Program-made: the position numbers and the translations under genes
Notes under the pieces: generated by a model
Seen by the model: only the letters and a program-made list of their open reading frames with translations
What the model was told of the DNA's origin: nothing
The model's database searches: none
Shown here: positions 1 to 64,000 of the stretch, one piece after another
Layout of the letters: each line of letters opens with the position of its first letter
Position numbering within the stretch: the first letter of the stretch is position 1
Assembly: GCA_037974965.1 (NCBI GenBank)
Contig: JBBPFI010000001.1
Span: 1,612,001 to 1,676,000, forward strand
Length of the DNA stretch: 64,000 nucleotides
Reading direction: 5' to 3'
DNA from: Dacryopinax spathularia
Lineage: Eukaryota > Basidiomycota > Dacrymycetes > Dacrymycetales > Dacrymycetaceae

Positions 1-288
1 GGCCACCACAAACGCGCAACAGCGATCGGCATGCAACAGTTCATGGGCAACTGCGGGGGCGTCATTGCCGGTCAAATATATGTTTCCTCCGGATCGCCCG
101 ACTACATCGTTGGACACGCGGTCTCGCTGGCGGGGATGGCCTGGGCCGCGTGCGGTTTCTTTGCGATGTACTTGTTGCTAAGGCACCAGAATGCCCGCAA
201 GGATCGATTGACTAAAGAAGAGATGGAGGAGATGGACAGTCAGGCGGTGAAAGGCGACGCGCACTATTCCTTCCGATTTTGCTATTAG
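1..288 (+). CDS. Dal5-type MFS permease, 3' end (partial)
   Basis: The frame is open from base 1 and ends at TAG 286-288, so this is the last ~95 residues of a gene that begins outside the window. It opens with GHHKRATAIGMQQFMGNCGG and continues into IAGQIY and a GHAVSL transmembrane segment. That order matches the penultimate and last membrane segments of fungal anion:cation symporters of the allantoate permease (Dal5) family. The charged tail with KEEMEEMD and a final FR-aromatic end is also typical. The substrate in this family is usually a carboxylate, vitamin or ureide; nothing here identifies which. No intron is seen in the visible part. Confidence 0.8.
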   Translation, partial: GHHKRATAIGMQQFMGNCGGVIAGQIYVSSGSPDYIVGHAVSLAGMAWAACGFFAMYLLLRHQNARKDRLTKEEMEEMDSQAVKGDAHYSFRFCY

Positions 289-1627
289 ACGTCTCGGCTG
301 CCGTAATCTCACGAAGCTGCGTACGTCTTTGTGCCCCATATTGATGACGATCCGATATCTACACGTTATGCTTCTTTACCCGATTGGCTCGAGTTCCTGG
401 CAACTGTTCTTCTTGTCTTCCCATGAATCGTCATGCCGCCATTTCAAATGGCTCGGACCGAACAAACCGACTGCCATTTGAGGACGACGGGTCGCTTTGT
501 TCTTTTCCTTGGCTGGTCGCTTGGCAGAAAATCGACCATGGAATATGTATATCAACATCGCTCTAATAGCTTTACAACACGACTCTCGTACGGCTGGTGA
601 TCCGGTTGGTCCAGACAAGAGCTCGTTATCGTATCGTGGCGGCAACGATCCAAGCCGACGTGATGCCAAGATGCGAGCCGGATACTAGTCCGGAACACAC
701 CCGTCTAGACAAGAAGTTGTTGATGTTGGTGTTTCATGAAAGAGCGTTACATGCTAGGCTTCTTGTGCCTGATCGGGCGAACGAGAAGAGACCACTACGC
801 CACCACCGTGCTCTCGGTTGGCCGGACCGGTTCTGGATTTGCGACAAGCTGCGCCGCAACCATGCGAGTTGGGACCAACATCACCGGAGAAGTAAGTCAA
901 GGAAGAAGCACGGGAAGGTGCGCCTCTCGAGACGCGTCACACGGCGGTACTTCAACGTCCCGAAGCGGCCAGTTTCAGGAGCCTAAGCTTCATCATCGCT
1001 CGGACCAAAAGTCATGCGCCGGGCATCAGGGTCGTGCAAAACCATTTTCCTGGAAGCTTATTGGGCAAACTCTCGCTTGGAAGCGAATGGCCAGGCAGCC
1101 CAAATGCGGGTAACCGCTGAGCTGAGGTTCCGCGTGCGCGTGTCCAGACTAGAAAGATGATCGACGGTGATGAGGTATGCCAAGCGGGGAACGGGCGCTC
1201 GGACCGACCTTCCGGACCCTTTCGCGCCCCTTCCCGCATGGGCACTCGCATTCTTCGCTTTGACCCTTTAGAGTTGCCCGCGGGGTGAAGTCAACGCGGG
1301 TTGCCTTGGCTTTCCTTTTTCGTCCTCTCATTGCGGGGTATTTCCCCGGCTTTCACCCGCAACGCCTATCGCCCCACCCGGGGCCCCTCCCACCTTCCCC
1401 GGTTTCATCGCTGTCCGTCGCGACACATCACTCACCCGTGGGCTGACGCGCCCACGTTCCTGGCCAAGCCCATTGCCCGCATAGGAAAATGTTCACTTCG
1501 CGAACTGATTCTTGACCTTCTCTGGATCCGTGCCCGAAGCGATATAAAGTGGAGAGCTCTACAAGGATGGAGGCGTTCCTGGCGTTGGCACACCCGGCGC
1601 AGTTGCCCCTCCCTTACTTTGCCCACT
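289..1627. other. intergenic region upstream of sugar transporter 1
   Basis: About 1.3 kb with only short overlapping open frames on both strands and no recognisable protein. It probably holds the terminator of the Dal5-type gene and the regulatory region of the transporter at 1628. The last 300 bases are C-rich and lead to a TATA box near 1543. Confidence 0.5.
1543..1549 (+). promoter_or_regulatory. TATA box of sugar transporter 1
   Basis: The string GATATAAAG lies about 80 bases before the ATG at 1628, a usual TATA-to-start spacing in fungi. The tandem paralog has an equally placed TATAAAAA near 5598, which supports both as real core promoters of inducible genes. Confidence 0.5.
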
Positions 1628-3651
1628 ATGTCGTCTGCACACCACGAAAAACCTGAGGACACCTACGTCGAGGATTCCAAGCTCCATGGAAGTGAGCGCG
1701 AGGGTTCCTACACCCATGAGGGCAAGAAGGAGCTGTTCCCAACGGGTCGTCGAATGACCTCGGTCGAGAAACAGGAAGCGCTTAGGTTGGCGGAGATGGC
1801 GGATCCCGGTTACAAGGCCTTCTCCTACCGTGGCTTCATCTTCGCTCTCTATGTCCTTTGCGTCTGCTGCTGCTCCGGTGATAACGGCATGGATCCAACG
1901 GTGATGAGCGCCATCAACTCGATGACCCAGTTCCAGTCATATTTCGGCATCCCCGCTGCATCTGGCGTTCCTAAGACTGGTGAGCTCTCTCTCGGGGACA
2001 GCATCGGTCAATCTGACAGCGCAATTCGCCTAAAGGTATCGTATTTGGTATCTACACTATCGGAAATGTCTGCTCTGTCTTCCCAAATTCATATCTGCCT
2101 GATCGTATTGGTCGCCGCTGGAGCATGTTTGTCGGCAATCTTGTTTTGATGTAAGCCGATTACCTAGTCTCCTTGCCCCGGCTGACGATAGTCTCAGTGT
2201 TGGTGCCATGTTGACTGCCAATGCAAAGAATATGGGAATGTTCATGGGTGGTCGCTTCCTGACCGGTTTGTAATAATTTCTTTTTCTCGGATATTGTGCT
2301 TACTCAGTCACAGGTCTGGGCTGTACTTTCGCTGCCACGAGCGCTAAGTCGTACCTTGCTGAGATTACGGCGCCTTCCTCCCGTGGCCGCTTCATGGGGC
2401 TGCTCAACTCGTTCTACTATGTTGGGCAAATCGTGGCGTCCGGTATCGCTGTTCCCACCGGAAGGTAAGAGCCCTCAGCAAACAGCGGTTCTTCATCGCT
2501 GACAGGGGCCTCTCTACTAGGTACAACAACGAGTGGGCATGGCGTGCGCCGCTCTTCGTTCAGGGCATTCCTGCGCTCCTGAACATCGCTTTCGTCATGT
2601 TCCTTCCTGAGTCACCTCGTTGGCTGTACTCCCGTGGCCATGCCGACAAGGCTGCTCGCATTCTTGCCGACCTTCATTCCCGGGATCGGGACATTAACTC
2701 GCCACTGATTCAGCTCGAGTTGCGCGAGATCGAAGAGGCCATTTCTCTGAACGATGCGACCAAGCACTGGTGGGACTTCCGACCTCTCTTCTGGACCCGC
2801 GCTTCCCGATACCGTATCTATCTCTGTATCATTGTTTCGGTCTATGGACAACTCTCCGGAAATGGTCTCATCACGTACGTGCCTTCCCGCAAATGCCTAA
2901 ATGAGGTAACTCACGGCCGAACAGATACTATCTCACTGTGCTCCTCAACCAAGCTGGTATCACCAGCCCTGACCGTCAACGTGTGCTCAATTTTGTCAAC
3001 TCAATCACCTCCTTCGCTGGTGCACTGAGTGGAACGGCCATCGCCGATCGTGTCGGACGACGCTTCCTTATGCTGTTTGGGTCGTTCTGCTGTGCAGCTG
3101 GGTACGTTGATCCAAATCTGCTGGAGAATGGCGTCTAAGGCCTTGCAGAATGTCTATCGTAGCAGGTTTGCTTTCCACCACTGGACCTCAGACCGTTCAG
3201 CGTGCGAATGCCGGAATCAGCTTCATCTTCCTATTCATGGTCTTCTTTTCCTTCGGCTGGACACCAATCCAGGCACTTTACCCGACCGAAGTCCTCTCCT
3301 TCGAAATGCGGGCGAAGGGTCTTGCATTCCAAACGTTGATCACCCAAGGTGTATCCTGCATCAACACCTTCGCGCTACCTTCTGCACTTGCCGCGCTTAC
3401 CTGGAAGAGTAAGCATCATTGTTGATTGCACTAACCTCACATACTGATTGCGTCCAGCGTACATCATCTTTGCTTGTTGGGATGTTCTCGGCATCGTCAT
3501 CGTCTGGCTGCTCGCTGTGGAGACCAAGCAGCTCACTCTGGAGGAGATGGACGCTGTCTTCGAGAGCGAGAACCCCAAGAAGTTTGCGGAGCAAATGAGC
3601 AAAGAGGCTCGGGAGAGGGTCAAGCGGGAGCGAGAGGGCATCACTGCTTGA
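1628..3651 (+). CDS. MFS sugar transporter (lactose/hexose permease type), copy 1
   Basis: This is a plasma-membrane sugar:proton symporter of the MFS sugar-porter family, closest in motif pattern to fungal lactose permease/hexose transporters. My exon model is 1628-1979, 2036-2150, 2198-2265, 2314-2464, 2521-2874, 2925-3101, 3149-3408 and 3458-3651, giving 556 aa in one clean frame. Landmarks are the cytoplasmic-loop signature DRIGRRWSMF after TM2, SYLAEI before TM5, PESPRWLYSRG at the end of TM6, ADRVGRRF in the second half, and VETKQLTLEEMD after TM12. The intron donor at 2266 (GTTTGT) is weak but needed to keep the frame. The start follows the TATA box by about 80 bases. A tandem paralog lies at 5688-7664. 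The exact sugar cannot be read from sequence. Confidence 0.88.
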
Positions 3652-4346
3652 TTGTGTCATGGAGACACGCGTATCGCGGGTATAGCTGGGCACGAATGAT
3701 GTTATTATTGTATGTTATCAAGGGTAACTCAAAGAATTTGGAGTAAAGGTTAACACCTTTCAGTTGGCGAGAAGGATTGGGGGTAATTCCTCCGCAGCGT
3801 TTCGAAAAAGCGAAGATGGTGTCATGAGAAATGCGACTGTTTTAAGTTAATTGGACTGAGCCTTAGTCAGCCAAAATCGCTTTCTTTGTTCCCTACCAAC
3901 AGATTGGTAATCCAATCTTACGCCCGTCTGCATTCGTGCAACCATAGATCAGACTTCTGAATCCGTAGAGCAGTGGTCCACTGTAGCATGTGGACTATGT
4001 ACTGCCATTCAGGACATCCCGTAGCGCACCCCATCCGCTTGCTTACAGGGGCAGAGTCTACTCCACAGCTTCACTCCGCGATATCATCTGTATCTTGCCC
4101 ATGTCATCTTGCCGTCATTATCGAATCAAGACTCAAAGGCCAGTTGTTGCAAATTGACGCCCAATCGGTCCGAAAGCCTATCGTACATGAATTCGTGCTT
4201 ATGGGCAGAGGCTGGAAATGCTCTTTCTCCCGCACGGTATCATGCCGAGGAATGATAACCATTCACCGAACGATAGCGCATTCACAAACCAGACTGGTAC
4301 ACATGTTGCATCATGTTGATAGGTGACCCCGTGGGGCGGAGGACTA
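3652..4346. other. intergenic region between sugar transporter 1 and the TIR element
   Basis: Holds the 3' flank of transporter 1. No protein family is recognisable in its short frames, and no RNA gene was seen. Confidence 0.5.
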
Positions 4347-4410
4347 TGGAAGCCCTTGGTGGACAGCTTGCTTGGTCGCCTGTTTGGGGGTCCCAGCGGT
4401 CCACACAAAC
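4347..4410 (+). repeat. left terminal inverted repeat of the DNA element
   Basis: The outer 21 bases match the reverse complement of the right end exactly. After a ~12 base insertion relative to the right end, the match resumes with GTTTGGGGGTCCCA against GTTTAGGGGTCCCA. Confidence 0.7.
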
Positions 4411-5254
4411 CCTCCGAGCACTGGTCTTTGTGGACAGGTTCCATGTGCACACTTTCGGCGTTTAGATCTGCCTTTTATCAATTTTTATTGCATTTTAGCG
4501 GGGCTCCGAAATCCACACAGCCACCAGTGTTTGGGCTGGCTACCTTTGGTCGTACTCCGGCCATGGCTTATCATTTTTCCACATATTAGCAGACATTTAT
4601 TGCTCATATGGCTCTTCTTCATCGCTTAAGCATCACACCTCGTTAACATGGCCGGACAAACCAGCAAAGGTTTACTGGCTATGAGCTTATGATAATGCCT
4701 GAAATGCTCCTAACACTTGCTGACCAGTGCTTACAAGGTCATAAGTTCCTCCCTTGGATAATACTAATACACTAAATATCAATCTTGCCACCAAACTCTG
4801 CCTGAAACCTTGATATTTGTAGGAAAATTTGCTATAAGTTCACCATTATTTGATAGGATACCTACTGGTCTGTATTAAGCAACAACATAGCTATATACAG
4901 CCACTGTTATATGAGTCTGGTAGCTTTATATGCTACACCCAGTATTTGCGTTACTGGTTATAATTTGTGCATATCAGGACCAGTAAAGGCTTTCAACTAG
5001 TCAGAATCAAGAACCTTAATAAGAAAGGAGGGAGGTAAGAGAGCATATATATATATAAGGAGGTATTTCAAATAGCTGTTGAAGTCATAAAAAAGGAACA
5101 CTGGTCAAAATTGGGAGGAATAATATTCAAGTGCTTTCCAATAGGCGATATTCTTAATATCATCCCTAACTACTGACAATAAGTAAGTAGCGGGCTTTAA
5201 ACCGGAAGGATTAGGGTCCAACATTCACAGCGGAGCAGGACCCTTTACCTTATC

Positions 5255-5303
5255 TTATCCCCGTCGGTGGGACCCCTAAACAGCTGTCCACCAAGGGCTT
5301 CCA
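5255..5303 (-). repeat. right terminal inverted repeat of the DNA element
   Basis: Read on the minus strand it starts TGGAAGCCCTTGGTGGACAG and continues CTGTTTAGGGGTCCCACC, mirroring the left end at 4347. Confidence 0.7.
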
Positions 5304-5305
5304 TA

Positions 5306-5687
5306 GAGGACCGGTCCGGACTCCGCGACCGCGTCTCGCCGTGCTTCTCAATGCTCCCGCTTTTGGGAGTTCTTGCCCTTAGCAGTGGACTCAATGAGGA
5401 TGAACCGATGGAGAACTCTACGTAACACCCATCTCCGGTTCTTCCGTCTCTCCTTCTCCCAGACGAATTCCGCTCAGTCTACCTCATGAGATACCTCATG
5501 AATATTCGGACCAATCATCCTACGATGATACGGTCTGTTCAGATGCCGACTTGCATGGGCTGCTAGACGGCACGCGATTTAGACTCGGGCAATTGGGTAT
5601 AAAAAGGCAGCGACTCGTCCTTAAGATGAGCTTGCGGTGCGGAAGCCGTCTCATCCGCGAGATCTTGTAGTCGCTTTTCTGGCCGTC
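5306..5687. other. promoter region of sugar transporter 2
   Basis: GC-rich host sequence between the transposon and the second transporter. It contains an ACCAATCAT (CCAAT-type) string near 5510 and a TATAAAAA at 5598-5605, about 85 bases before the ATG at 5688. Confidence 0.5.
5598..5605 (+). promoter_or_regulatory. TATA box of sugar transporter 2
   Basis: TATAAAAA about 85 bases upstream of the ATG at 5688; position parallels the TATA box of the upstream paralog. Confidence 0.55.
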
Positions 5688-7664
5688 ATGTCTGCGAGTC
5701 AACGAGCCTCTGATGTCTACAACGAGGAGTTCAAGTTGGACGTCGACCGGGAGGGATCAACGGAAGAGAATCGCGACAAGAATGTCTTTCCTTCGCGCAT
5801 GTCAGCCGTGGAAAAGCAAGAGGCCCTGCGGTTGGCCGAGCTGGCGGACCCAGGTATCCCGTTCTTTTCGATCCGCGGTCTCCAGTTTCTGCTCTTGATT
5901 CTATGCATCTGCTGCTGCTCTGGCGACAATGGCTTGGACGGCACAACCATGAGCGCCATTAACTCAATGACGCAATGGCAACAGTACTTCGGCATCACAT
6001 CGACGGCTGGTGTGCCCAAGACAGGTGGGTATCTTTATACCGTGCACAAAGCTATCTACCCACGCATGCCCAGGCATCCTGTTCGGGATGTATACCATCG
6101 GGAGTGTCGCATCGGTTATCCCCAATGCATATCTTCCGGATCTCATTGGCCGTCGCTGGAGTATGTTCATCGGCAACATTATCCTCATGTCTGTGTCGCA
6201 CCAATACCGATTTGCACCAAACTGACACCCTTAAAAGTGTTGGATCCATGCTCACCGCCAATGCGACAAGCATGAGCATGTTCATGGGAGGTCGCTGCCT
6301 GACTGGCCTTGGCTGCACATTTGCCGCCACGTCAGCCAAATCATACCTCGCTGAGGTCACCTCCCCCGCTATCAGAGGTCGCTGTATTGGCGTTTTCAAC
6401 TCCTTCTACTACGTGGGCCAGATCCTTGCGTCAGGCATAGCCGTACCGACCGGGAGGTGAGTGGCAGAAATCAGGTGCGAAGCAGTCATCTAACCACGGA
6501 CCGCCTGGTTAGGTATAATAACGACTGGGCTTGGCGGGCTCCGATGTTCGTGCAAGGTCTCCCGCCTCTCCTCAACGTGCTCTTCGTCATGCTCCTGCCG
6601 GAGTCGCCCCGCTGGCTGTACTCGCGTGGATACACCGAGAGAGCGCGACAAGTCCTCGCCAACCTCCATTCACGAGACCGTGATGTCAACTCTCCGCTCA
6701 TCCAACTGGAACTGCGCGAGATCGAGGAATCTATCTCGTTGATGGATGCAAACAAGATTTGGTGGGATTTCAGGCCACTGTTCCGGGATCGGGCAAGCAG
6801 GTACAGGATCGGCATGTGTGTAAGTCAACCATTTTCCCGCCCACTTGTCGAATCAAACTCTCAATGTCCTCAAAGATCATCACGGCAATCTTCGGACAGT
6901 TTGCGGGGAATGGGTTGATGTAAGTCGCCCTGTGGAGGCGTCGCATCATCGTTGTGGAACGTGTGCTAATCGCGTGCAGTACATACTATCTCACCGTTCT
7001 GCTCAATCTTGCCGGAATTACGTCTCCCGACCGCCAGCGCGTCTTGAACTTCGTCAACTCCATCACTTCCTTCATCGGAGCGCTGACTGGATCCGCCATT
7101 GCGGACCATGTAGGAAGACGGTTCCTCATGCTATTCGGTGCCTTCATGTCTTCAACGGGCATGGCTGTGGTGGCGGGCCTGTTGTGTACAACGGGACCTC
7201 AAACTGTGGCCCGCGCAAACGCAGGCATCAGCTTCATCTTCCTGTTCATGGTGTTCTTTTCCATGGGCTGGACGCCGATGCAAGCTATCTACCCGTCCGA
7301 GGTCTTGTCGTTCGAGATGCGTGTGAAAGGGCTCGCTCTTCAGGGACTTCTAGTTCAAGGCATCTCGTGCATCAACACGTTCGCTCTGCCCACAGCATTG
7401 ACAACGCTTCAATGGAAGAGTATGTAGACCTTCCTCTTTTCTTGACTCCGCTGATCAACTATATTCCTAGTCTACATCTTCTTCGCCTGCTTCAACGCGC
7501 TCGGCTTCGTGGTGATCTGGCTGTTCACGGTAGAAACCAAGCAGCTCACGCTGGAAGAGATGGACGGCGTGTTCGCCAGTGAGAACCCACGCAAGATGGC
7601 TGCTCTCGCAAATAAGGAGGCGAGAAAGCGTGCCAAGGAAGAGCGCGCGGCGCGTAACGCGTGA
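5688..7664 (+). CDS. MFS sugar transporter (lactose/hexose permease type), copy 2
   Basis: Tandem paralog of the gene at 1628, with the same fold and motifs: a shared EKQEALRLAE segment in the N-terminal cytosolic region, DLIGRRWSMF, SYLAEV, PESPRWLYSRG, ADHVGRRF and VETKQLTLEEMD, ending RAARNA at TGA 7662-7664. I infer six introns, beginning near 6025, 6190, 6456, 6820, 6919 and 7420. Four correspond to introns of copy 1 (one shifted by about one codon). Two introns of copy 1 (after LTG and in the TM region at FGAFMSSTG) are absent, and an extra one interrupts the segment RIGMC/IITAIFG. The protein is about 550 aa and is predicted to be a plasma-membrane sugar:H+ symporter. The pair probably arose by an old local duplication and may differ in affinity or substrate. 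Confidence 0.87.
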
Positions 7665-7976
7665 GATCGCCGAATCTGGCCATACACCTTTAGGGAGTGA
7701 AGGTGGAGGTTCATCTTATGGAGCATTTGATCACGGGATGTATTCGTCATATAGGAGATAAGGAAGGTCTTGCTTTGCTGTCCACGCACGAGCTTGTCGC
7801 ATAGGCGGGTTGCCGGTCCAACAGGGGGATGACCATGTGATATGTGGGAAGCCAAGCGAAGAACGCGGAATTCACAAGCCTCGCTGCGACATAGCCACTT
7901 ACCCCAGAAGCTCTCCAGCTCCTCCAACACCGTTGGCATTGGCCGCACAGTCGACGCTCTGCTCGTACTACTGACA
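7665..7976. other. intergenic region after sugar transporter 2
   Basis: 312 bases holding the transporter terminator and the 5' region of the gene at 7977; no further gene seen. Confidence 0.4.
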
Positions 7977-9283
7977 ATGATTCACTCATCTCCTCCACCA
8001 CATCCTGATCCTGCGACAGCAGCGGGACCTAGTACAGTGCCATTTCCCCGTGGTTCTGAACTCAGCTTGCTGGTGGGCGCACAAGACGATTACAGCGGTC
8101 ACACTCGGCCTAGGTTAGAAAGCTGGAGGCGAGCGAGCGCATTGGAGGTTCATGAGCTCGTATATGGATCGTATAATGCAGGACAGAGCGGAGCGGCTGT
8201 CAATGGGGATGCGGAGAAGGCTGCTCAAGAGTTCAGGGAAAGGGTGGAGAGGCTGTATGAGACGGACGCAGGTACGTTTATCATCCACCCAAGCGCATAT
8301 AGCTTGCTCATGCAACGACCATTACAGTCTACGAGAACCCCTTGATTACCGCGGACGGACGTATGCTTATCACGTCACTCTACGCCTTGACCCACAAACT
8401 ATCTGGCCTTGGTCTGCCCCGTCTATCCAGCCTTCTCTCACCGCCCACACAAGCACAAGCCTCGAAGACATTTCCCCTTCTCCGAGTCTGGTCCGAAGTG
8501 CTGGAAACCTGCGAATCAGAGTCCTTTGATGGCGCAAGAACGGCAATGCTCGAGCAAACATTGCATTTCCTCGTATTACCAGAACTGCACACCTCGGCTG
8601 GTCAACCGAGCTCAACTGATAGTCTCATTCGGAATCAGCGCGATAGTGCGAGCACGGCCAGTCTTCTGAGCACGGCTGCTGCGCTTGGTCAGGCTCCTAT
8701 CCCACCCCCTCAACTCAAACTTTCGTGGTTCTGGGGAGGGAGAGGCGAGGAAAGGATTGTACCCAGCCCCTTGCACTTCCAGCTTCACGTCATGACAAGA
8801 CTGCAGTTCAACGAACGTGGCAGGATCGCTCGCCACCGAGACTTCTGGGGTAAGCGCCGCGCCCATTATCCCCCATACGTTCATGTATTGATACTGTGGG
8901 CAGACCTTCGCGATCTCATAGAAGCCGTTGTTCCTTTCTCGGCCGTATTAGGATGGTTCGGCAGACGGCTTCTGGCCTACTACCTCCTCTCAATCGCCTG
9001 GATATTCTCACTCGTACCGTCTCTTCCGCCACGCATGTTCCCATCCATGCCTTCCCACCCTTCGCACACTGGACTGCCGACGTCTGTCTCTCATACAAGA
9101 ACGTCCACTTGGACGGGCTTCGGTCCTGGCGAGAGCTCGCCCATTCTCCGAACTACCATCCCAATGACCAGGGAGCAAGAAGGCGTCGTGGCTGGCGGGC
9201 TTGGCTTGAGTATAGGAAGCGGGTTCTCGCGGGGAGACGGGGCAGGACAGGCACCGGACACGGATACGGACTCGATGTATTGA
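7977..9283 (+). CDS. uncharacterised protein, possible NTF2/SnoaL-like domain with C-terminal membrane segment
   Basis: Three exons (7977-8271, 8328-8849, 8904-9283) give 398 aa; introns are 56 and 54 nt with GTACGT and GTAAGC donors. The centre reads VYENPLITADGR, then LKLSWFWGG and LQFNERGRIARHRDFWDLRD. This pattern (an aromatic-Glu-Asn-Pro entry, then strand pairs ending in arm residues, H and W before a D-L-R helix) resembles the NTF2/SnoaL-like cone fold and DUF2358-like proteins. A hydrophobic stretch LLAYYLLSIAWIFSLVP near residue 285 could anchor it in a membrane. The C-terminal ~90 residues are Ser/Thr/Pro/Gly-rich and disordered. I do not recognise a named homolog; the fold assignment is inference. 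Confidence 0.65.
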
Positions 9284-9715
9284 GCAGGCGACGACTTCGC
9301 TCTTGTACTGTTTCCTTTGTTTGAGTTGTAACGCTCTGGCTGTGTAACCTAACTAGCGTGCTCATGATGTATCCATAAGTTACTGTAATATGGAACGTAA
9401 ATTCCCCCTTTGATGGACAGCTTTCGAAGTTCCTGGCTCAGAATCCGGTTTATTATTGCGGTCGTTTACAATCAAGTCTTGCTATATTGCGGTCGGTTAC
9501 AGTCGCGACGAGAGCTGCAACGCACGTGTTTTGCCCAGTACTCGTCCGCACATGAAATTCCACAAGTTCATGACGTTGTTTGCCCCAGACGGGTGTAAGG
9601 GTCTTGTATATATTGCACCGTTCTCTTTGATGCTCCTATTCGAGGGCTCTAAAGCTCCTTTTCTTCAGCATAATACCCTATCTACACGCTTGATCTCTCT
9701 CGACCATGGACTGGG
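9284..9715. other. intergenic region upstream of the MBOAT acyltransferase gene
   Basis: 432 bases between two plus-strand genes. A GTATATAT string near 9605 is a possible TATA element for the gene at 9716. Nothing else recognised. Confidence 0.4.
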
Positions 9716-11757
9716 TTGCCAACAAACTGACGGGCGTAACGGGTGCACCCGTGGACCAGATCAAGGTACGCTGTGCAATACGTTCTTCACGGCCGGATGG
9801 GTGCTAAGAGGTAGTGAACCAGGTGTTCATGTTCTTCGTCCTCAACTACCCGCTCGGCCATCTCTACATACGACTGCCGAACAACTACCCCTCTTTACGA
9901 CACATATTCAGCGTTGTCGTGTCACTATATGCGCTCGTCGAGCTGAACCTATACAAGGGCATTGCCCATGAACTCTTCAGTATCCTTGGCGTTTGGCTGC
10001 TCCTACCATGGAAGAACAAGTATATGCCCTGGACAGTATTCTTGTATGCCTACGATTTTCGTGCCTTGGAGTTCACGCTAACGATTCGTCCAGCTTCAGC
10101 ATGGGACATCTCATGTACAAGTGAGTACACCAAGCCGTATCATCTCGCCCATCTGAACCGTGCACCAGTCATCTATACCGGATCTGGTTCAACCTCTCGG
10201 TTGATAACTTCGACATCACATTCAGCCAGATGGTGCTGGTCATGAAGATCACAACCCTAGCTTGGAGTATCCATGACGGACGGCAACCAGAAGTGGTATG
10301 TGGCATTCCGAGTCATAGACGCACGGGCTAATTCTGGGCCAGCTCCTGGACAAGCAGCAAAAGGAGAGCAGGGCGACCGAGTTCCCGTCTTTCTTGGAGT
10401 ATCTCGGATACTGGTGAGCTTCCTTACTCCCTTGAAATCGACGTCATATAACAGTGAACTAGCTTCTACTTCCCTGGCTTCCTCGTTGGTCCAGCTTGCG
10501 ACTTCACGACTTACCGCTCTCTCGTCGTTGGTACCTTGTATACACCTCGGGATGGGAAACCCATTAAAGCGGCTACTGTCCTTGAAGGCCGGAAACGTGC
10601 CGCATACTTACATATGGGGACTGGGGCGCTGGGGATCGCGATCTGGCTCACATGTGGACCGAAGATCAACTACTTCCAAGTGATGCAACCAGGCTGGGAG
10701 AAACAGTCTTTCATCAAGAGGTAAGCTCACGTATGTTTTTCTCAAGCAGAAACTGACACGACCTGTAGGGTGATTCTTGTACAGCTCATGGGCATCATCC
10801 AGCGGACCAAATACTACGGAGCTTGGAAACTTGCCGAAGGCTCTGCAATCCTCACTGGACTCGGGTTCAACGGCTACGGCCCTGATGGCAAGACGCTCTG
10901 GAACCGAGCCACCAACGTGAATATCTGGAAGGTCGAGTTTGCCCCGAACTTCAAGATCCTGCTCGATAACTGGAATGTCAACACCAACGTCTGGCTCAGA
11001 AATTGTATCTACAAGCGCGTGACACCGAGAGGCAAGAAGCCTGGATTCAGGAGTAGCATGCTGACGTTCCTCGTGAGCGCATTCTGGGTACGTGCTACCA
11101 GTTTCGTGCATGACCGTCTCTGACTGCGGGATATCACAGCACGGGAGCGAGTCTGGTTATTACCTCACTTTCGTCCAAGCCGGCTTCGTTTCGACCGTCG
11201 CACGGCTAATGCGCACCTGCGTTCGGCCGTTCTTCCTCCCACCAATCCTGGACCCGAAAGCACCCCTATCTGCGGCTACAACAGAACCACCAACCCGAGT
11301 GGCTACACCCGCCCCGTCCGAGGGAGTTTCTCCCATTCCCGGAGCATCTGTACCCGGTGCTCCGAGCCCGGCTAAGACGAATCCGCCTGATCCTCCCCAA
11401 ACCCTGGCAAAGCAGATCTACGACGTGTTGGGCATAATCGTCACTGCCATGGAGCTCAACTACTGCGTGGCACCGTTCATCCTCTTAAAGGCTGGCGACT
11501 CGCTCATAGGATGGAGCAAGATGAGCTGGTACGGAACATGGATGACATTCGTGCCGCTTGCTTTCTTCCAGCTTGGTGGCAAGGCGTTCCTGCTGGGCAA
11601 GCTCAAGCAGCGAGCAGAGAGGGAGAAGAAGCGGATCGAGAGGCTAGAGAATGTCCCGGGGGTCGTTATCTCACCGCCGAGCCCGTTGACGTTGAAGGCG
11701 GACAGAGTTACGGATTTCGCAGACCAGGCATGGACCAAGACACCGAAGTTGGAGTAA
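9716..11757 (+). CDS. ALE1: MBOAT lysophospholipid acyltransferase, Ale1/Lpt1 type
   Basis: Membrane-bound O-acyltransferase that reacylates lysophospholipids in the Lands cycle at the ER. The spliced frame starts MDWVANKLTGVTGAPVDQIK. It then gives several membrane segments (VFMFFVLNYPLGHLY, the SMGHLMYN and ITFSQMVLVMKI segments), the family signature LGYCFYFPGFLVGPACDF, WNVNTNVWLRNCIY, and FWHGSESGYYLTF. The last contains the conserved His taken as catalytic in MBOATs; it is joined across an intron that starts after FW near 11087. I see about seven introns of 45-65 nt, among them after QIK (9766), VFL (10044), MYN (10120) and SFIKR (10721). A Pro/Ala-rich loop separates the last catalytic block from two final membrane segments. 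Sterol or wax acyltransferases were considered, but the WNV and GPACDF motifs fit Ale1. Confidence 0.88.
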
Positions 11758-12045
11758 GAACAAACGGAGCGGACATTGCATAACGGCTCCTTGAACAGGA
11801 CCATGCCGGTTCACATACCTCTAAGTCACAACGCTAATCATAATCTTCATCGGTTTTCGTGCGACAGAAATGATATCGAATGCAGAGCATCGCATTGCAC
11901 AGACATAAGGCATACAGCATATTTTGTGGACAGAATGTCCGTACGCATGCCCCATACCGTCCCATACATACTGCCCTCTCCGCTCCCTCATCCCACAGTA
12001 GGCGATTATACCTTGAAAGCACGAGACTGGGACGATAGAAGTTAG
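11758..12045. other. convergent 3' intergenic region between the acyltransferase and eL18 genes
   Basis: 288 bases between two gene ends that face each other; no gene or RNA seen. Confidence 0.4.
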
Positions 12046-12743
12046 CTAGATATACTGGCGCATACGCGCAGATTTGCTCACCTTTCTCCTGCCACGCGCA
12101 CGCTCGAACTTCCTGCCCTTCGAGATAAGGTACGGCTTCTTGTGCTTGTGCGGGCCCATGCCGAAGTGCCTGACAGCCTCACGTGCGTTCTTCTTGCCGC
12201 GGAGGAGGATGGTGTTGGAGCCGGTAGGGGCGCGGAGCGCAAGCTGGTCGAGGGTGAGGGTCTCACCGCCCGCAGCGAGGATGCGCTCCTTGGCGGAACG
12301 GGTGAACCGGAGAGCAGCCACGGAGAGCTTGGGCACCTGCAGAAGGCGCTCGTCGTCCGTCACGGTGCCGACCGTCACAACCACCTTGCCCTCAGCATCC
12401 TTGCCCCCGTGAGTCTCAGCGACGATCTTGGAGATGGAGACAGGCGGGCGGTTGATCTTGCTCATAAACAAGCGCTTCAGAATAACCTGTAGTCAATTTC
12501 AAATCAGCCACCTGCTTCGCCTGAACGCCTTAAAGGAACTCACCTTGTTGAAGCGGGAGTCGGTCCTGCGGGCAAGGAAGCGGTAGAGCTTGACGAGCAA
12601 GAGGAGGTAGGGATCCTCGCTCTTGGGCGCCGTGCGGTTGCCCTTCTTGACGTGGTGCTTCTCGATGTCGATACCCTATACACCAGAGAAAATCCTCATC
12701 AGCAACGTCTTCCAACCATGCTTAAACGACGAGGACGCACCAT
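12046..12743 (-). CDS. RPL18: 60S ribosomal protein eL18
   Basis: Large-subunit ribosomal protein of the eL18 family, 191 aa from three exons: ATG alone at 12741-12743, then 12544-12675 and 12046-12486. After the start Met the protein reads [20 protein letters not shown], then [18 protein letters not shown] and NRPPVS, and includes [20 protein letters not shown] near the C terminus. All are signature stretches of eL18. The first intron lies directly after the start codon (donor GTGCGT), a layout common for ribosomal protein genes. The length is close to the usual ~187 aa. It is divergent from the Tra2-like gene at 13082 across 338 bases. Confidence 0.96.
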
Positions 12744-13081
12744 CTTGCCGTCGAGAAAGAGTAGTGTCGGTGAAGTCGAATTGCTTGCTGCGTGCGACGA
12801 CAGACGGCGCTGGGTCGGCGGAGGCAGAATTCAGTGAGTGTCGCCCTGAAGTGAGCGGCTCACGAACTGTACAGTTCTTTGGCCTGAGCGCGAGGACCCG
12901 ATGACGGAGCCAAAAGGGGAAGAGAGCTTGATGGCTCGCGTGGATGAGGTGTTCTTTGCTTCCGCTAGAAACTCCACACAACGATTTGCAGGGTTTAAGG
13001 GCGTGAGTCGCGCGCTTGTTGGCTCTTGCCGCCATCCTCGCTAACTTTACTTGGTCGACGTAAGCTTCGACATCCTACAAA
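12744..13081. promoter_or_regulatory. bidirectional promoter between eL18 and Tra2-like genes
   Basis: 338 bases between two divergent start codons. No TATA box is obvious. Both flanking genes have their first intron immediately after the ATG, so regulatory sequence may also lie in those introns. Confidence 0.5.
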
Positions 13082-14065
13082 ATGGTATGTACAATTTCGT
13101 GCGACATATGTAGCACACTTGCTCATCAACCTATTCCTTAGTACTCTGATATGCTACCTCCTCAAGACGACCGGGAACGCGCCTTCCCGCCTGCCAATGG
13201 GGATGCACCACGCGATCGTGGTGACCGCGAAGATCATGACATGGACCGCGAGCGGGAACGCCCGCCGCCTCGTGACGATGACAGGCCGTCCGGACCCCGT
13301 GGCGGAGGAGGACGTGGTGGATTTAGCGGTGGGCCTCGAGGGAGGAACACAGTAGCACCTCAACCTACGAACGTGCTGGGTGTGTTCGGCTTGTCCGTTC
13401 GTACCGTGGAGAGGGACCTGGAGGACCTGTTCAGCCAGTATGGACGGGTTGAGAAGGTTACCATCGTCTATGATCAGCGCGTATGTCGTCTTTGTGTCTC
13501 ACACATGTCCCCGAACTAACTATATGCGCAGTCTGACCGCTCCCGTGGCTTCGGCTTTATCCGCATGGCCACCGTCGAGGATGCCACCAAGTGCATCGCC
13601 GAGCTCAATGGGCGGGACGTGAACGGCCGCAACATCCGCGTCGACTATTCCGTTACCGAGCGTCCTCATGACCCCACCCCTGGAAAGTACATGGGTGCTC
13701 CGGACCGGGACCGCCGTACTGGCGGCTACGACAGGAGCTACGGCAGCCGGGACTACCGCGACCGTGACTACCGCTCGAGGGACTACGACCGCGACCGCGA
13801 CTATCGTGACCGGGACAGGGATCGTGATCACCGCGATTATCGCGACCGCGACCGTGACTACGACAGGGATAGGGACTATCGCTCGCGCGACCGCGATAGG
13901 GACTACGACAGGGACTACGACCGTGGCCGCGATTATGACCGTGATAGGGACTACCGCAGGCGGGACTACGACGAGCGTGAGCCCGTCGTGGACAAGGAGA
14001 AGGACCCCTATGGCCGCGAAGACAGGAGGAGGGACGACAGGAGCCGCAGTCCTAAGCGGTACTAA
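13082..14065 (+). CDS. Tra2-like RNA-binding protein (RRM plus Arg/Asp-rich tail)
   Basis: Three exons (ATG alone at 13082-13084, then 13142-13480 and 13532-14065) give 291 aa. Residues about 70-145 form one RRM, with RNP2 VLGVFGLS and RNP1 RGFGFIRM; an intron falls between the two at YDQR/SDRS. The N terminus is rich in Arg, Asp and Gly-Gly repeats. The C-terminal ~130 residues are DRDRDYRD-type repeats ending in a short SR element (DRSRSPKRY). A single RRM flanked by charged low-complexity arms is the layout of transformer-2/SR-like splicing factors, acting in the nucleus on pre-mRNA. The tail is mostly RD rather than RS, so a general RRM mRNA-binding role is the alternative. Confidence 0.85.
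13700..13990 (+). repeat. coding tandem repeat of Asp-Arg/Tyr-Arg units
   Basis: The 3' exon of the Tra2-like gene consists of degenerate 6-18 base repeats such as GACCGCGACCGTGACTAC, encoding alternating DRDRDY and YRDRD units. Codon choice varies between units, so selection appears to keep the peptide pattern rather than the DNA repeat. Confidence 0.7.
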
Positions 14066-15714
14066 GGCCCTGACCGCCGACTCCTCGTACTACAAGACCT
14101 GTGTATCTTCTTTTCAGCGTGCTGCGCCCGGTTTGTGGATCAAGATGATGCGGATCCTGGGAAGATTGGCAAGTATCGTACGTGCTGGTCCGAAGTTGTG
14201 CAAGTCAAGCCATGCCCCGTCCCCAAGGTCCTCAGTCTTCAAGTATGCGGATCGCAGCGAGAAGAGAACCAAAACCTGTTTCAATTATGTCACCGCCTCC
14301 CAAGTACTCTAGTTCTGAAGAATGCCTATTCAAGATAGTTACGTGAAGACGGAGGAAGTGAAGTCCTCTGCAGGGAAGAAGCCTGCAAGATGCATCGGAG
14401 TAGCAAGGCGTCAGGCAGCCAGTCGCCCAGAACTCAGTGATTGTGGTTGAAGCCGCAACCGGTCAAGACTTGTGCAAGACGTGTGAAGACAGTAAGTCAC
14501 TCTTACCATGTCTACTAACGCGGACCCAGCTCGGTGTGCACAAGCCTGCGACCGAGTGTTTCAAGGCGGATTTTTCTGCGTAAAGCTCGAGTTACAAACG
14601 GTTCAAAAGTCCGGGAGAAGGACGTGGATCCACTGCTCATGGTCACGCACGGCCCTGTTCGACCCGGCCGCTTCCTGAGCGATCTACCGGGCGACAGACC
14701 ATCAGGTGTGTAGGTGAAATCCGACAAACCCAAGTGGCAAGGTTGCGACTGTACCGGTTTGTCCACCATCAGCTCGTGTCAACAAAAATCTGCGCAAGAG
14801 CGACTAGTTGCAAGGCGCCTTTCGATTAGTCGGTTAAGACGGAACAACTCGATTCGCCTCATAACCCCTACAGGTGCGTACGTCGCCCAGTAAGATAACT
14901 TAGCTAGGTATTGTGTATTCCATAGCTGGTAGTTGCAGTAATGGATTTATCTGATTCTGGCATCACATTCACCGCGTCCGAAGCAGAAGTGAGGGCGTCA
15001 ACAACACAGCCGCCGCAAAATCTGCGCCGGGGAAGGCAGTAAGGATGACGCCGCGCTGACCTGTCAAATCAATGTCGCGTTTCCCACTGGCCGGCCAGCG
15101 AGGACGGGCCGGGAGAACGCGCGCTTGGGTGGGTGATGTGGGTTATGTCTTTCCGATCAGGGCCGAGGCTCATCATATCATCGATCGCGCTGTAAGCTTG
15201 TATGTGTGAGCTGTATGAATCAATTGGCATCACAAGGGGGGATGGTGGGTGACAAGGGGCGCGGATGAGAGCTGCCGAAGGCCTCCGTGGCTGCCGGCGC
15301 GTGAAGTGACCCGCCGAGGCTGAGTTTCCCGAGTACCTCCGCGTCCGTCCCGCACATTAGGCCTGCAAATCAGTAGGGCCTCCTCCTCTCCCGCAATAAC
15401 ACGGTCGGCCCAAACAACCAACACTTTGCCTATCTACCATCTGGTCCTCCCTGCTACATACGAGTTCACCCGGCTAGTCTCTTTCCCTTTACTTTACCCC
15501 TTACTACCCCACGGGCTTGGCTGGCAGGCACTTCAGTTCGTGCGACAGAAAATCTCGATAATTATCACTCGCCTCAAGCAGCGATGGCGGTCGTCTAAGG
15601 GGATCATACCCTTGGTGACGGCATCCTCGCGCGCAGGAACCACTCTCTACCCTCTCACCGTTCAGGCACCGGTACACACCCATCAAACGCACCAGAGGAA
15701 GACGATACGGAGCC
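14066..15714. other. intergenic region between Tra2-like gene and MDM34
   Basis: About 1.65 kb. The first few hundred bases are probably 3' UTR of the RNA-binding protein gene, and the last ~300 bases (CT-rich, many CCT/TTC runs from 15420) probably the promoter and leader of MDM34. I see no protein family, tRNA or repeat array between them. Confidence 0.45.
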
Positions 15715-18160
15715 ATGGCATTCGTCTTCAACTGGCCGCGTTTCTCGGACCAGTTCCACGCCTCCGCACGGGAGATGCTCGAGTCTGCGCTCAACAAGGG
15801 CTCCAAGCCGCCCATCATAGCCGATAAGATCGAGGTTGTCGAGCTGGAGATGGGCACCCAGCCGCCCGAGCTGGAGATACGCGATATTGGCGAGCTGACG
15901 ATGGATCAGTTCAGGGGCATCTTTCGGCTGAGCTATTCGGGTGATGCGTATATCGTGTTAAGGACCAAGGTCCAGGTGCGTGCACTCCCTTGCTTACCCC
16001 GTATCTGTTTTGTACTGACTGCTCGAATAGGCCAATCCGCTCATACATAAGAAACGCGAGATGCACCTCCTGGACGGAGGACCAGGGATGGTCGCCGCCC
16101 AAGCACCCCTAGTCGTACCAATGCATCTCCGCCTCTCCAACTTCAAGCTCAACTCCTACGTCGTCCTCGTCGTCTCCAAGCAAAAAGGCATCACCCTCGT
16201 CTTCAAGACCGACCCGCTCCAGAACGTCGACGTGAACAGCACGTTCGACCGAATCGGCGTCTTGCAGAAGTATATCCAGAAGGAGATCGAGGGCCAGCTA
16301 CGGGAGATGTTCAGGGAAGACCTGCCCAGCATCATACACAAGCTCTCGCAGCGCTGGTTCTCGCGGGAATTGAGCGCGAAGGCGAGGGTCGAAGTGCCCT
16401 ACGCGAAGAAGTTCGCCCGTCCGCCAACGGAGGAAGATACGGAGTTCGAGAGCGTATCACAACAGGGGGAAAGGACGTACGTCGCCCCTGTTCACCAGCC
16501 GGCTCCTCCATCGGCGTTCGCACCCCACCGTCCAACGTTGGAACAACGCTACTCCCAATCCACCGCGCGGAGCACAGCGTCCCGTGGATACTCGCAAGCA
16601 TCTTCATCCCGCTCTCCAAGATCGGTTCGCTCCGGCTCGTCAACACCCGCACCGGTCTCGTCCACATCATCCACTTTCCCCGATATAGAGAACTACGACC
16701 CCACGTACGGCCTGCGACCCGAAGAGCTTCCAGCAAAAGGCGACTACTCCGGCTTCGCTAGGCTCTGGCAAGGGAGCGGCGGGCTCGCAGAGCTGGCCGA
16801 AGAGCCCGAAGCGCTCGAGAGCTCCTTCCCAGGCTCTGCATCAACAGCTGACGAGGCTGAATGGGCGCAGTCCGATGCTGGTGCGCCGGGGTGGCAGGAC
16901 TTTGACCTTCCGGCGAGCGAGTACTGGGATGAGAGTATTGATGACCAGGCTCCAGCGGTGGACTACGAGACTGTGTACGCCGTCGGAGGCGGTACCGTTA
17001 CTCGACCTCGTGTGCTGCACTCTCAAAGCCTAGTAGGTACGCCGAGCGATACCGCAACTGTTCGATCTACACAAGGGACCGTACGCGCTCCGTTAAGCAG
17101 GACGATGTCTGTTCGGGGAGCCGCTTCGCCCGCTCTGCCAAGGCTCAAATTCTCGCGCGCTAATAGCTTGCCGCTGGGGTTGCGCATACATACCCCTCCG
17201 AGCGCTGTTAGTACGCCGGTGGCTATGGCTGTCGGTTCACGACCTAGTCCGCTTGGGTTCGGGTCTGCAAGCTACTTCCAAGGCTGGGAACAAGAGGACC
17301 CGGCGACGACGCGCTCTCCGCCCCCTTCTTCAAGACCGCATTCGACCCGGTCGTCGTCGTTTGCCGAATCTGCTTATTCGCTCCCACATAAGACATATAC
17401 CCCGTCACTATTGGGCGCCACACAACCTATGAGCCGCACGCAATCCATGCCCGCATCCCGCCGCGTCAGCCCTCCATCCACAACTCCCCGTTCTCCCCCC
17501 GCGCCCATACACCGCCCTCCCCTCTCCGCCCTCCCCGCCAACCCAGCCCGCCCATCCCGCTCCTCCAGCGGCCTCACATATTCCGGCTCCACTCCCCCTT
17601 CCTCCGAAGTGCCCCCTACAGAGGAAGACGAGCCCCTCTCCCCCTCATCCGCCAAATCCTTCCCCTACGCCGCCCACGCCTCCAGAGCGCGAAGCGGGAG
17701 CATATCCCAGCGACTTTCTCATTCCCATCTTTCGCCGTTTGAGCAGCTGTATGCCTCGTCACCGCCCAGATCGGAGTACGGCAGCGAGCGCGGGATCGTC
17801 CTTAAGCCCGCTGTGAATGCCCGCGTGAGCCAGCTCGCAATGCTGACGAACGAGCATCAGACCCTCTCCCCTTACACTCGGTCAATGCAGCACTACGCCG
17901 TCCGGAGCGCCGTGCCCAAAGCCAATACACCAGGTCTGGACGGCAACGCGCCGGTCGAGCGAGCACCAATTAAGGCGAGGAGGAAAAGGACGTATCATAT
18001 TGGAAAGAAAGCGCCTGTTACCCCGCCGGAGCCGGCGCCTTCGTCGCCGAGGCCGGCATCGGATTATTCGGAGTATTTCCATGTTTCGCCGCAGATGGAA
18101 GAGGCTCCGATATTAGAAAGCGAGGGACTGCATCATCGAGCGCCTTACGTGGCTGCATGA
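15715..18160 (+). CDS. MDM34: Mdm34, ERMES complex subunit with SMP domain
   Basis: Subunit of the ER-mitochondria encounter structure, a lipid-transfer tether in the mitochondrial outer membrane. Two exons (15715-15975 and 16031-18160) give 796 aa. The first ~200 residues form the SMP domain: MAFVFNWPRFSDQFHASARE, then IADKIEVVELEMGTQPPELE, GDAYIVLRTK, MHLRLSNFKLNSYVVLVVSK and a DVNSTFDRI stretch. These are near-diagnostic for Mdm34. The rest is a long Ser/Pro-rich low-complexity tail with a basic KARRKRTYHIGKK element near residue 740. The protein is well over the ~460 aa of the yeast form because of that tail. The ATG at 15715 gives the conserved MAFVFNWP start. Confidence 0.94.
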
Positions 18161-18463
18161 TCCTCGCGCACCCCCTGCGCCGACATCCTGGAAATCTCAG
18201 GAGAAATCTCAACGCGAAACCTTATTCTTGCCCCCCCCTCCCCCCCGCCACAACCAACCATGTTTTCGTCCGCCTTTCCATGCCTTTTTTGGTCTCTTCT
18301 CTGTAGCAAATCATGACTCCTAACGATACATTATCATCTCTATACCTAGGAAACGGAAGTGCTTGTAACAAAGGATATCAGGACTACTCAAAGTTGGTTA
18401 CTTCTTGTGTCCATCCGAAAAAATGTCACGATTTTTTGTCCAAACAGTATCTGTCCCTCTGTG
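18161..18463. other. convergent 3' intergenic region between MDM34 and the virilizer-like gene
   Basis: 303 bases containing a C-run (18227-18247) and the two gene ends. No gene seen. Confidence 0.4.
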
Positions 18464-21400
18464 CTAGACTGGATAGAATGGCATGCCGCCATTTTGGACG
18501 TTTGTTGCGGGTATGATCGGGACTTGGGCGCTTGGTATGGCGGGTAGTCCTGCGGCTGGTAAGGGTATGACTCCGGCTGTAGCTGGTGCCTCAGCGGCGT
18601 GCTCGAAATCGTCCACATGCCGGCTGGGCGGCCGACTCGTATTCAATCGTGCTTGTGGCAGAGTACGCAGTTCTCGGAAGTCGTTGTTTGAGTATGTCTT
18701 GGCGAGCGATGCGACAGGCGGCGATTTCTGTGCTGAAGGCGGTGCGGTACGAAGTCCGCCGTCCAAGCCACTCAACGGTCTTGACAGGGGTGTCGAAGGT
18801 GGCCGAGCCGTCTCTAGTTGGACGAGAGTCCGTAACGCGGCTCCGGTGAGAGGTGATGTAGTCGCCGGGCCGGGTAGAGGTGTCGAGATAAGCGGCAAGG
18901 ACAACCGACCGAGCAGCGCGGTAAGAGTTTCGGCTTTCTCCTGACCGAGTAGCACTTCGACAAGACCCTTGAATCTCGCTGCGGTGCCTTCAGAAAGTGT
19001 TGGTACAGGAATTCCGGTGACGACGCCTTCGGTGATCGGGAAGAAGCTGAGTGCCGTTTCGAGAAGCGAGATCGCCGCTTCCAGGGTCACTTCGCCCCGC
19101 TGCCATTCCATGGTGATCTTCTCCTCGATCTCGGGTAGGAAGGCGATCGCGGCGCCTATGGCTCGTAGCAATTGGTCGGGCTTATGGACGACCTCGGCGT
19201 CCAGGTTGGTTAACGGAAGATGCAGCTTGGGCAGGATATCCATGATGGAATCGCTGTTGGTCGCCCTGCAGGTGTCTGCTATGGTGATTGCGACTGATAC
19301 CGGTATGAGACTGGTCTCGACATCCCGTCGCGACAGCACCATGTCTGCGATCTCGATGGAAGCTGCCAGTGGTCGGTCCCAAATTGACCAAAGAGCGTTT
19401 GCCATTGCAAGGGCCACCGGATGACCAAATGCAATATACATATCCAGTTGTGCTTGTCCCATACCTTGGACAAATCGAAGTGATCGCTCAGATCTAAAGT
19501 CGCCATAGGCAAGGAACACTTCTTGTGCTGCCTTGCCTACTGACTGGCTGACATTGAAACCATCCTGGTCGAGGGTAGCCAGTCGTTCGAGGGCGAGCCA
19601 ATCGACCATGCCGAATGTTCCATCATCGATATCTCGAACTAGGTTGACAATCAGGTTGCTCCTCTCGGCATCCAGGGCGGTCAACAAAGCATGAACGGAA
19701 GGGAGCTGATCGAGAAGAAGTTTTGCCCAGGCGTCGTTCTGGGGAGTCGAGCCACGGTCTCCATCCAGAAGTGCGATCAGTAGGTCTGCGCTAGCAGTTA
19801 GCCTGCTGCTCGGATCGACGCCTTCTTCCCAGCGAAGACTTTCTTGCAATAACACTGGGAGAATGATGTCCGCTCCGCTATTGATGAAATTGCCGTCATC
19901 ATCCATTTCCGACAGCTTCGAGATCAATCGTTCGCAATCGACTCGAACCGATGGCTCGGATGAGTATCTTGTCGCATAGGTCGGTTGTCGCAGGGAAATA
20001 AGAAGCGATACGAGTGCTTGAATCGTAGGAGGAATCATTCCTGGTATGATGCCGAACTCGGGCACCATGTGCTGCAAGACTTGAACGCTCGCTTGTGCAG
20101 TGGTGACTAGTTCCCGAGCAGGACCTGAATCGGAGAGTTCCCAGTTCTGATAAGCGAGTCGTCGGCTCGCTTCCAGAAGGATGAGGGTAACGCATTGCAC
20201 GGCAGACGTATTTTGTCGCCAGAAGGAATGTGTGATGGGACGTTTGTCGGTACTTGCGTGCATTGCAGTCAGCAGGAGATGCAGTGATATTTGCAGCTGT
20301 TGTAGGTTCCCAGACGGCCACGACTTGGACGCAGTGGTCAGATAGGCAGCCCCAGCGTTCAGATCACCGCTGGCCGTGCTGACACTTTCATGCCCGTTCG
20401 AGTGCTCGGCGCCATTACGGTGCCCGGGTGCCGAACCTTGGGCATTCTGTATCTTCTCTAGAAGAGCCGATCCTTGATCGGATGTTGATAGGACCTGTCT
20501 AACGTTCTGATGTGTGATTGCTTCCTTCAGGATCTGTGTAGACGGGTAAGCCTGAGTGCGTCTGAGAACCCGCTTTTCCTTACCTCAATGACGCCTTCTT
20601 CACTCAGCCACAGATGCAAAATAGCCGCTGCTTTCCGACCAGCGGTATCTTCTCCTTCTGACTGTCCAGATATCAAGGACAACAAGCCGACAATAGTAAT
20701 TTTGAGCTTGATGCTGTGAGACCAAGAACTGAAGTCTTCGTTTGCGCCGAGTGCATCGAGGACGGCGGGCAAAAAGCCAGCTTCCCAGATATTGCCCTCT
20801 ACCCACGACATGTCCATATGCCCTTCACGGAGGTTGTCCCACATATGTATGTTCTGCTGTATGCGCTGTTGTAAGGCCGAATCCAGATCGGTCGGTAAGC
20901 CAACACGGCTTAAATAGTTGGCTATTGTAGCATAGGACGAAGCGTTGGCGAGTGCGAGGTAGATAGATCGGTCGACAGCGGAACCCAGCACGATCGGTAG
21001 GATGTTGTCTATTACAGCTGGTGCCTGATGGCTAAGAGCCGATATAAGCTGGGTCAGCAGCTCTGGAGATGGCTAGGCCAGACTTGTTGAGCGTTTGACC
21101 ATGCGGAATCGGCAATCGCGTTGACTTACAGACTGTCCCATTATCTCTACGAGTCGCTCTTCGATGTCCTGCAGAGCCGGCTCCGTGAGTTCAGAAGGAT
21201 CCACCGTCCCTTCCAGAGCATCAATCAACTCTTTCAGCCAGTCTTCCCCGATTTCATAGCTGTTTAGAACTTGCTCGAGCGTGATGTCATTGGACGAAGC
21301 TGAAGACGTGGAAAGCTGCCGTGCCATGAGGTCGAGAATATCAATGCCGCTGGATGTCGAACTGAGCAATCGCTGGGGTAATGCCAGCGGATCGGTGATG

Positions 21401-21997
21401 CGACGAGGATCGAGAGATGGCGGTAGGGGTGCCAATGATGGCGTGGGCAGAGCAACAGGTTCATATGTCGCCAGCGGAGCGGATGGTTCTAGTTCCACAT
21501 CTTCGTTTTTCCGCGGCTCTGTCGCATCCCTGCCATATACGGCCAGGGTAAGCGAGGAAAACGATCCCTTGATGATCAGCAATCTTGTTACGAGCTATAG
21601 CATAGGAATGTCAGGTCAGCAAAAGACCAACCTTGCACGAGATTAGTTTACCTGTTCACTTGGATCGACCTCATATTCCAGTTCGTCACCGGTATATTCG
21701 AGGGTAGAGTGTAATAGAATATTTGATGCCCGTGGCTTTTCATCTCCAGAGGGTAAAGTCTGCCAATTGAAGAATACTTCGAGGGAGAAACTAGATGGCT
21801 CGGTCTCTCTGCATGTGGATGTCAAGGGAAGAAACGATTCGAAGCCAAAATGCTTACGCTGAGAAATCGGGAAGATTGGGAAAGGGGGCCAATGAGGACG
21901 GCACTATGCGCAGGGACGAAACATGAACAGGCCTTGAGAATCGCACCGCGGCCAACGAGTTGGTAGGAGTCAACGTCGACAGAGATATGAGCCCCAT
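18464..21997 (-). CDS. virilizer-like subunit of the m6A mRNA methyltransferase complex
   Basis: Probable homolog of Virilizer/VIRMA, the scaffold of the nuclear m6A writer. After ATG 21997 (MGLISLS) the first exon reads VRFSRPVHVSSLRIVPSSLA. Later exons add FSLEVFFNW, an acidic strand ending in EYTGDELEYEV, and LIIKGSFSSLTLAVYG. This order of strands, ending in a Thr-Leu-Ala-Val-Tyr-Gly motif, is the virilizer N-terminal domain. The remaining ~850 residues look like helical armadillo-type repeats with a disordered Pro-rich C terminus ending FYPV. Introns lie near 21798-21855, 21595-21652, 21072-21130 and 20525-20583. Estimated length is 1050-1100 aa, shorter than animal VIRMA. It is divergent from the Slh1-type helicase gene across 311 bases. 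The assignment rests on the N-terminal pattern only. Confidence 0.7.
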
Positions 21998-22308
21998 CGC
22001 CAAGTCATTTGTCCAGAATCCTTTTCTCAGAGTCGCCTTCAAGAGTAGTACAGTGACGAGATCGAGCAGAATATTGAGAAGTCAGACGCTGCTGGTGGCC
22101 GCTGGGACAAAGACTTGTCCGGACCAGCGCCAACTTCCCGCCGGATGATGCCAGCTGGACCCTGAGCTTCGAACCCTAGCGAATGCACATGAATACGCAT
22201 TTCGTCGTCAACAACACCGTCGTGATTGACTCACCGCTCGTCACGGTGAACTTCATACCGTATAATTATACCCTTCCGACGTCCTGAACAAACAGTGCCT
22301 GGATAGCT
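21998..22308. promoter_or_regulatory. bidirectional promoter between virilizer-like and Slh1-type genes
   Basis: 311 bases separate the two divergent ATGs. A TATAATTATA string near 22261-22268 lies about 45 bases before the helicase ATG and could be its TATA element. No upstream frames extend the virilizer-like protein with a conventional ATG. Confidence 0.5.
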
Positions 22309-25300
22309 ATGAGCGACTTCCAGCGGCATTTGCGATCTCTGATTGGGCAACCTGCTGCGCCAGAAGATGTGCGAGATGACGTAGAAAGCATCTTGCGCGA
22401 GCTTGAGGAATGGGAAAGGTCCGCCTATGTTCCTGAACATTTTGGTTTAGTAACTTACACTCGATGCAGAATAGTAGGAAGCCCACGTATGCTGCATCCT
22501 GAGATTTGGATGATGTTCGGCTGAATGTCCCTGCAGCTACGGTCAACGATGACGAACCCGACTTTGACGAAGACCCAGCACCATCCGTTCTCGATCTTTG
22601 GAATGCCGTCAGTGAAGATGCGGGCACTGCTGAGACACTCCACGCCGCAGACGACCCCGTTTTCAAGCTGAGGAGGTTAGTGGTTCATATCCGTTGGATG
22701 AATCTGGCTAAGCTGGTGCAGCAAGCCGAACTTGGTGCCTCTTCTACCAGTCCTGGCAGAAGCCCTGTTATCGCCAAAGTCCGATGATCAAGTGTCAGTT
22801 GAGGTTGCTGAGCTGCTGGGATTCGACGAGATGGAGCTTGTTACGCAGATTATGGCTCATCGGGCGGAAGTCGGACAACGCGTACGCAGGTGTATGCGCT
22901 AGTGGTGGTCTGTGCATTGACTCCGCATGTAGCTCACCGACTCGGCTGAATTGGGTGGAGCTGGTCATGACCTGCACGACTCCCACGATAGGCAGGCTTT
23001 GCGGAAGGGGAAGAAACATAGAATGAATGGTACGACCGAGGCCATAGGTGGGTCGTGTGAGGCGCCCCTTCTGCTTCTGGACTGAATTTTACCGCAGTAG
23101 GAGGACCCTTGCCATTCACCGAAGACTCCTCTCGAAAAGCCCGAGAAGCCGCCCTGCGAGATGCTGCCGGCCGTCCTGTGATCCCGAGCTTGCGTGCCGA
23201 AGACACAAACCCGCAATACCCGCATGTCTACTCATCAGGAGTGGGTGGTGCCCTGCTGTCCTCAAGCGGGCAGCGGTTTATGCTACCCCTCGGCACGACT
23301 CGCGAAGATACGGAAGAGGCAGAAGAAGTAATCATCCCGCCTGCAAAGCCGGTTCCGCCACGAATCGGAGAACGTCTCATTTCTGTTTCAGAGCTCGACA
23401 ATCTCGCCAGAGGCTCATTTCCTGGCTACAAATCGCTCAATCGTATCCAGTCTGTTGTATACCCTACCGCTTACGGCACTAATGAAAACATGCTTGTGTG
23501 TGGTATGTCCGTTGTTCTTTGAATGTTCATTCCCGGGCTGAAACCAGGGTTTTAGCACCGACTGGAGCTGTGAGTATGGCGACAGCCATCACAACATGTG
23601 CTGATGGTCGTTTGCCAGGGTAAAACCGATGTTGCGGTTCTGACAATATTGAGGGTCATATCACAATACCTTAACGGGGATGTTCAAACTCTGAGGCCCG
23701 CATTGATGGCTTCATCGATAAAGCGGGATGACTTCAAGATCATCTATGTGTAAATCCATGCTCTCCGGGTATGAACTCATATTCTGATGCCGTTTGTAGT
23801 GCGCCGATGAAAGCACTTGCTGCGGAAATCGTACGAAAGATCGGAAAGCGGCTGGCTTGGCTGAATGTAAAGGTCCGCGAGTTGACGGGTACGTCAGAGC
23901 GTTGGAAACGTGGCGAGTCCCGCTGAGAGATGCTGCCAGGTGACATGCAAATGACCCGAGCGGAGATCGCCGAGACTCAGATGATCGTAACCACACCCGA
24001 AAAGTGGGACGTCGTAACGCGTAAACCGACTGGAGAAGGGGAGCTGGCTTCGGTAGGATTTTCTTCTTCGCAGTCATTGACATTGTCTCATCAGCTGTAG
24101 AAAGTCCGCCTTCTGATTATCGACGAAGTTCACCTGCTTAACGAAGATCGCGGAGCGGTTATCGAGACCATCGTAGCCCGAACACTCCGCCAGGTTGAGT
24201 CAACTCAGTCACTAATTCGCATTGTTGGCCTCAGTGCGACATTGCCCAATTATGTGGATGTAGCCGATTTTCTGCGCGTCTCCCGCTATACAGGTCTTTT
24301 CTACTTCGACTCTTCGTTCCGCCCCGTACCGCTCGAGCAGCACTTCCTCGGAGTGAAAGGCAAGCCGAACAGTGCCCAATCAAAGAAGAACCTGGATGCT
24401 GTCGTGTTCAAGAAGGTGTCTGAACTGGTCAAAGAGGGTCATCAAGTAATGGTGTTTGTGCATGCGAGGAAGGAGACGGTTAAGAGCGCCGAAGCCATCC
24501 GAGAAGCTGCCCTGCTCGAAGGCAACCTGGACGACTTTGATACTTCAGATCATCCTCAGTACGATTCCTTTCGACGGGAAATCGGTACTTCTCGAAACAA
24601 GGAGATGAAGCAGCTCTTCGATCGTGGATTTGGTATTCATCACGCAGGCATGCTCCGAACGGACCGCAATATGATGGAGAAGATGTTTGAGGCTCGCGCC
24701 ATAAAGGTCAGGGAGTTTTCCACCTATGATTCTAATGAGAATCTACTAAATGAAGAGCAGGTGCTATGCTGTACGGCTACCCTGGCTTGGGGTGTCAACC
24801 TTCCTGCACATGCAGTCATCATCAAAGGAACACAAGTGTACGACAGCGGTAAAGGTTCATTCGTGGATTTGTCAGTCCTGGATGTGCTTCAGGTATGTGT
24901 ACTCGAAGTACGCACGGACCTCGTTCTAACAAGCATTCAGATCTTCGGTCGTGCTGGTCGTCCGGGCATGGAATCAAGCGGTGTGGGATATATCGCTACG
25001 ACACACGATAAGCTCGACCACTACTTGGATGCTATTACAGCTCAGGTATGTACCACCTCAAACTCACGAAGGCGTGTCTAATGGGAAATCCAGCATCCGA
25101 TCGAGTCCAAATTCATCGTCGGCATGATAGACTCCCTGAACGCCGAAATCTCTCTTGGGACCGTGTCCAATGTGACGGAGGCAGTACAGTGGGTGGGATA
25201 CACATATCTTTTCGTCCGGATGCGAAGAAACCCATTCGTTTATGGTGCGCCGCACAATGGCCAGCTTTCGAATCTTGTCTAACGCGGTCTAGGGATGTCG

Positions 25301-28177
25301 CATGAGGAGCCAGCCGAAGATCCACAATTGGGCAATCGTCGAAATCTCTTGGTAACTTCCGCAGCACGCAAATTGGCAGATGCTCGGATGATTCAATTCG
25401 ACGAGGCTACTGGCAATTTCAGCATAACCGACTTGGGACGAATTGCGGCCAAGTACTATATCCGCCATACCAGCATTGAAATCTTCAATAAGGAGTTCCG
25501 GCCTGTGATGTCTGAAGCCGATGTCTTGGCGATGCTGAGCATGAGTACCGAGGTACGCAGTCGCTGTGTAGGCAGGAGTGTGACTGACGTATGAGACAGT
25601 TCGACCAAATCCAAGTCAGGGAGAACGAAATACCTGAGCTCAAACACTTGATGGACGAGATCATACCTTGTCAAGTGAAGGTGCGGACACCTACCTCCAT
25701 CGCTTCGGCCACGCTCATTGGAAATTTGTAGGGAGGCACGGACACCAGTCAAGGCAAAGTCAACATTCTGCTGCAGGGGTATATTTCTCGCGCATACATC
25801 GAGGATTTTGCCTTGGTCTCGGATACTGCGTATGCAGCACAAGTAAGCGCGGATCACAAGTTCCTAAGTGTGGCGAAGACTGAATGCACTCTAGAATGGT
25901 GGGCGTATCATCCGTGCACTGCTGGAGATAGCAATCAGCAAAAAGTGGGCTGGAGCTTCTGCCGTGCTGATGTCCATGAGCAAAGCGGTAGAGCGACGGA
26001 TGTGGCCGTTCCAGCACCCACTTGCTCAATTCGAGCTATCGCAAGAACTAATCTACAATCTTCAGCAATGGGCTGACGAACTTCCGGTCTCTGACTTGGT
26101 CACTCAAACCGCTGCTGAGCTCGGTGCTCTCATTCACATGAATGAGCGACACGGCGCAGCTCTCCTCCGAGCAGCCCAACAACTTCCGACAGCTGCAGTT
26201 TCCTATGCGGTAAAGCCTCTCAGCTCTGACCTGCTTCGGATTGCAGTCACGGTAAAGAAGGCTTTCGAGTGGAGCACGAAGGTTCATGGTTCGACCGAAT
26301 TCTTCTGGCTGTGGGTAGAAGACCACGAAGGAGTTGACATCTTGCAATGGCACCATCTCCTGTTCCACCAAGGCACGGATGTCCTTGACGTTGATTTCAC
26401 GATTCCCGTCGTAGGAGGGAAGCTGCCCCCTTCGGTCTGCATACGCTTCATATCCGACAAGTGGCTTGGCGCTGAGCAGGAGATCCCGATTGACTTATCT
26501 GAGATCGTCTTACCCACTATCCTGGACGCCCATACCGAACTTCTGGATGTTCCGCTGCTGCCTGTTTCTGCCATACCGGACCAGACTCTGAGCCGGGCGT
26601 ACTCGCAACTCATCACGAACTTCAACGCCATACAGACGCAATGCTTCTGGCCAGTTTTACACACTCAGCATAACATCCTTCTGTGCGGCCCCACTGCTTG
26701 TGGCAAGTCTACAGTAGCGCACCTTGCTATTTGGTAAGCAATCGCAGAGTCCAACTCATTTGGGACCTGACTAACCCCATGCAGGCAAACATTGAAGAAC
26801 ACTCCAGGAGCAGATGTTGCCATCATCGCACCCGACCATACTGGCGCTCGGTACGCAGCTTTGGCGCTCAAGCCTTACGCTCGTATGACTGGCGCTCGAT
26901 TGACGAGGGTCGACTCTGTTGCCGACCTCTCTGACGGTGGAAAAGGAGGTATCCAGATCATCTCCGCTTCATTGCTCTCCACCCTTTTTTCGACATCATC
27001 ATTCGATCAGTGGATGAGACGTCTCAGCCTGGTCATACTCGAAGACTTGGACGCTTTGGATTCCTCATATGAACTATCGCTCGCAGACATCGTTCATGCC
27101 GCTCAAACTCAACGTATTCGCATCATAGGTACCAGCGCCTCGCTAAACGACCCCTCATCGCTCGCAGAATGGCTCAACGTATACCCACAATTCACGCACA
27201 GTTTCCTCCCCAGTGATCGAGATACCCCACTCGACATCACAACCCAGACATTCACGATACCCCATTCTGCCGCTCTGATGAAAGCGATGATCAAGCCTGC
27301 ATTCGCGGTCGCGAGGTCCATCCCACCAGGAGGGAACGCCATCCTTTTCGTTCCCTCCAGAGGGCAATGTTATTCCGTTGCCGCTGATCTGGTCAAACAA
27401 TGCGCGATCGAGTTCGATACGCAAGGTTTCCTAGGCTCGGGATTGACATCGGAAGACCTCCAACCTGTCCTCTCCCGGCTTCGGAATTCGAACCTTGCCG
27501 ACTCCCTCGCTCTAGGGATCGGGATCTACCACTATGGCCTGCCCCTCTCCGACAAAAGGCTCATTATGGGCCTCTACGCCGAAGGAACCGTCCGCGTGCT
27601 CGTCGTCCCACGCGAAACATGCTGGACGCTCCCCGTCCGCGCAAGTGGGGTGCTCGTCCTGGGCGCGCAATACCTCTATATCCGGGGAGATGGGGCAGAA
27701 CGACAAGTGCGCGACTACACAGTGCGCGAGCTGGTGAAGATGCAGGGCCTTGCAGTACAGCACGGGATCCCCGGCCGGGTGCACATAATGTGTCAGGCCG
27801 AGCAGCGAGACACGTATATGCGTTTCCTCGAACGTGGGCAGCCGCTCGAGTCCAGTCTGCTGGAAGAAGATGGGGAGGAGATGCTTGCGAGGTGGTTGGG
27901 GAGGAAGAGGGACGCTGGGCTCGTGAGGGGGAAACAGGATATGGTCGATGTCCTGTCATGGACGTTTTTGGCTAGGAGGCTAGGGAGGAATCCCTCCTAT
28001 TACGGTGCTAAGACGGGGGAGAGGGATGAGGTAATGTCAAGGTTGGTGGACAGGGTATGGAAGCGGTTGACGGAGCCGAAGCCTGCCCACCCTCCGCCTG
28101 CATCTGCGGAGGGTAGCAAGCCTGCCATTCCGGCTATGGCGGCGAAGGAGAAAGAGAGGAAGAAAGAGGCATCGTGA
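22309..28177 (+). CDS. SLH1: Slh1/ASCC3-type Ski2-like RNA helicase (ribosome-quality-control trigger complex)
   Basis: Large Ski2-like helicase of the Slh1/ASCC3 family, which splits collided ribosomes in the cytosol. It starts [20 protein letters not shown] at 22309. Cassette 1 has P-loop APTGAGKT (built from three exons, 23510-23625), [26 protein letters not shown] and [11 protein letters not shown], then a winged-helix region ending [20 protein letters not shown] and a full Sec63 unit (about 25,500-26,600). Cassette 2 has P-loop GPTACGKST but LEDLDAL at motif II and no Arg-finger-type motif VI. It ends with the winged helix ([19 protein letters not shown]) and a basic tail. A second Sec63 unit, usual in this family, is not present before the stop at 28177. 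Estimated length is about 1650 aa against ~1970 for yeast Slh1. Brr2 was considered; the motif wording and size fit Slh1 better. Confidence 0.86.
23556..23569 (+). other. 14 nt microexon of the helicase gene
   Basis: The frame of the P-loop is only restored if an exon of 14 bases, CACCGACTGGAGCT, is spliced between an intron ending TTTTAG at 23555 and one beginning GTGAGT at 23570. It supplies A-P-T-G-A of APTGAGKT; the flanking exons supply the preceding Cys and the GKT. Confidence 0.75.
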
Positions 28178-28410
28178 TCTTGTCTATCGTTAGGTGGTAT
28201 AATTGTACTAGAGTACAAAGGGTATAAAGCCTACCTCGCAGCTGTGCGAGTGGCAATACATCGAAGAGTCAAGAGTCCGCTTTCTCGTCCGTAGTTGGCA
28301 ACATTCGCCCGCATATATCACCCGTGCTCCCCTCTCATGTGAACCTCGAACCCTCAGCTTCGTATATGCGTCATCCCTTCTACCCCTTGTCGCCATAAAA
28401 GGTGGGCGGG
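28178..28410. other. convergent 3' intergenic region
   Basis: 233 bases between the stop of the helicase gene and the stop of the minus-strand membrane protein gene. No gene recognised. Confidence 0.4.
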
Positions 28411-29210
28411 TTATTCGCAGTAGGCAGGAGGCGCCTCCCCCGGCGTCCTTAGCCCGCCCGGCGAATAAGGCGGAAGAGTAGCAACACTCCCCGTCCTCCT
28501 GAGCCCCAGATCGCCCAATCTCAAATTCGGCCTTGCCCTCGCCGAGTGAGGGGCGCATACACCCCGCGCAGTTGAGGGGAACCGGCTTATGCGGGTAGTG
28601 GGCCCGAGAGGTGGAGCGAGATGGGGGATTCCAGCTCCTGCATGAGAGGTTAGATGGGAAGAGGGCAAGCGGGGGAGAGGCGGGGGGACGGACCTTTACG
28701 CAGGGATTTACGGGCGAGGTGCATCAACCCGAGCCCGAAAGCGAGGCAGATGCCGGCGAGGAGGCGTACGAACCCCGCCAGGGCCGAGCCCTCCCTCACT
28801 TGGGTCGCCTCGTCCAGGCAGTCAAGCCCGACCCAGCTCTTGGTGCAGTAGTAGCAGGCTGCTGCCACACACCAGGCCACCCGACCCACCACAGAAAAAA
28901 AGAACAGATGCACGACCCCCAATAAATAAGCCGGTAATCTCCCCACTCTCTTCCCGTGCGAATAGGTGGGCCCGTCCCACTCGACGACCATCATCAGTCC
29001 CCACGTCGCCGCCGCGTGCAGTGTCAGCCCCGTGACTGCGGCGACGGAGGGGGAGGAGGGCGAGAGGAGGAGGGCGATGAAGAGGGAGAGGAAGAGCGTG
29101 GAGGAGACTGAGGCGCGGGAGAGGTCTGTACGGGCGCCGAGGGTGTGCCGGAGGGTGCGGAGGAGGGAGTCGAGGAGGGTTGGAGGGGGGGAGAGGTGGG
29201 GGCGGAACAT
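28411..29210 (-). CDS. small polytopic membrane protein with PPxY tail, function unknown
   Basis: Two exons (28694-29210 and 28411-28637, minus strand) encode 247 aa starting MFRPHLSPPPTLLDSLLRTL. Hydrophobic segments at about residues 45-62 (STLFLSLFIALLL), 65-85 (VAAVTGLTLHAAATWGLMMV), 100-125 (LPAYLLGVVHLFFFSVVGRV), and 150-170 (LAGFVRLLAGICLAFGLGLM) suggest four membrane passes. The C-terminal ~75 residues are cytosolic-looking and Pro/Arg-rich, with an LPPY element and an almost terminal PPAY motif. PPxY motifs bind WW domains of Rsp5/Nedd4-type ubiquitin ligases or their adaptors, so ubiquitin-dependent sorting is a reasonable inference. I do not recognise the family. An in-frame upstream ATG at 29348 would add 46 low-complexity residues; I prefer 29210. 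Confidence 0.65.
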
Positions 29211-29559
29211 CTTGGTATGCAGTCGGTGAAAGAGCGAAAGGAGGAGGAGGGAGGATGCGGGTGCTCTTGTACAAGGAGGGGAGAGAGAGGAAGGAGGATG
29301 AGGGGAGTACAGTATGCGGCGACACAGAGGGGAATGCGGCGACGCCAAAATCCCTCAGAGTCAAAGGCGGTATATATCTTCTCCTCGCAGAAGCACACTC
29401 CTAATCCGGAAAGGGGACGAAAAGAAGCTCGATCAATATTCATCGCGTCGTCGTCAGGCTGGCATCGCTTGAAGCACTCACCACTTCTCCTATACACCGC
29501 TTCTCGCCGTCTAGTCGGGCAAGAAACAACTCTCCGAGACAAGTCCGGAGGGTCTTCAG
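29211..29559. other. upstream region of the small membrane protein gene
   Basis: Purine-rich (GAGGAGG) sequence on the plus strand, probably the leader and promoter of the minus-strand gene starting at 29210. No independent gene supported. Confidence 0.4.
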
Positions 29560-29864
29560 CTTCTACTTCTAGACTCTGCGGCGACCTTTACAACAAGCAC
29601 CACCTTCGCACACTCACGCGCCAGGTAGGAATGTGAATGTGCAGAGGTGTACAGAGGAAGATGGAAGATTTGGGAGGGCGATTGAGCTTGATACGCTTCC
29701 CTTCGAATGAATTCGGGAGAATTTGGGCGGCGGGAGAGGGTGAGACCGCCGGTTGGGGGCACGTGGGCGTCGGCTGCCGAGAAGGGGTGTGCTGGCGTTG
29801 TCTGATACGAGCTTGCTGGCCTCTTTGGTTTTCTACGCTTGCGAAGGGAAGGGAAATAAGGCAT
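29560..29864 (-). CDS. possible small basic protein gene (weak)
   Basis: A minus-strand ATG at 29864 in good context (ACACAATGCC) opens about 80 codons: MPYFPSLRKRRKPKRPASSY, then HPFSAADAHVPPTGGLTLSR and PEFIRREAYQ. The frame reaches a plausible GTGAGT donor near 29621 and, if spliced, ends shortly after. The composition (basic N terminus, Pro/Ser-rich centre) is not random-looking, but I know no family. It may equally be a chance frame; the lower boundary is approximate. Confidence 0.3.
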
Positions 29865-32607
29865 TGTGTACAGCTCTGAAGCTTTTATACTGATTGGTAC
29901 GAGGAGTGTAGGAATGACGTGCACTTGGGAGGCCGATTGTCGCAGTCCGATTGTCGAGTCCGCACCACATCCCGTCTCAGGCAAGGTCAGGCAACTTCCC
30001 GCGCCCACCCATAAGGCCCATCAAAACCCTGACGTCTTCTCCGCTCTTCCTCCATCCCTTTTCTTCCCGTCCCTCGGAGCATACCGCGCGGTCATGACAG
30101 ATAACAGAGTTGGAGCGATCTTGTTGACCTCTGTCTCGGACGGTCGTGGAGGGGTAAGAGAGGGACGATAGAGCGGAATTGAGGAGCTCCGATGTTGACC
30201 GATGGCGCTGCATGTACTGTTTGATCTCACCGAGTTATAATTCGCACTGGTGATGGAAGAGTAAGTCATAGGGACTGCCTGATGCGTATTTCCGCCGAAC
30301 GCAGAAGGACGGCCGATAATTTAAGTTTGGTCGCCCGATCAATCGACACGTGCTGGGGAGATGAAAGCTGCGTGGACTTTGCCTGCCGACTCACACGCTG
30401 GTATCATCACAGGGCTTCTAGCCGGAGAAGCGTGGCCTTATTATTAGGAACCCGCGAAGCTTACCGTCCTTTTGATGTGCTTCCCCGGCTCTTAGAATCC
30501 CGCGTAAGCTGCTCCGAAGCTAAGGATTATGTAACCGAACGAGGAAAATCTTTTGATTGAACGGAGCTTCGTGTGACTGATGGCAGGTACTCAGCGGGTT
30601 CCTGTCTTTTGGGCTGCACTGGATGACGCGGAGTGGGGCTGGGACGCACCGGTAATTTGGGCGGTGGGAGCTGAGCCAGGAGAGGAATCGCTCACCCAGA
30701 GGGTGAGATGATTGAGTGGTTTATTTATTCTTTGCCGTGAATGAAGTACTTTTGGACGACAATATCAACGTCGTCGCAAGAAAAAGGTGAAGGCTTGATC
30801 CAGGTACTGTAAGATTCCCACGAACCAAAAAACACCGTCCATGATCCATCAACCTTCCGCGCAGCACTAATGGCCGGCCATCAAATCCCATCAGTCCCGC
30901 CCGATCAGCGGATCCATCAATCGGCTCCTCCCTTCCCTCCTTCGCAACGTCATATATCACGGTGGAGGACCGTTTAATGCCCGATTCCGCTCTTCCGGTG
31001 AGATATTGCGTGTCCTATTTAGAGTGTCCCGTTCCGCGGCATGAAAAGGTCGAAACTGGGAGCTCAGAAGGGGCGGGTGGTACGTAATGAGCGGGAGACA
31101 AGCGGAGAGGCACCAGGGGTGGACCTGGTTGGCTTTGTGGGCCTTTCCAGGCCTCTCAAATAAACGGACTTCTGGGAATAAAGACAGCGAAAAGCGGAGA
31201 GTTACTCGGAGACGAGAAAGACGACGAGTTGTCCCACCGTGAGAAAGTTTGAATCTCTCTAACAAGGCTTCTTCAATGCAGGACTGCGATTTCAGCAAGT
31301 ACTCTGAGGACGGAAGAAAGACAGGACCGCTGAGGACTCATCTTGTCAACAATACAGTAACTTAACAGTAACTTGAGTAACCCACGGCCGCAGCATCGTC
31401 TTGCAATTCTCGAGACAGAGGTAGTCTGACGTACGTGCCTGTCACCGCCTATGTCACCTTGGGCCCAAACCAGCACATAGCCGGCTCATCGTCCCTCTGG
31501 CATAGAAGGGTCGACTAAGACGTCTCCTCTTTCCCTGACCAGCCCGGAGGGGTGGCAATCGTTTAACAAGAATGTGTTTACCGGCGATGGCCGAAGAAGA
31601 CGCGGAATCTTGATTCTTGCCGGTAACGAGCGAAGGGAAGAGCAGTTCGGACCGGCTCTCTGGGTGATTGGGAGCGTTGAGTCTTGATGTCGATCGTTAG
31701 GCTGGCAGTGTGAAGTCTGAACGCGAACTTGAGGCGACGCCGGAGGCTCGGAGCTGGTCGCTCGCCAGATTGGATAACTTGGAGCGGGAATATCATTGAG
31801 CTTACTTTTTGCCAGGGGTAGTTCTTTGCCCCTCGACAGTCACTGCATGATAATGCGCTTTTTGTAGCCTGAAGCCCCGCGTTTGCACCAGCGAGAAACT
31901 GAGTCGCCTCGTTCGATCAGAAGAGCTCCGAGCCATCGTCCGTACCAGTCGCCGAATCTGGGGGGCTCCTGCTCGGAGTTCACCGAGGTGGAGCCTATCT
32001 TTGGTAAACAGGTTTGCGGATGCCCTCTTTCTCGCAGGGACAGCGTCCAACATCTGGACATCTGGTTTCGAATACCCTTGTGGGAAAACAGGTGCATCAT
32101 CGAAACCAACATCCAAGGATTCATCGCGAGAACATCCCTGGGAAAACTATCAAATCATCAATCACCACGCTCCAATCTGAGATCCACCGATCCGAACTCA
32201 CAATCAACCTTGCACAGAATCGAGGAGAAGTATTAATAAGGTACTTCATACATCGCCTTGGAGCATCAACCGCTCAGACTCCACTTTCTCCACCATCGGA
32301 CAAGAGGTGTGCCCCTTAGGTCTTCCCCTGATCTGAGAAAGCCAGGAACGAGCAGCACAAGGAGCGAGGAGCAAACGATGGTTGAGCCAATATGGGAAGA
32401 ACAATGATACCAGGTACCACCGATACCAGTACATCCCTCTGACTTGATAGGGCCAGGAACGGAATACCAAGGACAGGTCAGGAACGGCCGATTGTTCAGC
32501 AATAAGGAAAGAGGAAGAAGGCAGTGGGTATCGCCGGAGAATGGATGCCGGGTCGTCGAGGCATACTGGCCTCACAAGCAGAGGGTAGCGCTTGGGAAAA
32601 CGCCGGC
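29865..32607. other. gene-poor region of about 2.7 kb
   Basis: No recognisable coding region. Several frames of 80-117 codons overlap one another on opposite strands (for example 31802-32236) without family motifs or consistent splice signals. Three copies of CAGGAACG lie between 32340 and 32490. A non-coding transcript or a fast-evolving gene cannot be excluded. Confidence 0.4.
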
Positions 32608-33846
32608 CTAGTCGCTAATGCGAAAGACGACCTTGCCCACTACGCCCTCATGCGCAAGCTCGAAGGCGTCTGCGGCCTGGTCGAGCGTGAACACTATGCC
32701 AAGTAAGAAGACTCTTCAGCTTGCTCTAGCATGAGAGAGCGCATATACATACCTTTAGCAATAAGCGGCTTCAGCCTCCCCTCCCCAGCCTCACGCGCCA
32801 CAGTCTCCAATTCCTCCCTCACATAAACCGTATTATGTGCCACCCACCTCACGCCCTCCCTCACCTTAGGTCTAAGCCACCATCCCGCAAAATCTAGGAT
32901 CCAGCGCCCATAGAACGGAAGCTGGACGCCCCAGTTGGCTTGAGCGAAAGCTGAGCCGGGTGAGGTGGTTATTTCGATTAGGGTCGTCTTGGCCGGGGAA
33001 GGGCGGAGGAGGGGCAGGGATTGGCCAGGGGAGCCGATCGTCGAGTAGACTAGGTCTAGTGAGCCGTGGGGGATGACCTTTGTTGGGTCTTGCGTTTTAT
33101 AGTCGATTACTGCACATACGTACGTTTAGTTCGGTAGTTGGGAAGGGACAGGAAGGGTAAGAGGAAATACCTTCGCAGTATGGGTAGAGGGACTTGCTCT
33201 GCTCTACTTTGCCGGTTGAGACGGAGGTGTAGATCTTCTCAAACTTGAAATGGTGGTGCAAGAGCTGGATGACCAGGTGGGCTACACCTCCTACTATACC
33301 CAGCATAGGAAATCAGTTTTCATCCAGCGGTTGAAGAAAAATGGACGGACATCCCCCAGTAACAAACGCCGCCTTCCTCTCCCCCTCATGCTTCAAAATC
33401 GGCTGGATAGCCGTCATCCCATTCGCAGGCAAACACGCCGCCTCCTCCCATCCCACACTCTCCGGTTTCCTCGCACACTGCCCAGCCGGAACGACCACAT
33501 ACTCCTGATACGTGCCCTTCTTCCCCAGCTGTACCGCTCCCAGCACCTCATCACCTTCCTTCCAGCCCTCCTGTGCTGCTTGCTGGCCGACGGCGGAGAC
33601 GACGCCGGCGAAGTCGAGCCCTAGGGTAGTGGGGATCGGGAATGTTGACCCGAAGATACGCAGGTAGCCGAGGAGGAAGCCGTATTCTGAGGGAGCTATG
33701 GAGGCGGTCTTTATGCGGATGAGGAGGTCTGAGGACTGGGGGTTGAGCGTGGGGAGAGGGACGGTCTGGAGGGTTATGGAGCGCGAGGGAGGGCCATAGG
33801 AAGTCTGGATCAGAGCGCGCATCGTTTCTGGCAAAGGGGCCATCAT
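32608..33846 (-). CDS. medium-chain zinc-less dehydrogenase/enoyl reductase (TOXD/quinone-oxidoreductase type)
   Basis: MDR-superfamily NAD(P)H oxidoreductase of the fungal TOXD-like trans-enoyl reductase/quinone reductase group. It starts at ATG 33846 (MMAPLPETMRALIQTSYGPP). The GroES-like domain follows: LRIFGSTFPIPTTLGLDFAG, GDEVLGAVQLGKKGTYQEYV. The Rossmann segment VTGG/LGGVAHLVIQLL is split by an intron near 33300-33355. The nucleotide-domain end is DLVYSTIG, and the C terminus is GIVFTLDQAADAFELAHEGV with KVVFRISD at the stop (32608). Four exons are inferred. No Cys quartet or catalytic zinc ligands are visible, so it is not a classical alcohol dehydrogenase. The substrate is unknown, and no polyketide synthase lies nearby. 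Confidence 0.8.
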
Positions 33847-34191
33847 GGGCAGCTGGTTGTTGACTTCTGCGCGTCCCAAGACACGGGATTAAGTAGTCAC
33901 CGGCATATAATATGTTCACATTGTCGCCTTGGACAACAAAGGACGTTGTTCGAGAAAGAGCAGCTGACGCGTCGATCAAAGAGCGGCATGAACGCGTCAT
34001 ATTCGCCAACTTCGGCACCTCACCATCCCTGACAATATACCAAGCCAACATTGAACAGGCATTCATTAGATTTTCAACCTTTCAACCCTCTATTTCTGCA
34101 TTTCCGTCTCCAGCACAGAAACCATCGCGAACCGTACTTACTGGCGGCAAGAGCCGCGAAAGGCCGCTGACGCGTCCGCTCCCCTCCTCGC
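33847..34191. other. intergenic region between two MDR dehydrogenase genes
   Basis: 345 bases; 3' flank of the upstream dehydrogenase and promoter of the downstream one (both minus strand). A minus-strand TATTATATGC near 33906 is a possible TATA element about 60 bases before ATG 33846. Confidence 0.4.
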
Positions 34192-35614
34192 TTACTCCGG
34201 TCCATCAATCAACGTCTTTATGACCCATTTCCCTGCCTTGTCCTTCCCATTCTTCGTAGCCTCGAACGCTTCCACCGCCCTATCAAAGCTGAATCTGTGG
34301 GTGACGAGCGGGGAGAGGTCGATCTTGTGTTGCGCGGCTAGGGCAATGGCTAGGGGGTAGTCGCCGTACTGCGCACGCGTTAGCCGATGCATGAAGCACT
34401 TTCCGGAAAGAGAGGATGGGAAGCGGCGGGAAAGCGAGGGAGAGAGGGAAGGGGTCGGGACTTACGCCGTACCGGAAGGAGCCTTTGATGGTTAGTTCTT
34501 TAGCGATGACGTTGAGGATCGGGATAGTCGCATAGTCCGAGCCCATCCCAATCTGCGTAAACACGCCTTCACACCCACTCGTCAGCTCACCCTCACCAGG
34601 AAAAAGAGAAGGAGAGGCAGACGCACCACCCCGCCTAGCAACAAACACCCCCGTCTGGATACACACCTCCGCACCAGTAGCCTCCAAGACCACATCCGCG
34701 CCTCCCTCCCCCGTCCCCAATACCACTCCCTCCCCCCATCCCATCAGCTCACATACGCCTCTCGCGCACCTCCTCGAATACTCCACCTTCCCCTCGCCCT
34801 CCAGCATCTTCGGCGGGAGGTAGACATGCGTCGCCGCGTAGGACTTTGCGAACTCGAGCCTCGTTGGGTTTATGTCGATCGCTAGGATGCGCGAGGCGCC
34901 AAGGGCGCGGGAGACGGCCATGCATAGCAGGCCGACTGGACCGGCACCGAAGACGGCTACAGTTTGGTTTGCGCTGACGTGGGAGAGGGTGGAGGCTGCG
35001 TGAACCGCCACGCTCAGAGGCTCCATCTGCGCCCGACATCCACATCCGAATCAGCAACGTTTTGTTGTTCAAGCGAAAGAGCAGGACGCACCATCGCCCC
35101 GTCCTCTAGCGACATACTGTCCGGCAGAGGATAGACCATATCCTCCGGCAACTTATACCACCTCGCGAGCGTCCCATCCACAGGAGGAGTAGCAGCGAAC
35201 CTCATCCCCTCACACAGCTCATACGTTCCCCCTTTACACATCCCACACCGTCTGCACATGATCCCCGGCTCCATACACACTTTCTGCCCCGGCTTGAGGG
35301 AACGGACGGCTGAGCCGACGGAGTGGATCAGCCCGGAGGATTCATGTCCCAGGACCATGGGCGAGCGGACGTAGAAGTCGCCTATGTGCCCATGGGTGAG
35401 GAAATGGACGTCCGAGCCGCAGATACCGGTTTTCTTGACTTGTATGAGGACTTCGTCTGGCCCGACTGGAGGGGAGGGTCAGTCAAGGAATCTGGAAGGC
35501 GGGCTGGGGGAGAGATGGGGACGTACGGGTGGGGATAGGACGATCTTCGAACGCTACGTCGTTGATGCCTCGGAGGACGAATGACTTGTTCGTGCCTGCT
35601 GGTTGGTCACCCAT
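34192..35614 (-). CDS. zinc-dependent polyol dehydrogenase (xylitol/L-arabinitol dehydrogenase type)
   Basis: NAD-dependent sorbitol-dehydrogenase-family enzyme, likely xylitol dehydrogenase (xylitol to D-xylulose) or L-arabinitol 4-dehydrogenase in pentose catabolism. ATG 35614 gives MGDQPAGTNKSFVLRGINDV. After an intron near 35470-35527 come the catalytic-zinc Cys (TGICGSDVHF) and GHESSG, which holds the His-Glu ligand pair. The structural-zinc quartet is CRRCGMCKGGTYELC. The cofactor site is GAGPVGLLCM with an acidic residue in IDINPTR, which favours NAD. Later signatures are ELTIKGSFRYG and an FEATKNGKDKAGKWVIKTLI end at TAA 34192. Introns also lie near 35030-35090, 34565-34645 and 34395-34470. 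The upstream ATG at 35698 would add 28 residues before the conserved start. Confidence 0.87.
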
Positions 35615-36400
35615 CTTGCCTTGCTCGTTGTCTAGATCTTGGTAGTCCGGCTTGATAGCTCGCGAGGGGAGACGAGTTCGACAATAGAAAGAAAGCAAGG
35701 CAGCAGGCTATATGTGCCTGCCAGCATTCAAGGCACGCCCCTCATTGTTCAGGAAGGTGAGGAGGCAGCACGGCCCCCTGCTGCACGTTCACGAGGCCAA
35801 GATCCCTGCCAGGACGAGTGTGGAGAATACCGCGGGGTCGGTCCGGCTGCCGTTGTCAGGCGTACGTGCGGGGTATGATCATCCCGTCTCACTTCCCATC
35901 TTCGTCCAAACATCCCATATCTTCTCCTTCCAGCTCAAAGGCAGTCATGAGGTTATCATAGTTCTCAGGCAGCATGAAAATCGTAAGAAGCAGCTGCATT
36001 GCCCGATTCTAACCGCCGTTCCTGGTTCATCGATGGTAAGTATCTTTTGGCGTGCCGTCTAAACAGAACAATGAAAACACAGCCACCAAAACACAACCGC
36101 TCGTCGTCCCTTTGGTCGCGTCGTCGCTGTCGCTCGGCGCGTCGGTGTTCTTCACTTTGGATTGATCTCGACATTGGGCTTATCCTCTCGCTGTCTATCT
36201 CTTAGGCGACTGCTGGGCGCCGTAGTAGCCAGACTGCGCTCTCTTTTGGCGCTTAGTGGGACCAGCATCTCTTAACTCAGTATCCGCCATAAACAAACAA
36301 ATCCGACCTCGACACGACCACGCTCTTTCACCATCCATTCACCACGCCTACGAATCCAGCACTCCTACCTCTCCTACCGGTGGGAGGGTACTGACCAACA
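35615..36400. promoter_or_regulatory. divergent promoter region between polyol dehydrogenase and Uds1-domain genes
   Basis: 786 bases between two divergent ATGs. Open frames here are short and lack family features. No clear TATA element; the stretch after 36200 is C/A-rich, as expected for a leader. Confidence 0.4.
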
Positions 36401-39400
36401 ATGCTCGGCGTCCGCCGCTTCCTAGGCGGCTCAACATCCGACCCACCACCCTCAACATCCCCACCAAAACGCTCAACCTCACCGCTCAAGCCCTCCTCAC
36501 CCACAAAGCTCTCACCCAGCAAATCCCGGCCTTCTGTCGACCTCCCTCTTCCCGCTCCTACTTCTCAGATCGATGGAGGAGGACAAGGGCAGGGGATGAT
36601 GGAAGCCTTTAGGGGATTACCAGAGGGCAGGAAGCCGAATTGGCCGCCGCAGAGCCCTACTAAGCCTACTGCATATACGTTGCCGTACGCTCCCTTTTCT
36701 ATCTGCTGAGAGTGATGCAGATGCTAATGCTGTGGATCTGGGCGTGTAGGACATCCCCTCCACCTGCCTCACCAGGATCGACGGTCAAAGCAGGCCTCTT
36801 CAAGCGTCCTCAATCACGGGGCGCTTCCCCAGCTCCAGCTCCGCCGTCCGCATACACGGACCCATTCCAACCCAAGAGCAGCACGAACACGAACAACAAC
36901 CCGAATACGAACCCAAACGTGAACGGGGCGAACCACACCCCTTCCTCCTCCATCGGGCGAAACCAACCCCGACGCACTCTTACCTCTCTTCCTTCCCTCT
37001 CTGGTTCCTCAGATTCGGAGGACGCAGGCTCGCTCTCTGATGGCAGGCTTCTGCGCCGTGAGCAGGGCGAGAAGGAGAAGAGGTTAAAGAGGAAAAGCAG
37101 CGTTCCTTCCCTTCCTCTCTCCTCAAAGGATTTACAGACCCGCCTAAATGGGCGCGACACACCTGAGAGGAACGCAAACTCATTCGCATACAACAGCCCT
37201 CAAAGCTCGCCCGATCGACCAGCCGCTCGGTCGGCGCCTGCTCGTACTGGTCCGTCTAATGATGCAGGACCAGAACCATACACGCCCGAATGGCGCGTCA
37301 AACATTCCTCCTCTTTGCTCGACACCTCCAACGACCTCCTCCTCTCCCTCCTCGCTTCCCAGGCCATCGTAGACTCGCGCGAGTTCACCCTCCTCTCAAT
37401 GGAAGAAGTCGACGACCTCAAACGCGAACACGCGCTCCTCTCCACCCGCCTCTCGGCCCTCCAAGCGAAACTAAGAACCGAGACGAAGATCAAACGCGCT
37501 GCCGAGTCCCTCGCTCGCTTACACGCGTCGGCAGGGCACAAGCGGATGAGCCTTGCCAGTTCTGAGCAACTGGAAGCCGCAACGCGGAAAGTCGAGCAAG
37601 TTGAGAGGGAGATCGGGAAGGTCGCTGAGCGCGTAGCGGAGGTAGGAAGGAGATTGGGCGAGCACCGGGCTGCCGTTCTTGCGTGGAGTCTGCAAGCGCT
37701 GGAACGGAAGGTCGGGTTGACTCCTGCCTCTTTGGCGGAAGGGGAGGAAGGGGAAGAGGAGTTCTCGAGTAGCGCAACGGCGGTGAGCGACCCTCGATCT
37801 CCCGGCTCCGTCTCTGCGGGTGGGAAATCAGCTGGGACGTCCAGGAGCGGCACCCCCAAATTGGGGCCGGCGAAGTTCACAGGTCCGCACCTTTTTGCAG
37901 GTGCAGAGGGCGCTACGATCCCCCAAGTACCAAAGACGCCCACGGCTCAGAAGCTCGCCGCACTGGAACAGGCTTTACAAGCTTCTCAGCGCGAAGCCGA
38001 GTCCCTCCGCGCACAAGAGGAAGACCTGCGTGAACAGCTGGTTCGCGTTGGGATGCAGAAGCGCGAACGAGAGGGAGAACTAGTGGCGGTTAAAGATGAT
38101 CTTCGAGCGCTGGAAAAGGAACTGGAGAGACTTGAGGGGGAGGAGATTCGTGCAGGCGGTTTACAGGCCGAAGTCCTTGAGCTCCGGAGAGAAAGAGAAG
38201 AGTCCCGCGCAAGAGAAGAGGAGCTAAGGGAGGAGCTGGAGAAGGTCAGGACGGAGCGGGTGAGGGGTGCTAATGCCGAAGCTGAGGAACGAGTTCGGAG
38301 GGCTGAGGAGCGGGTCAGGGAAGTGGAGGAGAGACTGAGGGGGAAGGAAGAGACTTGGGCTGCTAGGGATCGGGTGAGGGAAGAGAGGCTGGGGGAGCTG
38401 GAAGCGATGGAGAGGGGGGTATTGAGGCTTGTTCGGGAACATGCTTCGAACGATGAGGAGCCGCTCGGGGTGCTGGAGAGGCTGCTCTCTGGTCTGAAGG
38501 GGCTGGAGAGGGAGAAGAAGGATTGGGAGGAGGAACGTCGCAGGTTGAGGTTGGAGGCGGACGACGCGAGGGAGAAGATGGCTCGCGAGGTCGAGGTTGC
38601 ACGCAGGGAAATGGAGAGCGTGCGCCGCGAGCTCGCTGCGCACGTGCAGTCTCACTCCCGCCCCTCTTCGCCAGAGAAACGCGCCTCTCAAACGCAAGCC
38701 AAGGAAGACGAGGCTCGCCGTGCATATACTCGCTTGATTTCCGCCCTGCAAGAACTGTGGCACGCTCTCCCCTCTGCCGAAGCGCGTGCTCAGTCCGGCT
38801 TGGGCAGGAGCAGGAGCCGCACGCCCACGAGCGCTACGAGTCCCACCACTGCTGTTCGTCCCGGAGGGATCAGCCCGACTGGCAGCGCAGCCGGCGGGAC
38901 CGGCGGGAACAGCAGTCTGAGCGACATGGACGTCCGCACCCTCAAGCAGCTCTACGGCGACGCCTCCCGCTCCGCCTCCTCCTCCGCGCAAGGTCATTCC
39001 CCCACAAACAGCATGGAAAGCTTCACGGTCGACGCATTCGTCGCGAGGTGCAAAGCGCTCATGGCGGACGACAAGGCGCTCATGGAGCGGCTTATCCGGT
39101 TCGCGCAGGCGCATGATTTGTTGAAGGCGAATGCGGAGAGGAGTCAGAGGCTGGCACAGGAGGGGAGGGTCGGGATGGAGACGTATCAGAAGCAGGTTAG
39201 GGCGCTGGAGGAGAGGTTGCAGGGGACTGCGCAGCGGGAGGCCGCTTTGTACGTATCCCCCCCACCCTTCTATGCTGCGAGAGTAGCAGTGCTGACCTTC
39301 TGTGACAGACTTGCGGAGATCTCCGACCTTCAGCGAGCGATCGAGGAGGCCCGCTCTGCCAAGCGCGCTCTAGAGGAACAAGCCGCCCTCCAAGCCGAGA

Positions 39401-39675
39401 CGTGTCACTCCCTCAGCGAAGCGAACAAAGTCCTCTCCGCGCGTGCCCTCGCCCTAGCAGCCGAGGCAGCCGACGCCCCCCAAGCCGCACGAACGAAAGT
39501 CGAAGCGCAGGTCGCTGAGCTCAAGCGGGCGCTACAGGAGGCGCAGGAGGAAGTGGACGCGATAAAGCGGGCTGAGGTTAGCCAGAGGGCGCAGTTGCTC
39601 GATGAGCTTAATATGGCTCAGACGGAGAATCAGACGTTGAGGGACCAGCTGAGGGCGAGGTCGGCTATGAAGTAG
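36401..39675 (+). CDS. coiled-coil protein with Uds1 (up-regulated during septation) domain
   Basis: Three exons (36401-36684, 36750-39248, 39309-39675) give 1049 aa. The first ~240 residues are Ser/Pro/Asn-rich and disordered. The segment EWRVKHSSSLLDTSNDLLLS, followed by SREFTLLSMEEVDDLKREHA and LLSTRLSALQAKLRTETKIK, is the Uds1 domain of fungal septation-linked proteins. From about residue 430 on there are long heptad-rich Glu/Arg/Leu coiled coils, broken by a Ser/Thr/Gly linker around 700-760, then a helical block (FVARCKALMADDKALMERLI) and a final coiled coil. A role at the septum or cortex is inferred from the domain name only. The last intron (60 nt) contains no stop and keeps the frame, so retention would add 20 residues. 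Confidence 0.82.
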
Positions 39676-40018
39676 ACCTTCGTGCTGCTCCCCTCGCTTT
39701 GCATCCTGGCTCTTAATTGTTCTTGTTTAATTCGACTTCGGTAGTCTTTCCCTTCGATGAACTTGTTGTGCTATACCCTTTCCCCCAGGATATCTAGAAA
39801 TCGTAGGATAATGTTGTAATATCTCACTTCCTCTTTCAGCTCACAGTACCCCACACTAATATTGCTGGCAATAACCCACATCACCTCTACCCATCACCAC
39901 CCCACTTCTCTCAAAACCACAACGAGTGAACATGATGCAAAGGGGTATATTGCACACCAAATACACGCGAGCAAATCACACGAACCGACGATACGCAGCA
40001 GTGAGCAGCAGCGAGCGA
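39676..40018. other. convergent 3' intergenic region
   Basis: 343 bases between the Uds1-domain gene and the minus-strand Grn1-domain gene; terminators only, nothing recognised. Confidence 0.4.
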
Positions 40019-41012
40019 TCAAAAGAACTTGCCAAAATCATACGCCTCTTCACCCTCCTTCACCTGGGCAGTGCCCTTCCCTTTCCGTCCACCAGCAGCA
40101 GCAGATGCATTACCGACTTTCTTCCCGTTTGGGGCGGCGCTGACGGAGGGGGCGAAGGAGACCTTTTTGGAGGGTTTTGATGGTGGGGGTTTGGGTTTTG
40201 AGCTCGAGGGCTGCTCTTCGTCGTCGTCTTCCTCCCTGTCATCTTCGTCCTCATCCTCCTCCTCCATATCATCCTCGTCCTCATCTTCCTCCTCCATATC
40301 GTCAGCACCCCCATCCATCACCTCATCATCACCCCCAAACCCAGTCCACTCTTCCTCCTCCTCCCCTACCTCTGCCCCCGCACCTCTCCCAACCGGGACA
40401 AGCTGCGGCACCTCCTCCTCCTCCCCATCCCCCTCCCCCTCCCGATCCTCGTCCTGCTGCAGGACCGTCGTGGTGGCAGAAGCGATCGCGACAGAGCTGA
40501 CGATCACACTGCTCGTCCTTGGTCTTTCTTGGCTGCTTTCGCCTTCGGCTTCACGCTCTTTTGCGAGGCGCTTGAGTTCTTTTCGTCGGAGTTTGTCTTC
40601 CTCTGCCTATTGAGACGATCAGAACTGTGCACGGATTAGGTCCACGGGGGGAAGAAGAGGGACGTACGATTCTTCGTTCCTCTGCGATCTCAGCTAGGAT
40701 CTGGGCTCTCATCGAGGCAGGCAAGGAGCTGGGAATGCCTGGGTCTTTCGGTTTCCCTACCCAAGCATCTTCACATTAGCACCCCATGAAGAGAGAAGGA
40801 GAGAAGTAGAGAGGGGAACGCACGAGACTTCCACTGCGGGTTCTTCTTCGCCTCCCTCTTAGCCTTCCTCCGACTCTCATGCACCTTATGCTTGATCTTT
40901 TCCCGTTGGTGGGTCGTACCCCTTTTGCTGGTCTCTACCGTTACCCACTCGTCAGCTCCTCCATATTTACTAAAGGGGTGACTGGGGACTGACTCTTTCT
41001 TATGCGGACCAT
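40019..41012 (-). CDS. short nucleolar-type protein: Grn1 (GNL3 N-terminal) domain plus acidic tail, no GTPase domain
   Basis: Four exons (40994-41012, 40824-40934, 40668-40756, 40019-40606) give 268 aa. After MVRIRK the protein reads KTSKRGTTHQREKIKHKVHE, SRRKAKREAKKNPQWKS, then KPKDPGIPSSLP and AQILAEIAEER. This is the Grn1 domain that opens nucleostemin/GNL3/Nug1-family ribosome-biogenesis GTPases. Those proteins continue into a circularly permuted GTPase (DARxP, NKxD, GxxNVGKS). None of these motifs occurs here. Instead there is a helical Lys/Arg/Glu segment, a very acidic block with two near-perfect copies of DDMEEEDEDE, and a Lys-rich end (SKPSKKVSFAP, YDFGKFF). A nucleolar 60S-assembly role is inferred. 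It may be a distinct family that keeps only the RNA/pre-60S-binding module. Confidence 0.75.
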
Positions 41013-41769
41013 TTTGGTTGTGTTAGTGGTTGGGAGGTAGGAAGAGGGGGAGGGGTTGAGGGTAACTTTTTGCAGAGAGGTCAGGGACCGATGGGTTGGG
41101 CGCCAAAAATAATTGGAGGGTTCGGGGTCTTTGGGGATGGGCTACTTTGGTTTAGGGGTCCTCACTGCGGTGTCGAACGGTGGGCTGCGTACCAAAGACG
41201 ACGACGACGAAGGTGTAACCGCGTAGAACTCAGCCCAAGCTCAGCACCCATGTAGTTATTACTCCTTTTCGTGTACCAGAAGAAGCATTCCCATTCCCCG
41301 CGGACTAAGGAAAAGTGATCCCAAAACTGATAGCCGCACTCTGGGAAAGTGCAATGCTTTGTAGGCGTGTTCATTTCTGTAAACAGCAGGGCCAGAATTC
41401 TCCCGGCGTGCGGCGACCAAGAAGAAGGAGAAGGCGGTCTTATCCATACATCTAGCACTCGATAGGGGTACGATATCGATTATCTTTGTACACTTTGATA
41501 TCGAACACCTGGTGGAAGGCTCGGCAGCCGGTGTCGATGTGCGATCGATTGTGTCAGTTCGGCGGAGGATGGCCGAATATGGCAAGTGGACAGGGTGTCG
41601 TTCCCCGCAAACCGACCGACTTCCGCTTTGTGTCGGTTACTGTCACTCACATCGTCCATCGTCGCCGCATCGTCCGCTGGCATATATAGCCATAACCTCA
41701 TCCCACTTATCGTACCTCCATCGCACCCATCGCACCCATCGCTACTGGTCTATCTAAAGGGATATAGGG
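41013..41769. promoter_or_regulatory. divergent promoter region between Grn1-domain and F-box genes
   Basis: 757 bases. The part next to the F-box gene has CATATATAGCC near 41681, a possible TATA element about 85 bases before ATG 41770. Repeated (C)CATCGCACC units lie at 41716-41740. No further gene supported. Confidence 0.4.
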
Positions 41770-43584
41770 ATGAAGGACCACATCAGTGCCAGTGCTATTG
41801 GGATGAACGGCCACCACTACTGCTCCTATCCGCGTCCACCGCGCAACATCAGAGACCTCCCCTTCGACTGCCTCCAACACGTCCTCTCCTTCCTCCAACC
41901 AATCGACGTCACTGCCCTCCTCTCCACCTGTCGAGCCCTCGCTCGTTGGAGACACGAAGAGTCCATCTGGCGCCGTCTTTGCCTTCAATACGGCGTATCG
42001 GACGTAACGCACTTCCCGAAACAGTCGTTCTACTACGTCTACACCCGGCTGCTGCATCAGTATGGCGGGCTCCTGGGCTTGTGGGCCAGCGACATGCCGT
42101 ACAAGGGCAATATCCTCGAGTTCCGGCTTGACCCAGGAGGGGGAAAAGAAGGGACACAGAAAGGCGGGATATGGGGCTACGTATGGCGCTTCCCCGAGTT
42201 CGGCCAAGGGCTGGAGAGTACAGACGACTCGGACGAGGAGGCGGACGAGCCGCTCCGCTTACCCGAGAACGGGCTTGGAGTGGACCGCACGCAGCTATTG
42301 CACGTCGCGCTGGGCGTCCCGCACCGACCGAGGCTGCACCGAATACTCCGGATCGGGTTCGAAGACCCCGCCCCCTTGCCCGACCAGCTCGAGAATGGCG
42401 ACTCGCAGGACACGTACGACCTCCTGGCCGAACCGCAAGTCACCTGCTTCTCCCCCGACCAACACAACACCTCCAACCCTCTCTCCGCCCATCTCCCGCT
42501 CACGACCCTCCGCCCCCACTCAGTCCAGCTCCAAATAACGGCCGAGTCCCATGAAGGCTACGTCGTTTCCCACCCCTACGGCTCGTCCACCCACCCAGCC
42601 TTCCCGCCCCGTCAGCCCCAGCCCGACTCAGCCACATTCAGCGGGTTCTACGACCCCCTGCACGCCATGCCGCGTTTGCCCAAACTCCTACTCCCGGAGT
42701 TCGCGCGGAAGACCGACACACCGCGCTACCCTATAACGGTGCATAACTCGCCCTCTGACCTCCCCGTCCCGCCCGCGCTGGTAGTTAAGTGCAAAGAGTT
42801 TCCCTGCACGCATCATTTCCCGCCCATTCCATTCCGGTTCGACCGTTCTTTCCCGCCCTTATACTTCCCCCTTCGCTCAGCCGTACAACCCGGCATACCG
42901 CCCTCAGACCCGGCATGGACACCAGAGAGCCTCACAGGTCTCTGGCTCGGCGCGTACGGACCACACGGGACCGAAGTCCTCCATCTCGAAGTCCTGCACG
43001 AGCCCGAGGCAGACTGGCACGGCGAGGGCAAGATGGTCCGAGCGACAAAAGTGACGGGGGACGTGAACGTTCCGCGTGGGACGTGGACATGGACGTTCTT
43101 TGCTGGGCGGGAGCGGGAGCTGGGTGCCGGCCCGGGGCAGGGGCAGGGGCAAGGGCAGGGGGAGGAGCAGGGGATGGCGAGTGATCAGCTGATGGAGGTG
43201 CTGGGGGATTTGAGGGCGTGTAGGGTTTTTGTGGGGCAGGGGATGACGAGCAGTCATGGGTTTTTGTATGTCCCTTTCTTATCTCCTCTCATCTCCTCTC
43301 CCTCCTCTCCCTCTCTCTCCTCATCCTCCTCTCCCGTCTTCCTCTCCCCCTTTCTCTCACCTAGCCTCCTCTTCCGCTCCCCATTCTCCACTTCTCTCTT
43401 CTCCTTTGTTCTTGCGACCTCTAGTTCTGCGACAGTCACTGACTAGTTACATATGGATAGTGACGGCCGCCAAGCGCTCTCATTCCTCGACGTGGCCGTC
43501 ACAGGTCCCAATACGATAAAGATCGACTGGCACGACCTGGATCACGTTAGCACTTATAGGCGATATCGAGGTCCACGAGCCTGA
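41770..43584 (+). CDS. F-box protein
   Basis: Two exons (41770-43265 and 43461-43584) give 539 aa. Residues ~25-70 form the F-box: NIRDLPFDCLQHVLSFLQPI, then VTALLSTCRALARWRHEES and IWRRLC. It would bind Skp1 and act as substrate receptor of an SCF ubiquitin ligase. Downstream, QYGGLLGLWASD and EFRLDP, then LTGLWLGAYGPHGTEVLHLE and the final FLDVAVTGPNTIKIDWHDLD with HVSTYRRYRG, resemble the beta-rich C-terminal region shared by fungal F-box proteins of this layout. A Gly-Gln repeat (GQGQGQGQGEEQG) sits near residue 460. The intron is 195 nt and CT-rich, far longer than others here. The AG at 43459-43460 is the acceptor that gives the conserved C-terminal frame. Confidence 0.82.
43266..43460 (+). 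repeat. CT-rich low-complexity intron of the F-box gene
   Basis: The intron is dominated by TCCTCTCC-type pyrimidine repeats (43270-43410). A likely branch site CTGAC lies at 43437-43443. The AG four bases after it is too close, so the AG at 43460 is the probable acceptor. Confidence 0.6.
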
Positions 43585-44170
43585 GCCTGAAGGTCCACCG
43601 CTCCGCCGCAACGGAGTTGGCTTGGATGGTCGCCTCTCCGCTTGGATCTCGGGACCTCGGGATCTTGGGATATGAATACATGGTTTGGTTATCCTTATTT
43701 CTATCATCTATCGTCTATCGTCTGGATCTGGTGTGGTGGATGATCTCTGTCGTTTTGGAGTCTGGCTATCCTGTTACTTGAAATTCTGCGACTGTTTCGT
43801 TTCTCGTTCGACTAGTGCAAGGGCGGGCGGACAAGGCTGGACCTCGCCTTCGGGCAAGTCGACACGCACGCACGCTGCGTCACCTTGCAAGCGCTCTACA
43901 TCGGTCTGATGGTGCTGGTCCATCCATAACATCCACGGTAGAGAATCGTCCGACTTTCTCCGTTCCTAACTCAACGCATTCAAGATGTCAAACGGCTCCT
44001 CAACGTCCGCAAACTCTACTCTCGACATGAAGCTCTAGCGATTCTCGTCTCCCGCACCCGTGCACGCACACGCAGGGAGGGAGAAGGCTGCACTCGGACT
44101 GAGCATGTGGTCATGCATCGTCTTGTCTAATGTACTTCGGCTACGACTACAGTACAGTACGGGTCATACA
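43585..44170. other. convergent 3' intergenic region before the methyltransferase array
   Basis: 586 bases between the F-box gene and the first minus-strand methyltransferase. No recognised gene, RNA or repeat. Confidence 0.4.
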
Positions 44171-45206
44171 TCAAAGCGGCTTCGTGGCCGTCCAGATGAT
44201 ATACGGTAGAGAATGGGAGGTTTTCCTCCATTCCGCCGCCATGTCGTCCAAGAAGGCGTCGAACCCTTCCTCCGTATCGGCCATACCGAGACCTGCAGCA
44301 ACGGACTCAACAACCCTTTTCTTCGAGGGGAAAGGAACCATACCTCCGAGTTTGACAGCAGCCCCTTTCATAGCCCGCCAAGCTTCGATCGACGAGCGCA
44401 GCGCATCTGTCCCCTTCCCATCAACAGCAAGCGGGACATCAACGACCTCCGCCCTCACATCCACAAACCCAGCAGCCTCGAGCAAACCCGCAATCTTGGG
44501 AAACATATCCGGATCGATCTTCCGAAATGCGCAAAGCGCCTTCAACGCATCCCGAGCCCGCGTGGTGAGAGGCGGCAGGTCGACGTCAGCACGCATGCTC
44601 CAGAGAATATCGAGCTCTCGAAGCTGTATCATCCCACCCGGCCTCAGGACGCGGAAATATCCCTCGATGCAGGTCTTCCAAGCGTCTGCGCTGAATGCTA
44701 GCGCCATCAAGCTCTGGTGGACGAACGCAAACTTGCGGGTCCATTCCGTGGGTAGGGAGAGGCTGGACTGGATAGCGAAAGTCTGGTTATGAAGTGGAGG
44801 GGGAAAGAGGCGGGATTCGATGTCGATCCCTACTAAAGAAATGGAGGGCGAGACGATCGCAGCGACATCGTTCAGCCAGATGCCTGTTTTGCGTCACGTC
44901 TAGGGCTGGAAGCAGATGAGCGAGATGGGCTTACCCGTTCCGGTACCGGCATCGAGGATCGAGTCCCGGTCAAGCAAGGTTAATCCTTTCGGCAGGAGCT
45001 CTGCAGCGTTCGACCGAAGGGCACGATACTGCAACTCGAGCCTACGCTGCGAGTCAGATTCCGATAGGAACTGTTGGTATTGGTACGAAGACGGGCCTGG
45101 ATTTCTCTTCTTCGTCTGATGGCAGGAGATACGTTTCTGCCGCGTAGTATCTCGCGGGTTGGGCATTATCGTTTGGGGGTGCTTTGGGTGTGGATACTTC
45201 GGTCAT
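44171..45206 (-). CDS. SAM-dependent methyltransferase 1 of the array (UMTA/LaeA-like)
   Basis: Class I SAM-dependent methyltransferase, the most 3' member of a six-gene array. It starts MTEVSTPKAPPNDNAQPARY and shares the family N-terminal signature YYAAETYLLPSDEEEK. Motif I is LDAGTGTG, joined by an intron (near 44885-44933) to IWLNDV. Motif II holds the acidic pair in LVGIDIESRLFPPP. Then come VHQSLMALAFSADAWK, YFRVLRPGGMIQLRELD (post-I/motif III) and a C-terminal FDAFLDDMAAEWRK ... TATKPL. An intron is also inferred at ~45064-45105. It differs from its neighbours in VHQSLM instead of VHQRLM, and the final-exon intron of the others is not needed here. Substrate is unknown; small-molecule or protein targets are both possible. 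Confidence 0.85.
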
Positions 45207-45254
45207 GTTGGATGGCCCGTAGGGAAGTAGGCTATATCTGTTGGGACCTAGGAA

Positions 45255-45264
45255 CCTTTTATAG
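45255..45264 (-). promoter_or_regulatory. TATA box of methyltransferase 1
   Basis: Minus-strand CTATAAAAGG about 55 bases before ATG 45206; a further ATAAGG-type site lies near 45340. This supports ATG 45206 over the in-frame ATG at 45293, which lies upstream of the TATA box. Confidence 0.5.
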
Positions 45265-45487
45265 CTCGTCATTGCTGCACGAATCCCTCCCATCTACACG
45301 TACGCATACTGTCACATACACGAGCGTATTCGCCGGACCTTATAAAAGGCCGACGCTAAGTAGAGTCGAAAGCGAATAAGCGACCGTCACGCCCGCATTG
45401 GACCGCACGATCACATTCTCGACCCTACGCGGCACACTCCTCGGTTCCGCAATTTACCTCTTTGCTCGCTCGCCCAACTCGGATTTC

Positions 45488-46495
45488 TCATTCCGGCTTT
45501 TGGGCGGTCCAGGTCACTACAGCGTACTCGTCGAACGAACCGCGTTGCTCCTCAGACATACGGTCCATAAAGGCGTCGAATTCTTCTGAGGTTGCGCCCA
45601 TGCCAAGACCTGCAAACGAAACAATCAGCTATCATGTTTTGGGTGAGCGGGACATTACGAACCACCAAGCCGCAGGTAGAGCGCCTTCATAGCTTTCCAG
45701 GCGCCTATGGTCGTCTCCCCGCCAGCCTGCAAAATATTGCTATGCGTGACCTGGACGTTCCGAAACCCGGCCTCTTCCAATAACTTCGTGAGTTTTGGTA
45801 GAGTATCACATCGGATACCCCTGCTCTCAGCCAGAGTACGCAAGGCCGAGATGTACTGGCGATTGAGTGGCAGCGGGTCTTTGTACCCATCGAAGGCCCG
45901 ATAGCAGTCGAATTCTTCTAGTCGAACCCATCCGCCGGGTTTGAGGACGCGAAAGAAACTGGAGATGCAGCTCTTCCAAGCCTCCAGGCTGAAGGCACAG
46001 ATCATCAGTCGCTGATGCACGAGTACGAAGGTGGAATTCCATTCCGTGGGCAAGTCCAGCGACGACTGCACAAGGAACTTGGTGTTGGGCGGTGGCTCCG
46101 ACGGGAAGAGCTGTGATTCTATGTCGATGCCAATAACCGTGACGGATGCGGGACAAAGCCTTGCTACGGTAGTCGCCCAGATGCCTGCGGGTGCCCATGA
46201 GCACCGCAACAACATGGTGTTGCCGCAAGACTTCTACTTACCAGTGCCTGTGCCTGCATCCAGTAAAGCGTCTCCCGGCTTGAGAGCCAGCTGACTCGGT
46301 AACATCATCGGAGTGTGCGCGACAACGACATAATGCTGGCGCTCCAACCTGGCGGTGGATGTCAAAACCGAGCACCGTATGAGTACACTGCGGAACGTAC
46401 CGATCTCTTTCCACGTCATCGGAGGGCAGGAGATACGACTCCGAAGTATAGTATCGGTTGGCCGCCACCGAATCGTTCTGGTCGGTGGATGACAT
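45488..46495 (-). CDS. SAM-dependent methyltransferase 2 of the array (UMTA/LaeA-like)
   Basis: Same family layout: MSSTDQNDSVAANRYYTSES then YLLPSDDVERDR, an intron (to ~46349), LERQHYVVV, LDAGTGTG at motif I, VIGIDIESQLFP at motif II, LVHQRLMICAFSLEAW, FFRVLKPGGWVRLEEFD, and after a last intron (~45601-45654) GLGMGATSEEFDAFMDRMSE and VVTWTAQKPE at the stop 45488. ATG 46495 is chosen because a TATA box lies about 48 bases upstream, matching the other copies. The in-frame ATG at 46534 sits only a few bases after that TATA box. It belongs to the methyltransferase array at 44171-53005. Confidence 0.85.
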
Positions 46496-46540
46496 GGTGA
46501 CAGGCTCAGGCGGGGTGGAATCTACCAAGGCCATGTCACC

Positions 46541-46548
46541 CTTATATC
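46541..46548 (-). promoter_or_regulatory. TATA box of methyltransferase 2
   Basis: Minus-strand GGGATATAAGGG about 48 bases before ATG 46495, the same spacing as in the other array members. Confidence 0.5.
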
Positions 46549-47375
46549 CCGTCCGGCCCAAAGGCGCTTATCTCGTGGATGTCCAGCCAACGTTTTACGC
46601 ATAATCCAAAGTCACGCCGGGTGCATCCAGAATCCAGCGAGCAACGTAAACATCATCGTGGTTCTTTTCCGCTTGATGTGACAGCACTGAGGTGCTGAGC
46701 CCGACACCTTTCCAGTGTCCTAATATGCGTTCAAAGCCTGACCGGGTTGTAGAAGTGTAGGGAAGACCACACCGGCAAGGCAGTCCACCTTCGGCAAACT
46801 CGAGTGGCTAAGTGATTCTTTCGGCTGACTTGTTGGATTAGACGCCGTTATATTTGCCGAGCAGACCGTAGAAGGAGATCCTCGTAACTAGGCGTTCACC
46901 GCATCGAGCATGGCACGTCCGTGACTTGGCCTCCAGCGGACTTCATGAGACCGTTCCAATCTATCATGACCACCGTTCAGCTTCTCATTTGCCCCCATGC
47001 CTAGAAATCAGACAGGTTTCTCCTTCCAGTCAAGCATAGGACAGCAAGCCGGTAATACCGGCAGAAATGAGCATTTCGTCGTATGGAACCGAGGGGACGG
47101 TGCATCATAAGAAGAAGACCGCCCAATTTCCGGAGCAACGTATCAAGGGTTGGGCTTCAAGACCTTCGATGTTACCCAGAAGCGGTAGCATCCCATCGAC
47201 AATAATAGACAAGGCTTTCCCGTGCAGAAGGCAAAAGAAGTGAGGAAGGCAGGAGAGTGCCACGTCAATGGTGCTAGCTTTCCTCGGGAGCCGCGGAGCG
47301 ATCACGTGCCTTCTCGTCCTCAAGCTGTCGCGCGGAAGCGTGCGCAATAGGTCATAACAAGAGCTAGCTTATGGT
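46549..47375. other. intergenic region between methyltransferases 2 and 3
   Basis: The longest gap in the array (about 830 bases). I looked for remnants of a seventh copy (YLLPSD, LDAGTG, HQRLM, PGG motifs) on the minus strand and saw none. Confidence 0.45.
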
Positions 47376-48353
47376 TTACAATGGTTTCCTGGCTGTCCAG
47401 CTGCACCAGGTCCTCCCGCAATTGGTTGAGCGCCACTCCTCCTCTATTCCGTCCATGAACTTGTCGTAATCTTCATCAGTTGACACGCCATTCAAGACTG
47501 TAGCCGCGTCAGTAAGCTAACGGTTACGTCGCAAGACCGGTTCGTACCTCCTGAATCCACATATGGGCGTTTCATGCCGCGCCATGCCCCGATCCAAGCA
47601 TTTCGAACAGCGACCTCCTCTCCAAGGCGCGTGATCTTACGGACTTCTTCGACGAGCTCGAAGCCGGCCTCTTCGAGGAACTCGGCGATGTGTAGCAAGG
47701 TATCTGGACCAACCCCACGCCTCTTGCAAATGATCTTCGTCGCCTCGTGGAATTTGTGAGTCAGAGGCGGAACCTTGCTCCCATTGCGGAAGACACCTGC
47801 GAAGTCGACTTCTTCAAGCTTGAGATAGCCACCAGGCTTCAGTACACGGAAGAATCCGGCAATCGCTTGCTTCCATCCATCTTCGCTGAAGGCAGCTACC
47901 ATCAAGCGCTGGTGGACAAGGGAAAAACTTCCATCCAATTCATGCGGAAGATCAAAAGTCGAACCAACGAAGAAGTTCATGTTCGGCGCGGGCTTCGGAA
48001 AGAGACGGCCTTGAATGTCGACTCCTACAAGAGAAACACCTGCCGGGAGATCGTTGGCAAGGTCCAGCAGCCAAATGCCTGCATGACAATGTTGAGATCG
48101 TGGTACACGCGCAAGCGCGAAGGTCCTTACCAGATCCGGTCCCCGCGTCTAGGACAGCATCGCCCTCCTTGAGAACGACTCCAACCGGTATCAGACCGCC
48201 ACTCAATGGCTTGACGGCAAAATGCTGCGCGTCCAGGCGAGCCTTTTCAGCCTCGTCAGATGGGAGAAGATAAGATTCGCTCGCATAGAAGCGATCGCTC
48301 TTGTCCTCAGGAATCTCGACAGAGACAGGTGCAAGGGTGAGAGCGGTAGCCAT
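47376..48353 (-). CDS. SAM-dependent methyltransferase 3 of the array (UMTA/LaeA-like)
   Basis: Three exons (48131-48353, 47548-48078, 47376-47497) give 291 aa. It starts MATALTLAPVSVEIPEDKSD and continues RFYASESYLLPSDEAEKARL; here there is no intron after this block, unlike several neighbours. Motif I is VLDAGTGSG/IWLLDLA across the first intron, followed by LVGVDIQGRLFPKPAPN, LVHQRLMVAAFSEDGWK and FFRVLKPGGYLKLEEVDF. The last exon gives STDEDYDKFMDGIEEEW and WTARKPL. This is the cleanest model of the array and a good reference for intron positions: one intron within motif I and one before the C-terminal helix. Confidence 0.88.
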
Positions 48354-48400
48354 TGTGGATTTGGAGTGAGTTGTGATGATCGTTGAGCTAGTTCTTACTC

Positions 48401-48408
48401 CTTATATA
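48401..48408 (-). promoter_or_regulatory. TATA box of methyltransferase 3
   Basis: Minus-strand TATATAAG about 50 bases before ATG 48353. Confidence 0.55.
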
Positions 48409-48840
48409 CTGTAAGTTCATCTGCCTGCCCTCCTGGTCCATTGGCAATCCCCTGGTAGGGCGGCCGAAGAACATGCATGTTGAACCTGTCAGGCAACGTC
48501 GGCTCCGGTGCGCTCTGGATGATTCCGAGCCGATAAGTTGCGGCCGTCCGGGATGAACAAGCGCCGGTGACCAACCGCAAAAGAAGCGCTCGATGTGCCT
48601 GTCGGAAGAAGGGTACTTACATATACCGCAGGGCGGGTGGCACAGGAGACAACGCCTCACGACAGGGCTCCTTCTCGGCGCTTCACAAGGCGGCCACTGC
48701 AGTCCCTCCGTCAATTTCCTAGAGCACGATGAGTTACTTGCTAAGGCAAACATAACGGCAGGGGCGGAAAATGGTCTATCCGGCGGCATCTATGAAAGGG
48801 ACTGCAATTAGTCTACAGCGGAAAACGGTTTCACAATTCG
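48409..48840. other. intergenic region between methyltransferases 3 and 4
   Basis: 432 bases with the 3' end of copy 4 and the upstream sequence of copy 3; no other gene seen. Confidence 0.4.
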
Positions 48841-49889
48841 TCACATCGGTTTCCTCGCAATCCAGGTAATATACGTCCTAGAAAAGCTGTACTTCTGCCA
48901 TTCCGCCTCTACTAGATCCATGAAATGGTCATATTCTTCGCTCGTTCTTGCTACTTCGAAGCCTGACAACCGTCAGACATCAACGCATATGAGGTGGGAC
49001 ACCACTCACCACCCGCTTGCAAGAATGGCATTTTCATTCCCCTCCACGCGCCGATTCCGGCCTTGCGCGCATTCTCGTCACTGCCGTAAGGTACGCGAGT
49101 CTGATAGGTGTGCAGGATCTTGAATCCGGCTTGCCGGAGCAGGCCAGGTATCCTAAGCAAACTGTCCGAGCTGACACCTCGAGCTTCGCTGAGTACTCGT
49201 GCACCCTTCCAGAACTTGTCCGTCAGGGGCGGAACTGCACGGTCCTCCAAAACGCCGAGAAAGTCGATCTCTTCCAGCTGAAGGTAGCCGCCCGGCTTCA
49301 GGACCTGGTAGAACTCTGAAATGGCGGATTCCCATGCGTCGCGGCTGAAAGCTGCTACCATCAGTCGTTGATGTACTAGACGAAATTTCGAAGACCATTC
49401 CAGCGGCAAGTCGAGAGAGGACTGGACCCAGAACTGCATGTTGGGCTGAGGCGGCGGAAATAGCCGTTTCTCCAAGTCGATACCGACTAGATTCACCCGT
49501 GATTGGACGAGCTTAGCGAGGTCAAGAAGCCAGATTCCTAGAGTATACTCAGACCGAGTGCTTCAGGACTGCGCATGCCTTGCATACCCGATCCGGTCCC
49601 CGCGTCGAGAACCTCATCGCCGTCAGTCAGTGTCAACCCATCAGCGACATATGATCGGCTGTGTTTCTTCAGCACGTCATGCTGTATATGAAGCCTGGAT
49701 CCGTCCATCAATCTCTGCACCAGCCGTTTGAACGTATCGTACGTACCGCGTTCGTTCCTGCTCATCATGAGGCAAAAGGTATGTACCGGCAATGTAGTAT
49801 CTCTCCGCTCGAGTGATCCCTTCTGCAAGCGGGGCGTGGACTGCTTGCGGAGGCGCTGGTGGCAAGACTGTAAGTTCAGTGTGGGGCAT
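48841..49889 (-). CDS. SAM-dependent methyltransferase 4 of the array (UMTA/LaeA-like)
   Basis: Starts MPHTELTVLPPAPPQAVHAP, with an extended N terminus before RYYIAGTYLLPHDEQERTR (His replaces the usual Ser of YLLPSD). Motif I is VLDAGTGSG, then IWLLDLAKLV, LVGIDLEKRLFPPPQPN, LVHQRLMVAAFSRDAWE, EFYQVLKPGGYLQLEEIDFL. The last exon starts after an intron at ~48967-49015 and gives TSEEYDHFMDLVEAEWQKYS and ITWIARKPM. An intron after QERTR joins LVQRLMDGSRLHIQHDVLKK. It is most similar by eye to copy 3 around motif III and the following helix. Substrate unknown. Confidence 0.85.
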
Positions 49890-49942
49890 ACTGCTTGTAC
49901 CTCTACTAGCACTGGAGTAAATCCGGGGAAGGAGTCCCCATG

Positions 49943-49951
49943 GTATTATAG
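49943..49951 (-). promoter_or_regulatory. TATA-like box of methyltransferase 4
   Basis: Minus-strand CTATAATACC about 55-60 bases before ATG 49889; a weaker match than in the other copies. Confidence 0.4.
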
Positions 49952-50547
49952 GGACGCAAATGTACTCGGCTTCATGCTGCTCAGCTGAGTGTTGGCTCTG
50001 AGTAGGTCCCGATTGAGCAAGCCGCTAGAAGACACCCAAGGCACGTCTTGTAGCGCGGCACCGCGTATCCAATTTGACACCCGAAGGTCCATGCTAGACG
50101 CCCGAACAGTGTCAGGCAGGAAGAGACAAGTATCCAACGTGCGGTCAGAGACGGGCTCATAGCGCGGGCCGGACAGTCAGAACAGCAACGACTCCAAGGA
50201 GGTCCGCAGATACATCAAGAGCATGAAAATTTGATGAGCTGGCCCGAAGGAGATAAGCCTCGCTTGAATAGCTCCAAACTTTAGACGGAATACGTTCACG
50301 CCGTTGGACTGGGGCTAGCGTAACAGATGAAAGCTACTGTAGCGAACGCGGACAGGAAAGAAAAAACCCCGGTGCCCGGATTTGAATTCAGTCGGCCACG
50401 TGTTCTCCACGAAGGCCGAATAGGTTCCGAAGGTTCTTCTGCTTTGGAGGCTCCGGCCAGGACCTAACCACCATGTTACGTGCTGGTGTTCTAGCGCTAT
50501 CAGGTATTACCCGCTCGACAATGATGTTACTGTGGATGCCTCTGGTT
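49952..50547. other. intergenic region between methyltransferases 4 and 5
   Basis: About 600 bases without a recognisable gene. A T-run (minus strand) after GGGCACCGGGG near 50370 looks like a Pol III terminator but no tRNA fold fits in front of it. Confidence 0.4.
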
Positions 50548-51568
50548 CTACTGATGCATTGGCTTCCTGGCTGTCCAGCCGACCCACAGCCATGCGAACT
50601 CATTCGTTGCCCATTCCTCCTCCATCTCGTCCATGAAAGCGTCGAACTCGGCAGCTGTCTTAACAAGGCCAAATCCTGTATGAACAATCAGTGCATTTTC
50701 TGTGGTATGCTTGTCGGACACTGACCTCCCGCCTTGAGGAAGGGGAACTTGACGGCCCGCTGCGACCCCAGGGCGGCGTATCTTGCTTCTTTCCCTGCGT
50801 CACCATTTTGATACATATTTTCTTTTCGAACTTGGATGTCTTCGAATCCTGCGTCTCTCAAAATGTCTTCAAGGTTCGAGATCGTCTGCGGTGCGATATT
50901 TCTGGACTCGAACAAGCTGTGCATCGCCTTCATCCATTTGGTCGTCAAGGGTGGCGTTGGTACATTCTCAGGCATAACTCGCAGCACGTCGACCTCCAGC
51001 AGCTGAAGACCTCCGCCAGGCTTGAGGCAACGATAAAACGAAGCGATATTGGAGCGCCATGCCTCCTCGGTGAATGCACACACCATCAACCGTTGATGAG
51101 CGAAGGAGAAACTGGATGTCCATTCTTGCGGCAGGTCGAGGCTTGACTGAATCAAGAACTTCGTGTTCGGCAGCGGTTCCGGGAAGAGACGCCCCTCAAT
51201 GTCGATGGCCACTACCGTAACTCCGGAAGGAACCGAATTCGCCGTATCAATAGCCCAGGTGCCTGTGCTGGTTGAGCGCTTTCCTGCTTTGACTGCACTG
51301 AACTCACCAGAGCCAGTTCCGGCGTCAAGGATTTTATCTCCACTCGAAAGATGCAGGTCGGACGGGATGAACTCCCACCCAAGACGCTGTTTGGCCATGT
51401 CATGCTGCCGCTGCAATCTGAGAGCAGCGTAAGTGACGCCGTCATGAGACGGTAGTGAGATGATCATTCTTACCTCTCCTTCTCCAAATCATCCGATGGA
51501 AGTAGGTATGTGTCGGCAGTGTAATACCTCTCCGTTGTCGTGGACGTGGTAGTCGTCATACTGGACAT
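50548..51568 (-). CDS. SAM-dependent methyltransferase 5 of the array (UMTA/LaeA-like)
   Basis: Starts MSSMTTTTSTTTERYYTADT and YLLPSDDLEKER, then an intron to ~51421 and LQRQHDMAKQRLGWEFIP. Motif I ILDAGTGSG is followed by an intron and TWAIDTANSVPSGVTVVAID, with IEGRLFPEPLPN as motif II. AHQRLMVCAFTEEAWRSN and FYRCLKPGGGLQLLEVDVLR follow, and after the last intron GLVKTAAEFDAFMDEMEEEW and VGWTARKPMHQ. By eye it pairs with copy 6 (shared VDVLRV/VDLLRV, ALGSQRAVK/AIGSQRGVK, FLKAGG), suggesting a recent duplication within the array. Confidence 0.86.
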
Positions 51569-51616
51569 AGCGGGAGTGCTTGTTATGTAGAACGTTCGAG
51601 CTGCCCAAGCTAACAC

Positions 51617-51626
51617 TTCTTATACG
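51617..51626 (-). promoter_or_regulatory. TATA box of methyltransferase 5
   Basis: Minus-strand CGTATAAGAAG about 50 bases before ATG 51568. Confidence 0.45.
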
Positions 51627-51972
51627 TTTGGGGAAACAATCCCGAACGTATGGCCAGAATCCTGCCCATTCAGTAGATGACTACAGCACTCTCAGCATGC
51701 CACCGCACGTTTGAGATGCATAGGGCTGTTGAATCACTGACATGCTGATAATTCTGCCACGCACTACCAGTATAACAACATAAACGGGATGGGCTAGCAT
51801 CCGGAGAATGCAACATCCCGATATGAGATGCACAGCCTCCTCCGCGAAGTTCTGCGGCTTCCGAGCGAGTCGCGCCTCTTCGATGAACACCATGAACTGT
51901 CGCGTTCTCAATTCGCCGCACCATGCCTCTTCTTGACACTAAGCCGACCAAGCCCGAGTATCCAGCTGATAC
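51627..51972. other. intergenic region between methyltransferases 5 and 6
   Basis: 346 bases. A minus-strand frame with QFMVFIEEARLARK shows faint likeness to the C-terminal helix of the family, too weak to call a remnant. Confidence 0.35.
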
Positions 51973-53005
51973 CTACACTGGCTTCGTCGCCGTCCAGCGG
52001 GTCCACATCCACGCGAAGTCTGTCGTAGCCCACTCGTTCTCCATCTTGTCCATGAATACGTCGAACTCCTCGCTTGTCTGCGCGATTCCAAAGCCTGGTC
52101 ATTGCTTTATCAGAGACACGCCATGGGACCGGTACCGGCAAGACTTACCGCCGGCCTTCAGGAACGGACCTTTCACCCCTCGCTGCGAACCTATGGCTGT
52201 ATCCCTCGTTGCCTTGCCGTTGTCACCTCCCGTGTACCTCGGGCTGACAACAGTCTTGATATCGGCAAATCCTGCTTCCTCAAGCAAGCGAGGAATGTGC
52301 GCAATGGTCTGCGGTTTGACACCCCGTATGGAGCATAGCATGCTGAGCGCTTCGACCCATCTTGCAGTATATGGCGGGGTGACTACTTCGGGATACATGA
52401 CCCGAAGGAGGTCGACCTCTGCCAGCTGTAGCCGCCCACCAGGGCGAAGGATACGATAGAATCCTCTGATGGCGCTCTTCCATGCATCCTCCGTGAAGGC
52501 GAGGATCATGAGCCTCTGGAAGATGAACGCGAACTTGCCTGTCCATTCTTCCGGAAGATCCAGACTTGACCGCACGAGGAACTCCGTGTTGACACCTGGC
52601 GAAGGAAGCAGCTTCCCTTCGATGTCGATGCCGACTACTTGTACATTGGGCGGGACGGTTTGGGCCACGTCAGTCGCCCAAGAACCTGATAGTGGTGTTA
52701 GTTCACGACCATCAGCACCAAGGTCTGTTGCTGACCCGCTCCTGTCCCGGCATCCAGTATCCTATCGCCTTCTTTCAGCTCCAAATCATCGGGGATGAGT
52801 TCTGCGCCGAAGTACTTCTTGTAGATCTGGTGCTGCGAGTCCAACCTAATCCACGTACGTGTCAAGCTGCAGGCTACTAGGAAGAGAAGAATAATCACCT
52901 CGCTTTCTCCACCTCGTCCGAAGGAAGAAGGTATGTTTCGGCGGTATAGTACCTCCCGTCTTTAGAAGGGAAGGCGGTTGTAATCGATGCAACTGTCGAC
53001 ATCAT
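51973..53005 (-). CDS. SAM-dependent methyltransferase 6 of the array (UMTA/LaeA-like)
   Basis: The most 5' member of the array. It starts MMSTVASITTAFPSKDGRYY, followed by TAETYLLPSDEVEKAR, then an intron and LDSQHQIYKKYFGAELIPDD, ILDAGTGAG, an intron, SWATDVAQTVPPNVQVVGID, IEGKLLPSPGVN, FQRLMILAFTEDAWKSAI, FYRILRPGGRLQLAEVDLLR. After the last intron (~52100-52152) come QTSEEFDVFMDKMENEWA and WTRWTATKPV. Motif changes against other copies are IFQRLM for VHQRLM and KLLPSP for RLFPxP in motif II. Either of two adjacent ATGs (53005 or 53002) can serve as the start. Substrate unknown. Confidence 0.85.
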
Positions 53006-53059
53006 GCTGATCTGTACACAACCAGATCGCCGTCTGCAGCACGAGATTCCGCCGCGTAT

Positions 53060-53069
53060 CTGCTTATAT
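53060..53069 (-). promoter_or_regulatory. TATA box of methyltransferase 6
   Basis: Minus-strand GCATATAAGCA about 55-60 bases before ATG 53005. Confidence 0.5.
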
Positions 53070-53464
53070 GCCTCTTCTTACCAGGCGAGACTGTGAAAAC
53101 ATGCGCTTGTTCTTGCGGCGAGCTAAAAGCAACTTCCCCGAAGAGGTTTACCATATGACACTGCAATTCCATATGCCAACTCCCAGCCAGCTGGCAGACC
53201 TTCCTTATTTGTTCCTCTCACTTCCACATCCATGACTCCCCCGACTGGCTTCTAAGATCCTGACCAGATCGTTCCGATCAGCGAGCCAGACGCCGCCAAA
53301 GGGGGACAGATCAGATCAGGTGTCACTAAACAGACGTTGTATATTTCAAACGACAGTACGTGAAAAGGCAAGGAAAAGGAAAGAAAAGAAAGAGACGACA
53401 ATGAAGCTAAGCTACAATCTTCATCCTACACTATACGCTCCAGTCCGCATCCACATGAACAAGA
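53070..53464. other. intergenic region between methyltransferase 6 and the Kch1-like gene
   Basis: About 395 bases; promoter of copy 6 and terminator of the next minus-strand gene. A purine-rich tract (AAGGAAAAGGAAAGAAAAGAA) lies at 53368-53390. Confidence 0.4.
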
Positions 53465-55183
53465 TCAGAACGCATGTCCTCCAGCTCCGTGCCCACCACC
53501 ACCAATCAGGCTTCTCCGCCTTGCCTGCCCGGCGGAAGTGTCGTACTGCACTTGCAACTCTTCTTGTCGGTAGTACTGCGCCATATAGTCGTCTTCTATC
53601 TTGTACGCCACGCCGCTGCTCTGCCGTCTTTGTGGTCTGACGCGCTCGGTCTCGCCGTACGCGTATTGCACACGCTGCTGTTCGGGCGAGGCGAGTACGG
53701 GGGTGGAGTCGTAGCCCGCCCCGCTGCCGTGCATGACCAGATGCGCGGTACTGCCATACTCGGAGGCAGCGTCGTCGTACCCGCTTCCGCCGTTATCGAG
53801 CGACGTACTGGAGTAAGGGACGTATTGCCTGTCTTGGTAGGGCATGCCTCCTGGCTGGGCTGACGGTGGGTAAGTCGGACGGGGCTGCTGTTGCGTATGC
53901 GGAGGATAAGGAGGATAGCCGACCGAGTTGGGCGGGTAGTCGATCGCTGGCGGGGCGTATTCGGGCGGAACAGGGGCTTTGAAGTCGTTCCACTCGTGCT
54001 CTGCGCCGTTGAGCGAGACTCCGTAGCCGGACTCGTAGTCGTCGTCCACGGCCAGTTTGGGCAAAGTAGGCTGGGGAAGAGGAGGGGCCTTCTTGTTCTT
54101 GTAGTGCGAGAAGTCGCCGGCGGCTTCTTTCCGCGCGAGCGCCGCTTGCTTGGCGACACGCTGGCGAACTTTGCGCTGTATAAGCTCGGAGATACGCTTG
54201 TCGACTTTGTGGCAGCAGTATTCCTGCACACCGTGTTAGTTGTGATCACTCTGATTCCGAGTGTATGCATACCTTCAAGTTACCCCTGATGTGGCAGAGC
54301 AGAGGGATATACAGCACCGCCGCAATAATCAGCAAGATCAAGCTGCCCGCAAACACAAGCACAGTGAACAACATCGATATGAGCAAGCCAGCAGTCAAGA
54401 TCGAGCCATCATAGTACAACTTCAAGTCCGTCGAGAAGTTGTTCACCTGTGCAAAGGAAAAGAGCACGATCGCGTTGATGCACTGTCTTGGCCCGTCGGC
54501 TAGGAGAAGTCGTTTCCAGCCTTTGAAGGTGAAGAAGATGAAGAAGGCGAATTCGTCCATGCGTTTGGTCGAGTTGGCGATTTGGCAGAAGAAGCAGAAG
54601 TGGTCGTAGGACCCTGCCAGGCAGGTTAGTGGACCGAAAAGACGGCAAGAGAGGCGAGAGGAACATACGAAGACTGTAGTAGTTGTTTGCCATCACGTTG
54701 GTGAAAGCGTAGGAGATGTCGCGCGACATAATGATCTTCCTCGCCTTGGCCGTCTCGTACCCAAGCTATCCCAAACTCAGCACGCGTCGCAGAGCGCATG
54801 TACCACCGCGACTCACCAGTAAGAAGCCAAAGATGATGCACGCCACGAACACCCACTTTCCAATATCGAAGTTGACGATAATAGAGCAGTTGTTCGAGCT
54901 GTTGCATTTCGTGTAGATGCTCGACGTCCACCGGTTTGTCGACAACATCGTGATCGCCGTGAAGATGTCGGAGACGTACACGAGGAAGGACTTGATGACG
55001 ACGATGTAGAGCCACATGTAGCGGAGGGAAGTGGTGAAGGAGTTGTCTCGAAAGTCACGCACGTCGACAAAGTCGAACTGCACGTCATGAGCCTGTGCGT
55101 GGACTAAGGTTAGACGGGTAGGGACGAACCTTGTGCTCCGGAACCTCCTCACGCTTCCATCGTGCACCACCGCAGCAGCTCAT
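53465..55183 (-). CDS. KCH1: Kch1/Prm6-like low-affinity potassium channel
   Basis: Fungal plasma-membrane K+ transport protein of the Kch1/Prm6 family, linked in yeast to K+ uptake and calcium signalling during the pheromone response. It starts MSCCGGARWKREEVPEHK at 55183; an intron then leads to FDFVDVRDFRDNSFTTSLRY and MWLYIVVIKSFLVYVSDIFT. These N-terminal blocks are diagnostic. Further membrane segments are WVFVACIIFGFLL, INAIVLFSFAQ, and the pair LLISMLFTVLVFAGSLILLI and IAAVLYIPLLCHIRGN, then EYCCHKVDKRISELI. The last ~250 residues are a cytosolic Pro/Tyr/Gln-rich tail with several PPxY-like elements (PPEYAPP, YPPYPP). Introns of ~50-70 nt lie near 55087-55132, 54765-54818, 54613-54668 and 54221-54272. 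Estimated length is about 520 aa. Confidence 0.9.
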
Positions 55184-56210
55184 CTTGCGTTTCTATCAAG
55201 TCTTATAGGACGAGGATAAGGAATACTGAAGAGATGGGGATAAGGGGGTCGAGTCGAGTCGAGAGTTTGCACGCGGCACCAGGCCAGCGCGCGAGGGTTG
55301 TTGGGTGTCGAGGGTCAATTCAGGCGAGTGTTTCTTCACTTGCTGGAGATGTGGGCTGTCTTGCCCTAGGTGTCGAGTTTCGAGAGATGGTAGTATTGTA
55401 ATGAGTGACTGAGGATAAAAGAGTGCTGTGTTTGCTTGAGAGAGAGAGAGTGGCGTCGAGAGCGACAGAGAGAGAGAGAAGAGGCGAAGAAGATGGTGAT
55501 GAGGAGGACGACGGGGCTGACGACGGGGAACAGCGTTGATCGGTCCTTCGTCGCGCGGCGCGGTGGGGTCCTTCCGAATGGGGGACCCGTTTGTGGAAGC
55601 AATTGGAGGGCATAGCCACTCCGCCGGGAGTGGGCGTGAAGCTGGTTGCTAGGGCGCATCGTGTGGTCTGTTTGTGGCATTTTGCAGGTGGGTGGACCTG
55701 TTGGTCTGTCGGGTCGGATTTCATTCATGAACGGAGCGCCTCTGATGGCGGACCGCGACATCACTTGGTTGAAGCGCGTCAACTAGGGATCGTGTGAGAC
55801 AACGAGCTGGGTTAACTCTCGAGCTCCATCATTAACATCTATTATCCAACACCTTCATAGCATATTAGGGGTTCCTGCAAGGCCAGCAGTTGATAATGAA
55901 GTCCTCGTGTCGTTGATCGACTTCCTCTTTCAGGAATCAAAAGTTGTCATTATCGAGCCAGCTGGCTGCAGCCGAGTTATTAGTGACTCCGGCCATCATG
56001 GCGCGTCCCCGAAACGCGACATGTTCCTCAGGGTTCCTGTCTCTTCGCGCTCCGTCTTACGAGGGCCAGCACACGCGCATCGCATTCACATTCACATTCA
56101 CCAACTGCCAGGTCGCCTCTACTCCTCCTCCTCTTCCTCCTCCTCTTCAGTGCTAGTCTTTCGTTCCTATCATCTCTATTGAGCGCAATTGTATACCACC
56201 AGCATATATC
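55184..56210. promoter_or_regulatory. divergent promoter region between Kch1-like gene and the disordered-protein gene
   Basis: 1027 bases. Contains a GA microsatellite (55437-55482) close to the channel gene and CATATATC directly before ATG 56211. No further gene recognised. Confidence 0.4.
55437..55482. repeat. (GA)n microsatellite
   Basis: Two GA runs of about 14 and 16 bases separated by a short GC-containing spacer, in the region upstream of the Kch1-like gene. Confidence 0.8.
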
Positions 56211-59200
56211 ATGACCACCCCCTCTTTCTCCAGGCTGCAGCTCGCAGCCGCCCTGATCGGTAACCCCCTTCCCACCTGAAGCGCTGTTCCGGTGCTAATG
56301 CAACACTGTAGAATACGACAACGACGCCGACGACCCCGAAGGCCCCTACCGCCTCGCCCGAGAATCCGCAATCTTCGCGCACACCCGTCGGTCCACTTCC
56401 CGCCCTTCTGGCCTCGGCATTGCCGGAGAAGCAGGAGACGCAGCGGGGTTCAGGAAAAGCAAAGCCGATTTCCTTAATGTCAAGCTTCCGAGCGAGATGG
56501 ACGCTGCGAGTGAACGGAGGAGCTTGAGTAGTGGGCGGAGGACTCCGGCGGGGAGGAAGAGCGTTCCTCCTGCTGAGGATGAGGTGGACTTGGCTGAGTG
56601 GGGGTTGGCGGAGAAACGGGATCCGGAGGAGGACGAAGAGGGGGAAGAGGACGATACCTTCCGAGAGCCGGAGAGGAGAAGGGTGGTCTCGGAGTTCTTG
56701 CCTGGTCCTAGTGCACTCGCTGGTGCTGGTGCTGCTGGAGGGAGGGATGGGAGACGGGTGTCGATCGCCATGAGCGAGCTGCCACCCTCGACATCGGCGT
56801 TTCACCAGAAACGGGCGAGAAGAAGCAGTCTGGGCGACTTTGGCGCTGGTGGAGCGTTCTTGGACGCTCCTGCAGCGGGAAGACGGTCCTTCACCGAACC
56901 ACTACAAACACGCCGGCTCAGCCTTGCACAAGGAGAGACGAGCTCTCTGCGTAACCCCTTTTCGCCTGTCGACGGGCCGGTACCGTTTCCGAGCACCGAA
57001 ACGCCCTCAGCTCCAGTGGACAAGGAAGAAGAGGAGAAGAATCCTTTCGCCCTACCACCGCCTTCACCAAGCCGCTCGTCGAGGTTCGACCCCAAAGCCC
57101 ACGGACGGACTCTCTCTACCACCTCATTCGCCTCTAAGGGTGTGCTGGGTACGGACAACCGCCGAACATCGCGCTACACTTCCTTAGGACAGGACGACGC
57201 CCGCTCCTCGCGCTACATCGACGACCCCCGGTCCTCCCGCTACTACTCAGTAGACGACGGCCGTTCCTCCCAGTACTTCCCCGCGGAGGCCGATGAGCCC
57301 GAAACGCGCTCCATGCTCCCTCCTTCCCGTTCTCGACCTCAATCCACCTACCTGCGAGACGAGGATATGGACCCCGAGCGTGCCCGCCGATTGTCGGGGT
57401 ACAACGTCCTCCGCCCCAAAGTCCTCGTCATGCCCAGTCCGCTGCAGAACGAAGAGTTCGCTTCTCCCGCATCAGACCTAAGCGGGAAAGCAGGGTTTAT
57501 CCATTCAAAAGACGGGCCACCGCTCCCGCCCGGTGCCAAAGCCGAACGACCGGGCCCGAGGCCGCTGAGCAGTATGACCCTGAGCAAATCCTTCGACGCT
57601 CTCTCTGTTGCTGGCGGGCCGGGAGGAGGAGGAGCACAGAGCTTCCACCTGAACCCACGGCAGTCGTTGACGCTGTCGCAGTTGACGTTCAGGAACTCAC
57701 TGATGAATGACGTCTCGTATGTTGATATGGGTCTGCGCAGAGCGGGCCAGGACGGGGAGAAAGTCACGTTGGAGGTGGAGGAGCAGGGTGAGGAGGAACA
57801 TCGGCCTAAGGGGGACAGGGCGCCGGGCGCGCTGTATGGAAGGAGTCTGATCGATGATCTCGAGGCTAGGAAAGCCGCGCTACGTGGGAGACAGAGGTAG
57901 GCCTTTCAGCGCATATATGCTGCGACATACTTGTGCTGATATGTATGGGGCGTCAGGGTGTTCACGGGCGACGACAGACCAGCGATGATGGACCGCCCTC
58001 AGCCAAAACGCGCAAGCACGCTCATCGACCCCTCATCCTTCGACAAAGCCCCCTTAACGCGTCAAAACACGCATCTCTCCACCGGCAGCGGCCGTGGTCT
58101 AGCAGGCGTCGCGGCCGGAGCACCACTCCTCAGCTTCGAGGGCGAGGATACGCTTACCTCTCCACTGGACCCTACGGGAACGAACACGAATAATCGCATG
58201 ACCAAGTCGAGGTCTACGTTCGGAGTAGACCAGATATGGGAGAAGGAACTGGCGAAACTGCAGGCTATTGAGGCTGAGGAGCGCAAGCTCGCTGAGGAAG
58301 AACGACGGGCCGAGGAAGAGAGAGAAGCCAGGAGGCGAAAGAAGGGCAAAGGAAGGGTCGTTTCTGGCGTACCCAGTTCACCTGGGATTCCGAAGTCTCC
58401 TCCGGCGCAGACGCCTTCCGTCAGGCAGACTTCGCCGCCTACGGTGCTGAATTTGCCGCCTTTGGGAAGTGCCAATGGCTTGCTGAGCGATGCCCATCGC
58501 CGAGAGAGCGCGACTACGCTCGGAGTGCATAATTGGTTCAACTCCGATGACGAGGAAGAAGACGAGAGCGAAGCGGAGAAGATGGATCTGCTCACGCCTA
58601 AGAGGCAACGGCAGGGATACGAGGCTACTCCCACCACCCTGCCCACGAGCCTGCCATCTCAGGGCCACCAGATGGACGACAGTAGCGAGGACGAAGATAT
58701 CCCTCTTGCTGCGAGGATGCAGAAGCTTGCTGTCACTGGTCTCCCGCCTCATCCAGCGCACGACGACGACTCAGAAGAGGAGGAATTGCCGCTCGCGGCG
58801 GTCATTGCGAAGAAGCAGCTGGAGAGGAGCGTTTCCTCCAAGCCTGGGTCGATCGCTTCTGGTCAGCAAGGGGTAAACGATTCTCCACGGCCTGGATCGT
58901 TCACGACACCGACCAGATCCGGTGCTCTGCCCACCTTCGATTTCGGTGGAACCGGTGGGCTAGCAGACAGTCTTGGCCTTGGTGAAGACACGAATACGAC
59001 TCCTACGAAAACTGCGGCAGGGGGCGAACCTACCAAACCTGCGCCTGCCAATGAGAGCGACGACGACGACGTTCCCCTCGGACTGCGTCACCCAGGCGCA
59101 GCTGTTCACCCTCCAGCTGGAGGAGACGACGACGAAGCTCCCCTGGGCATGCGTTTCCCTCAAGCAGCAATGCAGCAGCACGCCCAAGCGCAAGCACTGC

Positions 59201-59451
59201 AGCAACAGCAGTACATGCTGATGATGCAGCAGCAGATGATGTGGCAAGAAGCACAGATGAGGAATTCGATCGCCTTCCCTACTGCGCCTTCGGTGATGGG
59301 GATGCCCGGTGCGTTGGCGCCGCAGATGACGGGCTTCGGGATACCGTACGCACCGCCGATGATGGCAAATGTGCCGCCGTCGATTTCGGATCCGGGGAAG
59401 TTCAATCGGGTGGATCAGTGGAGGAGGGGTGTTGGGGTGGATGACCAGTAG
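56211..59451 (+). CDS. large disordered protein with acidic-Pro-Leu repeat motifs, function unknown
   Basis: Three exons (56211-56259, 56312-57896, 57957-59451) give 1042 aa. It starts MTTPSFSRLQLAAALIEYDN, and a short conserved-looking block (DPEGPYRLARESAIFAHTRR) follows. Then come Ser/Arg-rich stretches with repeated RRxS phosphorylation-type sites and four similar RSSRY/SRYYS-like units (residues ~300-350). A charged helix (ELAKLQAIEAEERKLAEEER) is present at ~650-700. In the last third four copies of an acidic run followed by PL-(A/G) occur: SEDEDIPLAARM, SEEEELPLAAVI, SDDDDVPLGLRH, DDDEAPLGMRF. A Gln/Met-rich block (59,160-59,260) precedes a hydrophobic Pro/Met/Gly end. I do not recognise a family; a scaffold or regulatory role is only a guess from composition. 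Confidence 0.75.
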
Positions 59452-59720
59452 GATTCATGGACTCTCTCTTTTTTCTTGCGTTCCTCGCTGCTTCGTTTCG
59501 TCGGACACTCTCACGGACCATACCACCAATACATAGCGATACACACTCAATGCAATATTTTCCCGTGCCGAGCAGTCCGTTGTGAGCTTACAGCGAGAGA
59601 ATCCTCCACTCGCCATCCACCAGCGCGATAAGCCTCAACTCACCGAACTTCAAGAAATGTATCATGCATAGGTTACAGTGTGTGTGATCAAAAGAGAAAT
59701 CATGCAGAAAGAAAGTCCCA
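59452..59720. other. convergent 3' intergenic region
   Basis: 269 bases between two converging genes; no gene or RNA seen. Confidence 0.4.
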
Positions 59721-62252
59721 TCAGATCTCTGTCGCATCCGGAGAGCCTACCCAAAACACCCGATAGTCATCAGCCGTCTTCTGCAGCCAGCCATAGACGC
59801 CCGCGTCTGACACCCTCGGCCGTTCCTCGATTGACTCATCCGACATGCTCCTGTGCAACAACGGTGCTCGGGCGAGCGAAGCACGCCAGACGTTGCCCAT
59901 GACAGCCATGCGGTCCCATTCGCCGCCTGAGCAGAGGAAGCCGGTGGAAAATCCTTCATGGGCGAACGCACGGCGGGGTTCGCTCGGGCCTGGTCGGCCC
60001 TTTCCGTTGGCTGCTCGCTTCTCACGATCTCGAGGACTAGAGAGGATATCTGTGACCGGCGTCTCGAGAATCTCAACCCCTTCGCTGCCGAAAGCGACGA
60101 GCTGCAAATTGGCATTCCCATCCGGCTGGATGACAACACGGCCTGCAACATCCCTTGGCGGACTGGTCCATGCGAAGACGTAGGCTGCATGTGATAAGAC
60201 CACGGGAATTGACAGAGGGCACGCGAAGGCATATGTGTACTTTCCCCTAGTGATGAAGTAGTACAACCGCTCGCTGGAAAGGAAGTGCGGCGTCGCTGCC
60301 AAATGCGTAGGCGTCGGCAGGTAGAGCTGGACGAGTGGCGCCCATCCCCACTTGCTCTCCCGGATTGCGTCCGAACCATACTTGTGCAACTTGGAAGAAT
60401 GGTTGTTCAAACTGTGCGTTGGGGAGAGCTCGGAGGAAGAGGAGGCTGACGACTCTGGAGATGGCGAAGTGTCGATTTCCCCTACGGCTGCGTCACTGAG
60501 GCGGATAATGACGGCTTTCTTATCGAAAGTAAGGAAAAGGCTGAGTTGCGGAGAGGATGGCTGGGCCGGCTGGGAAATACGTCGAGCGCGACCCGAACTT
60601 GGCGAGCCAGGATCGGAGAGCAGGCTTTCACGGCTACGAGAAATGGAGGGGCGATGATGATGTGATGCAGATGTGCGGTTATCTGGTGGAAGCTGGTATA
60701 CAAATCTTGCGCTCTTGGCCGGATGAGGGGTATAATAATCCTGTCAGAATAGGTCCTGTGAGCCAATGGCACACAAACAGGCGCGAAAGACGTACCTTGA
60801 CAAATGTGAATGCGCGCTCGCCTCTGGGCGCCTCAAACAGCACAATGCTCTTGGACGTGCCAACAGCAAGCATCGTCCTCCCATAATTCCCATGTTCCTG
60901 CGACCGCCACAGCTCGAAGAAAGAGACGTTGCCTGTTATCTTAGCGTGTTGAAACGGCTCGAAGTCCGTTGCCCAGCGTAATGGTAGGTCCTCCACCGCA
61001 TCCCAAGATCCACTGGCGCTTGGTGCATGAGAGTTCGCAGAAGCTCGTGATTTCGGTCGGCCATAAAGGGATTGCGATCGTGACGGAGGAACGGGAGGTA
61101 GTGGACGCGGTTGAGGCGAAGGAGTGCGAGCTGGTCCATGTGCGTGTGCGTCGCGGTGATCCGGACCTTCGACAAGCAGGTTCATCATCTTGCTCAGCCG
61201 ATTGCGCTGCTTCTTCGTAGGGGTCGTCTCCCAGGCCGCAGACCGGCCGACATCAAGGGGAGCGCTCTCCTTTGACCTTGTGAGACCGATGCCCGCATAT
61301 ATGAGGGAAAGAAACGCACCTTCTGCGTCACAGTCCACTTAACCAGGTTTACGAGGCTTTCGAGATTGTACATCCTCAGCTGGCGCACTGTCTCACACCG
61401 TCCAGTAGCATCGTATTGTTGCGTCGCCACTAGTGCAAGCACGATGCCCTTGTCCGGTTCGGCCACTAATGGGCCGCTCGCATCCTCCAGCAATGCGCAT
61501 TGAAGCACCCCACATCCTGTCCAAATTTCTCTTGCTCTCGCACCATCAAGCCCAGCAGAAGTAGCAAGCGGTTCCTGGCCATGTAGTCGAGGCAGCACGT
61601 CAAGCACACCTAGTCCCTCAGCTGTGCCAATAAGCAGGAAGCGGTCTCGCACTATTGGAAGCAAGCATTGAATTGGTGCTTCAGAGTGCGAGAGAAAGCG
61701 CGAGCCAAAGGTGTATACTGCTGCCGATGTTGGCGAGAGAGGATCACCAAAGCGTGTCGGTGAAGGGTAGGCGGGTGGTTGCGGTAATTCCGGTGGAGTG
61801 GGTTGGAAGCTGGTCGATGCAACCGCTTCGGGCGCTTCTAGCGCTTGAGACTGAGAGGCGACGTCTGTCGGAGAGTCGACGATCTGCCCTAGATGTTAGA
61901 CGAGGTTGACGAGTGCTGTAACAAACACGCGTACGCCTTCGCCCCAGCCTAGTCGTTGTTGCCGCGCGCGACGTTCCTCCGGCGTCTGGTCGCTGAACCG
62001 TTCCGCAGCGCGCTTGTCTATCCACCCCTTCCATCGACCAAATCTGTGATACCACCTCCAGCAAGCGCATACACGTGGGCTACCAGCGAGTACTTACCTC
62101 GAGTTTGGCGGCGCTGCTTGCTGCAGTTCGCCATATGTTGGGAGATGGTCGGGGTCGCCGCCGGTGTCGCGGTCGACTTCGACCCTGAGCGCCGCCATAT
62201 CGTTTGCGAGGTGATGTGGGGGAGCCTGGCCATCCTTCTCGTTCGCGGTCAT
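59721..62252 (-). CDS. CNH (citron homology) domain protein
   Basis: Starts MTANEKDGQAPPHHLANDMA at 62252. An N-terminal block RFGRWKGWIDKRAAERFSDQ then TPEERRARQQRLGWGEG precedes a Pro/Ser-rich linker. The CNH propeller follows: PIQCLLPIVRDRFLLIGTAE, GLGVLDVLP, CETVRQLRMYNLESLVNLVK, ELWRSQEHGNYGRTMLAVGT, IVLFEAPRGERAFTFVK and DYYTPHPAKSARFVYQLP, the last being the characteristic 'VK-x-aromatic-P' CNH strand. Then SLFLTFDKKAVIIRLSDAAV and, near the end, FAHEGFSTGFLCSGGEWDRM; stop at 59721. Introns near 62039-62094, 61908-61958 (51 nt), 61277-61320 and 60748-60796. CNH domains mostly bind small GTPases or tether complexes; no kinase, RhoGEF or Vps39-type repeat is present here, so it is a stand-alone CNH protein of unknown role. 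Confidence 0.8.
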
Positions 62253-62659
62253 TATCTGGGTTTGTCGATGGTGAGCTCAGCTCTCGCCTGATGACTTATG
62301 GTGGGTATAGGTAGGCAAGCAAGCGGCAGTAACAATGAGGACGGTTGTAACGCAATGACATAGGATGCCCATTGATGGAATGCATCGCCCCTCGTTGCCT
62401 CCCTTTTCCGGTGTCCGACGGCGTCGCGGTTCGGAACGCTGTGTAAATTCACGCGCTCGCTGTTTTCCTGTTCGTTCTCGTACGACTTCTTTGCCCTTCT
62501 TTCGTTCCTCCTCGGCGACTGCGTCGTCCGCTTCACTCACTCCCTATCGCTGTCCAACTCACTCACTCTCTGTTCGATACCCTCACTTCATCAACTGCAG
62601 CCATCCATACCGCAGGGCTCACTGCCCACCTGCCCACCACCCCTTCCTCCCTCCGACTA
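62253..62659. promoter_or_regulatory. divergent promoter region between CNH and kelch genes
   Basis: 407 bases between divergent ATGs. The half next to the kelch gene is CT-rich, as expected for a fungal leader. No TATA box evident. Confidence 0.4.
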
Positions 62660-64000
62660 ATGGCATTCTCCTTATTCCTCGCAGTAGCAGTCAATTTCCT
62701 AGCAGCCGCAAGCCAGCAAACACCATCAACTAACCAAGTATCGCCTCCGTTACAATGGATAAATTTGGGAAGCTTCGCCAGCGGGACTCCACCAAACCCG
62801 GTCAAGGATGCGATGATAGGTGCGCCACAATCCCTATTACTACTTGACAGGCGGATGGTTACCTCGACACAGGTTACGATGCAACATCGTCCAAGCTCAT
62901 CATCTTTGGCGGGTCGTCGCAGTCCGGGCAACAAACAGGGGAAACAACCTTGCTGGATACAAAGACGCTCACATGGGGTGTGCCGAATACCCCGCCAGGG
63001 CTGAACGCCAGCCCACCGCCCCGTAGCCTTGCGGTCGCTGGAGGGGACTATGCTGCCAGCTAGTGCGTCTTCTGAACCTGTTTTGGGGTCGTTGTCTGAT
63101 CCGCTGTAGTCGGACGGCATTTACGATGTATGGTGGGCTAGGGACTGGGGGCCCGCTAGACGATCTATGGGTGAGTGTTATTACCCCTATCTTTGTACAC
63201 TTCTGATAGCGTGCACAGAGCTTCGACTTCATCAGCGAGTTCTGGTCAGAAGGCCGGATAAACGAGTCTGTTCCAGGTCCAGGCGCACGCTATGGCGCAT
63301 CAGGTGGCACAGACCCTCTCATCGCCAATGCTCAACAACTCACAACATCAATGATCATCATCGGCGGTTCCGATGGGAAGCAGTGGTACTCTGATGCATG
63401 GGAGCTGCTCATTACCGGGACTCTTTCGTCCAACAATGTCAACATGACCGTTGGTACCTGGAACAAACTTTCCCCGAACAACCCCAACCTTTCACCCGCT
63501 CCACTAGAGGGCCAGGCAAACATCGTCCTGCCTGGATCGACGGTCACTATCGTCGGCGGGTGCAATACGACTGCGTCATCTCTGAACAACGCAACATGCG
63601 CCGTTCCAACCGCCAACGTCCTCAGCTTCGCTTCTGGTAACCCTGCTCAGACTGCCAGCTGGGCACAGATGAGCGCTCTCTGCCCTGGAGGTCGATACAA
63701 AGCCACTCTCGCCCCTAACCTGAACGGCGCTTCGAACACTTTCCAGCAACAAGCATTCATGATGTTTGGCTGGCTCGACCCAGCGCAGTGGAACGGCACA
63801 TATGCGGGAGAAGTCGACATCCTCAATGCCGAGACGGGCGACTGGTCCCGTATCGTCCCATCGAACGGTGGAAGCGTACCGTCGCCTCGGTACGGTGCTG
63901 TCGCAGTATCGCATAACGGCGTCATGGTCGGAAATAACCAGGTGGCCGCGAGTGACACCATCATCTTTGGCGGCGTGGACATCGCTACCGGCACATACCT
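62660..64000 (+). CDS. secreted kelch-repeat protein (partial, runs off the right edge)
   Basis: Starts MAFSLFLAVAVNFLAAASQQ, a typical signal peptide with likely cleavage after AAAS. Kelch blades follow: SSKLIIFGGSSQSGQQTGET, TLLDTKTLTW, RTAFTMYGGLGTGGPLDDLW, SFDFISEFW, MIIIGGSDGKQWYSDAWELL, VTIVGGC, MMFGWLDPAQWNGTYAGEVD and DTIIFGGVD. The repeated hydrophobic-GG followed by D-h-W/h-x-h pattern marks a galactose-oxidase/kelch beta-propeller. Introns are inferred at ~62819-62872, ~63063-63108 and ~63172-63219. N-glycosylation sequons (NNAT, NGT) fit an extracellular or wall-anchored location. Fungal proteins of this layout often carry a C-terminal membrane segment, which would lie outside the window. 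Confidence 0.82.

Follow-up and report, generated by a model that had tools for sequence, protein, structure and literature searches.

How does a fungus come to carry six adjacent copies of one methyltransferase gene, and what could such a set do where no biosynthetic partner stands beside it? The question is raised by a window of 64,000 nucleotides from Dacryopinax spathularia, the whole stretch of DNA analysed here. We put the probability at about one half that a common class I SAM methyltransferase gene was duplicated in place long ago, leaving six intact copies and the end of a seventh, and that the products are small-molecule enzymes acting on several related substrates.

Gene models and surroundings

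The minus strand between 44171 and 53005 carries six complete spliced methyltransferase genes, A to F, arranged head to tail and encoding proteins of 281-299 amino acids with pairwise identities of 42-57% (Table 1). The first ATG of gene A is at 53005 and the stop of gene F at 44171, and the extent given for the array by an earlier, sequence-only reading of this DNA is thus exact to the base, with six intact models, head to tail, on the strand it proposed. The splicing of all six genes is predicted from sequence, with introns of 45-57 bases. An intron in motif I and another before the last exon, both in phase 1, are present in all six genes, and a first intron, located after an E-x-x-R segment, is found in every gene except D. 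The earlier reading had rightly seen the motif-I intron in all copies, but it restricted the last-exon intron to five of the six, a count that belongs to the first intron instead. A spliced profile alignment reproduced the introns of gene F. The donor of this gene's first intron (45047-45092, minus strand) is weak: GTCTTC in phase 0 was used in the model, but a GC-AG reading in phase 2 is also possible, and the boundary of exon 1 is therefore uncertain. A weak donor, GTTCGT, is likewise seen in the last intron of gene E (45610-45662, minus strand).

Table 1. Positions in the window of the six array genes and of the relic copy.
Feature	Position (strand)	Exons	Length	Basis or remark
Methyltransferase A	51973..53005 (-)	53005-52899, 52845-52736, 52685-52149, 52094-51973	291 aa	spliced model, alignment, Pfam
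Methyltransferase B	50548..51568 (-)	51568-51474, 51417-51308, 51262-50726, 50675-50548	289 aa	Methyltransf_23 5.7e-11
Methyltransferase C	48841..49889 (-)	49889-49747, 49694-49588, 49537-49010, 48962-48841	299 aa	Methyltransf_25 1.6e-10
Methyltransferase D	47376..48353 (-)	48353-48131, 48078-47548, 47497-47376	291 aa	spliced model, Pfam
Methyltransferase E	45488..46495 (-)	46495-46401, 46348-46242, 46184-45663, 45609-45488	281 aa	spliced model, Pfam
Methyltransferase F	44171..45206 (-)	45206-45093 (boundary uncertain), 45046-44935, 44883-44344, 44292-44171	295 aa	spliced model, Pfam
Relic of a seventh copy's last exon	43916..44010 (-)			in-frame stop and one-residue gap; best match F

Six full-length paralogues within 8.8 kb are more than chance would give, since the rest of the 29.2 Mb yielded just five other close relatives. 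The array is bordered by a fungal potassium channel (KCH) gene upstream of A and by an F-box gene and a Uds1 gene downstream of F; a Na/H exchanger, a histidine biosynthesis gene and a PIF1 helicase follow to the right of the window. These assignments come from a Pfam scan of 30 chosen long open reading frames in the window and 10 in the adjoining 20 kb rightward, a selection that short exons could escape. Exons of zinc-type alcohol dehydrogenase occupy 33316-35478 (minus strand), where ADH_N is matched twice and two adjacent genes may be present, and two open frames of 699 and 599 amino acids, at 16061-18160 (plus strand) and 18464-20263 (minus strand), have no Pfam match at E 0.001.

No ketoacyl-synthase, terpene synthase, P450 or AMP-binding match is among those listed near 1.656-1.665 Mb of the contig that holds the array, and the nearest P450 listed on that contig is about 0.96 Mb away. 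Candidates scored over the whole genome numbered 5 of 5 for ketoacyl synthase, 92 of 179 for P450, 3 of 3 for terpene synthase and 14 of 47 for AMP-binding; the family-level search consisted of these four families. Among the matches listed, the claimed absence of biosynthetic partners holds for the four families, within which the array has no linked core gene such as defines a secondary-metabolite cluster. The array might nevertheless tailor a secondary metabolite whose core gene is located elsewhere in the genome: unlinked tailoring occurs in fungi, and ketoacyl-synthase, terpene synthase and AMP-binding matches are present on other contigs. We regard this as unlikely, because six tailoring copies are, in our judgement, many for one pathway, and because a linked core gene was not found in the stretches scanned.

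A TATA-like box can be seen in the sequence before each of the six genes. When the six upstream regions were compared, none of their 7- or 8-mers recurred in at least four, and the number of 6-mers in common was about that expected by chance. The 6-mer CTTATA, which is part of the TATA-like box and occurs in five of the six regions, carries no statistical weight, being one of three such 6-mers against 2.3 expected.

Family membership and relatives

All six proteins possess R(Y/F)Y, YLLP(S/H)D, LDAGTG(S/T/A)G, L(K/R)PGG and a C-terminal W-x-A-x-KP end, and 64 columns of their alignment are invariant, including YLLP.D, LDAGTG.G, L.PGG and W.A.KP. Other segments are more variable: VHQRLM in C, D and E is AHQRLM in B, IFQRLM in A (Phe for His) and VHQSLM in F (Ser for Arg), and motif II reads IDIEGKLLP in A, IDLEKRLFP in C and IDIESQLFP in E. 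Of the signatures first described for the array, YLLP(S/H)D, the LDAGTG motif I, PGG and the W-x-A-x-KP end stand in all copies, while motif II is looser than proposed and HQRLM is confined to four of the six (B-E). Methyltransf_23, Methyltransf_25 and Methyltransf_31 of Pfam each match all six proteins, which with their glycine-rich motif I are predicted class I SAM-dependent methyltransferases; a match to Methyltransf_23 or _25 also makes A-F LaeA-like in the broad (Llm/Mtr23) sense, and in this broad sense their earlier description as LaeA-like paralogues is borne out.

The LlmA-J proteins of Aspergillus nidulans, Mtr23/Mtr25 of Penicillium oxalicum and PoLaeA1-3 of Pleurotus resemble the array proteins in the Methyltransf_23/25 domain, in the SAM motif and in the presence of several paralogues per genome; in contrast to A-F, no six-gene tandem array is mentioned for them in the available parts of the sources, a comparison by description only (PMC9502681, PMC10671955, PMC3547832). 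The likeness to "UMTA methyltransferase family protein" (e.g. An15g06160), an annotation name for fungal methyltransferases, is one of label only, judging by the available part of PMC6320622. With the Coq5/UbiE model PF01209, five of the six proteins reach E 0.01, and A (29.1 bits) and B (25.9) pass the gathering score of 20.1, C standing at 20.1, albeit with modest values, but the curated NCBIfam UbiE cut-off of 216 bits is far above the 23.7 bits of A, the protein for which this score is given. Coq5/UbiE is a housekeeping enzyme, with which a six-copy array does not, in our judgement, agree.

Sequence searches of solved structures returned three matches for B alone and 21 for a six-protein profile, the best being 3mgg at 5e-9; no LaeA-named entry is among the matches to B, to the profile or to the related gene on contig C8, whose own 24 matches are headed by plant phosphoethanolamine methyltransferases. 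The predicted structure has a mean pLDDT of 64.6, with residues 1-52 unreliable, and Foldseek gave no match for it at E 0.001, the first row being yeast Coq5 (E 1.7e-3). In the structural list obtained with the same predicted model, where the best fifty VIA rows span at most 2 Z units, small-molecule O-, S- and N-methyltransferases appear frequently, and TmtA, GtmA, OxaG and RoqN, which we take to be fungal enzymes, are placed near the top. These four show 11-15% identity and are tied with many other methyltransferases, and their substrates belong to their own pathways.

Relatives were sought with the B, C and C7 proteins in the genome of 29.2 Mb (24 contigs). The nearest are a single gene of contig C7, with 32-40% identity to the array, and a set of four on C12, at 24-38%, two of which are adjacent and 64% identical; remoter LaeA-like genes comprise a pair on C16 (55%, partial models), one gene each on C8 and C2, and three on C6. 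The tandem pairs on C12 and C16 indicate that tandem copies are not limited to the array. The four C12 genes form a loose second group on one strand (920-950 kb; L022-L024, L035-L037), in which a P450 adjoins one methyltransferase while a Zn2Cys6 regulator and a purine permease separate others, and the lone C7 relative (946-954 kb; L021, L040) adjoins exons of an AA14 lytic polysaccharide monooxygenase. The genome further contains two velvet loci, which mark it as fungal, four matches to DUF6534, presumably a basidiomycete family and thus a hint of a basidiomycete, and at least 116 exon-level P450 matches; the latter, together with the AA14 exons, suggest, we presume, a wood- or litter-decay fungus.

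Beyond this genome, a prokaryotic scan confirmed one locus of 82 pattern matches, L028 (NYXK01000209.1), a LaeA-like gene of fungal type whose contig was deposited under a Deltaproteobacteria MAG. Since its model is interrupted by an intron, the contig is probably misbinned fungal DNA. From 54 pattern matches in a viral scan three loci emerged; L029 and L030 share the same match, and L029 and L031 yielded no gene model of at least 45 bits. In the open-licence literature we found no report of such a six-gene array.

It is conceivable that the array copies are LaeA-like regulators, which would act on proteins or chromatin partners and alter metabolic genes elsewhere, as do LlmF and Mtr23 in ascomycetes. 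The Pfam domain is shared with LaeA-like proteins, and the two velvet loci would accord with such a role. As far as the available parts of the sources go, LlmF works via the localisation of VeA (PMC3547832), deletion of some Mtr23/25 genes alters cellulase expression (PMC10671955), and three LaeA-like genes of Pleurotus affect growth, polysaccharide and cellulase (PMC9502681); PMC13006574, likewise available in part, is a further source on LaeA/Llm-type regulation. On the other hand, the LaeA-like genes on C16 and C8 stand apart from the array in the tree (99.5/100), and L028 matches these genes best (59.8, 48.2 and 47.4 bits, compared with 35.4 for the best array member). This contrast is weakened by the position of L028 itself, which is unsupported (1.5/45), and by identities of A-F to the partial C16 and L028 models of 28-43%. 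The upper value is reached between D and one of the partial C16 models, so LaeA-like genes are not uniformly distant from the array. Six neighbouring regulators are, in our judgement, less expected than six enzymes, and a regulatory role appears doubtful to us.

Phylogeny, a relic copy and selection

In a maximum-likelihood tree of 19 proteins, the six of the array are split from the 13 others with a support of 99.8/100 and constitute a single clade if the root lies outside them. The pairs within the array are map neighbours: A-B (96.9/98), C-D (84.1/80) and E-F (79.4/71). A codon tree has an identical topology, and exactly these three pairs are found in 1 of the 105 unrooted six-leaf topologies. 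A single clade whose neighbour pairs follow the map order points to local tandem duplication, and a scattering of the copies into separate groups, which the sequence-only reading had named in advance as the outcome that would count against it, is not seen within this genome.

Immediately downstream of F is what is left of a seventh copy, a relic of its last exon. Its protein score of 68 exceeds the highest score of 500 block shuffles (52) and, by a narrower margin, that of 398 control stretches (60); its DNA score against the last exon of F is 42, whereas 2000 shuffles reached no more than 35 and 1362 control stretches no more than 34. No further convincing relics were found between the array genes. 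Another protein-level match, at 24841-25246 (score 60), lies within a helicase gene and is taken as chance.

Synonymous change between the copies is saturated, with NG86 dS not computable in 10 of the 15 pairs and 2.1-4.0 in the other five. The copies are therefore old. A GY codon model gave a global omega of 0.059-0.133 (0.133 and then 0.059 in the log, 0.125 at the checkpoint), and among six fixed values tried 0.05 was best, whereas 1.0 was worse by about 238 log units: the array copies are under purifying selection. Slow change, by mean site rate, characterises motif I (0.81), motif II (0.62), the segment after it (0.63), the surroundings of beta5 (0.76) and the N-terminal YLLP.D segment (0.78); the linker leading to motif I (1.30) and three stretches that follow beta5 (1.22-1.35) change fast, and the N-terminal tail fastest (1.41). 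The claim of variation among copies is supported in that certain segments beyond the SAM core evolve faster. This pattern would fit a kept cofactor site combined with a varying substrate site, but also a plain relaxation of surface parts. Substrate diversification among the six copies is plausible.

The array looks like an old local expansion of a widespread fungal methyltransferase family, in an ordinary arrangement. The proposal of an undescribed system is not supported: tandem pairs exist elsewhere in the genome (C12, 64%; C16, 55%, partial models), and an old family under purifying selection explains the data.

Possible function of the six proteins

If the array proteins are small-molecule methyltransferases, as we favour, each gene would have its own promoter and would probably be transcribed singly, as the TATA-like boxes suggest. 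Each protein would bind SAM in its conserved core and then methylate a small molecule, the choice of which may be set by the parts that change faster, namely the linker ahead of motif I and the segments that follow beta5. Jointly, the six enzymes might cover several related substrates, such as phenolics or other aromatics that the fungus meets in plant material or that are products of genes at other loci. The purpose would be detoxification or tailoring, for which an adjacent biosynthetic partner would be unnecessary.

Such a role has possible parallels in other fungi, drawn from the available parts of the respective papers and by name or role of the enzymes only. In Phlebia radiata, two "S-adenosyl-L-methionine-dependent methyltransferase" transcripts rank within the top fifty for increase on spruce, with log2 values of 7.19 and 6.55 on day 14, and the protein is present in the wood proteome (PMC5011852). 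One of the few proteins detected repeatedly in Bjerkandera growing on wood is a SAM-dependent methyltransferase (PMC5752865). Spruce phenolics are detoxified in Beauveria by a glycosyltransferase acting jointly with an O-methyltransferase, the latter completing the process (PMC12773783). The location of related genes beside P450 and AA14 exons also counts for the enzyme reading. Against it stand the study of same-domain LaeA-like proteins mainly as regulators, as far as the available parts of PMC3547832 and PMC10671955 show, the slow YLLP.D segment and the fastest change in the N-terminal tail, so that rapid change extends beyond the likely substrate segments, the loss of the VHQR His in A, and the poor structure model with no Foldseek match at the threshold used.

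A more specific version, in which the array is a stand-alone methylation set for six different aromatic substrates, a counterpart to wood-decay P450 arrays with no biosynthetic partner, seems quite unlikely to us. Least probable is that the copies are largely redundant, through dosage or drift, with substrates that are not distinct: local duplicates often overlap functionally and positive selection could not be shown, but fully redundant copies are rarely all retained for as long as 42-57% identity, saturated dS and low omega imply, and only one relic is seen.

Fungal genomes contain several LaeA-like methyltransferases whose substrates await assignment. Six linked, old and intact copies, with the SAM motif conserved and faster change in other segments, offer a small group for deciding between small-molecule enzymes and regulators in this family, and all six could be removed by one deletion. 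If they are enzymes acting on aromatic compounds, as the favoured reading would allow, they may be useful catalysts too.
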